Positions 1-64,000 of a stretch of DNA of 64,000 nucleotides are shown here, in pieces. The translations under genes were made by a program, and so were the position numbers. The stretch is from Sipunculus nudus. Lineage: Eukaryota; Annelida; Sipuncula; Golfingiida; Sipunculidae. The stretch lies in assembly GCA_026874595.1 (NCBI GenBank), contig CM049318.1, positions 51,364,750 to 51,428,749 of the forward strand, in the 5' to 3' direction. The notes below the pieces were generated by a model. That model was not told the DNA's origin and did no database searches. It saw nothing but the letters and a program-made list of their open reading frames with translations. Within the stretch, counting starts at the first letter, position 1. Each line of letters begins with the position of its first letter.

Positions 1-1292
1 AACTACTAACCATTTAAATCTGGTGTAATTACTTGGCAACCAATGAGTGAATAACTTTGACCTGCAACCTTTAACCTCCTGACCAGCTGACCCCAAAATC
101 AATCAGTTATTTCTTCAAGCAAAAAGACCCATAAATATGAAGTTTGGATCAAATTGAGTGATGCATAGATGTGGCATGGGTTGAACAGTTTCACCAGAAA
201 TATGTTCACAAACATTTAGAACAATCAAGTATTGTGGCCTTGACCTCTGACTTTTTGAACTCGACATCAATAGGCTTCTTCCCCTATTGGTAGGTAAGCC
301 ATATATGTCAGATATAGGTATAGATTGAAATGTTTGCCTGAAAATGTCTCCACATTAGAAGAGGGTGCGGTGAACTTGACCTTTGACCTCAAAATCAACA
401 GGTCTGTTCCCCTGTTGGCAGAGAATCGATATCAGTGCTGGAAGGTTTGGAATAAAAAGTCTAGCTTGAAATGTGTCCACAACCTTTTAAAAAAATATGT
501 TCACAAGCATTTAGAACAATATTGTGACCTTGACCTTTGACCTTTTGAACTCAACATCAATACGCTTCTTCCCCTATTGGTAGGTAAGCCATATATGACA
601 GATTGAAAGTATAGATTGAAAAGTTTGCCTGAAAATGACTCCACGCAAGAAGAGGGGCTGTGAACTTGACCTTTGACCTCAAAATCAACAGGTCTTTTCC
701 CCTGTTGGCAGAGAAGCGATATCAGTGCTGAAAGGTTTGGAATGAAAGGTCTAGCTTGAAATGTGTCCACAACCTTTTCAAAGAAGTGGATCCTGTGACC
801 CTGACCTTTGACCTTGTGACCTCAACATCTATAGGATTCTTCTCCCACTTAGAAGGTGAGCTATATGTGAAAGATCAAAGAATTGGGATGAAAGGTTTGG
901 CTTAAAATGCATCCACAGGCTTTTCAAAGAAGTTGGTTCTGTGACCTTGACCTTTGACCTTGTGACCTCAAAATAATTATAGTTCTTCCCCTGTTGTTAG
1001 GTGAGCTGTATGTGAAAGATGGAAGGTTTGGGATGAAAATTTTGGCTAAAAGAATTATTTTTGGGGGGGGTGCAAACACACCCCATAACTTCGAGAATAT
1101 AGGTCGCAGTGACCTAATTTCAGGTTTGCAAGGAGATCTTTTTATAACCTCTAAGACTGCATAGGGTTTATGGCCCTAGCCCCTACGGTTACGATTTGTG
1201 CCCTGCTAACGGCCGGACGGACAGACGGAAGGACGACGGACAAAGACCCATCGCTATAGCCCAGCATGACTGAAAGTCAGCTGAGCTAAAAA
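1..1292 (-). repeat. Satellite-bearing element, AGCTGA family, minus strand (left-edge copy)
   Basis: The 1260-1292 end carries a hairpin-like TGACTGAAAGTCAGCTGAGC followed inward by a (GGACGGACAGAC)-type stretch. The same terminus is seen at 15.1, 30.7, 43.0 and 53.0 kb. Inside is a tandem array of about 145-bp units, each with the core TGACCTTTGACCT (377, 531, 667, 802, 948). The other end lies beyond base 1, in the NFX1 intron. No coding sequence is visible. Confidence 0.7.
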
Positions 1293-1352
1293 CTGTAGAC
1301 ACCATGAGAGCCATACAGACCTAAACACATTTTTCTAGTTAAAAATTTGAAA

Positions 1353-1850
1353 GCTGTCTTTCTTTTTCACTTTTAGTGATAACCTTGGAACCACACCAGT
1401 TTACAATCAGATTTTTTTCCCATTATAAATGTGAATGTTGTCTTTGTTTTTTCACTTTAGTGATTACCTTGGAGCCACACCAGTTTTACAATGTAACAAC
1501 TTTTTAAAATTATTTTTAAAATCCAGTGATGTATCAGGTTTTCCTTCCCAATATAAATGTGAATGCTGTCTTTCTTTTTCACTTTTAGAGATAACCTTGG
1601 AACCACACCAGTTTACAATCACTTTTTCTTTCCCTTTACAAATGAGAATGCTGTCTTTCTCTTTCAGTTTAACTGATAACCTTGAAACCACACCAGTGCT
1701 TATCAGGTTATTTTTCCAGTTAAAAGTGTCTCTGCTGTCTATTTTTTTCACTTTTAGTGATAACCTTGGAACCACATCAGTTTACAAGAAGGTTTACACT
1801 CACATTTTCTTTCCCATTTCAAATGTGAATGCTGTCTTTCTTTTTCTTAC
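1353..1850. repeat. Intronic minisatellite abutting the NFX1 RING exon
   Basis: Five to six diverged units begin GCTGTCTTTCTTTTTCAC and continue TAGTGATAACCTTGGAACCACACC, with starts near 1353, 1437, 1567, 1651, 1735 and 1831. Spacings are 84, 130, 84, 84 and 96 bp. The last partial unit runs directly into the splice donor of the NFX1 RING exon. Confidence 0.75.
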
Positions 1851-2012
1851 CCTCCACAGTGGCATTTGGTGAGCGTGCCCACTTCTTAACACAGCGTAGA
1901 TGAAACACGTGGTAACAGTTCTGACAGTTCCACACCGCATGTTCACAACGAACGATATCACAGCAGACCATACACTCATAAGTGTTGTTACTCAGCTGCT
2001 CAACAAGGCTCC
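1851..2012 (-). CDS. NFX1: NFX1 exon encoding the RING-CH finger
   Basis: This 162-bp exon is bounded by a CATTTTAG acceptor and a GTAAG donor. It encodes 53 full codons with one Cys-rich cluster: two CxxC-type pairs, a CYHVFHLRC core and KKWARSP. This is the NF-X1-type RING-CH finger, implicated in ubiquitin ligation. The next expected exon (Trp-Arg-Cys-Pro-x-Cys) is not found between 1 and 1850. Confidence 0.93.
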
Positions 2013-3785
2013 CTAAAATGTAAATATCAGTAACACTTCACTTAATGCTCAAGTATCATCAAAACCATAAAACAATATTAATATGATAACATTTTACAAA
2101 TTCTTTAAAAATTGAATACGATACAATTTTTAGAATATCATTTCTTAATACGTTTTAAAGATATCTTTATCAATTTTCCATATTAGAAAGTGACAGTCAC
2201 AAAATAATATAGTTTAAAGAAATCAAGCTCTGTCAAGTAATATGAGACAGAAATTTTCTTCTAAATACATGATCATACCTCTGCCAGAAAGGTATTATGC
2301 TTTTCTCTTGGTTCATTGGTTGGCTGGTTTGTCTGTCAATGTTAACAAATTAACACCAAACATTATGAATAGATTTTAATGGAATTTTAAGCAGAGTTAG
2401 AAGAACATCCAAAGAATGATCTGTTAAATCTGCATCAGCTTAATATATATATTAATTTCAAAGGACTGTATACCATTGTGATAGGGGTTGGTTCTTTGTC
2501 CAAATAGCAGAGGCCCCATTCATAGGATTCGGGTAGCATGAATCTTATAACCTGACCAGGTGAACTGTTGTCACTGAAGCATGATACTGTATGAACATGA
2601 ACTACACATAAAAGCTTCATTAGGGATTCTGGCAGGGGTGTCTGGGTAGTTATATGACTGCACTCATCTAGTTGTCTACTCCAGGAGGGTATGCATCAAT
2701 TCCCATTTGTGTGTTTGTTCACAACATAACTCACCCATTTATGAACTGCATCATGAAATTTTAAGGGCATTTCCTATTTGGGCCCTTAAAGAATAGATTA
2801 GATTTTTGGTGTAGATCTGGCACATGAAACAGATTCATGAACATCCAAGAATATTCTTAAGTGAATAGTCACTTGGGCATGAATGAACCACGGTCCACTG
2901 AGTCTGTCCAAAATAAATAAATGCAAACAAAGGTTAAGGAGCATCCCTTGATAGGGACCCCCAACATGGCAGAGGCTAGCATTTCACAAAATGCAGCTTT
3001 CTAGTTATAAACTATATTATTTCTTACCTCTTTGGGACTCATCATCAACTTGTTTCTGTGGTGCCCTCTGGTGGCGGAATTTATTACCACCACGACTGTA
3101 GACTTTCCTCCCTCCTCTTCCTCTCCCTTGTGACACAGAACCATTATAACTGACAGTATCTGTTGAATTCTGAGTCACATGACCTGACCTTTCATGACCT
3201 TGGGTTGACCTTCTGGCCTGAGCATTTTGTCCTTGACCTTGACCATTCCTTGTACTGTCATCATTGAACTCCCTAGAATCATTATTTCTGTCCAATTCTG
3301 GATGACCTTGTGTTAAGTCACCATATTTATTTTTATTTCCACGTAATTTCCTAGAGTAGCCATAATTTTCTTGCCTACCACTACCTGGTTGGCTGTCTCT
3401 TGATTCAAAATTATGTCTAGGTTCATAATACTGATGGTGATCTTGATGATGAAAATTTCCTCTACCTCTGTGACCTTGACTTCTGTAACCGCACCTCTTC
3501 TGACTTCTGCCCCCTTGACCTCTTCTGTGACCTCTTTGTTGGTATATACCAGGATCCATCTGTTGCTGGTACATCATATGTGGGTCTTGGTAATACATCT
3601 GATTTTGGGTGGGATAATAATAATAATCATTTGCATAATGATATGGCTGGAAATCAAGACGACCTTGCGCATGACCTTGATGTCTCCCTGGTACAAATTC
3701 TGTTGCTTGTGCATTTAGCACTGTATGCCTTTCTTCTGTGTTTGGTTTGGCTGCCATTTCTTGAATTTTTTGTGCTTTGTTTTCT
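1851..3785 (-). CDS. NFX1: NF-X1 transcription/RNA regulator, 5' part (partial gene)
   Basis: Two minus-strand exons (3785-3028 and 2012-1851) join in phase through a split Gly codon. The first probable Met is at 3757. Residues 14-23 read [10 protein letters not shown], a PAM2 motif of the kind that binds the MLLE domain of poly(A)-binding protein. A Tyr/Gln/Arg/Gly-rich region follows. The second exon encodes [17 protein letters not shown] and then the rest of a C4HC3 RING-CH finger ending KKWARSP, which matches the family signature closely. Animal NF-X1 proteins next carry a long array of NF-X1 zinc fingers and an R3H domain; these must lie beyond base 1. The family acts in the nucleus as an X-box repressor and, through PAM2, on cytoplasmic mRNA. 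No in-frame stop lies between the 3785 acceptor and the Met, so an upstream coding exon cannot be excluded. Confidence 0.9.
2013..3027. other. NFX1 intron
   Basis: AT-rich intron sequence. Around 2281-2400 and 2640-2960 there are diverged repeat-like passages (opening with gcagagg or gccagaaagg and a gtttgtctgtcaatg-type stretch). No other exon or RNA gene is seen. Confidence 0.6.
3028..3785 (-). CDS. NFX1: NFX1 exon with start codon, PAM2 motif and RG-rich region
   Basis: The exon follows an acceptor (GTTTCAG) and ends AGA G before a GTAAG donor. The ATG at 3757 has G at -3 and G at +4, a good animal start context. It encodes about 243 residues rich in Gln, Gly, Arg, His and Tyr, with the PAM2 motif near the start. 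Repeated Gln-Gly-His or Gln-Gly-Gln triplets are encoded by CAAGGTCA-like words. Confidence 0.85.
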
Positions 3786-4424
3786 CCTGAAACATTGAAT
3801 TATTTGTTCATATTAATGGTACAAAATCATTAGCAAAAAACAAAGGAATTGTTCCCCGCTTCTTCCTTCAAGTCAATGATGATTTTCAAGTCTGTGTGGA
3901 CTAAGTGGAAATAGTTTTTTAACCGTGCTCAACAAATGGTGGCACCTTGCAGTTACTGCAAAAAAGTATTTAGGAAAGTTATCGCACAGAAACAAAAATC
4001 TGTCAGATGCCAGACAGAGGGAACAAACAGACAGACAAACCAAAATTAATGTCCCCCTTTCCTTCCAGGAATCACGGGACAATAATTTATGGATTCTCTT
4101 ATGATATTAGTTCATTTGTGCTGAATCAATTAATGTTAAAGAGGCCCAATCACCTATAAAGCATGTTGAATTAACACGAAAAATAGCTTCTTCCCTTTAA
4201 AATCATTCTGTACCCGCCAAAATATTGCCTTGAAACCATCTGTTTACACCTGTAAACGAGTGTTAAAAACAGTATTATGTTCGTTGGGCCGTGCGTATCG
4301 TGGAGCCATAACGTGTCAATCAGGAGATGCTTTAACTGACTTGGCCAAAAAAAGTAATACATGTTCCTGGGGGCACAAACATCATGTGTTGAAGTTCATA
4401 TTTGGACCTAAGGTTACATGGCCT
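3786..4424. other. Upstream region of NFX1, no exon identified
   Basis: NFX1 must have a further 5' exon because 3785 is a splice acceptor, but no convincing one can be picked here. The 4230-4562 stretch is open in one frame but belongs to the repeat described next. Confidence 0.5.
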
Positions 4425-4872
4425 TGTTATGGTAAACAGAAGCACGTGGACTGTGTTTACCAACACGCAGAACCATATAACAAGGTGTTAAACAGCTGTG
4501 TGCGAGGTACTGAGACTGTGTGCTGGGATGGTTTTGCTGGGAAGCTTTTGTATAAACTATAAAGCAAAACTGGACTGATAGTGTTGAAGAATAGGCATAG
4601 TATTATGTCCCTTTCATTTCATTAGTACATTTAGCAGGGACCTAAAACATACAAGGTATTATAATACCTTTGCCTGAAATAGTTTGAATGATATACATAT
4701 GCATTATAGCATGACATTAGACTATTAGGACTGAATACAAAGGTTTCCCAGCAAAACCATCTTGGTACATAAACTTACTCAACTCCAGTTCACCAGTTTT
4801 ATACATTGTTATGATTCTGTGTGTAAGTAAACACAGTCCATGTGTTTCTGTGCACTGTAACAAGACTACATG
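4425..4872. repeat. Inverted pair of an interspersed repeat
   Basis: The reverse complement of 4430-4560 (CCCAGCAAAACCATC, then GTAAACACAGTCCA) matches 4745-4860 in the same order. About 180 bp separate the arms. Further diverged copies occur near 25650-25750, 55172-55200 and 58525-58645, so this is a dispersed family with two copies facing each other here. Confidence 0.6.
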
Positions 4873-5261
4873 CCAAGAGGTCCAACCTTGCCAGGTAACA
4901 TTTGGTTATACTGGTATACAAACAAATTTGAAAATTTGAATGTATCAGCTAGATTATTGGGTCTCAGAAACTTATGTTACATATAACTGATTGCTGTCTG
5001 ATAAATGGGATATATAAGGTACCTATACACATTACATATGTATCAAGATGTGCAAGATTACAAAATGTCACATGATACAGTACATTTAAATCAACTGATG
5101 GTCCTGATCACTGGTAAGGAGGATCTGTTGTAACTCCATCATCAATTTCCATTTTAACTTATGTGGTCTGGGCACGGACATGGGTACAGGCACAGATAGG
5201 TTTAGTTAGACCTACAACAGGTCAAGGATTAGATTAGTTAACTATTTGTTTTTTTTTTAAT

Positions 5262-7010
5262 CTCGTTTATTAACGTTGGCACATTTTTTATCCTTTGAAC
5301 TCGCAGAGTTCAGTTGTTGGCATCCTCCCAAGTGGAAGTTGTATATATGCTTGACAGAGACAAAGCAATATCTGATTTTATTCAGAGTACCGTAAAATCT
5401 CCACTTAAAACCGCACTTCTGATTAAAACCGCACCCAGACTTTGCCGAAACCCCAGGTGAGACACCGCGAGGGGCTCAAATACTAAGAACCTCCCTTTAA
5501 AACCGCACCAACTTTCGCTACGGATTGATTTGACAAAAGACACAATCAAGCTATCATCTAGAAATGAACACGCGTAGGTTGCGACTCAGCCAATCCTGTC
5601 CACTTTAAAATTCCTTGGGCATTTTATTCAAACACATCAAAACACTTTTTTTGCAGGTTCACTGAAGCATGGAGTTTGGGAAGACCTAAGGGCCGGTGAA
5701 CCTCCACATGTTAATACAGATTCAATATGCCGTGCCGTATTCTTGTTTGCTTCTGATTTTCCATTATATTTTAGAAAAATATTCTGCTGATCCATTTCAA
5801 GTCACTGTATATTTTAAGTCTTAAAGGAATATTTTGAAATCTTAATCTATGATGAAAATTCCATTTTCTTGAATTACTCGGAAGATTCGAATAATTTTCA
5901 TACCGCTTACTTCGGTATTATCATCGTCACATCGTACATTGACATCGCTCCATGTCACAATTTGCTGGTGCGTTTGAAAACATCGCTGGTCAACTTAACT
6001 AAGTATAAAAGTAACTGATGTTACCTTTTAAAGATACGCACATATAGAAAACATGACACGTGAAAACGAATGATTTTTTAGTAAAATTAAAGTGGCCAGT
6101 CGGGGTAAGCAGGTTTTTTTCTTGAAGAAAGTTTCCGTGTCGGGAGCCGTTTTGTCAAGGCAGCGTTGCGCAAGGCACGCTGGGACGGGATAGGTGGCTG
6201 TTCTGTTAACCACCCATCGAGTACAGCCGTTCAAAATATTCTTAACAGAAGCATTTCAGCACTCAATCTTAATTTTAAAATGAACGTCCGCCATTGTGCG
6301 ACCCTTTACGTCTCAGTTATTTATTCATTTTATGTTTCAAACGTTGCTAAATAATGCCGCAAACGGGTTTAAAGTAGGCATTTATTTCAATTTTGCTTGG
6401 CAATGCCCAACGAAGTGGGCCGCTGTGTTGCAGTAGGGGTGTTATAAACGTATTATTTGGTGACAATTACCAAGATTTTTATAACAATTTATGTATCGCA
6501 TCATAGATAATCAGCAACATTTAATTTGAAAATAACAAATAATCATAAATAATAAATTTACACACGGCATCCATGCATGCGAGACTGCTGCTATGGGCGG
6601 CCTTCGAAAATCGCGATATTATTGCCGGCCAATAAAAACGATGTCTGCCGGGAAGATATTCAGGAAACCCTTCCAGGAAAAACCGCACAATGCTTTCAGG
6701 AAAACAACCTAATTTCAAGATTTTTAATTTCTTGATTAAACCGCGGTTTTAAGTGGAGATTTCACGGTAAGTGCCCATACTTTCTTATATACTGATCATT
6801 CAGCACAAGTTTTGGTCCCAACGGAGTCTAAGCATCTGTATCAATGATAATATCTTGGGATTCTTTGGTTTCCTCATGCTACTCAAGGCATATACTTAGG
6901 CTTTGCATGTATCTGTGCAAACTTACATAGTATAAACCCTCCCTGCCAGAGGATGTAGTGCTTGACACTTGTTCACTATATGTCAGCGCCACCGACTAGC
7001 AATATTCTGA
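5262..7010 (+). repeat. Host repeat copy 1, interrupted by a DNA transposon
   Basis: 5262-5389 and 6768-7010 are together collinear with 7255-7310 and 7500-7780. Shared words include TTTTTTATCCTTTGAACT, GACAAAG(C/T)AATATCTGA, and AGTGCCCATACTTT followed by ACTGATCATTCAGCA. Copy 1 is split by the element at 5390-6767; copy 2 is not. Confidence 0.75.
5390..6767. mobile_element. Non-autonomous TA-flanked DNA transposon (Tc1/mariner-like)
   Basis: The ends are inverted repeats of about 25 bp with one mismatch: CCGTAAAATCTCCACTTAAA on the left and CCGTGAAATCTCCACTTAAA on the reverse complement of the right, both continuing ACCGC. TA flanks both sides (5388-5389, 6768-6769), and the uninterrupted paralogue near 7546 has a single TA. 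Subterminal AAAACCGCAC words recur near both ends. The 1378-bp interior has no transposase reading frame. TA duplication fits Tc1/mariner or pogo. Confidence 0.85.
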
Positions 7011-7254
7011 CAATTTCTGTGATGGGGCTACATAAATAGTTCAAATACTAGTCTGCCACATACCGACTCCATTTATCTGTGATATGGAGTCCGACCGTCT
7101 AGTGGTGAGAGTTCACCCTGCCGTACATGGAGGGACCTTTAACATGAATTACCACTGCTTGTTGTGTGATAGAGAAACAATCTTGTATTTTTATATAGAA
7201 ATAAACTTTTTATGTATCAAATTTAATCGATATATCACCTTTATGTGCGCCTGT

Positions 7255-7790
7255 AAATGTTTTTTATCCTTTGAACTGCCAGGGTTCAGTTGTTGCATGC
7301 CAACTGGACACCCCCGGAAAAAGAATCCCATGCAAATTAGGTGGGCAATCTATGCAAAAGATGAATTCAGGGGGGCTTTTCCCAGGAATGCCAGTGCCTT
7401 GCACTTGGATAGACCACATTTTCATAAGCATCCTACCCATCATACATCGCTTGTGGTCAATGATGCTAATTTCCTATTGGCTGTTCCAACTTGAAGGCTC
7501 CAGCAGCCCGACGAAGACAAAGTAATATCTGACTTCACTGAGAGTAAGTGCCCATACTTTATTACATACTGATCATTCAGCAAAAGTTATGGTCCCAACA
7601 GATCGAGTCTAAGCATCTGTAACAATTATAATATGTGGAGTTTGTTTGGTGTCCTCACGCTTCACAAGGCATATACATGTCTGAGGGTTTGTACGGATCC
7701 GTACAAACTTGGATAGTATAGACTCTCCCCGCCAGAGGCTGCAGCCCTTGTATTGTTTACTATATATGTCAGTGCTTCAAGACTGCAGCA
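7255..7790 (+). repeat. Host repeat copy 2 (uninterrupted)
   Basis: Diverged second copy of the 5.3-7.0 kb host sequence. Between 7310 and 7495 it has extra sequence not seen in copy 1. It contains the 22-bp palindrome at 7687-7708. Confidence 0.65.
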
Positions 7791-8509
7791 ATTCAAATAC
7801 AAGTTGTTCATTGAAGATTTGAATAATTTTATGCTATAAATGTGTGATATACTTTGAACATTAACTAAATGAGCCAATAACAATGTTTTGTGCATATCGT
7901 GAGAAACCGGTATGACAACTATGGATTTATATAATAAACTTAACGTATAGAATTAGGAGCTTGAGTGTGTCTCAAGTCAAGTGAAGACCGAACTCATTTG
8001 TCCACACCAAGGCAAGATCAAAAGTCAAGGCCATACTCACGTCTTTTCAGTTCTGCCACCTTGCGCTTGCAGTCGGTTTATGGTCAGCTGTCAGACTCTT
8101 GGTTCGTATAGGTATGGTCAGGTGACGAAATAAGGTTATATTTAGAAACTCTGCGATTGTGAAATTCTTCTTCTGTCGTTGCCTGTCAAGTACTTTGCGA
8201 CACGGGATACCCCTCACGTGGACTCTAATTACCATATATGGAACGGAATCCCCACTCTCCAAGCAGAAACAGATCTGTTACTTATAGACTGGTTTCTTTC
8301 TTTCTCGTTTTGGAACGCCAGTGGTTTGCTTGGGAACAAGGCTATCGTTTTCTGATGCAACAAGAGTGAAACTGACCATTAATTACCTGTAAATAGACCT
8401 GTGCTTGTATTCATGTATGTATATAATTGATTTATGAATTTAGGATTATATTAAACTGCCGTTTGATGCCATCGATAAACGTTCGGTTCCAACCATTTTA
8501 TCAAGATAT

Positions 8510-8516
<7 letters not shown>
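7791..8516. other. No feature recognised
   Basis: AT-rich sequence with short open frames only. No coding signature, RNA gene or clear repeat boundary. Confidence 0.5.
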
Positions 8517-8573
<57 letters not shown>

Positions 8574-8597
8574 TATATAGGCCTATATTTATATAGG

Positions 8598-8645
<48 letters not shown>
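8517..8645. repeat. (TA)n microsatellite with two TAGGCCTA inserts
   Basis: A long AT dinucleotide run interrupted by TATAGGCCTATA at about 8576 and 8593. Open frames across it are artefacts of the repeat. Confidence 0.95.
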
Positions 8646-8648
<3 letters not shown>

Positions 8649-8875
8649 AGCGGGGCAGCAGCAATAATAAATTTGGTCTTTTTTAATTAATATTTATTTT
8701 AATTTTTTATCTACTTATTTAATTATTCTGGGATTATATCATCCAATATCTCCATTAAGAGCAAAATTTGTGTACACCTTAAAAATAAATCATTGCTCTC
8801 TGTTGTATTTTGTCACATGACTGTGCTTTTTAAAATCACCGTATTCCAGAGGCATATTCAATTACTGGGGCAACA

Positions 8876-9790
8876 CTATATAGTAAATGTGTCTAATGTT
8901 ATATTTTTATATTGTTTAATTTTAGATATTAATGCTCCAAGAGCCCTCGAACTTGCCTCGTCAAGTTTTATCGCATTATAATCAAAATCCATGAATTCAT
9001 ATAACCAAAATCCTAAATATTTATATTCAAATACCTTATCTAATAACTGACTGTCATACGTAAACTAAAAAAAAAAAAAATCTGTTCGCTTTACCTTTAT
9101 TCCTGATATGCATAACATTATTTTTGTTGATGTTTACTTTCAGATGCCAAAATGCACCAACTTTCAAGAGCATTCAAGTTTGCAGCTCAGCTTCGGATTC
9201 TGCGATTAAAGCTAAATCGTCTGCATACAAAAATATGCATACAGTTTTACCAATAATTCTTACGCCAACATTTTCAGATTTTCCACTAAGTCATTATAAA
9301 AAAGATTGAAACGTGTAGGAGATACAGGATCTCCTTGCCTGACACCACTAGGCACATAGAACCAATCAGTATTAACAGATTCATTAATTCTAACATATGC
9401 CTTAGTGTGCTTATATAGAGATTTTATGGCATTGTATATTTTCCCATAAATATTCCATTCCAGGAGGCGATAGAGTAAGAGAGACCTGTTTATCCAATCT
9501 AACACCTTTTCAATGTCGACCAGTGCAATAAATATATCTTTTCTTTGTACCAGATTATTTCTTATTATACAAGTTAAAGAGAAAATAAGATCACAACAAG
9601 AATGATTCCTCCTAAATCCATTTTGTTTATCTGCAATTATATTTAACATGTCACAATATTTCACAAGTCTTCTCTCCAAGACTGATGTATAAACTTTACC
9701 AGTACAAGAAAGGAGACTTAATTATTCCCCTATAACGTAATGGTGTATAAGGATCTTTGTTGGTTTTAAAATACGCTCCATAAGAAGCGG
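8876..9790 (-). pseudogene. Non-LTR retrotransposon reverse transcriptase remnant
   Basis: Minus-strand reading gives, in order: LLSCTGKVYTSVLERRL, ADKQNGFRRNHSCCDLIF, DIFIALVDIEKVLDW (normally AFD), VPSGVRQGDPVSPTRFNLF, FLYADDLALIAESEAEL (catalytic YADD near 9220), KVNINKNNVMHI, and KYLGF-like followed by ALGALISKIK. These are palm and thumb motifs of a CR1/RTE-like LINE reverse transcriptase. It is dead: a one-base shift lies just before the YADD segment (near 9272), a TGA follows it near 9173, and a further shift lies near 9725. Neither endonuclease nor 3' tail is visible. Confidence 0.85.
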
Positions 9791-9848
9791 CTATGCTCAA
9801 CTATTCGCTACACTACGCGCTGCAATAAACGCCGGTGATGTTCAGGTT

Positions 9849-9867
9849 TGGCCACCAGGTGGTGCTG
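9849..9867 (+). promoter_or_regulatory. CTCF-consensus-like site
   Basis: TGGCCACCAGGTGGTGCTG matches 16 of 19 positions of the vertebrate CTCF core consensus (TGGCCACCAGGGGGCGCTA). CTCF and its motif are conserved across bilaterians. It lies between the LINE remnant and LTR-like sequence, so it may be repeat-borne. Occupancy is unknown. Confidence 0.35.
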
Positions 9868-10039
9868 TCTCTGTGGAATCCCCCCTGCATATAATATTTA
9901 ACCAATCACATTAATAGCAGATATCACCCGCACAATCGGATTATTTTAGAGGTACAGGTCACTTTACACTGCAGTGGAAAGCGCTTGGTAGCATAGACTC
10001 CCTCCTCCCGGATTCGTTTAATTAGTATCATGCACGTTT

Positions 10040-11262
10040 AATTTAATTTCATAACTGTAGACATATTTATAAGTTCTGGTAATAATCCGAAAGGCAAACT
10101 GAAGACAACCCGTATATACACTCTGTAAAAGTCTGAAGAATATCTATAATTTCTGCAATTAATGGAAAGGTAAAAAAAAAAATAATAAACTGACGAGAGA
10201 GTCACACACGAAGAGTGTCCGCTTGTATTTTTCTCTCTGCCGGCTCTAAACACAGCCCTTATTTATAACTTTTTCACCCGAAGCCCGGAAACTTCCATAT
10301 TCACGAATATTCCAAACACACAACAATACATGCGTACCAATGGCGCATGAACAGACCCGAAATTTCTAGACTACAACGGGCACTGTGTCTCTACACGCCA
10401 GAGTTCAGCCAGTGCGGTTCCCATAGAAACGCCCAGGGCTTGAGCCTAACAAGAATCAGAACGCCAGGCGCATAATAAACAGATACATGTAACACTATAA
10501 AACAGATATATACATGTAACAATAATGACAAGGCCACATTGCATGAGAAATGTATGAATAATGAGAAGGCCATTAACACAAAATTATCAATGGAGGACAT
10601 ATTGACACACTGGTTTCAGATTGCCAGTCATTGCGAACTAAGTACAGATGTCTTAAAAAATGGGACAGGTTAAATGGAGTGAGAAGGGAGTCAAAATAAA
10701 TGACACTAAAACCAGATTTTGTTACACAGGACTTGACATGTATTTTTACCCTCTGTCCTTATTTATAACTTTTTCACCCGAAGCCCGGAAACTTCCATAT
10801 TCACGAATATTCCAAACACACAACAATACATGCGTACCAATGGCGCATGAACAGACCCGAAATTTCTAGACTACAACGGGCACTGTGTCTCTACACGCCA
10901 GAGTTCAGCCAGTGCGGTTCCCATAGAAACGCCCAGGGCTTGAGCCTAACAAGAATCAGAACGCCAGGCGCATAATAAACAGATACATGTAACACTATAA
11001 AACAGATATATACATGTAACAATAATGACAAGGCCACATTGCATGAGAAATGTATGAATAATGAGAAGGCCATTAACACAAAATTATCAATGGAGGACAT
11101 ATTGACACACTGGTTTCAGATTGCCAGTCATTGCGAACTAAGTACAGGTGTCTTAAAAAAAATGGGACAGGTTAAATGGAGTGAGAAGGGAGTCAAAATA
11201 AATGACACTAAAACCAGATTTTGTTACACAGGACTTGACATGTATTTTTACCCTCTGTCCAT
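10040..11262 (-). repeat. LTR-like sequence with a 500-bp internal tandem duplication
   Basis: 10258-10757 and 10758-11260 are nearly identical copies of a 500-bp unit, offset exactly 500 through 10541/11041 with only a couple of small differences after that. The unit contains TATAAATA on the minus strand (10260-10267, 10760-10767). The flank at 10085-10330 matches the solo-LTR-like insertion at 12839-13699. Read on the minus strand this looks like an LTR promoter region whose upstream (U3) part is duplicated. Termini not resolved. Confidence 0.6.
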
Positions 11263-12340
11263 GGAGGCATAATGTGGGAAAACAAGGCTTTTAATGTACA
11301 TGTTTTATTGATCCATATGCATTTGTATATTTACCCCAAACAAACTCTCTTATAGCCAGATTGATCTTAAAAAAATTATCTACACAGATATTATACAAAC
11401 AGTGAATATAAATCAAGTGACTGTTTTCGGTCATTGTATTTTTTTTGTTATTCCAACTGAACGGAGTTGCTTATAACTTCAGTCTCCCATGTCTGTCCGT
11501 TGTATTTTAATTTTGTATCTCGGTCTGTCTGTTAGTATATTTAAATTAGTACAGATTCAAAAAAGGTGCTTTCAAACTGAAGTTTTATGAAGCAGTTGAG
11601 GAATAATTAAAGTTAAATAATTGTTATCGATTTGAACTGCATACAGACAGGCTGTCTTTATCACATTACATTAGTTAATTTTCTCCTTCCTAGGAGCATA
11701 GGCTGATCATCATATAGACCTGCGAGGCCGTCTGTAATTATGTTTTCTGCTATATTATGTAAAATAAGACGATATCCCGTGCCTCGGTACACGTGAACTT
11801 CTGTGGTCTGAACGTCTGTGCGGTCCTCTATCTGCGACGTCAGAGAACCATACATAAGTAATATAATTTACCGGCAGGTGGCAGTACCTATTGTAGGCGA
11901 GGCAATTTAGCCATTTGAACAGTTCCCCCATCGGAGACAAATAGTATTACTGGCTGCAAATTCTAGTCACCATATCAAAAACAATACATATACTAGTATA
12001 TTAAAGACGGTTTTAATATAAAATTACTAAAAAAACTACGGTTATTCTATGCAGCACATTTCTTTCATAATAGTATCCGTGGAAACCAACAAAGCACATT
12101 AATGTATTCACCAGATGGATGATATTAAAAGCATCACTGGCCACCTGTCTAACCAATTACCCTCGCACTAATCAATTTTGGTCCCTTTCTTTGTCTGTCT
12201 ATTCATCTCTATTACTCAACAATTATTCAATCACAATCCAGGCGTGAGCAAATATTTCCTCAATGAGACGATATGGACCTTCAGTAAGGTCTCAAGCGGC
12301 CGCCTCGATAAATAGCTAAATTTACTTAATAAAAAATATT
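11263..12340. other. Intergenic, no gene recognised
   Basis: Contains a (T/C)-rich stretch with GTCTGTCCGTTG-like words near 11490-11530, typical of repeat termini in this window. Short open frames only. Confidence 0.45.
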
Positions 12341-13807
12341 GTATCCGCCAAGACAAAGCTTTGCGGATACTGTTTTTTTGACCGGGTTCCGCCGCGGCCG
12401 GCGCTTTCGTTTCTGGAGAACTCCTCTGAGACCACTGGACCGATTTTTCAAAACTTGACCCAGTTATCGGGACAAATTTGAACTGGTGCCTAACCATTTT
12501 GCGTTGACCTCTGACCATCTGTGCGTCTGTTAACATATTGAACCACATATCTTCGGACTAGTTCACCGATCAATATGAAATTTTGGCACCAGTGTACCTT
12601 TTGGAAAGATTGTTACCCTGCAATAAACTGGTGGCGTAACCTGCAACCATTTTTGCACAGCGTCCATCTCTTTGTCTGCCTTGGGTTAAAATCGCTCATA
12701 TCTCTTCAGTGGTTGGACTTATTTACCTGAAATGTTGCGTACGTATACATCATAGATAGCTTGTTCGATTTTGTGACAGATGGCACCACCTATATTCCCA
12801 TTTACGCTGCAGACATCCATGCAAATATGCAACACATCTGTTACGGAACCTAATAACAACAGATCACGTAGTCGTGATGAGCATAAATTTTGTAATGGAG
12901 ATAAGAAAAATCAGATTCTGCAACACTAGGCAGCGTGAAATATCTAGGGGAATGAATAAAGAAGTCAGTGTTTTTTTTGTTGACAAATAATTATAATTTA
13001 TTCTTAAAACAATCCTAACATTACAATACACTAAATCAATACAATTACACAATATAACAACAGTATAACAGTAAATCAATACAATTACACAGTATAATAA
13101 ATAAAGCGTACATTACCTGGATACCACCACTGTCACAGCGACAACAAGTCCTTTAAAACGTACAATCCAAATGAACAGTTCACATAAATCTTCTCAGAGA
13201 ATAATAGTTCAATTCAATCACAAAATCTATCTCTTGTAATCCAAAAGGGAAGTTCTTGATACAATCCCGAAAGCAAACTAGAGACAGGCCACACTAAATC
13301 TGCATAGAGTTCGTAGAATCCCTGACACTACTGCAATTATCGGATAGGTCCAAAACTGACTCACACTGTTCCGTGTCCGCTGGAATATTTCTCTCTCCTC
13401 TCTCCTCGCCTCACAGCCCCTATTTATAACTTTTCATCCGAAAATTCTAGAAACTTCTATTCATGAACAATCGAAAAACCCAACAATACATAATACACAC
13501 GCCCAAAGAACATTACAAGACACGCGCTTATAGAGCGCGACCAGCCCAGAAAGTTCCAGATAAGTATGAGCGCTGTGTTTCTACACTCCGGGAGAGTTCA
13601 GCAGGTGCGATTATTTATAGCAGCGCACAGGGTTTGCGCTTGACACGAAACTGAATGCCTACAGACACATGTACCACAATGAAAGAGAGACACCTGTCAG
13701 ACATCTCACTCTATTTCCCCTTGCCATTCGATCCATGCTTCACTTCACCCGTCCTCCTCTAATATCGGCGGATACACGTAGTCGCTTGTCGATTACCCGT
13801 TTTCTAG
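12341..13807 (+). mobile_element. Helitron/Helentron-like element, GTATCC family copy C, interrupted by an LTR-like insertion
   Basis: Left end GTATCCGCCAAGACAAAG then CTTTGCGGATAC (hairpin). Right end GGCGGATACACGTAGTCG, CTTGTCGATTAC, CCCGTTTTCTAG, followed by T. Interior text matches copies at 32.7-33.9 kb (same strand) and 53.4-55.0 kb (opposite strand). Copies of this family have GTATCCGCC/GGCGGATAC subterminal inverted repeats, a 3' hairpin and a CTAG end. 12839-13700 is foreign. No helicase or Rep sequence is present, so it is non-autonomous. Confidence 0.7.
12839..13699 (-). mobile_element. Solo-LTR-like insertion
   Basis: The interruption of copy C starts TGTTACGGAACC and ends ACACCTGTCA(G). 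On the minus strand it therefore runs TGACAGG...GTAACA, with the TG...CA ends of LTRs. ACATC occurs on both sides (12834-12838 and 13701-13705), a likely 5-bp target duplication apart from one extra G. On the minus strand a TATAAATA box (13428-13421) lies about 420 bp before an AATAAA (about 13003-12998), as expected for promoter and polyadenylation signals. No gag or pol is present. Confidence 0.7.
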
Positions 13808-14183
13808 TTTCACATAGAAATAAGTATTATTCAAATATCTATTTTATTTGATACACAAAACATTATAAATAAGTATTAAGTTACCGGTGGTTGGTTACTT
13901 GATAAATTTTTAATATTTGTTAATTCTTATTAATATTCACACATGAGAAAGTCTGTTCAAAATATTAGTTGATAAGCACATTATTCTGGCAGACTTTTAC
14001 AAATTACCTTAAATTTCTCTGTATTAAGAGATTCACAGAACTCTGCTTCAGTATATTGCCTGCTAGTTAATCAATTGCAGCTGGAGATTAGTGTGGGATG
14101 CTTTAGTATAGTAAACTAAAACTAATTCTTTTCAAACTTATTTTAGCCTAATATTTTAAAACAGGTACCCAAGGAAAGGCATT

Positions 14184-14311
14184 ATTCGATACGATACGCT
14201 CTTTACACAGCGCTTAAACTATAGGCCTATACTCCCTATATCCTAAGAAATCAGTTGCTTCTTTAGAAGCGCAAGATTTCCGCTGCCTCGGGAGCGTATC
14301 GATACGAGAAT
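14184..14311. repeat. Small inverted-repeat element
   Basis: Starts ATTCGATACGATACGCTC near 14185 and ends GAGCGTATCGATACGAGAAT, an imperfect inverted pair about 128 bp apart. Its right half (14246-14298, with GCTTCTTTAGAAGC) matches the reverse complement of 62815-62872, so part is dispersed. Confidence 0.55.
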
Positions 14312-14328
14312 GTTTGCAAGAACTTTAA

Positions 14329-14605
14329 GGCCAACAAAAATAAAAGGTATACGGTTCTAAGGCACCGCCCGCGTCAATTTTTACCCCCTGCATCAAACAT
14401 TTTTATTTTGATTTTTGTCTTTCAAGAAGATAAATAATACAATTTATGTAGTGCTTTTACCCGTTTAGCAAAAAATGTTATTTTCATGCTTTTCTCTGAT
14501 CATATGACATTTTATCGAAACATACAAAAAAGGTAAAAAATAAAATACCGCCCGCCCGCACTGATTTCTAAATAAACGTGCCTGAGAACCATACTTTTTT
14601 TGGCC
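14329..14605. mobile_element. PIF/Harbinger-like MITE, copy 1
   Basis: Left GGCCAACAAAAATAAAAGGT then ATACGGTTCTAAGGCAC. The reverse complement of the right end is GGCCAAAAAAAGTATGGTTC then TCAGGCAC. The same termini occur at 36586-36907 and 42184-42417. Interior is AT-rich and non-coding. Confidence 0.7.
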
Positions 14606-15096
14606 TTATGCATCAATTTTCCAACCCTAAAGTAATCACCAAAAAAGGGGGAGCATGGGTGAAAGCGGTTAAGCAGGAGTTGTTTAAAGATTTTTTAGGA
14701 TTACTTATGGGAGTAAATTCAAAATAGACACGTTTTTCAACAAAAGGGCCACCTTATTGGCTGTTTTATGTAAAATGCTCATAAATGATTTAGTTATTTC
14801 CATTATAGTTATCAAGTACTTTTAAGGTAGCGAAAATATGATATGGTATCGGAATCAGTAATTGAGGGGATTGTAGTTTACGTATTTGAAAAGAATTCGT
14901 GACTTTAATACTAAAACGGTAAATTATAAAACCCACAATGTTGCCTAGACTTTATTATTGATATTGTAGTTAAAACTGTAAAACTAAAATTTTGTTAAAT
15001 TTTGAATCCGGTCGGGATAGACTGTAAAATTAATTATTTTTTAGATTGTATTCGAATTTGAAAATCAACTGAAAGTCAGGAAAAAGGTAAGGTTTT
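14606..15096. other. No feature recognised
   Basis: AT-rich sequence without coding potential or clear repeats. Confidence 0.45.
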
Positions 15097-16661
15097 TTTA
15101 GCTCAGCTGACTATGAGTCACCTGAGCCATAGCGACAATCCCTTTTCCTTTGTCCGTCTGGCCGTCCGTCCATTAACAAGGCACGTTTCGATGTACAGTT
15201 AGACCTATATATACGAATACAAAATTCAACATACACTGAGTAGGCTAAGATGTTTCATACCCAAACCAAAACCTGGGTCACTGCGACATTTTTTCTTCGA
15301 GAAATTAAGGAAAACCCTCACTTGTCTTTTAAAAAACCTGTTGTTACACTTCAGCACTGCTTAATATCAAAACCACTGATCTGTTTTAGCTCAGCTGAAT
15401 ATAAAATCATCTTAGGTATATAGTGATGGTCCTATTTCCGTCTGTCGTGCCGTCCGGCCGTCCGTTGACAAGGCACGTTTTGAAACCGTTGCATTTACAA
15501 ATCTAAAATTCTGTACATGCAGTTAGATGTCCTGAAGTTTTCCTACCAAACCGAAAACTGGGTCACTGCGACTTCGTTCCTTCGAGAAATTAAGGGGAAA
15601 CCTCCGTTCTCCAGTAAAAACCTATTGTAACATTTCAAATCTGCCCACCATGAAAACCACTGGTGTTGATGTATTCATGTTTAATATAACCATTCCTGCA
15701 TATATTTCCTATATGCACATGCCATAAATCAGGTCAACATTGCGTAGAAGTGATGGGCTCAAACAAAAAGAACTTTGTCAAAAATTAGGAAATATATTTT
15801 CTCATCTAAAAAGATTATTTTTAAAGCATGAGACTATATTCCCAATTATATAACTTTATTTAATTGAGATTCAATTGTATTCCAGAAATCATATCACAAT
15901 TTTGTAAGTTTTTTAGGTTATAAGCATAATTGTAAAATTAGTACTTGCAATTTGGCCCAAAGTGAGGATCTAACTGAAGATATGTGTCAACTGCTGAACA
16001 TGTCAACAATTTATCAAAGAGCCAACCGGTGATCATGGTTATAGTATAGTTCTTATGTTTATATAAACTGCTCACATGGTTCAATCAGAAAACGCATTGT
16101 AAGATCACAAAATATTATTTTGCAACCATTCCTCACTCATCAATTTAAACCAATCATATCAACCCTGGCCTAAATTATCCCTTCCTCTCAGACTTTTTTT
16201 CTCAAATTGTTATTATTTAAGATTTTTACCTTTAAGGTCAATTTCAGCTGAACACTGCGACCCATGGGTCCAGAAATCATATCACAATTTTGTAAGTTTT
16301 TTAGGTTATAAGCATAATTGTAAAATTAGTACTTGCAATTTGGTCCAAAGTGAGGATCCAATTGAAGATATGTGTCAACTGCTGAACATGTCAACAATTT
16401 ATCAAAGAGCCAACCGGTGATCATGGTTATAGTATAGTTCTTATGTTTATATACTGCTCACATGGTTCAATCAGAAAACGCATTGTAAGATCACAAAATA
16501 TTATTTTGCAACCATTCCTCACTCATCAGTTTAAACCAATCATATCAACCCTGGCCTAAATTATCCCTTCCTCTCAGACTTTTTTTCTCAAATTGTTATT
16601 ATTTAAGATTTTTACCTTTAAGGTCAATTTCAGCTGAACACTGCGACCCATGGGTCCCTTA
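15097..16661 (+). repeat. Satellite-bearing element, AGCTGA family, with 388-bp tandem duplication
   Basis: Left terminus TTTTAGCTCAGCTGACTATG then GAGTCACCTGAGCC and a CCGTC-rich stretch. A second similar left-end unit starts at about 15386. The right terminus is TTTCAGCTGAACACTGCGAC then CCATGGGTCCCTTA. 15882-16269 and 16270-16657 are tandem copies of a 388-bp unit differing at only a handful of bases and one 2-bp indel, so the duplication is recent. Confidence 0.75.
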
Positions 16662-18189
16662 TTTTTTTCAGTGTTGGCTGCTGGCAACATTAATCTTCAG
16701 CTCAGCTCATACAAAAGTCCTCCAGAATACAGGTAGCTTGATTCCAATGAAATAGAGAACGCTAGTTTATCTTTAAGAAATTAACTGCTACTGCAGACCG
16801 TGGTACCATACATGCAATCTTCCTGTTTTACGCATTTTACTTGTATTTTTTTAGGATGTCAAAATCGATACACTTAAACTTCAGAAACACACCGATCTTA
16901 ACTGGTAGGCTCACAAAGTTCAAACTTGACATGCTGACAGGTCATTAAAAGTCCTCTGTGGAAATAAAAAAAATTATGATCTATCTTCTTTTAATTATGA
17001 GATGAAAACGAAGGCCTCAGCACCTTTGATTTTTTTTTAAAGATTGACAAACATAACAATACATACGAAAGGCAAGATTTCTTAGGAATTGCTGGGCCAG
17101 TTGTCATGGTATTTGATTTGCTGTAAGAATCTTGAAAGCTGATGAAGATTAAGGCGCTAGCTATATATATATGCATTTTTACTTGAATGGAGATGGTGCA
17201 AAGACACAGGGTTTGAAACTCTAATAGCTCAGGAGTCTGACCAATAAATTCTTGGAAGTTCCAACTTTACATAGAGAATGCTTTCCAGAAAACACCAGAT
17301 TGCATTGTATACTTTAACATTTTTATGGCTGTATAATTTTTACCTTTTAAGTATTGCATATTAAACAATACTAGCTGCTCCTGTGGAAAATCCACGGCTC
17401 TGTCTGATGCATTTTTTAAAATGAGCTGATAGGAACTAAAAAGACGCATATTTTAATACTAAAGTTTTGCAGGAACTATTGTCACTTATATGTGTTTTGT
17501 CACTTATATGTGTTTCACTTACATGATATAAAGATTATACTTCTGCTAGAATTCCCAAGGAACAACCTCCACCAAAATGTCAAACTTAAAAAGAAAAGTT
17601 ATTCTATTCCATAAATCACACAAAAAAATAAATTCTGGAAAGAGACGTGCAGCATATACAGCGTGTACGAATTTTTAAGAAAGAAGTTTTTTTTCCCAAT
17701 AAACAACATAGGTCCGACAGCTTCATTGCTTGGGAAATATCGTAGATATAACGATTGTATAAAGAGGCATTCTACCGTCAAATTATATGAAAGACGCTTT
17801 GTATTAGTTGAAGCTCAGGCGACATCGTGAAACATGTTTATTCAGTGTAGTCAGTAGAGGGTAGAGTCTAAGGCATGTTAACTGGCACATGCGTTATTTG
17901 TATACACATGCATACGTTGTGGAATTCTCTTGTAGTCGAAACGTATTGCTACCAATGTGAAAAAGATAGACCCAGATACATATATTCCAATAGTATTAAA
18001 TTGTTGGTTTAAGTACTTTAAATCGTCATGTAATAAGCATGCAGGTCTGATGCAAAATGGACAACTCTCCCAGATAAAAAGAAAGCAGGTTGATATATTT
18101 TGATGAAGCATTATGCAAAGAAACCACTTCAGCCTTGGTTTATTGCATTGTCTTTCAGCAAATTAACGCAAAATGTAATACACAGATTT
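16662..18189. other. No gene recognised
   Basis: AT-rich intergenic sequence; short open frames only; no repeats that I could bound. Confidence 0.45.
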
Positions 18190-19140
18190 TATTGAAAGTT
18201 TGTAGAGGGGTACAGTAAAACTGCATCCGTAAACCATTATATTTTTTGGAGGTATAATCGGAATCACCATAATTTATTCTTAGGTGCCATAATCACAATT
18301 CCACAAAGAAATAATTATTAGGGGCTACTCCTCTGTCCCCGAGTGGAAGCCGCCCATTCGTATGCAGTTGTTCTGGCACTCGCCTTGTGAACACGTGTTT
18401 CTGAACCATGACTTTGTTTTACATGAAACGTGCACGTATAAACGAACGACTGATTAGTAGACTCTGGCGGGGTTTCAAAGTACCCAAGTGTGTACAATGC
18501 CCCCGCCCCCAGGCTTCCTTTTGAAACAAAAACTTTTTTCAAACATTCCGTAAATCGGCCGAACTATTAAAACCATGGTTATAATTGAAAGAGACTTCTG
18601 AATGTATAAAAATCAACAAACCCTGTAAACCTATAAAACGGTGATCGTGTAAAGGGTCTCAGCTCTTTGTGTCCACTCAACGGAAAAGTGCTCCCTATTA
18701 AAAGATTCATGTGGACATGTGTTCCGCGCTTGAATTTAAAATCTTTAATTCCTTTTGACAGAGTAAAATTGCTTAACAGGCGATATAATGGAAATGGGGT
18801 TCAATGAGGATTACAGGTCGCCTCCTGAAAATGCGTGACAGGCGAAAAATGTTTTGCTGACATTTATACAAGTTTAGGGTAAAGACATATCAATAATCCA
18901 TTTCATTTTGGAGGTAATAAGAATCACCACAATATATATTTTCTTATAAACCATTATGACAAAGGACCATTCCTTTGTCTCCGTGTGGAAGCCACCCATT
19001 CGTATTTATTTTTTTCTGCCACTCGCAAGGTGAACTCGTGTTACTGAAGCATGACAGTGTTCACACATGACACGCATACACGTGAACACATGACTGATAT
19101 TAAAAGAGATTCTGAGGGAGGTCTGTACGCCCTGACTATA
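18190..19140 (+). repeat. Diverged tandem duplication
   Basis: 18220-18560 and about 18890-19140 share order and words: GGAGGTA, TAATC/TAAG, AATCACCA; then CTCCTCTGTCCCCGAGTGGA versus TTCCTTTGTCTCCGTGTGGA; then CCATTCGTAT, and CACTCGC, GTGAAC, CGTG. Offset about 660 bp. No coding evidence. Confidence 0.55.
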
Positions 19141-20725
19141 GATTCTAGTTTGTTATCAATTTAAAGATGTACGAGTGATATTTTTCATGTTTCACCCTCC
19201 CTATAGACAACGGATCTTAACAAATATATGTGAACCCTCGGAAGCAGGTAAACCGTGGTCTAGAAAAAAACCAACTCCGTATTAATTATATTGATTTTTC
19301 TCATATTTGATACACCAATGGATTCAACCAACTTCTGGGAAGAGTTAAAAGAAAGGGTGATCTCGACCTTAATTATCACGGTCCAATTAGCCGAAATGCA
19401 ATATTGTTGTTACGTTCGAAATATATATTTCAGGTTTTTAGTATTTTTCCCTCGCGTCCTCATTCTATATACAGTTAATGAATCGATTTACCTAGATTTG
19501 CAGTGATGAGTCACATGTAAAGTCTGGCGTTTTCTCAGATGTCAGATTAACTTTACTAATTCGAATATATATTGTATTGGATATATAGTATATAAAATCC
19601 AGGGTATGAGTATGACAACCCATCTTTCGCCCTATAGGAGCGGGTATTTATGACCAGGCACCATGCACAATGTCTCGCAGTTAGGACACAGATCATGTAT
19701 ATCTAATTAATATATACTGGGTAAAGGAAGTCAGAGTTAAAGTTTACGTGTTAGTAGCGGGGGAAGGAGGGCTTTAAGCCCCTCATTTAAATATGAAAGG
19801 GCAATGAATCCATCTTCATGGCAACAAGCTAGGCTTTCGCTATAACATTCAGAGACTATAAGGGCCGTTAGCGCTATATCGGCCCTCTGACATTTTGGTC
19901 CTCAACTTTTAGTATGCGAGTTCCCATGTATACCCTTTAGTCTACGAGTGCACGACCAATGTACACTTAACGTCAGAGTGCCTTTTCAATTTGCATTGAG
20001 GACCGCACTCTAACGCTCTTTGAGGATACAGGTGTTACATTATATATAAATGAGACCAATCGTTACCCTTTTCAGGATACTTTCCAAAAACACCTACCAT
20101 ATGCGAGAAAAATTCCGTTATAACTAAGAATATTGTTAAATCTCCCTGCATGTTAGATTGAATTTCTGACAGAATGAATACAAGCATGGTCTGCAAAAGG
20201 ACAGGTATGCAACTTGTATACACGCGATATACAGGAAATGACTCGTAACCATACAGACGGATTATCAGTATGTGAGTTCACATGTATTCAATTGTCTTAA
20301 TCCGTCACCCGTAGCCCAATGTTAAGACTCTTGGCTGTTTACCAAGATTCCGATGCAGAAGGATGGATAAACGTTGCAGTTCATTCCCACATATGGCTTT
20401 TTATCACGATTTAAATTAGGCTTACCAGCTCATGCAGCATAAATGCCTATTGAGTCGTGTTTACATGGCTAAAGGATATATGCTCGAATACTGTAAAAAC
20501 CAAACAGTGTTTTAAGAAAACCATTGTGTTAAACAACCCTATACACAGTATATACATTAACTGATATGATTATAGCTTTAATGACTCGTTGTCATTACAA
20601 ACACACAGTTTATAGCTGACCTGTTCTAGCATTTCTTAGATTAAAAAGGAGAGGGATTTTGCGATACTTCCTATTCAAAATTTTATGAACCCATGGAATA
20701 CCTGTGTTACCTCGGCTTTTGTTTC
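19141..20725. other. No gene recognised
   Basis: Intergenic sequence with a GGGCCGTTAGCG / ATCGGCCCTC stretch near 19861. No coding signature. Confidence 0.4.
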
Positions 20726-20733
20726 TGTACTGC

Positions 20734-20772
20734 CCCCCCCCCCCCCCCTTCTCCACCCCCCCCCCCCCCTCC
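20734..20772. repeat. Poly-C tracts
   Basis: Two long C runs separated by TTCTCCA. Just downstream lie a CGCGCGCGC stretch (about 20894) and the hairpin TTTCCATG-TT-CATGGAAA (about 20953-20970). Confidence 0.9.
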
Positions 20773-20974
20773 GCCGGTCTTTATTTCGTGCAAAAGTAAC
20801 TGAGTAAGATGAGAGGTGCGGTTACAAACAGAATATACTTTCACTCTTTAGGCCTATTAATTATCGACCTTCAGGGGGAGACTCGACACCACGCGCGCGC
20901 GCTTCCACGTGTTAAGCCCTAGAGTGTGATTTTTAAGCGCGCGGAAACAGGGGTTTCCATGTTCATGGAAAAGG

Positions 20975-23100
20975 TGGCTTTTTAAAAACTCTATATTGAC
21001 AGACGGTCACTTTTCTTTTTTTTTTTTTTAATAATTTTGGCCAGGGAATTGTTAGAATTAAGTTCTTCAGCTTGATGAAAAGGTGCATGTGCAATTTTAA
21101 CATTTTGGGCTGTTGATGTTCGAAATTCGGACCTTTATTTAGATAGGGCCTATGGCTGCATGGTAAGTTATACGAAATGTGTTAGGTTTAATGAACATGG
21201 ATAGAACTTCCAGCTGTTCAAGACTGGTGGTGCCACCTACATTTTTTTATTGTTTCGCATTTGAGTTTATTTTTATTTTGTACCAAGAATTACGGCTGGT
21301 CACTGGCTAACAAAGCACGAAATCTATATAACTTGACATCCGGAGGGTTCCTACTTGGTATATAAGATCTGCTTGGAGACCTAAAATTATATCTCGGAGA
21401 CCTATATATATATTCTGTTATTTATTCAATATTGTCGCCGGCGCAGTTGAAAAATTTAAACATCTATTGCTGATACACTTTTAAATAGATAAGTCAGATA
21501 AGATATCTCAGTGATGAATGTAATGATTTACTTAAATTTGGTAAGGTTATTGGTCATGGATAGCCTTTTCTGGTATATCCAACATGCACTGATGGTGCTG
21601 TCTACAATTTCTTCATTAATGAAAATGTTTGTAGTTAGAAATAGACAGGTCGCATTTCGACCCATTTTTCAGACTTAAAAATAGACAGGTCACATTTGGA
21701 CCCAAGTAAAGAAATCGTTTACATTTAATGCACAAATTGAAATAATGTGCATCATGATTGGCATGCATATGTTTCTATCGCCGTGAATATTTGAATAAAA
21801 TCTGTTCTTCACGACTGCTACAAAAAAATTGCCAAATGCAAGAATTTAATAACAATCTATAAGTTTGTATACATTTTCTGTGTCACAGATCAGCTGCATT
21901 AGCGTCATGACCCCGAGCACATATCCAGCACATATCTGCTGCGTTAATTCCCCCACGCCAAGTGTTATTTAAGTTCATAATTTTTTCTCATATATATATA
22001 TATATATATCTATTATGTGCCTACGCCTGCACATGAGACAATTAATTGAGTGAACATTATTTTGAACAATAACAATTTTCTTGTGGATCCTTAAATATAG
22101 AAATGTTTAAAAACACTAGACTTTCTATTTTAGTAACAAATTTGGCAATGGATTTTTGTTTTTGTTTATAATTTAAAATAATAACAAGATTTTAATATTG
22201 TCTCCTATAAATAAGTTCAATGTTTTTCTTGTTTAAGTACTCCCCATAGGCCGATTTATGGTTTTACGGAGATTAAGTGGCATATTTTGGCATGGACACG
22301 TTTGCTGATTCAAGATACGTTCTCTTTCACATGTGATACACTACTGCAGCAGCATGGGGTCACTGATTTTCAGGAGAGCCAGTGCTTTACTTAGAATTCT
22401 TCCGGGACGCCCACGCCCACGCAATCAAAGTTCAATAAAATACCCGGCAAAAGGCTGTTGCGGTGTTATATAATGGTTCCCAATAGTAATGAATGCTCTG
22501 CTAACTGTTGACGCGCGGCAGGGCACAAAAAAACACAGGATCGCGTCTATGTTTCACAACAAGCCGTAAATCTACCGTAGATTAACATCAAATGAGTACC
22601 GAATGAGTGAATGCTGTTTACGTCTGCTGAAGGCTCACGGTCAGTCGGTGCAACATACCGCATGGCTTATGCTGCCACACTTATCACTGATTGGCTGTCA
22701 GTATGTGGGTGTGTGCGCCAGTTGGCCTTTCCCGCGAATTTTATATGAGGCACGAGTGACATGAATGGCGCGGATTACGCGGATATTGAGTCACAATAAC
22801 TAACAGTAATGGGCCTCGTGAAAACGGCGAGCACGTGTAGATAAGGTAGGTGTCACAATTTTCTGTGTTTCCTACAATAATTTGTCAACGCAAGGGATAA
22901 AATGTTGAGGTTTGTTAGATCCGTATTTGGTGGGAACCATTGATTTGGCGGTGACCACGTGCATGCTCTTTATAAATTAGTATCCCTGTGGTTTTCACCG
23001 ATACCGGTATTTTCCATGCTTTCTGTTTGAGCACATGGTTTCACTATGGCTGACATTTTGGATAATAGAACGAAACATGTATAGAAGAAAAAGAAATTGT
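20975..23100. other. Intergenic; possible GC-richer segment at 22500-22860
   Basis: Holds a fragment of the 340-bp array near 21210-21245 (CTGGTGGTGCCACCTACA) and a short (TA)n near 21992. 22500-22860 is richer in CpG than its surroundings (ACGCGCGGCAG, GGCGCGGATTACGCGG) and contains TTTATATGAG and AAG|GTAGGT. It could be a promoter and first exon of the transporter gene, but nothing here proves that. Confidence 0.3.
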
Positions 23101-24102
23101 TCTACATAGGCCTAATGTGTAGGCCTATATGGTAGGCATATAAAGGATTTAGAGTGCGACTATGATGTTTTCGGGTCCTTGTGTTCGTGTGTGTGGAGAT
23201 TCCATGGTTTATGAAAGCGCATAATCTGATTACTGAACAAGACCTTTGTTCAGTTAGCCTACGAATTTCATGTAACATGTATAGTGTGTAAGCATTAAAC
23301 TGTATTATAACAACTCACTTTGGCGCGAGTATAGAATCTGGTCTTCATTTCCAAGATGAGTCTAAACTGACTGGACCGTCTCATATTAGTAGAAATCAAC
23401 ATTAGCCATGACATGCCTGATGATATGACATCGAAATGCCTCATACTTCTCCATTACATGAATCCGAAACATCATTAGGCCTACGTCCGTTAGTATACAC
23501 CCATAATCTCGTCCATGAAGACCGGATTCTATTCTCGCTACCTAACTTTATATTAATTTAACAGCATTCAAGTATAAAATGAATGGGCCTAAAATTAGGA
23601 CCTAATACTAAATAGGGCATTATATATAATATAGTCGGCATTTAGTTGTGTATGTGCCAGATCCTCTTTCTACTATATACAGTAGGCCTACATGTATATA
23701 CAATCTGAATCTTCATAATTATCAGAATTTTATTTAAAGAAAAAAGGCTTAAATTTACCTACAATCTGCAGTGTTTATTAATTATAATACCTGGAAATGA
23801 AAATCACAGTTATTTATAAGTCCTCCTTTGACAAAATTCTTTCTTTTTTGTAATTCTCTGTTGTTGTACTGGTAGGCCTATACATGCTTTATTAAAGCTT
23901 TTCTGTGAAATTAAGGTGCCGTACTGGTATAAGATGTTCAAAGATCTTGAAACCCTGGCACTGCCTTAATTGGATACTGACCCATGGCCCCACCTTAATT
24001 TTTGCTCAACCCAGTACCCAGTTGACTGAAGTGTCATTGAAGCTTTGAATTGTGGGAAAATTGTGGAAATAAAATTTGTTTGTTTTTCAGTTGGACTATT
24101 TC

Positions 24103-24141
<39 letters not shown>

Positions 24142-24193
24142 TGAAGTAGTCTTCACAGAGGTCATGTTTTCAGGATAGCCTTTATTCCATCAG

Positions 24194-24194
<1 letters not shown>

Positions 24195-24251
<57 letters not shown>
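24195..24251. repeat. (TA)n microsatellite
   Basis: About 57 bp of TA repeat. A shorter (TA)n at 24108-24139 lies 55 bp upstream, so a short unique segment is sandwiched between two TA runs. Confidence 0.95.
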
Positions 24252-24254
<3 letters not shown>

Positions 24255-26980
24255 ACGGGGGGATTGAGGATTTTGTAGGGTTCAGCCAAGGTAGATTAAT
24301 AAGTAAACCTAAAAAAAGGGAGCGGTCCAGGCTAGAAAATTTGATTTTAAACCCTGAAAAAGCTTGTTGTTGCCAAAAATGAGGGGGTCCGGACCCCCTA
24401 TACACCCCCCCCCCCTTTGGATCTGCTTATATTCAGTAAATATATATACTTACACTTTTATTTAAATTTTCTTCCCTGGTTCTCAACTGGTTACCTATCA
24501 CTATTTTTAGCGATATTTAGCTGTCCTGACAGTTTAAATATCTATAATAATAAATACCAGCCTTGTTTACCATGCCACGTGTTTGGTACCATTTTACCTG
24601 TGTCTTTAATTATTTTACATGTATCATATATTGGCCTGTTAATTTATTCAATTATCAATTCTTTACCCTCGATTCAATCCTTACTTTATTAGCAACTTTC
24701 ACACATTAAAAAATTAAGGCAATTATACCAAAATGAATATAAACAAATTTCAGCATACAAATAAAATATCTAGCTCTCTTTCTGTTTGAAACAGCCATTT
24801 ATTTTTCTATGTAATTCCACTAGCGAATGTTTTTAGAATATTAAGGGCACATGCATGGTAAAGAGCAGCATTTCTAAGCTTCAACATCACAAACTGCTCA
24901 TCAAATTTAAGAGCTCACAGAGGAAATGAAAATTTTAAGTGAAAAAATTAATGATAAAAATAATTAATAGAGATTAATATTCTAAATATTACAATTTAAC
25001 TGAGGGCTTGCAATTCAGTTCATCGATTCCTCAGTGCATTAATTGGTTACACTCCTAGTATTATACTTTTTTGTCTTATTTCATATCAACTGGTCTCTTT
25101 ATAAATTTATGTACCAGGAGTATGTGAATGTACCAGCATTTTTGTTTGAGATGACCTCTTATCCCTTAGCTAGTCGTTACCTAGTTCATACTGTGATTTA
25201 TTGCTGTATCACTTAAAATTCCAGCATGTTTTATCAACATGTGCTTTAATGATGCATTCCCTCTAACAATTGCATATCCAGGTTCTTACCAGCCTCTAAA
25301 TGATTTAGGCTACCTTTTGTGACCTACACAATCAATCAACAAAGAGTTCTTTTGGCTCACACCAATTTTGCGTCACTTAATGCATTTTTCAGCTTGAGCT
25401 GTGCTACATGTACACTTGGCAGATTTCCTGTATTATATATTACCTGATCACTCATCTTTTCATGATTTGTGCTCTAGGCTTTGAACTGACTGATAGACCT
25501 GTATGAATGGTAAAGATTCTTACAAGGTTAGAGCTGTCATCAGTTCAACAGGAACATTGCCTAACTGTGGTGGTTTACTTAAAGGTACCTGTACATAAAC
25601 ATTTCTGATAATGGGACATACTATCTCAGGATGTTAGTGTTCGTTCATTTTGGCTGAAAGCAAAAGTTTCCAAGCAGATCATCTCTTCACATGGACCAAC
25701 TTTCTCAAGTTCTCATATTTTATTTGTTGTAATGGTTCTGTGTGTATATAAAGTTAACAAAGAGAAGAAGCTTGGAAGAGGAAACACTTACCTTAATTTG
25801 TGTGGGACAACTATCAGATGGCATGAACATTTTTTTTACCTTTTGTGCTACTGATTATGCCTGATGCAAGTTTATTTCCATTTGTGTAAGCAGTTAGTTC
25901 AAGAATGAATTCAAGGCAAAGAACATAATATTCTAAGGAGGAAACACCATACTTCACAGATAATTAACACCATTGTATGTGAACAGGTCCCTTTAAAGGA
26001 GCTGCATCAATACCTATCGCCAGGGCTGTGGTAAATGTGATTGGAAAGGTCAGAGGTTAATTGTCCAATTTGTCTGTTTACTTTTTTCAGCACAGAACCA
26101 TAGAACTGCACTTAATACCATGCAGCATGATCCTGGATGCTTGTTTACTTGTAGTATTATGTTTTTATAACCTGTGTGCTGTAAAACATGTAAGCAGGTT
26201 GACAAAAGTTCACGGGTGTGACAACAAGCAGTGCTGGTAGGCTGGCAGGACTTTATGAACGTGTAAACAAGGTCGAGTAAGTGAATGCATGCCATGGGAT
26301 ACGTCAGCCAATTACAACCCATATTGCCGCTTTTGATTTGACAATCAGGATTTGTTTAACATATCAGCTACTTGTCACCAAGTGTATATGTACGTCTCCT
26401 GGTAATCTGTTTCAGATTCAAAACAAACACTGCCGAAGAAAGCTGCGTAGAAAATCATTGACCTTGGACTATTGATTATTCTGAGCAAATACTGGATTTA
26501 AGGCTCTCTAGTGGTGCCAACAGCAGGAAATAACAACATCAGGTATTTATATGTTTTTTGTTTCCTTGTGAATATATTTTCCCCTTTTTACTGATTTTTT
26601 TTTCATTCTTTGCTCTTTCCCTGTGTCAAAGTACCTATAATTGAATGTCTTTGAAGCTTCTTTGTCCAAAGACATGCATAAATTCAGCACAGTTAAAAGT
26701 ATTATTAAAATTTTATTAAATCATTTGTGAATGATATTGAGTCTTTTTTTTTAATATTTCAGTAATTTCAGTTATTTCATTTTGTCTTTTCCATCTCAGT
26801 TTGCAAACAAAAATTTGCAATTTTTAATATAAACAAAACATTTAGATGGCATGTCTGTGGAAATGTCATTAAATTATAAAGAATTAAATGTTAATGTCTA
26901 GCCTTGATTTTGTAAAAAAAATAAAACCTGTTGGTGGATTTAAATATTTTTATGGGAATGTTTCTCCTTGGATATAATAT

Positions 26981-26983
<3 letters not shown>

Positions 26984-27040
<57 letters not shown>
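26984..27040. repeat. (TA)n microsatellite
   Basis: About 57 bp of uninterrupted TA repeat upstream of the transporter start codon. Confidence 0.95.
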
Positions 27041-27041
<1 letters not shown>

Positions 27042-27884
27042 TCAATTTAGTATATTTGACCTTAACCAAAATAGTTATTTATTTTTAACCAAATTTGATT
27101 ACACAATATTTTTAGCATCAGTCATTTGGAGAATTCCTTATCAAAATGTTAATTAATAATCAAATCCTGTCACAAGACCTTTTTACGTAACAGGATGCCA
27201 TTAGAGATGTCATAGGCATCCTGCCATTACAGGATGTCCCACTGTTCTGTGGGGGATGTATCAAATGTCTATCAGTCAGGCGTCTCCCACTGGATACAAA
27301 AACTGATTAACTTTGTCCTTGCTTTCCCACACAGTTCATGTATATATAACTGTGTAAGGTGAGACTTGACAGGCTAAATTGTGCTCAAGGATTTTACACA
27401 ATTAAATTCTATTTATAAATGTTGTTTTTTGATAGTACATTTTTATACTACAGAATACAATGTTAATGATAGAACATGGTATAATAAGTACCAACATAAA
27501 ATCTTAAATCAAATTTCAAAATTAGAACATTAAACCAGAATCCTAAATATGGAAAAATGTTGTTGGTACTTGTACAATTTAGTAGCCTATTAAATTACAC
27601 CAGACTGATGAGCGTGCCATGGTGAGAGAGCACATGAAACTTCAGATATCTTATTCATGTCTAAAATGAAAATATGTATTAGTGGTGTGCTGATTAATCA
27701 ATTAAATCAATAATGGTCGTTTTCTTTCAAAATCAATTAAATCAGTTGTATCAATTGTATAATCTATTAAAAAACATTATGTATATGGACATGCAAAGAA
27801 TATAATCCTGTAAGATCCCATTAGGGCCTCAGACGACTGCTTATTTTTCCTGTAAAAAATTGTCTCCTATAATTGTCCTCGGAA

Positions 27885-28395
27885 TGGGGAACATTGATTT
27901 GGATTTTCTGTCTATCCCTCTATCTGTCTGTCTGTCCATCAGTGAGTCTGTCCATTTGTCACTTTTTCGTTTCCGTGTGATAAATTTCTTAAATATTATC
28001 TGATTTCATTCAAATTTGGGTCAGTGATTGCTCTCATGCTTACCTTTGTTGCATGATTAGTTTTGGAGTGTCTCGCCCACTGTCTGTCTGTCTATCACTC
28101 TGTCAGGTTTTTGGTTCTGTGCGATAACTTGCTAAAATACTATCCAATTTCCTTCAGATTTGGATCAGCAATTGCTCTCATGCTTACCTTGGTTGCATTA
28201 TTGGTTTAGGAATGTCTGGCTGGTTTAGGAGTGTCTGGCCCTTTGTCTGTCTGCCTGCCTCCCTGTCTGTCTGTTAGTCAGGTTTTTGTTTCTGTGCGAT
28301 AACTTTCCTTAATTTGATCCTATTTCATTCATATTTGTATTATTGATTGCTTTCATGCTTACCTTGTTTGGGATTGGTTTTAGAGTGTCTCACAA
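27885..28395 (+). repeat. Tandem repeat with CTGTCTGTC words
   Basis: Units of roughly 150 bp share CTGTCTGTCTGTC, TTTCTGTG(C/T)GATAA, and ATTGCTCTCATGCTTACCTT. A related single copy is at about 37766-37960 within the transporter gene. Confidence 0.7.
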
Positions 28396-28749
28396 GATAA
28401 TAATACAATATAATATTTCATTTTTTATATGATGAATCAGAACATTTAGTTTCACTAATCAGCAACAGGTGTCACTAGCTGTGGACATAAAATACTTGAA
28501 TTTTTTGCAGTAACTGCCAGGTGCTGCCATCTTTTGAGTGTGGTTAAAAATGTTTGTACTTATTCACCACAGACTTTAAAATCATCACAGATTTAAAGGC
28601 AGAGGTGAGGGAAATAAATTCCTTGAATTTGCTTGTTTCATATAATTGTTGCAATCATTTATGCCTAAACCTGTATTTTTCTATATTTTTTTGTCACTGT
28701 ACAGTCATGTTTCCAGTATATCTCATTTTCAGAAGAAAAAATTGAGATT

Positions 28750-28918
28750 ATGGCCTCACCAAATAACACAGAACCTCTTATGGGCCAGCACAATCATACA
28801 GATGTCGATGCCACAATTGTTACCGTGGAAACTGAGAGCGATGAACCCCCTCCAGAATATGAATCTGGCAGAACAACCCCAACAAAGCAAACCTCAGCTA
28901 TGAAGAAACTTCAGAATG
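28750..28918 (+). CDS. SLC28-like exon 1 (start codon, N-terminal tail)
   Basis: The acceptor TTTTCAG lies just upstream (exon begins about 28733), so at least one 5' untranslated exon exists elsewhere. ATG at 28750 opens an acidic, hydrophilic tail with Asn-His-Thr and PPEY motifs. The exon ends in phase 1 at a GTATAT donor. Confidence 0.87.
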
Positions 28919-29457
28919 GTATATATCATTTGAAAATAATTTTATGATAGATAAAACAGATGCTGTTCTTCTGAACATAATAAATTTATAATTTTCTGTT
29001 GCACACAACTATTTTATCTCACAAATGAGTGTGCTTTTCGGGGATTCCTCGGTGGTATGACCCAGCAATGGGAATTAATTAAGATAACATGCTCAAGGCC
29101 TGCAGGTGCGGTAGTCACTGGGTCAGGTTAACACCAGGATATAAAATGAGAGGTAGTCTACTTATGTGTGCTACTGCCCTGTCATGTAATTCAAAACTGG
29201 AATGGAATTCTGAAGATGTACACTACTGAGTTAAGCTGCATTAAAAAAAATGGAGGTGGTTACCCCCCCAAAAATTACAATATAAAGGGGTATAAAAGTT
29301 CTAGCCAATACAACTAAAATCCATTATAAAAAAAAATTAAAGCTGGCACTTGGAAGAAATATGATTATATGCCAATAAATTTGTGGATCGATCATGGGAA
29401 AAATATCTGTATTCCTTTTAAATCAGATTTTGTAATATAAAATGCTAAAGATAACTG

Positions 29458-29492
<35 letters not shown>

Positions 29493-32400
29493 ATATTTCT
29501 TGCCCATATATCAAGCAAGCTTCATCTTTGATGAAAATTAACAGGGAAGATGGAGCAATTTACATTGGACACAAGTGATGCAGAGTCTGAGGGCCCAGCA
29601 TCCAGCAACTCCTCGTGGTCCAGCGGCATCGTCGCTAAGATAGAGGACCTCCAGGCAAAGCTTGACACCCTGTACCTCAGACACAGGCAAACCATCAAAA
29701 GGGTGTGTGTCAGTGAGGACATAATAGTCTATTCCAATAGTTTGTATGGAATGTATCACAAGTATGTACAACATTGTTTGCAATCAAGAATGAAAAAAAT
29801 GCCAAATTCAAAATAATCTTGTTTCCATGTTTATAAAAAATTATTATATTTTTCATGTTTAGTAATGATCAAAATTGTTCATATGATAATCCAGTTTCAA
29901 GTAGTTATCGGTAATTAAAAATAATTGATACCAGAAGTGTTTCAGGTTGATCCTGTTTCATATTGATTTTCATGAAAAATAAATTATAGGGATATATCTT
30001 TCTCATTTAGATACCATACTTGAAGAAAAAGTTACATTATCAGATTCAAGACACCCTTGGCCTTTCACTTGATAATTTATATTACCACCTTAAGTACGTA
30101 TCATTCACTATATCAATTTAGATACAGTGTGATTATTAACAGTATCTGTATTGTACTGGTCTTTGTATTGTTAATTACAGCTGTGTCTGATTGTTGCCCT
30201 ACTGGTGTATTTGGTGTACTTTGGTTGGGCGATATACCTGGATCCTGTAAGAGCAAAGCCTTTGATCGTGTTGACGAGTCTGGCTGCTCTGCTGGTCGTA
30301 CTTATTGTTCTGAAGAAACACTGTGGTACGAAGATAAGAAAATCCACCCGAAAAATCTCCCGCCAATTCACACCCAAAATACGGACTGTAGCAAACTGGT
30401 GAGTATCAACAGAACTTTTTTTCCCTTTACCATTCAGTTTACTGATTGGCTTAATAGACCTCTCCAATTACCCTAGTGACACCTGTCTTCAATAATTGAC
30501 ACTGATTGTTCAGGTCAGCTATATCAACAAGAAAGTTCAAATTTGTTATATCTTAGTTGACTTATTAAGTTATAAATTATAGTGATAAACCTAACTTATT
30601 TTTAAGGATCATGTTCCAGCCTGGGTTCCTGGATTATTTGTTAAGTTATTCATATTGTACAGTTGTCATATCTTTGGATGTTTTTATCTCAGCTGACTGA
30701 AAGTCATCTGAGCTATAGCGATCATTCTTTGTCCGTCGTCCGTCTGTCTGTCCGTCTTTTAACCAGGCACAAATCGTAACCACTGGACCTAGAATCTTGG
30801 AACTTGGCATTCTGAGAGGTCCATGAATAATCTCCTTGGAAACCAGAAATTAGGTTTCTGTTACTCATATCCTTCGAACTATGGGGCCCAAAAGAACCCC
30901 CCAGAATAGTAAAAAATTTCATACAAAAACTTCAATATCTCATTAACTACATCACTGATGGTCATGATTTTTGGCATACCTATTGATCATGAGATGTTAC
31001 ATCAGTTTCTGCAGACTGGTGGTGCCACCTGTATTTTTTTATTTTTACGAATTGTTTTCTATATTTTTGAGACCTTAAAAAATGTCAACAGCTGTTAACA
31101 GGGCAAAAATAGTAAAGACTGGACCTTGAAACTTCATTCTTGACACAGTGAGAGACCTATGAAAAGTCTCCATGGAAACCTGAAATAAGGTCTCTGTTAC
31201 CCATATCCTTAGAGCTTCGAAGCTCCCAATTATCCCCCAGAATAATGGAAAATTTGATAAAAACAAACTGCAACATATCAATAACTACAACACTGATGGT
31301 CATGATTTTAGGCATACATATTGATCAAGAGATGTTCCATCAGTTCCTGCAGACTGGTGGCGCCACATGTATTTTTTTCAAATTTTCACAATTTTTTTTT
31401 TTCTCTAATTTTGAGACCTTTAAGGATATCGTTATCTGTCAACAGGGTACAAATCGTAATGACTGGACCTAGAATTTTCATTCTTAACACACAGGGAGAC
31501 CTATGAAAAGTCTCCATGGAAACCTTAAATTAAGTCTCTGTTACCCATATCCTTTGAGCTATGGCACTCCAAAGTACAGCTTAGAATAATGGACAATTTG
31601 ATACAAAAGCTGAAGTATCTGAACAACTAATGCAGAGATCACCATGATTCTTTGTATGGATATTGATTATGGGGTGTTTCATCAGTTTCTGCAGACTGGT
31701 GGCACCACCTATATTTCTTCGGGTTTTTTTTTACGAATTTCTTTCTCTATTTTTCAGACCTTTAAAGATATGAACATCTGTTAACAGGGCACAAATCATA
31801 ACAACTGGACCTAGAATCTTCATTCTTGACACACAGGGAGACCCATGAAAAGTCTCCATGAAAACCTGAAATTAGGTCTCTGTTACCCATATCCTTTAAG
31901 CTGTATGGCCCCAAATTACCCCCCAGAAAAATGGAAAATTTGATACAAAAACTGCAGTATCTCAATAACTACAACACTGATGGTCATAATTTTCGGCATA
32001 CATATTGATCATGAGCTGTTCCATCAGTTTTTGCAGACTGGGTGTGCCACCTCTATTTTTTCAAATTTTTACGAATTTTTTTCTCTATTTTTGAGACCTT
32101 TAAAGATGTGGTTATCTGTCAACAGGGTACAAATCGTAACAACTGGACCTAGAATCTTCATTCTTGTCATGCAAGGAGGCCCATGAAAAGTGTCTGTGGA
32201 AACCTGACATTAGGTCTCTGTTCCCATATCCTTCAAGCTATAGGACTCCGAAGTATCCCTCAGAATAATGGACAATTTGATACAAAAGCTGAAGTATCTG
32301 AACAACTAATGCAGAGATCACCATGATTCTTTGCATGGATATTGATTATGGAGTGTTTCATCTGTTTTTGGAGACTGGTGGTGCCACCTATATTTTATTC

Positions 32401-35400
32401 AATTTATCGAATTTGTGTCTCTATTTTTTAGACCTTTAAGGATGCTGTCATCTGTTAACGTGGCAAAATTGTAACAACTGGACCTAGAATCTTCATTCTT
32501 GTCATGCAAGGAGGCCCATGAAAAGTGTCTGTGGAAACCTGAAATTGATCTCTGTTACCCATATCCTTCAAGCTATAGGACTCTGACATATCCCTCAGAA
32601 TAATGGACAATTTGATACAAAAGCTGAAGTATCTGAACAACTAATGCAGAGATCCCCATGATTCTTTGCATGGATATTGACCATTAAGTGTTTTTATTAG
32701 TTTCTGCAGACTGGTGGAGCCACCTGTATTTCTGTATCCACCAAAAAGTTTTGTGGATACTATGTTTTTCACCGGGTTCCGCCGCCGCCGCATTCGTTTC
32801 CAGAGAACTCCTCTGAGACTATGGACCCATTTTTCCGAAACTTACACCAGTTGTCAGGTCACATGTGAACTGATGCCTAACCAATTTTCGTTGACCTCTG
32901 ACCTTTCCTCTCTGCCCAGCGTCCATTTGTGCGTCTGTTTCCAAACATTAAACCCTCATATCTTGGGAACCATTTGACGGATCAGGAAAAAAAATTTTTA
33001 TACAAATGTAGCCCTTGGATAGCTTTATAACATACACAAAAAATGGTGGCACCGCCTGCAACCATGTTTGCACAGTGTTCATCTGTTCATCTGCCTTGGG
33101 TTAAAATCACTCATATCTCTGCAGTGAATTGACTAATTCACCTGAAATTCGGCATGGGTATACATACTGGATATCTTTCTTGATTCTATGACAGGTGGCA
33201 CCACCTACATTCACGTTCATGCTGATGACATCCAAGCTCATATCTCGGGAACCGTTTGACTGATTGGGCCAAAATGTTGCACGTTTATAGATCTCACAGA
33301 ACTCTTTTTTCATACACAAAACTTGAGGGGCCACCTGCAGCCATTTTTGCACAGCGTCTGTCTGTTTGTCTGCTGTGGGCTAAAATCACTCATTTCTCTG
33401 TAGTGGTTTGACATAACTGCCTAAAATTTTGCAGGTTTATACATCCTGGACAGCTTTCTTGATTTTATGACAGGTGGTGCCACCTTCATTCTAGTTAAAG
33501 CTGCAGACATCGAAGCTCATATCTCAGGAACCATTTAACAGATTGGGCCAAAATTGTGCTTGTGTTTAGATCTCACATAGGTCTTTATCATACACAAAAC
33601 TTGAGGGGCCACCTGCAACCATTTTTGCTCAGCGTCTGTCTGTTCGTCTGCTGTAGGCTAAAATCACTCATATATACATGTAGTGGTTTGACTTTTCTGC
33701 TTAAATTTCGCATATGTATACAACTTGGAAAGCTTTCTGGATTTTTTTTCACAACCTACATACACATTTAGGCTGCAGACATCCATGCTAATATGCAACA
33801 TACCTCGCTTTATTTCCCGTTGCCACTCAATCAATGCCTCACTTCACCCGTTCCACTCAGATTTTGGCGGATACACGTAGTCGCTTGTCGGCTACCCATA
33901 TTCTAGTTTTTAAAGTTTACGCATTTTTTCTCTATTTTTGAGATATATAAATACAGACTCAATCTTGGCCTGTTGGTTAATCTGTTTGATGCTTCAGTTG
34001 AATGGGTATATACTACCATACTGATGATAAAATTTCCTTTTGCGAATCTCTTCCCAGTCAGCTGAGCGTCATGACCCGTGGGTCACTTGTTGGATATACC
34101 ATGATTATTATTGAGGTCCCCCATAATGCCATAAGCATGAGCCTTGGCTTGTTGCAGCATGTTTATTTAGAACATTAATTTTTATTCGTGACTTTTGATA
34201 CCTTCAGTGTATTGTAGATGGTGCTGATTAGCAATTATGGTTTGAAAAAAAGATTTATTAATGTGTTTGATTTTGGCAGTGTGGACTTAAATGTCTTCCA
34301 CATGTGGAGGTGTAGGATTTTTCCCGCAGATAATATAAAACAACACAGGAATTTAAGTTTAAAATCACCAGTTTTTCAAAAAGGTCAGTCCAAAACATAA
34401 ACTGCCAGTCTATTAGTTAAACATGATAATTGGGGAAGCTAGAACAATTGCGGCTACTAAACTTCACCTTATGTCCAGTGGCCCACGTCTGGATCATTCA
34501 AGCACAAGAGAAAAGTTGCATTTTGCACACTGCTGTAGGCCAGCCTACTTTACAGCAGGGGTGGCCTATTAATGGGTCAGTCCAAATATATAGATAGGAG
34601 GGGTGGTAGGTGAAGTGACATCTTACAGAGTTTATTTTGATTCATCAGATTAACACTAGATGGAGCTGATAGGACACTTGAGATATTACAGTAAATAATA
34701 TAAACTGTTAAATATATCACAGCATATTTATATATGTAATAAATGATGACTACTATTAAGATAATGTTCTCCTCCTTGCCTGCAGGCTAATCTACCTGTG
34801 TGTGATGATGTCACTCATAATTTTTATCGCCGTGAAAGTGCAACCCAATCCGAGGCAGCTGGTGGCCCTGGGTGGCATGGCAACCTTCATCACCTTGCTG
34901 TTTGTTATGTCAAAAAATCCCTCCAAAGTAAGTACAGGCAACCTGTCCAGACCAGGTAACCCTTTATAATACACACTAAGTCACTTGAGGCCTGCCCCCA
35001 TTAAAAGTACACAAAAATGTTCAGCTCTTGGATATATAGCTCCTGTCAGTGTGTATAAATGGGATGACCCAGCTACATTTAAAAGAGAATTATTAGAATT
35101 AAAGATGAAATAAAGAAATTAATGGAATAACATTTTAATGACTAATGAAATTTAATTTAAAAAAATGTTTTACATGCTAATTAAGTCTCTTGGATTATGA
35201 AACATCTTTGGTTACATAAAAATCTTTATACTTGCTTATTAAGTTAAGGATGTCTAAAAAAATTGAAATATAATGGTATGGTCTCAGTTTGTTCTGAATG
35301 TAATACATTACAGCGATTTGTCTGTAGACACAGGTGACCTAGGTCCACAAATTTATGTTAGTTGTTAATAACCTCTGTATCAAGCTACTTGTAAAGATTT

Positions 35401-38400
35401 AATTTTGTTATTTGTAACAAATGTTATGTGTTACTGTATTAAGAAATTGATAAATATTAATTATCTGTAAATAGCCTGATTAAGACATATATATATGTAC
35501 ATGGAAAAAGGTCAAAATTTTTAAATACTTTGATTATATTAAAGGTTAAATGGAGGCCAGTGTTGTGGGGACTTGGCCTGCAACTCCTCCTGGGAGTGAT
35601 TATCCTGCGTACCAGTCAGGGCTACGCTGCGTTCAAATTCCTCGGGGGACAAGTACAGTACTTTCTCAGTTACTCGGACTTTGGTGCTGAGTTTGTGTTT
35701 GGTGAAAAGTATAAGGATCACTTCTTTGCATTTAAGGTGAGTCTTCATTGTCTACATATATCATGTGGAATTTTCTAGTACTTACAAATTATAACGAACA
35801 CTGAAACAAAATTTCAGGATAAACACTGAAACCCCTCAAAAGTCACTACTTATTTGATGTTTATGTTTCAGATTTATTAAAATTACTATTTTTATATACC
35901 TGTCTATGACAATGTATTATGACATACTCTTGGTCCATCTGTCTGTCTGTCCATTGTCCGTCCTTTAACTTTTACTATCATTGCAATAAATTACTAGAGA
36001 TTTACTGGATTTTCACAAAACTGATCAAAACTACTTACCAATAAATTATCTTGCCTTAATTTGATTATAGGCAAAATCCATGCATGTTTAATGAGGTCAG
36101 AGGTCAACTTTGTTGGGTCACCAGGAATATGATAGATTTTGGTGAATGTGTATGTTATGAAAATGTGTATTTGCTTAATTAGTAAATATCTAAAAATATA
36201 AAAAGTAAATATTTAAAAAGAATTTTAATTTTAAAAAAATTTAAGATTTGTGATTTTGCCATTTTCCGTAAAAGGGGATTTTTTTTCTGTATATTGTATC
36301 TGTTAATGATCCAGTTAAGATTTGTGTTCCTGATTAAAATGGGAACATTTTTTTTTCAGGTACTACCAGTGATCGTTTTCTTCAGCTGTATAATCAATAC
36401 ACTATACTACCTTGGAGTGATGCAGTTTGTCATCAGCAAAATCGCTTTCGTGATGCAGGTTACCATGGGAACGGCACCAGCTGAATCACTGACCGCTGCT
36501 GCTAATATATTCATTGGGCAGGTAAATCAATAACTACCATCTGTACTGGGAGCTGATGCTGATAATTAGATGTCTGGTTGGATAAGGCAAAAAAAAAATA
36601 ATGTTTGGTTCTCAGGCACTTTTTTTCAGGAATCAATGTGGGCGGGCATTTTTTTTTATTTTTAATTTTTTTAATATGTTTGGATGAAAATGTCAAATGA
36701 TAAATGAAAGGCATGATAATAACAGATTTATGTTGCTAAACAAATAAAAGCACTGCATAACAAAGGAAATTTATCAAAAATGTATGATTTTATCTTCTTG
36801 AAAAAATGTTTGAGCAGCTGGATTGGTAAGTTTCTATTGAAAATCAAAATAAAAATTCCAAATTGATTGGGCGGTGCCTGAGAACCAAACCTTTTATTTT
36901 TTTTGCCTAATCTCTCACAATCTGTCAGGAATAACTCTGGTATAATAACTAACATCTGTCTTACCAAGAATAGATGATGCCCATAACAGGGATTTGTTTG
37001 GGTGTTACCCAATACACATACTGGTGATCAGTATTCTACCAGAGTAGTTCTCTGTCTTCTCCTATATCTGCTGATGGATAGGTTCGACATGGCCCAGTAT
37101 TTGACCAGTGATAAACATTAAACTAGATGTCTACAACTGTGATCAGGCAGCTTCCCTTGAATCACCACCTTGAACATTAGATCCAGGTTAAAAATGAATT
37201 TCAGGAACTAATCTGTTAAAAGTGACTCTTATACAAAATTAGGGGTATTGGACTCAGAGATCCAGCAAAATATATGGTAGAGAAAAAAAATTTTTGCCAG
37301 TGCTGTTTGCACTTCTTGAGGCCTAAGAAAGTCCATTCCAACTCGCCAAAATCTGGAACAAAATTTTGAAATAGAACTCCTGTAAGCTTCCCTGTTGGGG
37401 GACACTTTATGAATCTAAAATTTAGGGCCAGTCATAACATTTTAATAGTTATCTTCCTGTGTTTTGTGTAGGCAGTACTCGTACATGCAGTGATATGTAT
37501 GAGGATTATCCTAACTCAAGAAGTGTGAATTTTGCATTTTTCAGCTTTTCTGATAGTTTACTTTGATATAGTCCAGTTTCAACCAGTATAAAAATGCTTG
37601 ACCTGGTTAGATCATAAGAGTCCACAACATTCTTGTATTAAAGGTCTCTCACACCAGTGATATGGAAAATAATCAGCACAACAGTGAGTGCAGCATCAAA
37701 CGAAAAGTTGGTGTTGGATGCATTTGAAGAGGTCTTAACAAGAAATGCAGTAGTTATGATTTTTGTCCCCAACTTTTGCAGAATGGGGACATTGATTAGG
37801 GTTTGTCTGTCTTCCCCTCTGTCTGTCTGTCATTCTGTTTGTCTGTCTGTCCGTCAGGTTAATTTCCGTGCATTTACTTTCCTAAATATAATCTGATTTC
37901 ATTCATATTTGGGTTATTGATTGCTCTCTTGTATACCTTGGTTAGGATAGGTTATTGAGTGTCTATCTAAAAAATAATTCTCTCCAGCTCAAAAACAAAT
38001 TTATCAAATTTTGATCCAATTTCTCAATGTGTTTTAGTTTTTATGTTCACCTGCAGATGTCTCCACATGTCAAAGTGGATTTTGGTCCTATTTCTCAATG
38101 TCTTTTATTTTTTCTGTTCGCCAGCAGATGTCTTCACATGTCATAGTGGATCTGTTTAAGTTTTCATGTGCCCTCAAGATTTTATTCACGGTTATAATTT
38201 TGGTTGCTTATCAAGCATGTAAGACAACAAGAGCTAAAAGCGGGGGACATTGATTCCATGAATTCAGTTTTGTTGAATAATTCTTCATTTAATGCACTGG
38301 GAATAATGTCAAGAACAATACAGTGAAACTGTATTGTATTTATACTAACCAGTATGCTGTCATTATTATTATTATTTCAGACTGAGGCTCCCATCCTGGT

Positions 38401-41400
38401 GCGACCGTTTATTCCCTATATGACAAAAAGTGAGTTGCATGCTATCATGACCACTGGTTTTGGAACAATTGCTGGAGGTGTCATGGCTGCCTATATTCTG
38501 TCTGGGGTGAGTGTTTTTTTACTTTAAAAAAAATTTACTTCACAAGATCTGTGAAAGATGGTAAAGTTTAAAGTGCAAGTTCTAAAGAGCAGATGGAATC
38601 CAATGTTTGTGATACTATCAACAAATTAGGCATCTTATGTTAAATGATGAATATAATTATAAAAATATAAATTGGAATTTAAAAAGTACTTTTAAAATGT
38701 TTTTTTCACTGCACCTAACTCAATTTTTTCAGGTTTCATAATTTGTGGACTTTCATAAAATTTATAAGTTTAAAATTATATCAGTCATTAAAATCAGTCT
38801 TATACATCTATGTAGTTATGTTTTTATGAATTTTTCACTTCTTTGAAAGTTGAATGCCAGAATCAAAATCTATGTTAGTTTTGTTTGTAGTGACAGCAAG
38901 ATTGTACATCAAAACAGTCTGTTTGTTAATCACTTGCGAGGGTTGTTTTTGCTCATTGTTTCTGGTCAGTGCTGTGGGCCATAAGAAACTCTTCCAAGGT
39001 CTGGTCCTTTTATGTTTCAACTGTGTAGTATGTTTTGATAAATTTGACAGACAGCTGCTGTAGTGTATATTAATCATTGCAGGTACCGGCTGAGCACCTG
39101 ATCTGTGCATCGGTGATGAACGCCCCTGTTGCCCTTGGTCTTGCCAAGCTGTTCTATCCTGAGACTGAAAAACCTTGTAATGTGTCAGAGAGTCTGGAAC
39201 TGGAGAGAGGGTAAACCCTGAAACTAAATAAAATTTTATTTTACAATTTATAAGTTCACAATTATTGTCAGTATTGGCCTGATTTAGGTATCAGCCATTA
39301 GGAATCTTTTATTTGCAAAATTGTCTAACTTGTAATACAAATCCATTTTTCCTGTTCATGCTAGGAATTACCAGACAACAGTTCTCACGGCAGAGACTGA
39401 ATATATATTATGCAATAACACTAAGTTACAGTATAACATATTCATATATACATAAATATAATTATTAAACTTCTCTGATTATAAATACGTCTGTCTATGA
39501 AGAGATGTATAACCTTATGCCCACGGTCAATCCGTCGGATAACTTTTAGTGTCGCCATGATAACTTATCAGGGCTTGGATGGATTTTTACAAAACTCACC
39601 AAAACTTATTTACCAATTGATTATCTCACCTGAGTTTTATTATGAGCAAAATCCAAGCATATGTAAAAAATCAAAGGTCACTGGGTTACTTTGTGGTGTA
39701 GATTTGATAACTTACCAGGAATATAATGGATTTTCTTAAAACTCAATAGAAATATTAATCAATATAAATTCTCACCTGTATTGGATTTTAAGCAAAATAC
39801 ATGCATATTTAATAAGGTCAAGAGGTCACCAGATTTTGGTGGCACTGTGATGATAGATTTTCATGAAACTCATTATGAATATAAACCTATAGATTCTCAC
39901 CTGAATAACATTCTCAGTAAAATTCACACATAATTAATTAGGGCAGGGGTTACAAGATAAGTGGCTGGCATTTTAATTGCAGTGAACAATAAATTTTAAC
40001 TTATTACAGTAAAGAGAGGAACATTTTGGAGGCTGCGGCTGCAGGCGCTGCAGCATCAATCAAACTGGTGGCGAACATTGCTGCTAACCTGATCGCATTC
40101 CTGGCATTGCTCAAGTTCGTGGATACAACCCTCGGCTGGCTAGGATCCATGGTCAATCACCCTGAACTCAGCTTCCAGGTAAATTGCAACTCTGTAATGT
40201 ATCACAAATGGCTACTGTTCTTATTGCAGATCTGAAAACGTGTTCCTTCTAAAAATTTATTAATTAGGATTTTAAAGTAAAGCGTGGTATGACCGGACTG
40301 TTTCTGCAAAACTAAGTTATTTCACTCATGTACTGCATTCTACATGATGATTTTCCTTGATATTTGTAATTTCAAGAAAGCTGTTGATAATAAAATATAC
40401 TTTTGAGTATAGTGATTTTTAGCCCTCAGCCCTTAGGCTGATGGGCTTTTGTCATCACCCAAGCTGTCCGTCCGTCCGTTCGGCATCCATTAACTTTTAC
40501 CTTGTGAGTGGGATATCTTAAAAAGGATTCGCTGTCAGAATTTTATTTCCTCGGTAAAGATGTATATCGACAAAATCTCGGTCAAGTTAAAAGATGGGTG
40601 ACCGTGACCTATTTTTCTACATTTTAGAGCAGATTATAGAAAAACACTTAGATGCTTATTACTCAGGAACCATTTGGTGGATTTTCACAAAACCTACTAT
40701 GATTATTGGGACTGATAGTCTGTACCTGCTACACAAGTTTGGTGGCACCACCTACAATTTCTGATTTTTAATGAATTTTTATCGGATTTTTCAACTTTGG
40801 GCTTGTGAGTGGGATATCTCTAAAAGGATTCACCATAGGAATTTTATTTTTTCGGTGAAGATGTATATTGACAAAATCTCAGTCAAGTTTTAAGATGGGT
40901 GACCTTGACCTATTTTTCTACGTTTTAGAGCTGATTATAGAAAAAACATTTAGAAGCTTATTTTTCAGGAAACATTTGGTGGATTGTTATGAATCATGGT
41001 ACATACCTCTCCATTTTAAATTTATAACTGAGACATGTACAGATATACATCCATGTGAGAACAGATATTTAGTACTTGTTACTGTTACCACCCCTAAACA
41101 CTGTTCTTTTGGCTGAGGGCTTTTGTCAGCTTCTGCTGATATTCTAGTTTTTATTTATACTTAAGTCAACAGGTAATGCAGAGGCTGTGTGCGACTATTT
41201 CTCAATTCAAATTTAGGACCTACTTTGGTCAGAGTATTTACTGAATGGGTCTCATTCAGCTTTAAGATTCAGCCATTGTTGAATGTTCCTTGAATGACGT
41301 CCAGGACATGCATACATTTAACATTGCAGCTGCAACCCTGCTTTATGAATAGTGTGTTGATAGACTTATGGTCACATATGATGTGAACATGCTTGGAATA

Positions 41401-44400
41401 TTATGATAATTCCAGACTATTTGAAATATTGCTGTAGATTTAAAAGATGAAAACATGTATGGAAATTTTTGACCAAAAAATTAATTGTATTCTAAATACT
41501 CATCCAGTGTTATAGTTTTTGGTGAAATATTAACATTTTTCAGTGAAATATGTGATTTAAATTAAGTCCATATTGTACCAACGATCTTCACTGAATGATA
41601 TGTTTATTAATAGTTCATCTGTTATCCACCAGGTGGCGTGTGGTCACCTGTTTTTGCCTGTGGCCTATTTGATGGGTGTCGAATGGGAGGACTGCACAGA
41701 AGTGGCCCGTCTTCTTGGGATCAAGTCCTTCACCAATGAGTTTATTGCTTACAAAGAACTCTCCAAGCTCATTAAAAATAGAAAAATGTGCACTGGGCCG
41801 TCCATATCTGTAAGTGAAAAGTATTAAAAAGATGGGATATGCAAGTGGTATGTGTGTCTAAATATGTGGGAAGGAATTTTTTTCAGAACTTTGTTAAAGC
41901 CAGCCTAGCTTTTCTGTAGTATTTATGTGATATCTGGCTTTTAATTAATAAAATGTTGGTTAAATAACTGTAAGGAAAGTTTGTATTATGTGATGGATGT
42001 ATTAGTTTGTTTATCTACAAGTTGTTGGTAAACAAATTACATGTGCCAGTATTGACAAAAAGGAAAACCATGTAAGCCAAGGTGGTGAGTTTTATTTTGC
42101 AGTCTTTTGCATTCTGTATTAATTATTCTTGAAAAATAAATCTATAATATTAAATGAATTCAGTTAAAAAAAATCATAAATTAGGCAGGGTTCTCAGGCA
42201 CCATGTGCGTCAAATTTGACCCTTGGTATCAAAAATTTTGATTATGATTTTCAATAGAAACTTACCAATTTCGAACTCAAGCTACTGGAATATTTCTTTC
42301 AAGAAGATAGAAATAATACAATTTTGACATTTTTATCGAAACCTACAAAAAAGGTTTAAAAAATTTGCCCTGGTGCATTGATTTCTGAAAAACCTGAGAA
42401 CCCAACTTTTTTTGGTCTTTATAATTATAACAGTTGCATCACTTTCTTTATAAGAATTCCCTATGATGTATCATATATTTGAATTTAATTTTAGATACGC
42501 TCTGAGGTCATCTGCACCTATGCGTTGTGTGGCTTTGCCAACCTGAGTTCAATAGGTGTCCAGCTGGGAGGCATTGGTCCAATGGCCCCTAACAGAATGG
42601 GAGACTTGGCCAAGGTTGTCCTCAGAGCCCTTATATGTGGAACTGTCGTCTGCTTTATGAGTGCTTGTGTAGCAGGTAAACAGATATGCATACGACTAAA
42701 CACTATTTGTAATAATAACATTAAAATAATGATAAATATTATTCATATAGCGCCATTTCTCTGGAACTTGCAGCACTACATGTACCTATACCTGCATTCA
42801 GAGCATGGTTTCAAAGAACCCTTCCCCTGGTACCTCTCCCCAAACCCTAACTCTTTCTCATTCACAGACTTCCATGTGACACGTTGATACTTTAAGATTT
42901 TCCCCTCAGCTTACACAAAGGCTGCAAGTTTTATTTTTTTCTTGATGTTCTGATTTTTTAGCTCAGCTGACTGAAAGTCATCTGAGCTATAGCGATCACT
43001 CTTTGTCCGTCGTCCGTCTGTCTGTCTGTCTGTCCTACTGTCCGTCTGTCTGTCCGTTAACCAGGCACAAATCGTAACCACTCTGTAAGTTCTCTGTTAC
43101 TCATAACCTCTGAGCTATGGGGCTCCGAAGTACCCCCCAGAAAAATGGAAAATTTGATACAAAAGCTCAAGTATCTGAACAACTATTGCATTGATCACCA
43201 TGATTCTGTGCATGGATATTGATCATGGAATGTTTCATCAGTTTCTGCAGTCTGGTGGCGCCACCTATATTTTTTTTATTTTTACGAATTTTTTTCTTTA
43301 TTTTTGAGACCTCTTGAGATGTGGTCATCTGTTAACAGGGCACAAATTGTAATGACTGGACCTAGAGTCTTCTCTATTGAAATTCCGGGAGGCCCATGAA
43401 AAGTCTCTTTGGAAACCTGAAATTAAGTCTCTGTTACCCATAACCTCTGAGCTATGGGGCTCCGAAATACCCCCCAGAATAATGGAAAATTTGATTCAAA
43501 AGCTCCAGTATCTGAACAACTATTGCATTGATCACCATGATTTTGTGCATGGATATTGATCATGGAATGTTTCATCAGTTTCTGCAGTCTGGTGGCGCCA
43601 CCTATATTTTTTCGATTTTTACGAATTTTTTTCTTTATTTTTGAGACCTCTTGAGATGTGGTCATCTGTTAACAGGGCACAAATTGTAATGACTGGACCT
43701 AGAATCTTCTCTCTTGACATGCTGAGAGGCCCATGAAAAGTCTCTTTGGAAACCTGAAATAAAGTCTCTGTTACCCATAACCTCTGAGCTATGGGGCTCC
43801 GAAATACCCCCCAGAATAATGGAAAATTTGATTCAAAAGCTCCAGTATCTGAACAACTATTGCATTGATCACCATGATTCTTTGCATGGATATTGATCAT
43901 GGAATGTTTCATCAGTTTCTGCAGTCTGGTGGCGCCACCTATATTTTTTCGATTTTTACGAATTTTTTTCTTTATTTTTGAGACCTCTTGAGATGTGGTC
44001 ATCTGTTAACAGGGCACAAATTGTAATGACTGGACCTAGAATCTTCTCTCTTGAAATTCTGGGAGGCCCATGAAAAGTCTCTTTGGAAACCTGAAATTAA
44101 GTCTCTGTTACCCATAACCTCTGAGCTATGGGGCTCCGAAGTACCCCCCAGAATAATGCAAAATTTAATACAAAAGCTCAAGTATCTGAACAACTTATGC
44201 ATTAATCACCATGATTCTTTGCATGGATATTGATCATGGAGTGTTTCATCAATTTCTGGAGATTGGTGGCGCCATCTATATTTTTTTTATTTTTTACGTT
44301 TTTTTACTCTACTTTTGTGATCTTCAAACATTTGGTCATCTGTAAACAGGGCACAAATCATAATGACTGGACCAAGAATCTTCTGTCCTCACCTCCAGGG

Positions 44401-47400
44401 AAGCCCATAAAAGGTCTACATGGAAACCCGAAATAAGGTCCCTGTTACCCATATTCTGTGAGCTATGGGGCTCTGAAGTACCCCCCAGAATAAAGATTTG
44501 GTCATATATTAACAGGGCACAAATCATAATGACTGGACCTAGAATCTTCTTTCTTGACATGCAGGGAGGCCTTTGAAAAGTCTCTTTGGAAATCTGAAAT
44601 TACCCCCCAGAATAATGCAAAATTTAATACAAAAGCTCAAGTATCCAAAGAACTGATGCATTTTCCCCCATACTTTGCACCGATATTGATCATGGAGTGT
44701 TTCATAAGTTTCTGCAGACTAGTGGCACCACTTGTATTTTTTTGTTATTTTTACATTTTTCACTTTATTTTTTAGACCTTTTAAGAAACATATTATATGG
44801 TCATAATATTTATTCAAAACAACAGCAAAAATAATAAAATCATTTGTTGTTTTTCTTGTTTTGCTACTACCAGGTACACAAGCTCAGTCTTGTAGCTGAC
44901 TTGTTTTATGTTTGGACAGATAATGACAGTTACAGATCGAGTATGCATTTCGTCCCAGTTGACCTACTTTTGATTGTTTTACAGCTCCTAAACATAGAAA
45001 ATTTCATTAAAGACAGAAATTTTTATGGAAAATTCACATGTATGGACTTTTTTTCACAATGCCTGCAGAAACTGGCCTGATTTTTGGTGTGTTGCTTGAT
45101 AATGACCCATTACAGATCAAAATTGCATTTTGCCCTTGTTGACCTACTTTTGACCATATGACCCCTCCTGAACTTAAAAAAATTCACAAAATTTAACAAA
45201 TATTTCTAATTTGCTCCAAGCAATGCATTCGTGTCATTCCGACACATCTAGTTTACAAATTGTTTTCTCTATTTTTGAGACCTTTAAAAATGTGAACATA
45301 TGTTAGCAGGGCACAAATTGTAAAGACAGGACCTAGAATCTTCAGTCTTGACATTCTGAGAGACCTATGAAAAGTCTTCATTGAAACCAGAAATTAGGTC
45401 TCTGTTACCCATTTCCTTTGAGCTATGGGGCCCCAAAGTACCCCCCAGAATAGTGAAAAATTTCATAAAAAAACTTCAATATCTGATTAACTACATCACT
45501 GATGGTCATGATTTTTGGCATACATATTGATCATGAGATGTTTCTTCAGTTTCTGCAGACTGGTGGCGCCACCTGTATTTTTCAAATTTTTACAATTTTT
45601 TTCTTTATTTTTGAGACCTTTAAGGATGTAGTTATCTGTCAACAGGGTTCAAATTGTAAAGACTGGACCTAGAATCTTTATTCTTGACATTCTGAGAGAC
45701 CTATGGAAAGTCTCCATGGAAAACAGAAATTAGGTCTCTGTTACCCATATCCTTTGAGCTATGGCACTCCAAAGTACAGCTCAGAATAATGGAAAATTTG
45801 ATACAAAAGCTGAAGTATCTGAACAACTAATGCAGAGATCACCATAATTGTTTGCATGGATATTGATCATGGAGTGTTTCATCAGTTTCTGCAGCCTTGG
45901 TTAGCCACCTCTATTTTTTTCGATTTTTTATGAATTTTTCTCTATTTTTGAGACCTTTAAAAATGTGGACATCTGTTAACAGGGCACAAATCATTAAGAC
46001 TGGACCTAGAGTCTTCAGTCTTGACATTCTGAGAGGCCTATTAAAAGTCTGCATGAAAACCTGAAATAAGGTCTTATTATCCATATCCTTCGAGCTATGG
46101 GGCCCCAAAGTATACCCCAGAATAGTCAAAAATTTCATACAAAAACTTCAATATCTTATTAACTACATCACTGATGGTCATGATTTTTGGCATACATATT
46201 GATCATGAGATGTTTCATCAGTTACTGCAGACTGGTGGCGCAACCTGTATTTTTCGATTTTTGAATTATTTTTTTTTCTATTTTTGAGACCTTGAAAAAT
46301 TTGGACATCTGTTAACAGGGCACAAATTGTAAAGACTGGACCTAGAATCTTTATTCTTGACCTTCTGAGAGACCTATGGAAAGTCTACATGGAAAACAGA
46401 AATTAGGTCTCTGTTACCCATTTCCTGCAAGCTATGGGGCCCCAAAGTACCCCCCAGAATAGTGAAAAATTTCATACAAAAACTCCAGTATCTCAATAAC
46501 TACAACACTGATGCTCATGATATTTGGCATACATATTAATCATGACATGTTCTATCAGTTTCAGCAGACTGGGTGTGCCACCTCTATTTTTTTTCAAATT
46601 TTAAGAATTATTTTCTCTATTTCTGACACCTTTAAAGATGTGGTTATCTGTCAACAGGGTACAAATTGTAACAACTGGACCTAGAAACTTCATTCTTGTC
46701 ATGCAAGGAGGCCCATGAAAAGAGTCTGTGGAAACCTGAAATTAGGTCTCTGTTACCCATATACTTCAAGCTATAGGACTTCAAAGTATCCCTCGGAATA
46801 ATGGGAAATTTGATACAAAAGCTGAAGTATCTGAACAACTAATCCAGAGACCACCATGCTTCTTTGCATGGATATTGACTATTAAGTGTTTTTATTAGTT
46901 TCTGCAGACTGGTGGAGCCACCTGTATTTTTTTAAAGTCTACGCATTTTTTCTCTGTTTTTGAGATATATTAATACAGACACAATCTCAGCCTGTTGGTT
47001 CATCTGTTTGATGCTTCAGTTGAATGGTTATATACTACCATTCAGATGATAAAATTTCCTTTTGCAAATCTCTTCCCGGTCAGCTGAGCGTCATCACCCA
47101 TGGGTCACTTGTTATTAATTGGACTATGTCAAAAAAAGACTTGGTTTAGGAAAAAGGTGATATATATATATATGTATTGTTTGTTGAATTGGACTGCTTA
47201 AGGGTGATTTAAGGATGTAAAGGATGTGCAAAAATTGCAGTAACGATCAAAATTTATTCCTTGTTAAAATGTTTAAACAACCTTGAAAATTAAATTTAAA
47301 AAAAGTTGTTGGTATGTGTTGGTGCATATTGTTTTGGTTAATTACAATCCAATTATTTGCCAGGCAATATCAACTTTGTCTTAATTTTTCTCAGGGCTAC

Positions 47401-47513
47401 TTACGGTGGAACAGATGGCAGAACCATGTATCAACTCCACTCTGGTGAACATGACCACGCTGAATGTCACCACGGTGCAACCTCTGCTTCTGAATACTAC
47501 TGCGGTTCATTAA
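28750..47513 (+). CDS. Concentrative nucleoside transporter, SLC28/CNT family (complete, 12 coding exons)
   Basis: Coding exons: 28750-28918, 29545-29702, 30181-30398, 34786-34927, 35545-35736, 36360-36521, 38381-38506, 39083-39210, 40010-40178, 41633-41809, 42495-42675 and 47395-47513. Every junction has GT/AG ends and preserves phase. The total is 1941 nt or 646 residues, a normal CNT length. CNTs couple inward Na+ (or H+) flow to nucleoside uptake at the plasma membrane. Visible hallmarks are GQTEAP (346-351, hairpin 1, base binding), NEFIAY (523-528) and FANLSS (561-566). These correspond to the vcCNT substrate-site residues Gln154/Thr155/Glu156, Glu332 and Asn368/Ser371. The cytoplasmic N-terminus carries PPEY (34-37), a WW-domain ligand. 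The extracellular tail has four N-glycosylation sequons. I cannot assign it to CNT1, 2 or 3; invertebrate members usually fall outside that split. Confidence 0.95.
29459..29489. repeat. (TA)n microsatellite in transporter intron 1
   Basis: About 30 bp of TA repeat, 55 bp before the exon 2 acceptor. Confidence 0.95.
29545..29702 (+). CDS. SLC28-like exon 2 (cytoplasmic tail)
   Basis: It completes the split Gly codon (residue 57) and encodes an acidic Ser-rich stretch followed by the basic RHRQTIKR. The latter aligns with the segment just before transmembrane helix 1 in animal CNTs. Donor AGG|GTGTGT. Confidence 0.87.
30181..30398 (+). CDS. SLC28-like exon 3 (first membrane segments)
   Basis: The TTACAG acceptor is followed by a hydrophobic segment beginning LCLIVALLVYLVYFGWAIYL, then a second (VLTSLAALLVVLIVL) and a basic loop. 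It ends in phase 2 inside a Trp codon at a GTGAGT donor. Confidence 0.92.
30684..34089 (+). repeat. Large satellite-bearing element, AGCTGA family, in transporter intron 3
   Basis: Left terminus TCTCAGCTGACTGAAAGTCA then TCTGAGCTATAGCG and CCGTCTGTC repeats. Right terminus AGTCAGCTGAGCGTCATGAC then CCGTGGGTCACTTG, followed by T. TCAGCTGA words near both ends are inverted relative to each other, and GACCCGTGGGTC forms a 3' hairpin. In between are about six tandem units of roughly 340 bp, each with CAGACTGGTGG(C/T)(G/A)CCACC and ACTGGACCTAGAATCTTCAT. A second copy is at 42957-47111. A GTATCC-family element is nested at 32731-33906. Confidence 0.8.
32731..33906 (+). mobile_element. Helitron/Helentron-like element, GTATCC family copy A, nested
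   Basis: Begins TCTGTATCCACCAAAAAG and TTTTGTGGATAC (hairpin), then CCGGGTTCCGCCGCC. Ends GGCGGATACACGTAGTCG, CTTGTCGGCTAC, CCATATTCTAG, followed by T. Removing it restores GTATTTTTTTAAAG, exactly the sequence at the equivalent place in the paralogous repeat (about 46924-46937). TC start, 3' hairpin, CTAG end and insertion between Ts without duplication are Helitron-type features. Interior: about three units with GGTGGCACCACCT-type palindromes. No Rep/helicase gene. Confidence 0.8.
34786..34927 (+). CDS. SLC28-like exon 4
   Basis: It completes Trp182 and encodes two hydrophobic segments separated by QPNPRQL, ending FVMSKNPSK. This corresponds to the CNT region ending in SKH/SKN before the conserved WGLGLQ block. 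Donor GTAAGT. Confidence 0.93.
35545..35736 (+). CDS. SLC28-like exon 5 (WGLGLQ block)
   Basis: It encodes VKWRPVLWGLGLQLLLG, the Arg-Thr-Ser-Gln-Gly segment, and FVFGEKYKDHFFAFK. These are highly conserved CNT landmarks. 192 bp, phase 0 at both ends. Confidence 0.95.
35900..36160 (+). repeat. Dispersed repeat fragment in transporter intron 5
   Basis: Carries CTGTCTGTCTGTCCATTGTC, TTTTCACAAAACT, CAAAATCCATGCAT and GAGGTCAGAGGTCA. Related text recurs at 39490-39960 (intron 8) and 51510-51860. Confidence 0.6.
36360..36521 (+). CDS. SLC28-like exon 6 (hairpin 1, substrate site)
   Basis: It encodes LPVIVFF, YYLGVMQ and then VTMGTAPAESLTAAAN, the substrate-contacting region that determines pyrimidine or purine preference in vertebrate CNTs. 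It ends IGQ. The base-binding GQTE motif is split by the following intron. Confidence 0.95.
36586..36907. mobile_element. PIF/Harbinger-like MITE, copy 2 (transporter intron 6)
   Basis: Inverted termini GGCAAAAAAAAAATAATGTT then TGGTTCTCAGGCAC on the left, and GGCAAAAAAAATAAAAGGTT then TGGTTCTCAGGCAC on the reverse complement of the right. TAA flanks both sides (36583-36585, 36908-36910), the 3-bp TWA target duplication typical of PIF/Harbinger. 322 bp, non-coding. Confidence 0.8.
37766..38262 (+). repeat. Repeat with GTCCCC/GGGGAC ends in transporter intron 6
   Basis: Starts TTTTGTCCCCAACTTTTGCA then GAATGGGGACATTGAT (hairpin) and ends near GCGGGGGACATTGATTCC. CTGTCTGTC repeats follow the left end. 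Organisation resembles the other satellite-bearing elements but the 3' end is not clear. Confidence 0.5.
38381..38506 (+). CDS. SLC28-like exon 7
   Basis: It encodes TEAPILVRPFIPYMTKSELH and a Gly-rich helix ending AAYILSG. TEAP completes the GQTEAP nucleobase-binding motif. 126 bp, phase 0 at both ends. Confidence 0.95.
39083..39210 (+). CDS. SLC28-like exon 8
   Basis: It encodes VPAEHLICASVMNAPVALGL then AKLFYPETEKP, a classic CNT segment. It ends in phase 2 in a Gly codon at a GTAAAC donor. Confidence 0.94.
39490..39960 (+). repeat. Dispersed repeat in transporter intron 8
   Basis: Two to three diverged units share (G/T)ATTTT(T/C)ACAAAACTCA, CCTGA(G/A), (A/C)AAATCCA(A/T)GCAT and AAAGGTCA/AGAGGTCA. 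It extends to within 50 bp of exon 9. Confidence 0.55.
40010..40178 (+). CDS. SLC28-like exon 9
   Basis: It encodes NILEAAAAGAAASIKLVANI followed by AANLIAFLALL. The CNT consensus here is NLLEAAxxGAxxSIxLVANIAxNLIAFLALL. It ends SFQ in phase 0 at GTAAAT. Confidence 0.95.
40421..41147 (+). mobile_element. Helitron/Helentron-like element, GCCCTCAGCC family (transporter intron 9)
   Basis: Left AGCCCTCAGCCCTTAGGCTG (hairpin) and right GGCTGAGGGC form subterminal inverted repeats. The right end is TCAGCTTCTGCTGATATTCT then AG, followed by T: a TCAGC-TTC-TGCTGA hairpin and a CTAG end. Interior: CCGTCCGTCCGTTCGG and two units of about 300 bp (from about 40501 and 40802), the first with GGTGGCACCACCT. 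Different sequence, same plan as the GTATCC family. Confidence 0.65.
41633..41809 (+). CDS. SLC28-like exon 10 (hairpin 2 region)
   Basis: It encodes PVAYLMGVEWEDC, LLGIKSF and TNEFIAYKELSK. Glu524 in NEF is the expected ribose-binding carboxylate (vcCNT Glu332). The Cys-Gly-His replacing the usual Cys-Ser-Tyr at the start is unusual. 177 bp, phase 0. Confidence 0.95.
42184..42417. mobile_element. PIF/Harbinger-like MITE, copy 3 (transporter intron 10)
   Basis: Left GGCAGGGTTCTCAGGCACCA and right CCTGAGAACCCAACTTTTTT then TGGTC match copies 1 and 2. 234 bp, ending 77 bp before exon 11. The flanking trinucleotides (TTA, TTT) no longer match. Confidence 0.65.
42495..42675 (+). CDS. SLC28-like exon 11
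   Basis: It encodes IRSEVICTYALCGFANLSSI, then GVQLGGIGPMAP and the last conserved helix ending SACVAG. Asn563 and Ser566 are the expected ribose contacts. It ends in phase 1. The next intron is long (about 4.7 kb) and filled by the repeat at 42957-47111. Confidence 0.95.
42957..47111 (+). repeat. Large satellite-bearing element, AGCTGA family (transporter intron 11)
   Basis: Same termini as 30684-34089: TTTAGCTCAGCTGACTGAAA on the left, GTCAGCTGAGCGTCATCACC then CATGGGTCACTTG on the right. About eleven to twelve tandem units; 43100-44200 holds three nearly identical units spaced 337-338 bp, so local homogenisation is recent. It contains the empty site of the 32.7-kb insertion and is interrupted by another element ending at 45251. 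Small open frames across the units (similar peptides repeated) are by-products of the array. Confidence 0.8.
44855..45251 (+). mobile_element. Helitron/Helentron-like element nested in the 340-bp array
   Basis: The 3' end is clear: hairpin GTGTC-ATTCC-GACAC (45231-45245), then ATCTAG and T, after which the array resumes (TTTACAAATTGTTTTCTC). Two internal units of about 170 bp share CATTACAGATC, GCATTT and GTTGACCTACTTTTGA. The 5' boundary is uncertain. Confidence 0.55.
47395..47513 (+). CDS. SLC28-like exon 12 (C-terminus and stop)
   Basis: After a TTTTTCTCAG acceptor it encodes GLLTVEQMAEP and a short tail with Asn-Ser-Thr, Asn-Met-Thr, Asn-Val-Thr and Asn-Thr-Thr (N621, N626, N631, N641). 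It ends at TAA 47511-47513. The tail is shorter than in vertebrate CNTs but shares their clustered glycosylation sites. Confidence 0.85.
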
Positions 47514-49030
47514 CGCATGATGTCTCACTGCGCATCTTGTTCTAGGTAAAATCTCAATAGACAATCAGGGTGAAAGTAATGGTGAACATGGGATGATAAA
47601 AACAATTTCTGTATTGTCGACACTACTGATGTTCACTTTTGAAGTGCACAAAGACAATATTTGTTGTTTAGTGTATGTGTTAAATGTATGAGATTGTGAC
47701 CTGTCAATCAAAAACAAATTTGAAATTCTGAATGATCAGAATTGGGCAGCTAATGCTGCACACAGCAGTTTGAACTATTAGCATGTGTTAGTCCTAGGTG
47801 TTTATTCCTGTCTTGGGCACAATCATTGTTGAGCAAAAATAGCAAAGAACTAACAATGTATGTCTGGCAGAGTGTGAATAGCAAATAGGCCTACTCTTAT
47901 CAGATTATTTAAAATTCATTTAAAATTTTCATATATTAAAATATGTACTGTTATTTATTTGCAAGATTTTATATTATTCTTACATATTTCATCTTTCCTC
48001 TGAAAAAGTGGGGCTACTTATAATTTTACATAGATTTTCAATTGATTTAAAGTAAATTTCTAATATATGTAAAATCTCATTATGACAATTTCTGAAACAG
48101 AATAATTCTCATACAAGAACTCTTTAATGGATCTGACCGGTGTGTCATTGACCACAGGGGCCAATATACAAGGAATGTTGATGATATACATTGAGTTTAT
48201 ATTTAAAATCTTCTTAAATTATATAGGTTGACCGCAGCCTTACTGATACCCCTTTTTTTTACTACTCTGCATGTAACATTTCACATTCCAGTGGGTTTGG
48301 TGGAATTTGATCCATGAAAACTTCATTGATGTAATGTGTTGATGTAGAGCTTAGGTAAGGTCAAAGTCACTGTAGAGGTTCATAGGTCAAGGGTATATGA
48401 TTGTCATATTTATAATCCATGCATGAACTTCATAACATATACACATAAACATATTCGTGATGTATATATGCTTTAAAGTATGCATATTTATACTAGGAAA
48501 TTGTGCGTTTGTAAGGTCATATTTCAAAGTGACAAGTTGTTGGAGATCAAGATCATTAAGCTTCTTATGTATGCTGTGGTCCATGTTTGAGAGAGAGAGA
48601 GAGAGAATATCTGGCCATCTCCTTAAATGTTGGCTCTAAATTATTAAAAAAAATGTGCAAAAAAAAAAGACAATAAATCTCAAACCATACAGATCAAAAC
48701 TTTCCTAGCTTGTTCTGGTGGAAACTGAAGCTTTCATGAATTTGAAGTCAGGACAGACATGTTGTTCTTGCTTCAGAATATTTGGACTCTTGTAAAAAAT
48801 TTGGATGCTTGGAGATATTTCTGAAGGCAAGTGGTGAATTCAAACCCTTATTTTTTTTTGTAACAAAGGCCAAGAGATCCGTTTCCTAAATCTGTGGGTT
48901 TACAAACTTTAAATAACGTGAGAAATGATTCAGTTTAGTATTCACCATGTAAATTGTCTTTGCAGAAACCATTTATATGAAGGATCTTGGATATTTTTAG
49001 GTAAAAAGACTGGAGTTATTAGACACTGTG
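47514..49030. other. Downstream of transporter stop: probable 3' UTR and flank
   Basis: No coding evidence. An AATAAA occurs near 48671 but nothing fixes the cleavage site. A (GA)n run lies near 48589-48606. Confidence 0.4.
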
Positions 49031-49032
49031 TA

Positions 49033-49142
49033 CAGTGAAACCTAGAATTTAAAGAGCAAACCAGAAATGGGACTGTGAAAAGTTTTCTTTATTATGAGGT
49101 GATCACTAATCCGAGGTGGTTGTATAAGGCTAGGTTTTACTG
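49033..49142. mobile_element. Small pogo/Tigger-like MITE
   Basis: 110 bp. Left CAGTGAAACCTAG and right (reverse complement) CAGTAAAACCTAG, flanked by TA on both sides (49031-49032, 49143-49144). CAGTG-type ends with TA duplication are typical of pogo/Tigger elements. Confidence 0.65.
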
Positions 49143-51500
49143 TAATATTTTTGCTCTGAACCAGGCAAATCATTAAAATTAGGTATTATGAATAAGTCCT
49201 CCCTTGCAACTGGACAGAACCATGCATATTTAAGACTTTTGGCCTTTTTGATGAAATTGATTATCTATGAATGCTTTTGAAGATGCATGTGTGTTTGTAT
49301 ATGTAATACTATTGAACTTTAGGCAATTCTACAATTATTTATCTGTGTCTCTACAGCACTGCTAAACTGTGTTTTTCTCATTATTTTGAAGTGTAGGTTA
49401 TATTTATTTTGAAGTATCTGTCATATTTGCTCTTTTGTGCATATTTTGTTTGTTCTGGTACTGTCTATATTGTGACATATATTTGGTTCTGTCTACATTG
49501 TGACATATATTATTATATATTGTGTATGTTACTGCCTTGTACTGCCATGCCTGCTGTCTTTGTTGTTTTCCATTGTGAACTTATCCCTGCCAATCAAAAT
49601 GCTCATTATTTATCAGCTAATATTTAATTATAAAACAGTGACAGTACTTATTTATGATTGGGTTATACTTATGTGAAGCTATTCCATATGATACACTATT
49701 CTGTTGTATCCAGACCAAAGAGTGCTTTTTTATACCCTATTAAACACAAACAAGTACATCCAAACATGAATCGCGTATGAATATTGTAGCAATCAGATCA
49801 TTTTCTGATGATGTCATGCATGAATATTGTTATGAAGACAAATTGCTCAGGGGAAATATTGGGCCGATCCAGGATTTGAACCAATATCGGTGGCGCACAT
49901 GTCCGGCATTCGAACCCCTTTGCTAGAAAAGCATGCTTCACTAGCGAGGCAGTTTGGTCCGCTTTTATGTCACCACGTAACAGTATTCACAGGAATGCAT
50001 ATTTAAACAGTGATTTCTGTGTACATTATAAATATAGATATTTTATATGTATTTATAAGTGTATGTGAAAGAATTATTTAATTATCCCAAGGAGATTAAA
50101 GACTTGAGTATCAAGTTGGAGTCAATATTTAGTTGTCGACGGAATACTGTAATACATGGCTAATTATTAATATAAGTTAGAAGTGTGGAAACTGATGTAA
50201 ATTTTTATAATTCCGATTTATTCAGGGAAAGTAAGGTGTACTTTACAAGTCGTCCGTCATTAATCACGGCAAAAGTTGATGCAGAGTGACCGCATCTATC
50301 CCAAAATTGATCCAGTGATTCCTCAACACGAGACCCTTTAGATATATTTGTAAGGCATAATTCTTGACAAAACAAACCTTTTGCGCATTCATAATTCCAG
50401 TCAATGTAATTCCAGTGATTTACCGTTCAGTTACCGGATATATCGCTCTCCGCTTCAGCAAGTTACAGCGGAAGTAACATCAAGCAGACTCGGTTTACCA
50501 AAGGCCGTGCCACCTCTGCGCCTGACACCGCAGCACAATAGCCTCACAATAGAGTTATTGGGCTTATCAGGTCATAATTGCAATAAGCGCACAACTGACA
50601 CTCGAGGCTTCTGACAGTTGATACTCCAGTCTGTAATCTCCTTGATTATCCAGACAACGAGCAATAACATGCTGTGTGACCTGGTGCAAATATGCAAGGT
50701 GTGTAAATTTTCATGTCAAAATAGAAAATATATTTATACATAATGCTTATGAAGTTTGGTGACTGACCTAAACCCAATTTGTATATATATTTATGATAAT
50801 TCTTATCTTCTGGTGAATTGAACTCTGCAGTGTCAAAATAGGGAAGCAGTACCAAACAAACAACCATCTTTTAGACTATGATGTAAGCCGGAAAACAGTA
50901 CAGGTTAACATTGTGCAGTTGGTGTATCTGCTATTTAAAAATCACGAAATTATCATATATATTTCATTTCAAGGTGTAGATTGGAAATCATTCATCCAAA
51001 CCATCAAAAGAAGCTGATAAGTTTTATGACTGCCATTTTTTTTGGTTGTTCATTTAAATGATAGCTTAAAAAATCTGAGGTTGTTGAGATAATTTGTGTT
51101 CTACTTTCAAACTTGTGTATAATACAATTCGTGTACGAGTAAGACCAAAACAGGCCAGGGTTGAATTTTTACCTTGTGTTTATTTATTAACTGGGATACT
51201 GTGTATACCTGAATGTATGGAAAATACTCTTTTCAGGATATATTTGTAAAAGGTATATACTTACAATTATATGGCAGACTTAGATCTGCTTAGATCTGAA
51301 TACAATAGTGCCATGGAAATGTAGACAAAATATATGTATTTAATGTCGTCTTCCACAATCAGATGTTTTGTATGCATCGTATCATGTGCCACAGGTGACT
51401 TCACAAATACTTCAGTGTGATGTGTGTCAAACTACGAATAAAAATCTCACCGAAACCTGCATTTATGTTGATTTACTGAACCTCTGATTCAGTATTCTGA
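49143..51500. other. Intergenic, no gene recognised
   Basis: 49860-49965 resembles a tRNA-derived sequence on the minus strand (GGTTCGAATGCC and GGTTCAAATCC words) but does not fold as a tRNA. 50380-50620 is somewhat GC-richer with an open frame of 77 codons that shows no recognisable protein. Confidence 0.4.
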
Positions 51501-51509
51501 CTGTGACTG

Positions 51510-51860
51510 CCTGTATTATTGTACACTTACCATCCTTAACGTAACTTTAAGTGTTGCCATGAGAACTTACCTGGCTTATAGATTTAACGAAACTTGGCTG
51601 TAACTTATAACCCAACAGAATATGGCCTTTGTTAGATTCCCCACAAAATCCATGCATATTTAATGAGGCCAAAGGTCACAGAAAACTTTGTGGTGTCACC
51701 TCGGTACCTTTCTAGGAATATAATGAATTTTAATGAAACTCAAAAATATTAACCAGTTTCATATTTCACCCAAGTTGTGATTCCTGGTAAAAACCATACA
51801 TATTTTAAGAGGACCGAAGTCACCAGATTTTGCTGGCATCTTCATCACTAACAAAACTGA
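51510..51860 (+). repeat. Dispersed repeat fragment
   Basis: Shares AACTT(T/A)AAGTGTTGCCATGA, CAAAATCCATGCATATTTAA and GAGGCCAAAGGTCA with the copies at 39.5 and 35.9 kb. Confidence 0.55.
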
Positions 51861-51875
51861 TCTGAATTCTCTGAA

Positions 51876-53034
51876 CAAGGGACCCATGGGTCACGGCGCT
51901 CAGCTGTTATATATGATCACAAAAAATGATTTGGAAGAGGAGGTAGGCAAAGGCTGGTTTTGTGTGGTAATATAAGCTCTATTATGAGTTGACAGTGTTT
52001 AATTCAAGTTGTGTAAGATTTTGATAATACCCTTTGAGACAGGGAAAAGGATTGATGTCATTAATACTATTTACAGTTGGAAATGGTGTGCTATTATCAC
52101 ACAGGTTTTGACTTGGCCATAAAACTTTACGTACATTGCAGCAGAATTATTTGAAAAGTTAAACTATTTATTAAAAATTAATAAATGTTGTGTCAAATAT
52201 AATTTAAAATTAAATATGATAACAGTATCATCTGTTTTTATCAAAGATTTTTTAATAATATTACCAAAATAAATGTAAGGGAATACAACAAGAGCCTAAA
52301 AAAAAATTCAATAACTAGCCTAATTTTGCAGCTTTTATTTTCAAATTTAAGATTTTAACAGATTATTTCCTTATGTGTACATGCTGTGAAAATTAAATCC
52401 ACAATACTTACAGGAAAAAAATGTGCCATGGCCAAAGTTGGGCAAAATTTAAGGTACCAGTTTTATATTTTTGCTAATATTTAAAAAATTTAACAGATTT
52501 TGATCAAATTTTTGGTATACAATTAAATTTTGATTAATTAAAGTTGTATTACTGGAAAAAAGTCCCTACCTTAACACTTTTGGTCTTAAGTGACCAAATT
52601 TCTTTCCTGATTTTTTTTACAAAGTCCATTATGTTTGGGCCCATAACTTTTTTAAATTAGATAATACTGATTTAATTTCTGGCATATACATAGGAACAAT
52701 ATAGAGGAATATTTATGGTAAATATGAAGAAAACCAGATGAGTGGTTTTGATATTAGGCAGTCCTGAAGTGTGAAAATAGATTTCTAATAAAAAATTGAG
52801 GTTTTTCCTTAATATCTCAAAAGAACGAAGTCCTATTGACCCAATTTTCAACATGGTAGAAGTTTTTTGGGACATCTAACTGTATGCCGAATTTCAGATT
52901 TTTAGGTCCAATGGTGTCAAAACGTGCCAGTCTTACAGACGGACATCTGGACGGAATGGGCGGACAGCTAGACGGACGACGGACAATGGACAACAACTAT
53001 AGCTCAGTTGACTTATAGTCAGCTGAGCTAAAAA
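51876..53034 (-). repeat. AGCTGA-family element, minus strand
   Basis: On the minus strand it starts TTTTAGCTCAGCTGACTATA near 53034, with the GTCCG-rich stretch just inside. It ends CAGCTGAGCGCCGTGACCCA then TGGGTCCCTTG near 51876, followed by T. Interior is AT-rich with a diverged nuclear part and no tandem array that I could resolve. Confidence 0.65.
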
Positions 53035-53376
53035 CCCACGCATTTTTTTAAGGTCAGAGGTCAAAGACCTATGACAGGTGTATTATGCACCATTTCTGTG
53101 CTCTTCTTAAAATCTGTCATAAGGCATTGTATTATTCTCTGCAATAAAAGCAGCAGCCAATTCCTATACCCTCTTCTTGTAATGAGGGGGCAGCGAATGA
53201 ACACACATGCAAAATGGTGAAAAATCAAATAAAACAATTCATGAGAGGAAATATATATTTTATTTTATATCTATACATATGTGATGATGTGGTCTGAATA
53301 AATAATTGTAAAGTACAATCAAAATTCTCTCATGAACATGTTCTCCCATGCACAGATATGAAAAATATATTATGAA

Positions 53377-54892
53377 CTAGAATACGGGTAGTCGACAAGC
53401 GACTACTTGTATCCGCCTAAATCAGAGTGGAACGGGTGAAGTGTTGCATATTAGCATGGATATTTTATCCCATGGCAGACAAACAGATGGGAGCTGTGCA
53501 AACATGGCTGCAGGTGGCGCCACCAGTTTTGCGTATGATAAAGAGCTATGTGAGATTTATACACATGCAAAATTTTGGCCCAATCGGTCAAACGGTTTCC
53601 TCGATATGAGCTTGGATGTCGCAGCGTAAACTTGATTGTAGGTGGCGCCACCTGTCATAAAATCAGAAAAGCTATCCAGGATGTATAAGCATGCCAAATT
53701 TCAGGTGAATTAGTCAAACCACTGCAGAAATATGAGTGATTTTAACCCAAGGCAGACGAACAGATGGACACTGTGCAAACATGGTTGCAGGTGGTGCCAC
53801 CATTTTCGGTGTATGTTATAAAGCTCTCCAAGGGCTACATTTGTGCAAAAAAATTTTCCTGATCGGTCAAACGGTTCCTGAGATATGAGCTTAGATGTCT
53901 GCAGCGTAAACGTGAATGTAGGTGGCGCCACCTGTCATAAAATCAGAAAAGCTATCCAGGATGTATACGCATGCTAAATTTCAGGTGAATAAGTCAAGTC
54001 ACTGCAGAGATATGAGTGATTTTAACCCAAGGCAGACAAACAGATGGACACTGTGCAAACATGGTTGCAGGTAGCGCCACCATTTTTGGTGTATGTTATA
54101 AAGCTCTCCAAGGGCTACATTTGTGCAAAAGAATTTTCCTGATCGGTCTAACGGTTCCTGAGATATGACTTTTGATGTCTGCAGCGTAAACGTGAATGTA
54201 GGTGGCGCCACCTGTCATAAAATCAGAAAAGCTATCCAGGATGTATACGCATGCCCAATTTCAGGTGAATTAGTCAAGTCACTGCAGAGATATGAGTGAT
54301 TTTAACCCAAGGCAGACGAACAGATGGACACTGTGCAAACATGGTTGCAGGTGGCGCCACCATTTTTGGTGTATGTTATAAAGCTGTCCAAGGGCTACAT
54401 TTGTGCAAAAGAATTTTCCTGATCGGTCAAACGGTTCCCGAGATATGAGCTTGGATGTCTGCAGCGTAAACGTGAATGTAGGTGGCGCCACCTGTCATAA
54501 AATCAGAAAAGCTATCCAGGATGTTTACGCATGCCCAATTTCAGGTGAATTAGTCAAGTCACTGCAGAGATATGAGTGATTTAAACCCAAGGCAGACGAA
54601 CAGATGGACACTGTGCAAACATGGTTGCAGGTGGCGCCACCATTTTTGGTGTATGTAATAAAGCTCTCCGAGGGCTACATTTGTGCAAAAAAATTTTCCT
54701 GATCGGTCAAACGGTTCCCGAGATATGTGGGTTTATGTGTGGAAACAGACGCACAAACGGACGCAGAGCGCAAAGGAAAGGTCAGAGGTCAAAACAAAAT
54801 CGGGGCGCAGCAGTTCACATGTGACCCGAACATAATCCCGGGTTTCGGAAAATTCCGCCCAGCGGTTACGGAGGAGTTCTCCGGACACCTAC

Positions 54893-54953
<61 letters not shown>

Positions 54954-54998
54954 CCAGCTGAAAACATAGTATCCGCAAAACTCTGTTTTGGCGGATAC
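53377..54998 (-). mobile_element. Helitron/Helentron-like element, GTATCC family copy B, with 280-bp array
   Basis: On the minus strand it starts GTATCCGCCAAAACAGAG and TTTTGCGGATAC, and ends TTGTCGACTACCCGTATTCT then AG, followed by T. The hairpin GTAGTCG-ACAAG-CGACTAC is perfect. Interior units repeat at exactly 280 bp (GGTGGCGCCACCTGTCATAA at 53641, 53921, 54201, 54481), each with a second GGTGGCGCCACC about 150 bp on. The minus-strand open frames in it are array by-products. Confidence 0.8.
54894..54952. repeat. (CGG)n trinucleotide expansion
   Basis: About 19 uninterrupted CGG units at the place where the paralogous elements at 32.8 kb and 12.4 kb have only about three CCG units (GCCGCCGCCGC) or a short CCGCCGCGGCCGG. 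Confidence 0.95.
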
Positions 54999-56010
54999 AA
55001 TTATCCATCCAGCATACATTCCTTGCACCACAAATGATTAAACAGACAAAAAGATTTCTGGCAAATGTAAATGATATAAACTGACATTGTAACAGTGAAA
55101 TTCTGAAGGTACATTAACATTTACTATGCATAATATCTCAAGCTTTTAGTTTGCTTCAGCTGAATATAATACGGGAATTTCCCAGCAAAACCATCATAGC
55201 ACACAGATTAGTCCCCAATCCACCTGAGCTATAGTGATCACCCTTTTTCCATCATCTGTATGAAGCTCAGCAGTAAGTTCAGCTAAAAAGTACAACCAAA
55301 CTCTTATGAGACCCACTGAAATAGTCTTGTTCCTGTAACCTGACAATTGCATACCCCTGAACATTTGACATGTCATTTGATCAAATTGGTTTCTGTTGGG
55401 CTGTGAAAGGAAATATATGTCACAATAGGAAAATATTTATGAACAAAAATTGCACACAGGGTAACTTTTGCATATAATGGCAAAGTACCTGAGGCAGAAC
55501 AAGATGTCTTCATGCAAAATATAACATACTGATGTTTGTCATACATAAAAGGTAATTAAATTCATCAGTCTCTAATAAAATTGCATATGTTTTGCATATA
55601 TTAACATTCATAACCCATCTGATGTGCTTACCCCTAGTGGCAAAGGGTCAAGAATACCATTGTATAACCAGTATTATAAAAGGTAATCCTTTATATAGGG
55701 TCTACTCATTCCCCCTAAGAAAAATTCATTCCTATAAATACATATATAAACTTAATGTATAGCCAATATATGTGGACGAACTGAACATACTGGAACTGAC
55801 ATAGAACATACTGGACTTACCTGTACCTATAGTGACTGTTTCATCTACTCATGTCAGCAGGTTTAATCACCCTGCAGGAAAGCTACAAGACTGATTTAAT
55901 CAGACTTAATATTATAAAGCCCTGTCATATATTGAGTCTGATATCCATACTGTGAGAGATTCTACAATATAAGCCACAGTATAAGATCTGTTGCATCTTA
56001 ATTCTTTGAC
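54999..56010. other. No gene recognised
   Basis: 55172-55260 holds a fragment of the CCCAGCAAAACCATC repeat and an AGCTATAGTGATCACC word like the AGCTGA-family terminus. Otherwise AT-rich and featureless. Confidence 0.4.
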
Positions 56011-56012
56011 TT

Positions 56013-56258
56013 CCTGGGACCTGGATAGCTGAGTGGTAAAATGCTCGGCTTTCTCCGCTGGCAACCCGGGTTTGATTCCTGGTGTGGCTATGAGAGTGGG
56101 TTGTAGTGGCCCATCCAAGGTCGGTGGTTTTCTATGGATCCTCCGGTTTCCTCCACCCTTACCGACTACCGAACGCCAACATGCCAGCCATGGAGAGTGC
56201 CTTATATTAGTTATTATAACTAGTTGTACAATCCATGTAAAATAAATAAAGTTTACTG
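56013..56258 (+). mobile_element. tRNA-derived SINE
   Basis: Pol III box A-like TAGCTGAGTGGT (56026-56037) and box B-like GGTTTGATTCC (56069-56079) with the spacing of a tRNA head. Then a GC-rich body containing CTCCGGTTTCCTCCACC, a motif found in a widespread invertebrate SINE core (possibly MetaSINE), and an A-rich tail AAAATAAATAAAG. The head does not fold into an intact tRNA. Confidence 0.75.
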
Positions 56259-56689
56259 CCCAATAAGAAGACACAGGATTACACCATTTTGACAATGATG
56301 AATATATGTTTCATGGTTTATATACCAGCAAAATTTAAAATTGGATCCTACTTTTTAAACATTAACTGACCTTTTTACCAGAGGCATATCAGAGAGTTTA
56401 GTAGGAACAGCAAAGAGCATACTCATACAGGCACTAGAACACCTCACTGGGAGCCACGCTGACTCAGGTACTGATAGCCAGAAATTCGTCACATTTTTTT
56501 AAACAGGCCGGCATTGAAGGATGATGCGCTGGACGGGGTAACACGTGCAGTTCACACTAGTTACAAAGGCATTGGGTGTTGTGTAGTGTGGAGTTTATAT
56601 TATAGAAACTCACTGTGTGGCTATCAGGCTCAATATAAGGCAGGGCCTTGTTATATTGAGTCTGATTAAATTGGATTTAGTAAGCGACA

Positions 56690-56957
56690 TACTGCATGTG
56701 GCAGACTTGTATTTTGATGTGACAACGCGATGTTCCAGAAATTGACGCCACTACTTATTAAGTGGCTGTGCATAAAAAGTATATGCTCCTCATGCATATA
56801 GTAGTGACAGTTTCTTCCTTTTGTGTCAGCCGATTTTATCAAACAGCAGAACTGCTACTGTTCACCTAAAGACGACTAATCAGCAGGTTGTAGAATTCTG
56901 GAACATTGTGTTGTAACATCAAATTACAAGTCTGCCACATGCAGTTTATCGTTATAC
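56690..56957. repeat. Inverted repeat, about 65-bp arms
   Basis: 56690-56755 (ACTGCATGTGGCAGACTTGT, then GATGTTCCAGAA) pairs with the reverse complement of 56893-56957, with a loop of about 140 bp. Fainter similarity continues outside the arms (CTTGTTATA). No terminal duplication identified. Confidence 0.65.
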
Positions 56958-57547
56958 ACTGCAGTTGTCCCAGATCTCCCTTGGTGTAACCGCTGCTTTG
57001 TATAACAAGATTCTCTGGGTTCCAACAACAGAGCAAAGACTTGTATAATCAGACCAATGAGAGCATAGTATTGCATATACTATAACAATATCAGACCCAA
57101 AATAATCCAACTCTCATTGATCAAAATTCTTGGATCTGGGCTTACTAGATCTGCATGGTAGTGATATACACAGCAAAGCCTGATATTGTACACAGTGTTC
57201 AAGTGGAAGGAATGATAGAATGGGTGTAGTGTAAATGGAACCTGCCATGATGTAAGATGCATCTTTAGATAATTACTGTTGGTATTGCACTAAGAATGTC
57301 AATGTACATGATTGGCTTACAGTAAATAAAATACCTAAAATCTTTGTAAACACTAAATGCTAAACTGGTGTTTTTAACAACGGCACAAGTTCACTGAAGT
57401 AAGCAAAATACTTAAATAGGGTCTAAAAAGTGTTGGTATTAATAGCAGTTGTTTAATTAATTTATTTAATATGATAATATCATGGGTATGGTCAAACAAG
57501 TACTTGGATATATTTTCCAAGCAATGTCACCAGCCTCTGATCTTCCT

Positions 57548-57571
57548 CACACACACACACACACACACACA
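57548..57571. repeat. (CA)n microsatellite
   Basis: Twelve CA dinucleotides. Confidence 0.95.
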
Positions 57572-59102
57572 TGGGATGCACAAAAAGATACAATGGATTG
57601 GACCAAAAATTCATCTTATGCCATTTGATGATGTAACATCACAAGAGAGAACCTGGATGATTGTGCATAATATACCGGTAAGTTATAACACACAATTAAT
57701 GTAAAATTCATACACCACTGCATGCCTTTTCAAATATAGCTAAAAACTAGGGGGCACTGAGTGAGAGAATTGACACTAAATGTAACACCATTAAGATACA
57801 TTGCGAAATAAAATAAAGGTACATCTGATAACTATATTTTTACCCTGCACTATCATATGTTGGTAAATTTATAATAATAATAGTATTTTGTACAAATATC
57901 AATTTGATAAACATGCTTCCACATAAAAAGTACGGTTTTACATCTCAGAGAAGAGACAAAACCAACAGTGCCAAAATGCAAAAAAGAGATATGACAATGG
58001 CCTGCTTACATGAAACTGGCAAAAGAAAGTATTATCAAAACATTTTGTGACCTCCCAGGCAGAAACGGATTGACAATATGGACAATAAAAACATATATGT
58101 ATGTGGTCCTGAAATATGAAGGCACAAAATTCTCACTGCTGAGTCACAAATTAAAAATACATCATTCACGGATATATGAATATTGCTAAGGTAAATATGC
58201 CCGTCTGGTTCAGGCTTGCCTGTCTTCTCTGTGTGACACAATATAAGCTAGCTATTTGTAATCAATGAATCTGAATTGGATAAGTTTTAAGTCACTCAGA
58301 AAAGAAGATTACAAATAGGGCCAATACTGAGACTTATGAATGCATAAGCAAATAACCACAGGTTCACCAAGCTGGACCCCTTTTTTTACCTACTGGCTTT
58401 TTCACACAGAGGCTAAGACTCCAGCTTTAACAGACCTAGCAGACAGTCAAATTTGACAGAACTTAAAGTGACATAATCAAGAGCAACATGATGCCTTTTC
58501 TTTCACACTCTAAGTTCAGTTTTGCTTTTTACAAACTATATCCAGCAAAAGCATCCCAGCACATGAGGTCAGTACCTCTCCTTCAGCTGCTTAACACCTT
58601 GTTATGGTTCTGCTTGTGAGTAAACATGGTCCATGTGATCAGGTCCCTTTAAACCCTAATTATCAGAAACTGATGTTACTTCTGGGCTACTACATGGAAT
58701 GTGTGGAGAGGGAGGGGTGACATAGTCAGGGGCCATGTCAAGACTATCACGGTAAAAAGAGTTGTGCACCCTCATTTTTGTCCCTTGTACATGCTTCTAA
58801 TGGGTGGTCATTTGCAAGTCCAAAATTTCTGGTAAGATGTGTGAGTAATCTTCCTAGACATGGGCAGGAATGAAATAAGCATTAGAATTAGCATTAGTTT
58901 TGCATAATCTGGCTAGATTTACTGACAAGTTGGGCCATCTGCTAGGCCCAGAATCTGGGCCAGTATATAAATTATAAAGAAGCTGGGTCCAACCAAGTAA
59001 CATGCTATAAAAATAACCATGCATGGTAAAGCAGAATTAAAGCAGAATCACTGACATTACAGCAAATCTATGGTTAATATATATATCTCAGTAATATTAC
59101 AT
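57572..59102. other. Downstream flank of the YEATS-like/RG-rich gene
   Basis: Contains a copy of the CCAGCAAAAGCATCCCAGCA repeat near 58540-58640 and otherwise no feature. Part of it should be the 3' UTR of the minus-strand gene ending at 59103; an AATAAA on that strand (TTTATT at 59105) overlaps the stop codon. Confidence 0.45.
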
Positions 59103-60400
59103 TTATTTATATCTGTATCCTCTTGCTTCATGATGATGATGCTGATGATGATAATAATGACTACCAGATGTATCACTTCCACTCCTTTCTCTATAACCAG
59201 TACCCCTTGATCTGTTATTAGACACAGGCAAGTAGCCCCCACGGTTAGTATAAAATGAAGCTTGTCCATCACTTTGAGAGCGTTGATACCGGTCAAACTG
59301 AGACTCCGCCCTCTGAAGTGTTTTTGTGTCACTCACACTTCTCTGATAATAGTCTGTGTCATGGTAGCCCCGCCCCCTTTGTCTGGGGCTGCGTCCCCTA
59401 GTCCTACCCCTCCCATAATCATTATAACCCCGTCCTCTATTAACTTGATATCCTTGAGAAAATTTCTGATTATCAGGTAAACTAATTCTCCGATAACTCT
59501 CTTTTTGTTCTGAAGAAGTCCTTGTTTCTTGACTATAATGAGAATGGTGCCTCATGGGGGGCCTCTGGTATGGATGGTGAAATCTTGGTGCATTGAAAGA
59601 CATTCCACCATTTTGTTCTGTCACAGGACTTGCATGTAATGGCTGACAGCTTTGAGTAGCACTGCTGCAAGAACTGGTTTCATCTGGTCCAATGGTGAAG
59701 TGCACTTTGTCTGGATTGCAATCCTGGTCAGACTGAAAAACTCCTGGTTGATCCACAGGAAACAGTTTATGTTTGGCCTCATTCCATTGTTTTTCGTCTG
59801 ATTCATCAGTCAGAGTCATCTGAGAATCAAAGTCACCAAAAGACAGCTCTGATTGGCCAGCAGGTTGTATCTCCTGCTGTGATTGGCTGATATGTTTATT
59901 TGGGTTTCTCTGTGTTTCACTTGAAGCTGGCAGTGATTTATGGTCTTGAACAGACATTCGTCTGTCTGTATGAGCTTTTCCACCTGTCACTGGGGCTGAC
60001 AGGTTACGATTCCTTTGGGAAGATTGAAGTTTAACTGTGGAGATGTCTGATTGGTTGAGACTATGTAAAACAGGCTGTGATTGGCTGGGGAAGATACCAG
60101 GACTTCTGGATGGTGTGCTTGGTGTGGACGGTGAGCGTGGAGCATACTTCAGCTGGTAACTTGTAGAGTCACTGGTACTTGGTGAAGGGGTCGCAGACTG
60201 CCCGCTGCTCCACGGACTTCCACTGGACCACATCTGGGCATGAGAGGGGGATCTTGTGGCTGGGTCATTGTGGTTTGGGGACGGATTCTTGGAAGGACTG
60301 CCACTGGAAGGAAGCAGACTCCCATTTGATGGCAGAGGAGGCCACTGTTGAAGCTGGGAAGGCGAGCTCTGCTTACTGACTGCCTCAGCCCATGCTCCTC
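59103..60400 (-). CDS. Terminal exon of YEATS-like/RG-rich gene
   Basis: The acceptor TATACTTTAG at 60402-60401 completes a Gly codon and opens GGAWAEAVSKQ. 431 residues follow, then TAA at 59105-59103. The N-terminal half is Ser/Pro/Gln-rich with Ser-Pro sites that are potential proline-directed kinase targets. The C-terminal half is Arg/Gly/Tyr-rich and ends SHYYHHQHHHHEARGYRYK. Five to six His codons at 59122-59160 are encoded by a CAT/CAC-type run. Confidence 0.88.
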
Positions 60401-63400
60401 CTAAAGTATAAATTATCATCATGGTTTGGCTGTGTTTCTTAGCATGTAAACTGTAAGAAATACATTTCTGACAAGCCAATCATATATTCAACATTTTACA
60501 TTCATGTTTGGTGAGGTGTAAAAATATAATTCAATGAAATACAGAATTAATCTATGATACAAAATCATAGCTTTGATGAAAGAAATAAAATTCTAAAACA
60601 ATAATTTGTTATAAACAATTAGGGGTTGCTAGCTAGCAGCATATCTGTCAATCGGACACGAGTCTAGGAGACATCAGTGGCAGCACATTAGCCACAAGCC
60701 ATGTTGAAACTGTGATGAAAATCTAGATGAGAAAACAATTTTATTTCACTTTTAGGACACACTGACTTCAAGTATTATGACCAAAATGGCAAACTATTAA
60801 ATGTGTTTATTTTCTAACAACACCCAACATGTGTGAAAGAAATTTTGTTACAGCTCAACAACATGATAAATCTTCCTTCTTGTTTGTTGAATTTCTGACT
60901 AATTACATGAGTGCCTTCCACAGGTTATGTGACTGACATGCATTGTTTGAGGATTAGGAAATTATGGCAGTCACCATAGAGATGATATTTACATCATCTA
61001 AATTTGTCCATTCACAGGATTTCTTTTGTATGATATCATCATTCACAGTCACTAAAGATTACCACTATGTACGTATACATTTACATCTTTGCTACAGGAT
61101 GGATGGGCATTGCAGTGCAGTTTTCAGTATGACTGCCATCAGGACTAAAAGTTTGGGCAATTCAGTCAAATTAAGAGACCAACTGAGTCATGTATTAGGC
61201 TCCAGCTGGGATGAGACACTACTGATAAGGAGTGTGGTGTGTCAAACAGAAATCAGAACAGGAAAATTACAAAAATTTAGCCTACCTGCTTTGATGTCCA
61301 GAGGGGTTATAGCATTTTCCAATTTTTTCATGCTCCACACCCCCTGCAGCAATGGACTGCTCTGACTGTGAATCAGTGGTTTGTTTGGCACTGGGGCAGG
61401 GGACCGTTCCACTTCTGGTGGAGGGGGTGTCACAACTCTTTTCAGTGTAATCTCTACAGTTTTCTGACTGACAGCACCTTTATCAGCAGGGTCTAGGTTA
61501 TGGCTAAATTTGATGCTTTTAGGTTTCTTCACCTTGTCCTGTGACGGAACATTAGAATCTTAATATTAATTATTAACTCCTGGTGGAAGAACTTGTTTGA
61601 AAAAAATAATAATATACACAATTAATGCTTTTAAGAACATCATTATAAATCACTTAAATTTTACAGTTAATAAAGATAACAAACAGAAAACTAAACTTTG
61701 TAAAACTAGTGTAATGAGTTTGATCAAAACAAAGTAATACAAACAAGAAATATTAAAAAAAAAATGAAACAAAAGAATACCTAGAGTAAATATGGTCTAA
61801 TTAAAAATATTAACATGACTTATGTCAGCATGTTAAATACAAAATACAACTCTGATAGTTAAATATATGAAGGTGACACCAATTAATATGACATATTTTC
61901 GGGACAAATGTATACATATTTAATGTGATATCAATATACGTGATATAATTGAAATTACAGTGATTAAAAGTCTGCTCTATTGTATAGTTTTTGGAAACAA
62001 ATCAATGAAATGAGATTTTAAAGAATTTTAATTTTTCAAACATAAATTTTCTTACCTCAAATGTGACAATACAGTCTACGACCATGCCATCTATCATACC
62101 CACAGCCCACTTATCCATCACAAATGGAGGCTGCAAAAGGAGAATACAGCTGTCAGATAAAATTAAGGGCATAATAATATGAATATATATATTTCTTACA
62201 ACAAGCTTTTTAACATTGATTAAGCCAAACTAGATGTGGCTGGACAATGGTCCTCAGAGGGCCCCGCGTTTCTGCTAGTGCTTGACTAGTTTACATATGG
62301 GTAAAAATTAAGTTAAATTTGAAAAATATGACAAAAAGAAACAGGTTTTTTTTCCATATGCATATGGGAAGAATTCCTACTGGATTAAATGATATTAAAG
62401 AAGCTATGTCTGAAATAATGTGTGCAATAGAAAATCACCGAATGTAGTCTGTTAGCCATATTTGATTTTGAGCAAGTCTGTAATTCAATAGGTCTGGAGC
62501 CCTTATAAGTACCAATCATCCCTGTGATTGGAAAGGTGCAGTTGGTTGTTGTTGAGTTATCGCACACAAAAGAAAATCAGTGAATGGGCTGTGGTGGCCA
62601 TATTAGAATTCTGACAGGTCTGTAATTCAATAAGTCTGGAGCCCTTATAGGTACCAATCATCACTGTGAATTTGGTAAAAGCTGCAGTAGGTTGTTGCTG
62701 AGTTATCGCACGTGAAAGAAAATCAGCGATCGGGCTTTGGTGGCCATATTGGAATTCTGACAGGTCTGTAATTCAATAGGTCTGGAGCCCTCATAGGCAC
62801 CAACCATCCCTTATGCTCCTGAGGCAGGGGAAATCTTGCGCTTCTAAAGAAGCAACTGATTTTCACAGCTGGAATAATTCTAAATGATTTGTTTTATAAA
62901 CTTTAATAAAATTAAATAAAATTTGACACTATTTTCTTAAGCCCTTAAAAATATTTCTTTTAAAAGGAGTGTAATTCATCTAATAATAGTGATTTATCTG
63001 AAGTTTTTTTTCACATTTGAAACCTGATGTACTGTTTCCCATGCAATATTACAGTCATCAATTCCTTATAACCTTTTGTCCTCTGAAATGTGTAAATAAT
63101 CTAATGATCTCAACATTATGTTCATGATTACATGTTACGAGGACCTTTTGATATACCTGTGTAATCCTGAAGGTGTCGCTGGCCCAGCGTTTACACAGGA
63201 ACGTGACGTGTTTGATACAGGTTAACACGCTGTCTCCATCCTCCTCATCATCATCATCAGCCTCCATGTACATCTTCCATTTGTGTTCCTGTTAAAACAG
63301 ATTGACACAAAAGATTGATTAATTAATTAGCTTTTAATGCACTAATGTGAGCGAACATTTTGAAACCCAGTCTCATAGCCCTACCATGAGGGTAAGGTCT

Positions 63401-63670
63401 GTTAGATACTTACAATTATCTGTTAATAATACTTAGGCAGACAACATCCCTTGAGAAATGAACTACATCACTACATGTCAACAGAGAGACTGAAGCTGCA
63501 GTAGCACTGTCTTCAGGGGAGGGATAAAATACTAAACCTTAATACATGTTCAATAATATTTTTTATCTAACCTGTGGTGATCCTCCCAGCCACATGTGGG
63601 CACCAAACAGAAATGTGATGGTCTGTTTCTTGTAGACAGGAGATGTGGCTCTGCCATTGTCCTTGCTTGT
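59103..63670 (-). CDS. Ser/Pro/Arg-Gly-rich protein with a divergent YEATS-like segment (3' part of gene)
   Basis: Five minus-strand exons (63670-63572, 63288-63157, 62130-62056, 61538-61286, 60400-59103) join in frame to the TAA at 59103, giving about 617 in-window residues. The first three encode a beta-rich segment: ITFLFGAHMWLG, EHKWKMYMEA, an Asp/Glu loop, CIKHVTFLCKRW, ITQPPFVMDKW and VDCIVTFE. The order H-x-W, K-x-V-x-F, PPF, I-x-F is that of YEATS domains (GAS41, AF9), but the LHxSF and GWGxF signatures are absent. The rest is low complexity: PPPP, Ser/Pro/Gln stretches, an RGG-type region (GRGRTRGRSPRQRGRG), and a His-rich end. RGG regions suggest RNA binding or condensate behaviour; that is inference. 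I do not recognise the family. The 5' exons lie beyond 64000. Confidence 0.75.
61286..61538 (-). CDS. Exon of YEATS-like/RG-rich gene (Pro-rich linker)
   Basis: 253 bp, phase 0 in and phase 1 out, donor GTAGG. It encodes a Lys-rich strand (DKVKKPKSIKFSHNL), then TPPPPEVERSPAPVPNKP and MKKLENAITPLDIKA. The PPPP run could bind SH3, WW or EVH1 domains; there is no direct evidence for a partner. Confidence 0.8.
62056..62130 (-). CDS. Exon of YEATS-like/RG-rich gene (PPF segment)
   Basis: 75 bp, phase 0, acceptor TTTTGCAG and donor GTAAG. It encodes PPFVMDKWAVGMIDG and MVVDCIVTFE, two probable beta strands after a Pro-Pro-Phe turn. Confidence 0.78.
62230..62875 (-). mobile_element. Helitron/Helentron-like element with 145-bp array (intron of RG-rich gene)
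   Basis: On the minus strand the 3' end reads GGACCATTGTCCAGCCACAT then CTAG, followed by T (hairpin GGAC-CATT-GTCC). Near the other end is a GCTTC-TTTA-GAAGC hairpin (about 62843-62860) also seen at 14.26 kb. Between them are three units of about 141-146 bp (TCTGTAATTCAATA at about 62478, 62620 and 62766). No coding content. Confidence 0.55.
63157..63288 (-). CDS. Exon of YEATS-like/RG-rich gene (HKW and acidic loop)
   Basis: 132 bp, phase 0. It starts EHKWKMYMEA, then a run of nine acidic residues broken only by Gly, then CIKHVTFLCKRWASDTFRIT. Flanked by AACAG and GTATAT. Confidence 0.8.
63572..63670 (-). CDS. Exon of YEATS-like/RG-rich gene (first in window)
   Basis: 99 bp between a TTTCTTTCAG acceptor and a GTTAG donor, phase 0 at both ends. 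It encodes 33 residues including KKQTITFLFGAHMWLGGSPQ, a predicted beta strand pair. The reading frame continues upstream outside the window. Confidence 0.75.
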
Positions 63671-63693
63671 CTGAAAGAAATATAATATCATAT

Positions 63694-63736
63694 GTATACG
63701 GGGGACCCATGGGTCATGTTGCTCAGCTTACAGAAC
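63694..63736 (-). repeat. Terminal fragment of AGCTGA-family element
   Basis: The reverse complement reads AGCTGAGCAACATGACCCAT then GGGTCCCCC, matching the right end of the family. It lies just upstream of the 63.67-kb exon. Confidence 0.5.
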
Positions 63737-63738
63737 TA

Positions 63739-63896
63739 CAGTGGAATCCCACAATTCCAACCAAAGTTGTTGTAATTTGGGATGGTTGTATTTGTGAAAT
63801 TCTAAGTGACCTGGATCACATATTTGGGACAAAGAAAAGTGGCGCAATTGTGGGATGGTCGCAGTTGTGAGGTGGTTTCATGGCAGGGCTGCACTG
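63739..63896. mobile_element. Small pogo/Tigger-like MITE
   Basis: 158 bp starting CAGTGGAATCCC and ending GGGCTGCACTG (reverse complement CAGTGCAGCCC), with TA on both sides (63737-63738, 63897-63898). Interior includes CCCACAATTCC and its inverse AATTGTGGGA. Non-coding. Confidence 0.65.
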
Positions 63897-64000
63897 TACT
63901 AAATTATATTGACCAACCAGTAGGAAAGGTACCTCCGGACTAGTCACCTGAAAATGATTGACACAATGATCAGGAGTAAGGATTAACCTACTGAAAAGGA

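Follow-up and report, generated by a model that had tools for sequence, protein, structure and literature searches.

In the window considered here (the whole analysed stretch of 64,000 nucleotides of the Sipunculus nudus genome), two large repeats at 30.7-34.1 and 43.0-47.1 kb differ by one element, present in the first copy and missing from the second. This locus raises the question of what kind of element was inserted, and whether the two copies represent a recent insertion and its pre-integration site. A sequence-only reading had considered the repeats collinear and the element a Helitron/Helentron insertion. The alignment bore out the collinearity: the joined flanks of copy 1 match copy 2 across the junction at 93%, and the letters reported for the two junctions, GTATTTC/TGTATCC...CTAG/TTTTTAAAG in copy 1 and GTA, seven Ts and AAAG in copy 2, are both present in the window. 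The features discussed below are listed in Table 1.

Table 1. Positions in the window of the inner and outer Helentron-associated non-autonomous elements (HINEs) and of their parts.
Feature	Position	Strand	Remarks
Inner HINE, nested in carrier copy 1	32732..33906	+	1,175 bp by the family consensus TT...CTAG; first T is C here
5' subterminal inverted repeat GTATCCACC and complementary repeat, forming the 5' hairpin of the inner HINE	32734..32760	+	DNA fold -7.0 kcal/mol, z -4.6
CCG microsatellite of the inner HINE, short	32780..32792	+	
Central tandem repeats of the inner HINE	33055..33745	+	period 279, 2.5 copies
3' subterminal repeat GGCGGATAC of the inner HINE	33866..33874	+	reverse complement of the family's 5' GTATCCGCC
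3' palindrome of the inner HINE, GTAGTCG-CTTGT-CGGCTAC	33877..33895	+	one G.T pair here; many solo copies perfect
3' terminus CTAG of the inner HINE	33903..33906	+	
Solo inner-family HINE	12339..13807	+	flanks AAATA/.../TTTCACAT
Solo inner-family HINE	53377..55000	-	(GCG)20; 4.5 tandem units of 280 bp; flanks GGATAA/.../TTCATAAT
Outer HINE, carrier copy 1, filled	30681..34091	+	5' hairpin end TTTTTATCTCAGCTGACTGAAAGTCATCTGAGC; GTCC/GTCT microsatellite; ~340-bp tandem units; 3' end GTCAGCTGAGC..GACCCGTGGGTCACTTGTT
Outer HINE, carrier copy 2, without inner element	42955..47113	+	
Empty site in carrier copy 2: run of 7 T	46927..46933	+	

The boundaries of the inner family were fixed by the two solo copies of the window, and correspond to TTGTATCC on the left and CTAG on the right. 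At the 5' end, GTATCC[GA]CC pairs with G[CT]GGATAC shortly 3' of it; in the solo form, the hairpin folds as DNA at -10.9 kcal/mol (z -8; 0 of 200 shuffles equal), and it embeds, as in HINEs, a 5' subterminal inverted repeat (subTIR), GTATCCGCC, placed 2 nt from the TT start. A CCG run, which reaches 20 trinucleotide units in the longer solo copy, is followed in order by tandem units of about 280 bp, GGCGGATAC, the palindrome GTAGTCG-CTTGT-CGACTAC and CTAG. Measured from the last base of CTAG, GGCGGATAC occupies 33-41 nt and the palindrome 12-30 nt, and both fall within the ranges that characterize the 3' side of HINEs (subTIR at 20-60 nt, then palindrome at 8-35 nt). For the 3' end in its solo form, a fold of -7.3 kcal/mol is obtained, equalled by 4 of 200 shuffles, and the combination of CTRR and a hairpin is shared with Helitron1. 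No open reading frame of at least 150 aa is found in the inner element, so that, as in HINEs, a microsatellite and tandem repeats occur without a long frame. By its anatomy, the inner element is a Helentron-associated non-autonomous element, without being a canonical Helitron; the proposed Helentron-type rolling-circle integration thus stands, and the canonical Helitron is excluded by the 5' TT, the 5' hairpin and the asymmetric inverted repeats. Genome-wide, one pattern for the 3' end motif of the family gave 4,453 matches against 0 in the control, and a looser pattern 11,122 against 1, an abundance far beyond chance.

The carrier is a HINE of another family, which follows the same plan as the inner one with unrelated letters: a AGCTCAGCTGACTGAAAGTCATCTGAGCT hairpin, a GTCC/GTCT microsatellite, units of about 340 bp, GTCAGCTGA, the palindrome TGACCC..GGGTCA and CTTG. 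Further 5' ends of the outer type, TTTTTAGCTCAGCTGACT, are found in the window at 15095 (+), 53034 (-) and 1292 (-).

Concerning the ends of the inner element, the TC start that had been read in the window is a private feature of that copy. The left junction in other intact nests (carriers harboring the inner element) is GTATTTTTGTA[TC]CC, i.e., GTATTTTTGTATCC or GTATTTTTGTACCC; L003, L005, L060 and L063 each depart from it by a single change, and the left end is lost in L006, L007 and L061. The family therefore starts with TT, one T having changed to C in the window copy; the CTAG end is the same in the other copies, as had been proposed. The refuting condition set in the sequence-only reading, ends other than TC/CTAG, thus applies to TC but not to CTAG. 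The flanking Ts suggested for scoring were found in the 26 solo copies that retain both ends (two from the window, the other 24 taken from a list that a 3' pattern had defined): CTAG is followed by TT in 25 and by TC in one, and the base before TTGTATCC is A in 24, T in one and G in one. Genome-wide, the base preceding TTGTATCCGCCAAAAC is A in 6,207 of 8,214 places (control 0) and another base in 2,007 (control 1); since 53 of the 100 listed non-A places are left junctions of nests, the share of A among non-nest copies should be, by extrapolation, nearer 87%. The usual target of the inner family is thus A^TT, and the carrier site, T^T, is an exception; insertion between Ts holds for this site but not as a family rule.

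The equation of the seven Ts of copy 2 with two plus five Ts around the element turned out not to be diagnostic. Among 62 listed empty carriers on contig C1, T runs of 7 (21 carriers), 8 (25), 9 (10) and other lengths (6) occur and, with a TT start, the commonest run fits 3 + 5 = 8; each length carries an uncertainty of one or two bases. The absence of target duplication is supported by the genuine empty site of the carrier and by six solo insertions (L009, L013, L024, L032, L036 and L047) having paralogous uninterrupted sites among the sequences retrieved, with a best identity of 85-97% each. If the element is taken as TT...CTAG, each of the six targets is A^T, neither duplicated nor lost, an assignment with an inherent ambiguity in that TT might equally be placed at the right end of the solo element. 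The T-rich or TT target without target-site duplication thus holds for the six solo insertions (A^T) and the carrier site (T^T). For L044, the partial empty-site matches (70-84%) are too divergent to be judged. The solo inner HINE of L047 lies within an array of 63-bp repeats, where dozens of uninterrupted copies of the target exist at about 91-97% identity.

The empty site of copy 2 is thus genuine; the event it records, on the other hand, is not specific to this locus. In the 1.43-Gb assembly, the right junction of the nest has 2,284 matches (reversed control 0), the left junction 1,598 (control 3) and the uninterrupted carrier site 681 (control 0). Given that the insertion is common to about two thousand carriers, copy 1 and copy 2 represent two carrier subfamilies rather than a fresh event and its pre-integration site. 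On contig C1, 52 of 100 listed right junctions are paired with a listed left junction within 5 kb, and the inner part is exactly 1,173 bp long in 25 of these 52 nests. By comparison, the lengths of solo elements on the same contig, where 49 of 75 listed 3' ends could be paired with one of 100 listed 5' ends, are scattered (mean 1,529, sd 477), no length occurring more than twice.

The share of paired junctions depends on the letters of the right junction, being 41 of 49 for the TTTTAAAAG class and 7 of 46 for the TTTTTAAAG class. Six loci of the latter, which sample the 48 right junctions without a listed left partner, were fetched; the same left junction is present in five of them (L061 lacks the left part), with GTAC replacing GTAT in four and another change in one. 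The scarcity of partners in the TTTTTAAAG class is accordingly explained by the left-junction pattern, which missed these variants. Within the 1,173-bp class, six nests differ from one another by 2.0% on average (1.1-3.2%); for five nests of the other class the figure is 10.8% (2-24%, a rough value given arrays of unequal length), and the two classes differ from each other by 18%. The insertion therefore appears old and common to many carriers, and not private to the window locus.

How the same insertion came to be shared by so many carriers can be explained in more than one way. In our opinion, it is highly probable that the inner HINE was inserted once and that the whole nest was then amplified through the outer ends, past the inner terminator. 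The recurrent, independent insertion of the inner HINE into one hot spot of many carriers would agree with its preference for T-rich sites, with the existence of more than one nest subfamily and with the failure of the trees described below to recover one clade; nevertheless, the equal inner length of nearly half of the paired nests against the scattered solo lengths, the identical recurrence of the left T count and of the junctions, and the derived palindrome letters common to the nests make it improbable. In the tree of inner 3' ends, built on 116 columns from 19 nested and 32 solo rows, the nests are not recovered as one clade, the fewest label changes being two, but one clade is not rejected (AU p 0.41); here, the solo rows from outside the window come from a list of near-perfect palindromes and the palindrome lies within the 110 bases used, a bias that favours separation. 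The carrier tree, built on the 3' regions of 20 filled and 12 empty carriers, likewise has two as the fewest changes and does not reject one clade (AU p 0.44). Both trees are short, with low support throughout, and agree with one founding insertion without proving it.

The mobility of the nests can be read at their outer ends. The outer 5' end is readable in three nests only (the window copy, L004 and L008), whereas all 19 nests with a readable outer 3' end, a set that leaves out L005, in which the carrier sequence breaks off 33 bases past the junction, show 19 different flanks directly after CACTTGT[TA]. On this basis, it is the outer ends that most likely moved the nests. Unequal exchange readily occurs in tandem arrays, which might speak in favour of a spread of the nest by segmental duplication or satellite-like expansion instead of transposition; the 19 different sequences found directly past the outer terminus argue against it and leave it very unlikely. 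Just as little probability is attached to the idea that the empty carriers are excision products of filled ones: their site is indeed uninterrupted, mostly with 7-9 Ts, but 8 of the 12 sampled empty carriers cluster apart from the filled ones (with weak support, 80/80), and we know of no clean excision of rolling-circle elements. Lastly, a canonical Helitron (Helitron1) with 5' TC and 3' CTRR inserted at the window locus would account for the CTAG end with a palindrome close to it, the absence of target duplication and the A^T target of most solo copies, but is scarcely credible in view of the TT of the other copies, of the roughly 2,000 occurrences of the nest junction, and of the 5' hairpin and asymmetric inverted repeats, which Helitron1 lacks according to the available text of PMC3627910.

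According to the single founding insertion followed by amplification of the nest, a non-autonomous Helentron-type HINE, TTGTATCCGCC...CTAG, would have entered a single time, without duplicating its target, the run of Ts where the tandem array of an unrelated HINE, AGCTCAGCTGACT...GACCCATGGGTCACTTG, ends on the right. The outer element would have been still mobile, and the nest would have been copied as one unit to about two thousand places, giving at least two subfamilies. The Rep/helicase of the outer family's Helentron would probably start at the outer 5' end, replicate through the entire inner element, its 3' palindrome and CTAG included, and terminate solely on reaching the outer palindrome with its CTTG. 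The terminator of the inner element would be either not recognised by, or leaky for, the machinery of the outer family. The nest copies do hold a complete foreign 3' end and yet continue to the outer one. The carrier ends fold more weakly than the inner ones (5' end -5.0 kcal/mol, 12 of 200 shuffles equal; outer 3' palindrome as DNA -3.9 kcal/mol, 71 of 200 shuffles equal) and, the outer palindrome being no better than shuffles, folding gives no reason for a stop there rather than at the inner one.

The state of the inner palindrome was compared by eye in the 31 of 100 listed 3' ends that showed letters. A perfect stem is present in none of six nests, which were assigned by coordinate, and in 14 of 25 other rows (Fisher p 0.02). 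The 25 may include nests whose junctions have changed, and the counts are not independent, as the nests belong to a single lineage. The palindrome stem is missing from the fold of two nested forms, is still formed by the window copy, and is kept perfect in one nest, L007. The imperfect palindromes of the nests may reflect the decay of a useless part, or may help read-through; it is also possible that the successful nested subfamilies are those with a decayed inner palindrome and that the loss of the inner terminator helped them. A broader and rather tentative idea, to which we give somewhat less than even credit, is that the terminators of Helentron families are orthogonal, so that a complete foreign HINE could be carried along by about two thousand HINEs and even upstream of the frame of an autonomous Helentron, and that nesting is a general route to a second satellite-type array. 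To our knowledge, the stopping point of rolling-circle transposons and the specificity of its signal are poorly understood. The present nest, whose inner and outer ends can both be read and which occurs about two thousand times beside hundreds of empty carriers, represents a natural test of terminator recognition.

An autonomous relative with Rep/helicase, for which a search by the ends of the inner element had been suggested, was found with the 3' end of the outer family instead. The search of the genome with the Pfam profile PF14214 gave 143 matches (150 of 195 candidates scored). One locus (G000:C17:35622692-35636000; L089, L091, L094), the presumed autonomous Helentron, harbors an open frame of 2,342 aa with Helitron_like_N, PIF1, DUF6570 and Herpes_teg_N (the latter taken by us for an OTU-like protease), and, at its C-terminus, with a sub-threshold Exo_endo_phos match. 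These domains correspond to the Helentron arrangement, with Rep, PIF1 helicase and a putative endonuclease. About 1 kb downstream of the frame lies the 3' end of the outer family, GTCAGCTGAGCATCATGACCCATGGGTCACTTGTT. A query across that end matches six other copies at 93-99% identity, all of which stop between its positions 413 and 420; many short elements share roughly the last 90-155 bases, mostly with the same stop, a few continuing to 422-435. The matched 3' end is thus a true terminus, and it is on this end that the assignment of the locus as presumed autonomous partner of the outer family rests; it also provides an autonomous candidate for one satellite-carrying HINE family.

Upstream of the same frame, a full inner-family HINE is present, with the borders TTA/TTGTATCC and CTAG/TTATAGG. 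Five further copies match the passenger query on both sides of the array and into the unrelated sequence on the left, and a sixth matches its right part only; judging from the match coordinates, the array of the passenger is longer in other copies than in the C17 locus. The sharing of this HINE among further copies indicates that the presumed autonomous element of the outer family carries the inner family as a passenger as well. No inner-family ends belonging to an autonomous element were found in the fetched parts of eight Helitron-like loci out of the 143 matches (L083-L085, L086 with L092, L087, L088, L089 with L091, and L090 with L093; several in part), the search having covered 4.3-7.5 kb downstream of the Rep domain in L087 and L088.

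In the available text of PMC7492417, the Cg_HINEs of the Pacific oyster share with both the inner and the outer HINEs the 5' subTIR with a complementary inverted repeat, the microsatellite, the satellite-type tandem repeats, the 3' subTIR and palindrome, the absence of target-site duplication, the T-rich sites and the empty sites inside other repeats; their GTCY/GTCC microsatellites recall those of the outer family. Elements with two arrays exist there too and are attributed, in the same text, to recombination, junction capture or filler DNA, whereas the two arrays described here derive from the insertion of one complete HINE into another, in which the inner ends and the empty site can still be read; the nest thus lets one see directly a way in which HINEs come to have two tandem arrays. 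The Cg_HINEs, moreover, are described in that text as not linkable to an autonomous element.

As regards the HINE/DINE-1 elements and Helentrons, in the portions of PMC4067079 at hand, the positions of the subTIRs, the 3' palindrome, the Rep/PIF1/endonuclease partner and the paralogous empty sites are alike, and the inner family differs by its mostly A^TT target and its CTAG end; in these respects it resembles the proto-Helentron of Phytophthora infestans (5' TT, 3' CTAG, A^T) depicted in the same source. Helitron2, in the part of PMC3627910 available, similarly has a 5' hairpin involving the 5' ATIR and a 3' ATIR upstream of the 3' hairpin, with a TTTT^T/C target in contrast to the mostly A^TT one of the inner family.

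Nested or composite Helitrons are already known in principle. Structures of this type inserted within other elements are mentioned in general terms in the excerpt of PMC12628747, and the composite FoHelis of Fusarium oxysporum are alike in being nested, composite rolling-circle elements; the accessible part of PMC5148889 reports one nested FoHeli case and proposes that chimeras stop at the first (inner) 3' end, unlike the about two thousand copies reported here, which pass over the inner 3' end and reach the outer one. An account of a HINE-in-HINE nest amplified in thousands was not found in the portions of PMC4067079, PMC5148889, PMC7492417, PMC3627910 and PMC12628747 available to us.

Some minor features of the window can be added. 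A 12-bp palindrome, GGTGGCGCCACC, occurs with up to two mismatches at 28 places from 12630 to 54641 (0.51 expected), mostly in the 280-bp and 337-bp arrays, whose units do not otherwise align; in the carrier, one copy stops 7 bases short of the insertion point. The two units at first seemed homologous (alignment 40 versus a maximum of 28 in 200 shuffles), but this was lost after masking the shared palindrome without credit: the 98 masked pairs have a mean of 19.8 versus 17.9 for the reverse-complement control, and 30 of 60 shuffles scored as high as the one masked unit tested. The two open reading frames of at least 150 aa in the window were considered as possible transposases and rejected, neither having a Pfam match; one of them, of 458 aa, lies at 59103-60479 (-). 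Finally, two direct duplications are present at 10257-11260 and 15881-16657, consisting of two 504-bp copies 99% identical and two copies of about 390 bp 98% identical, respectively.
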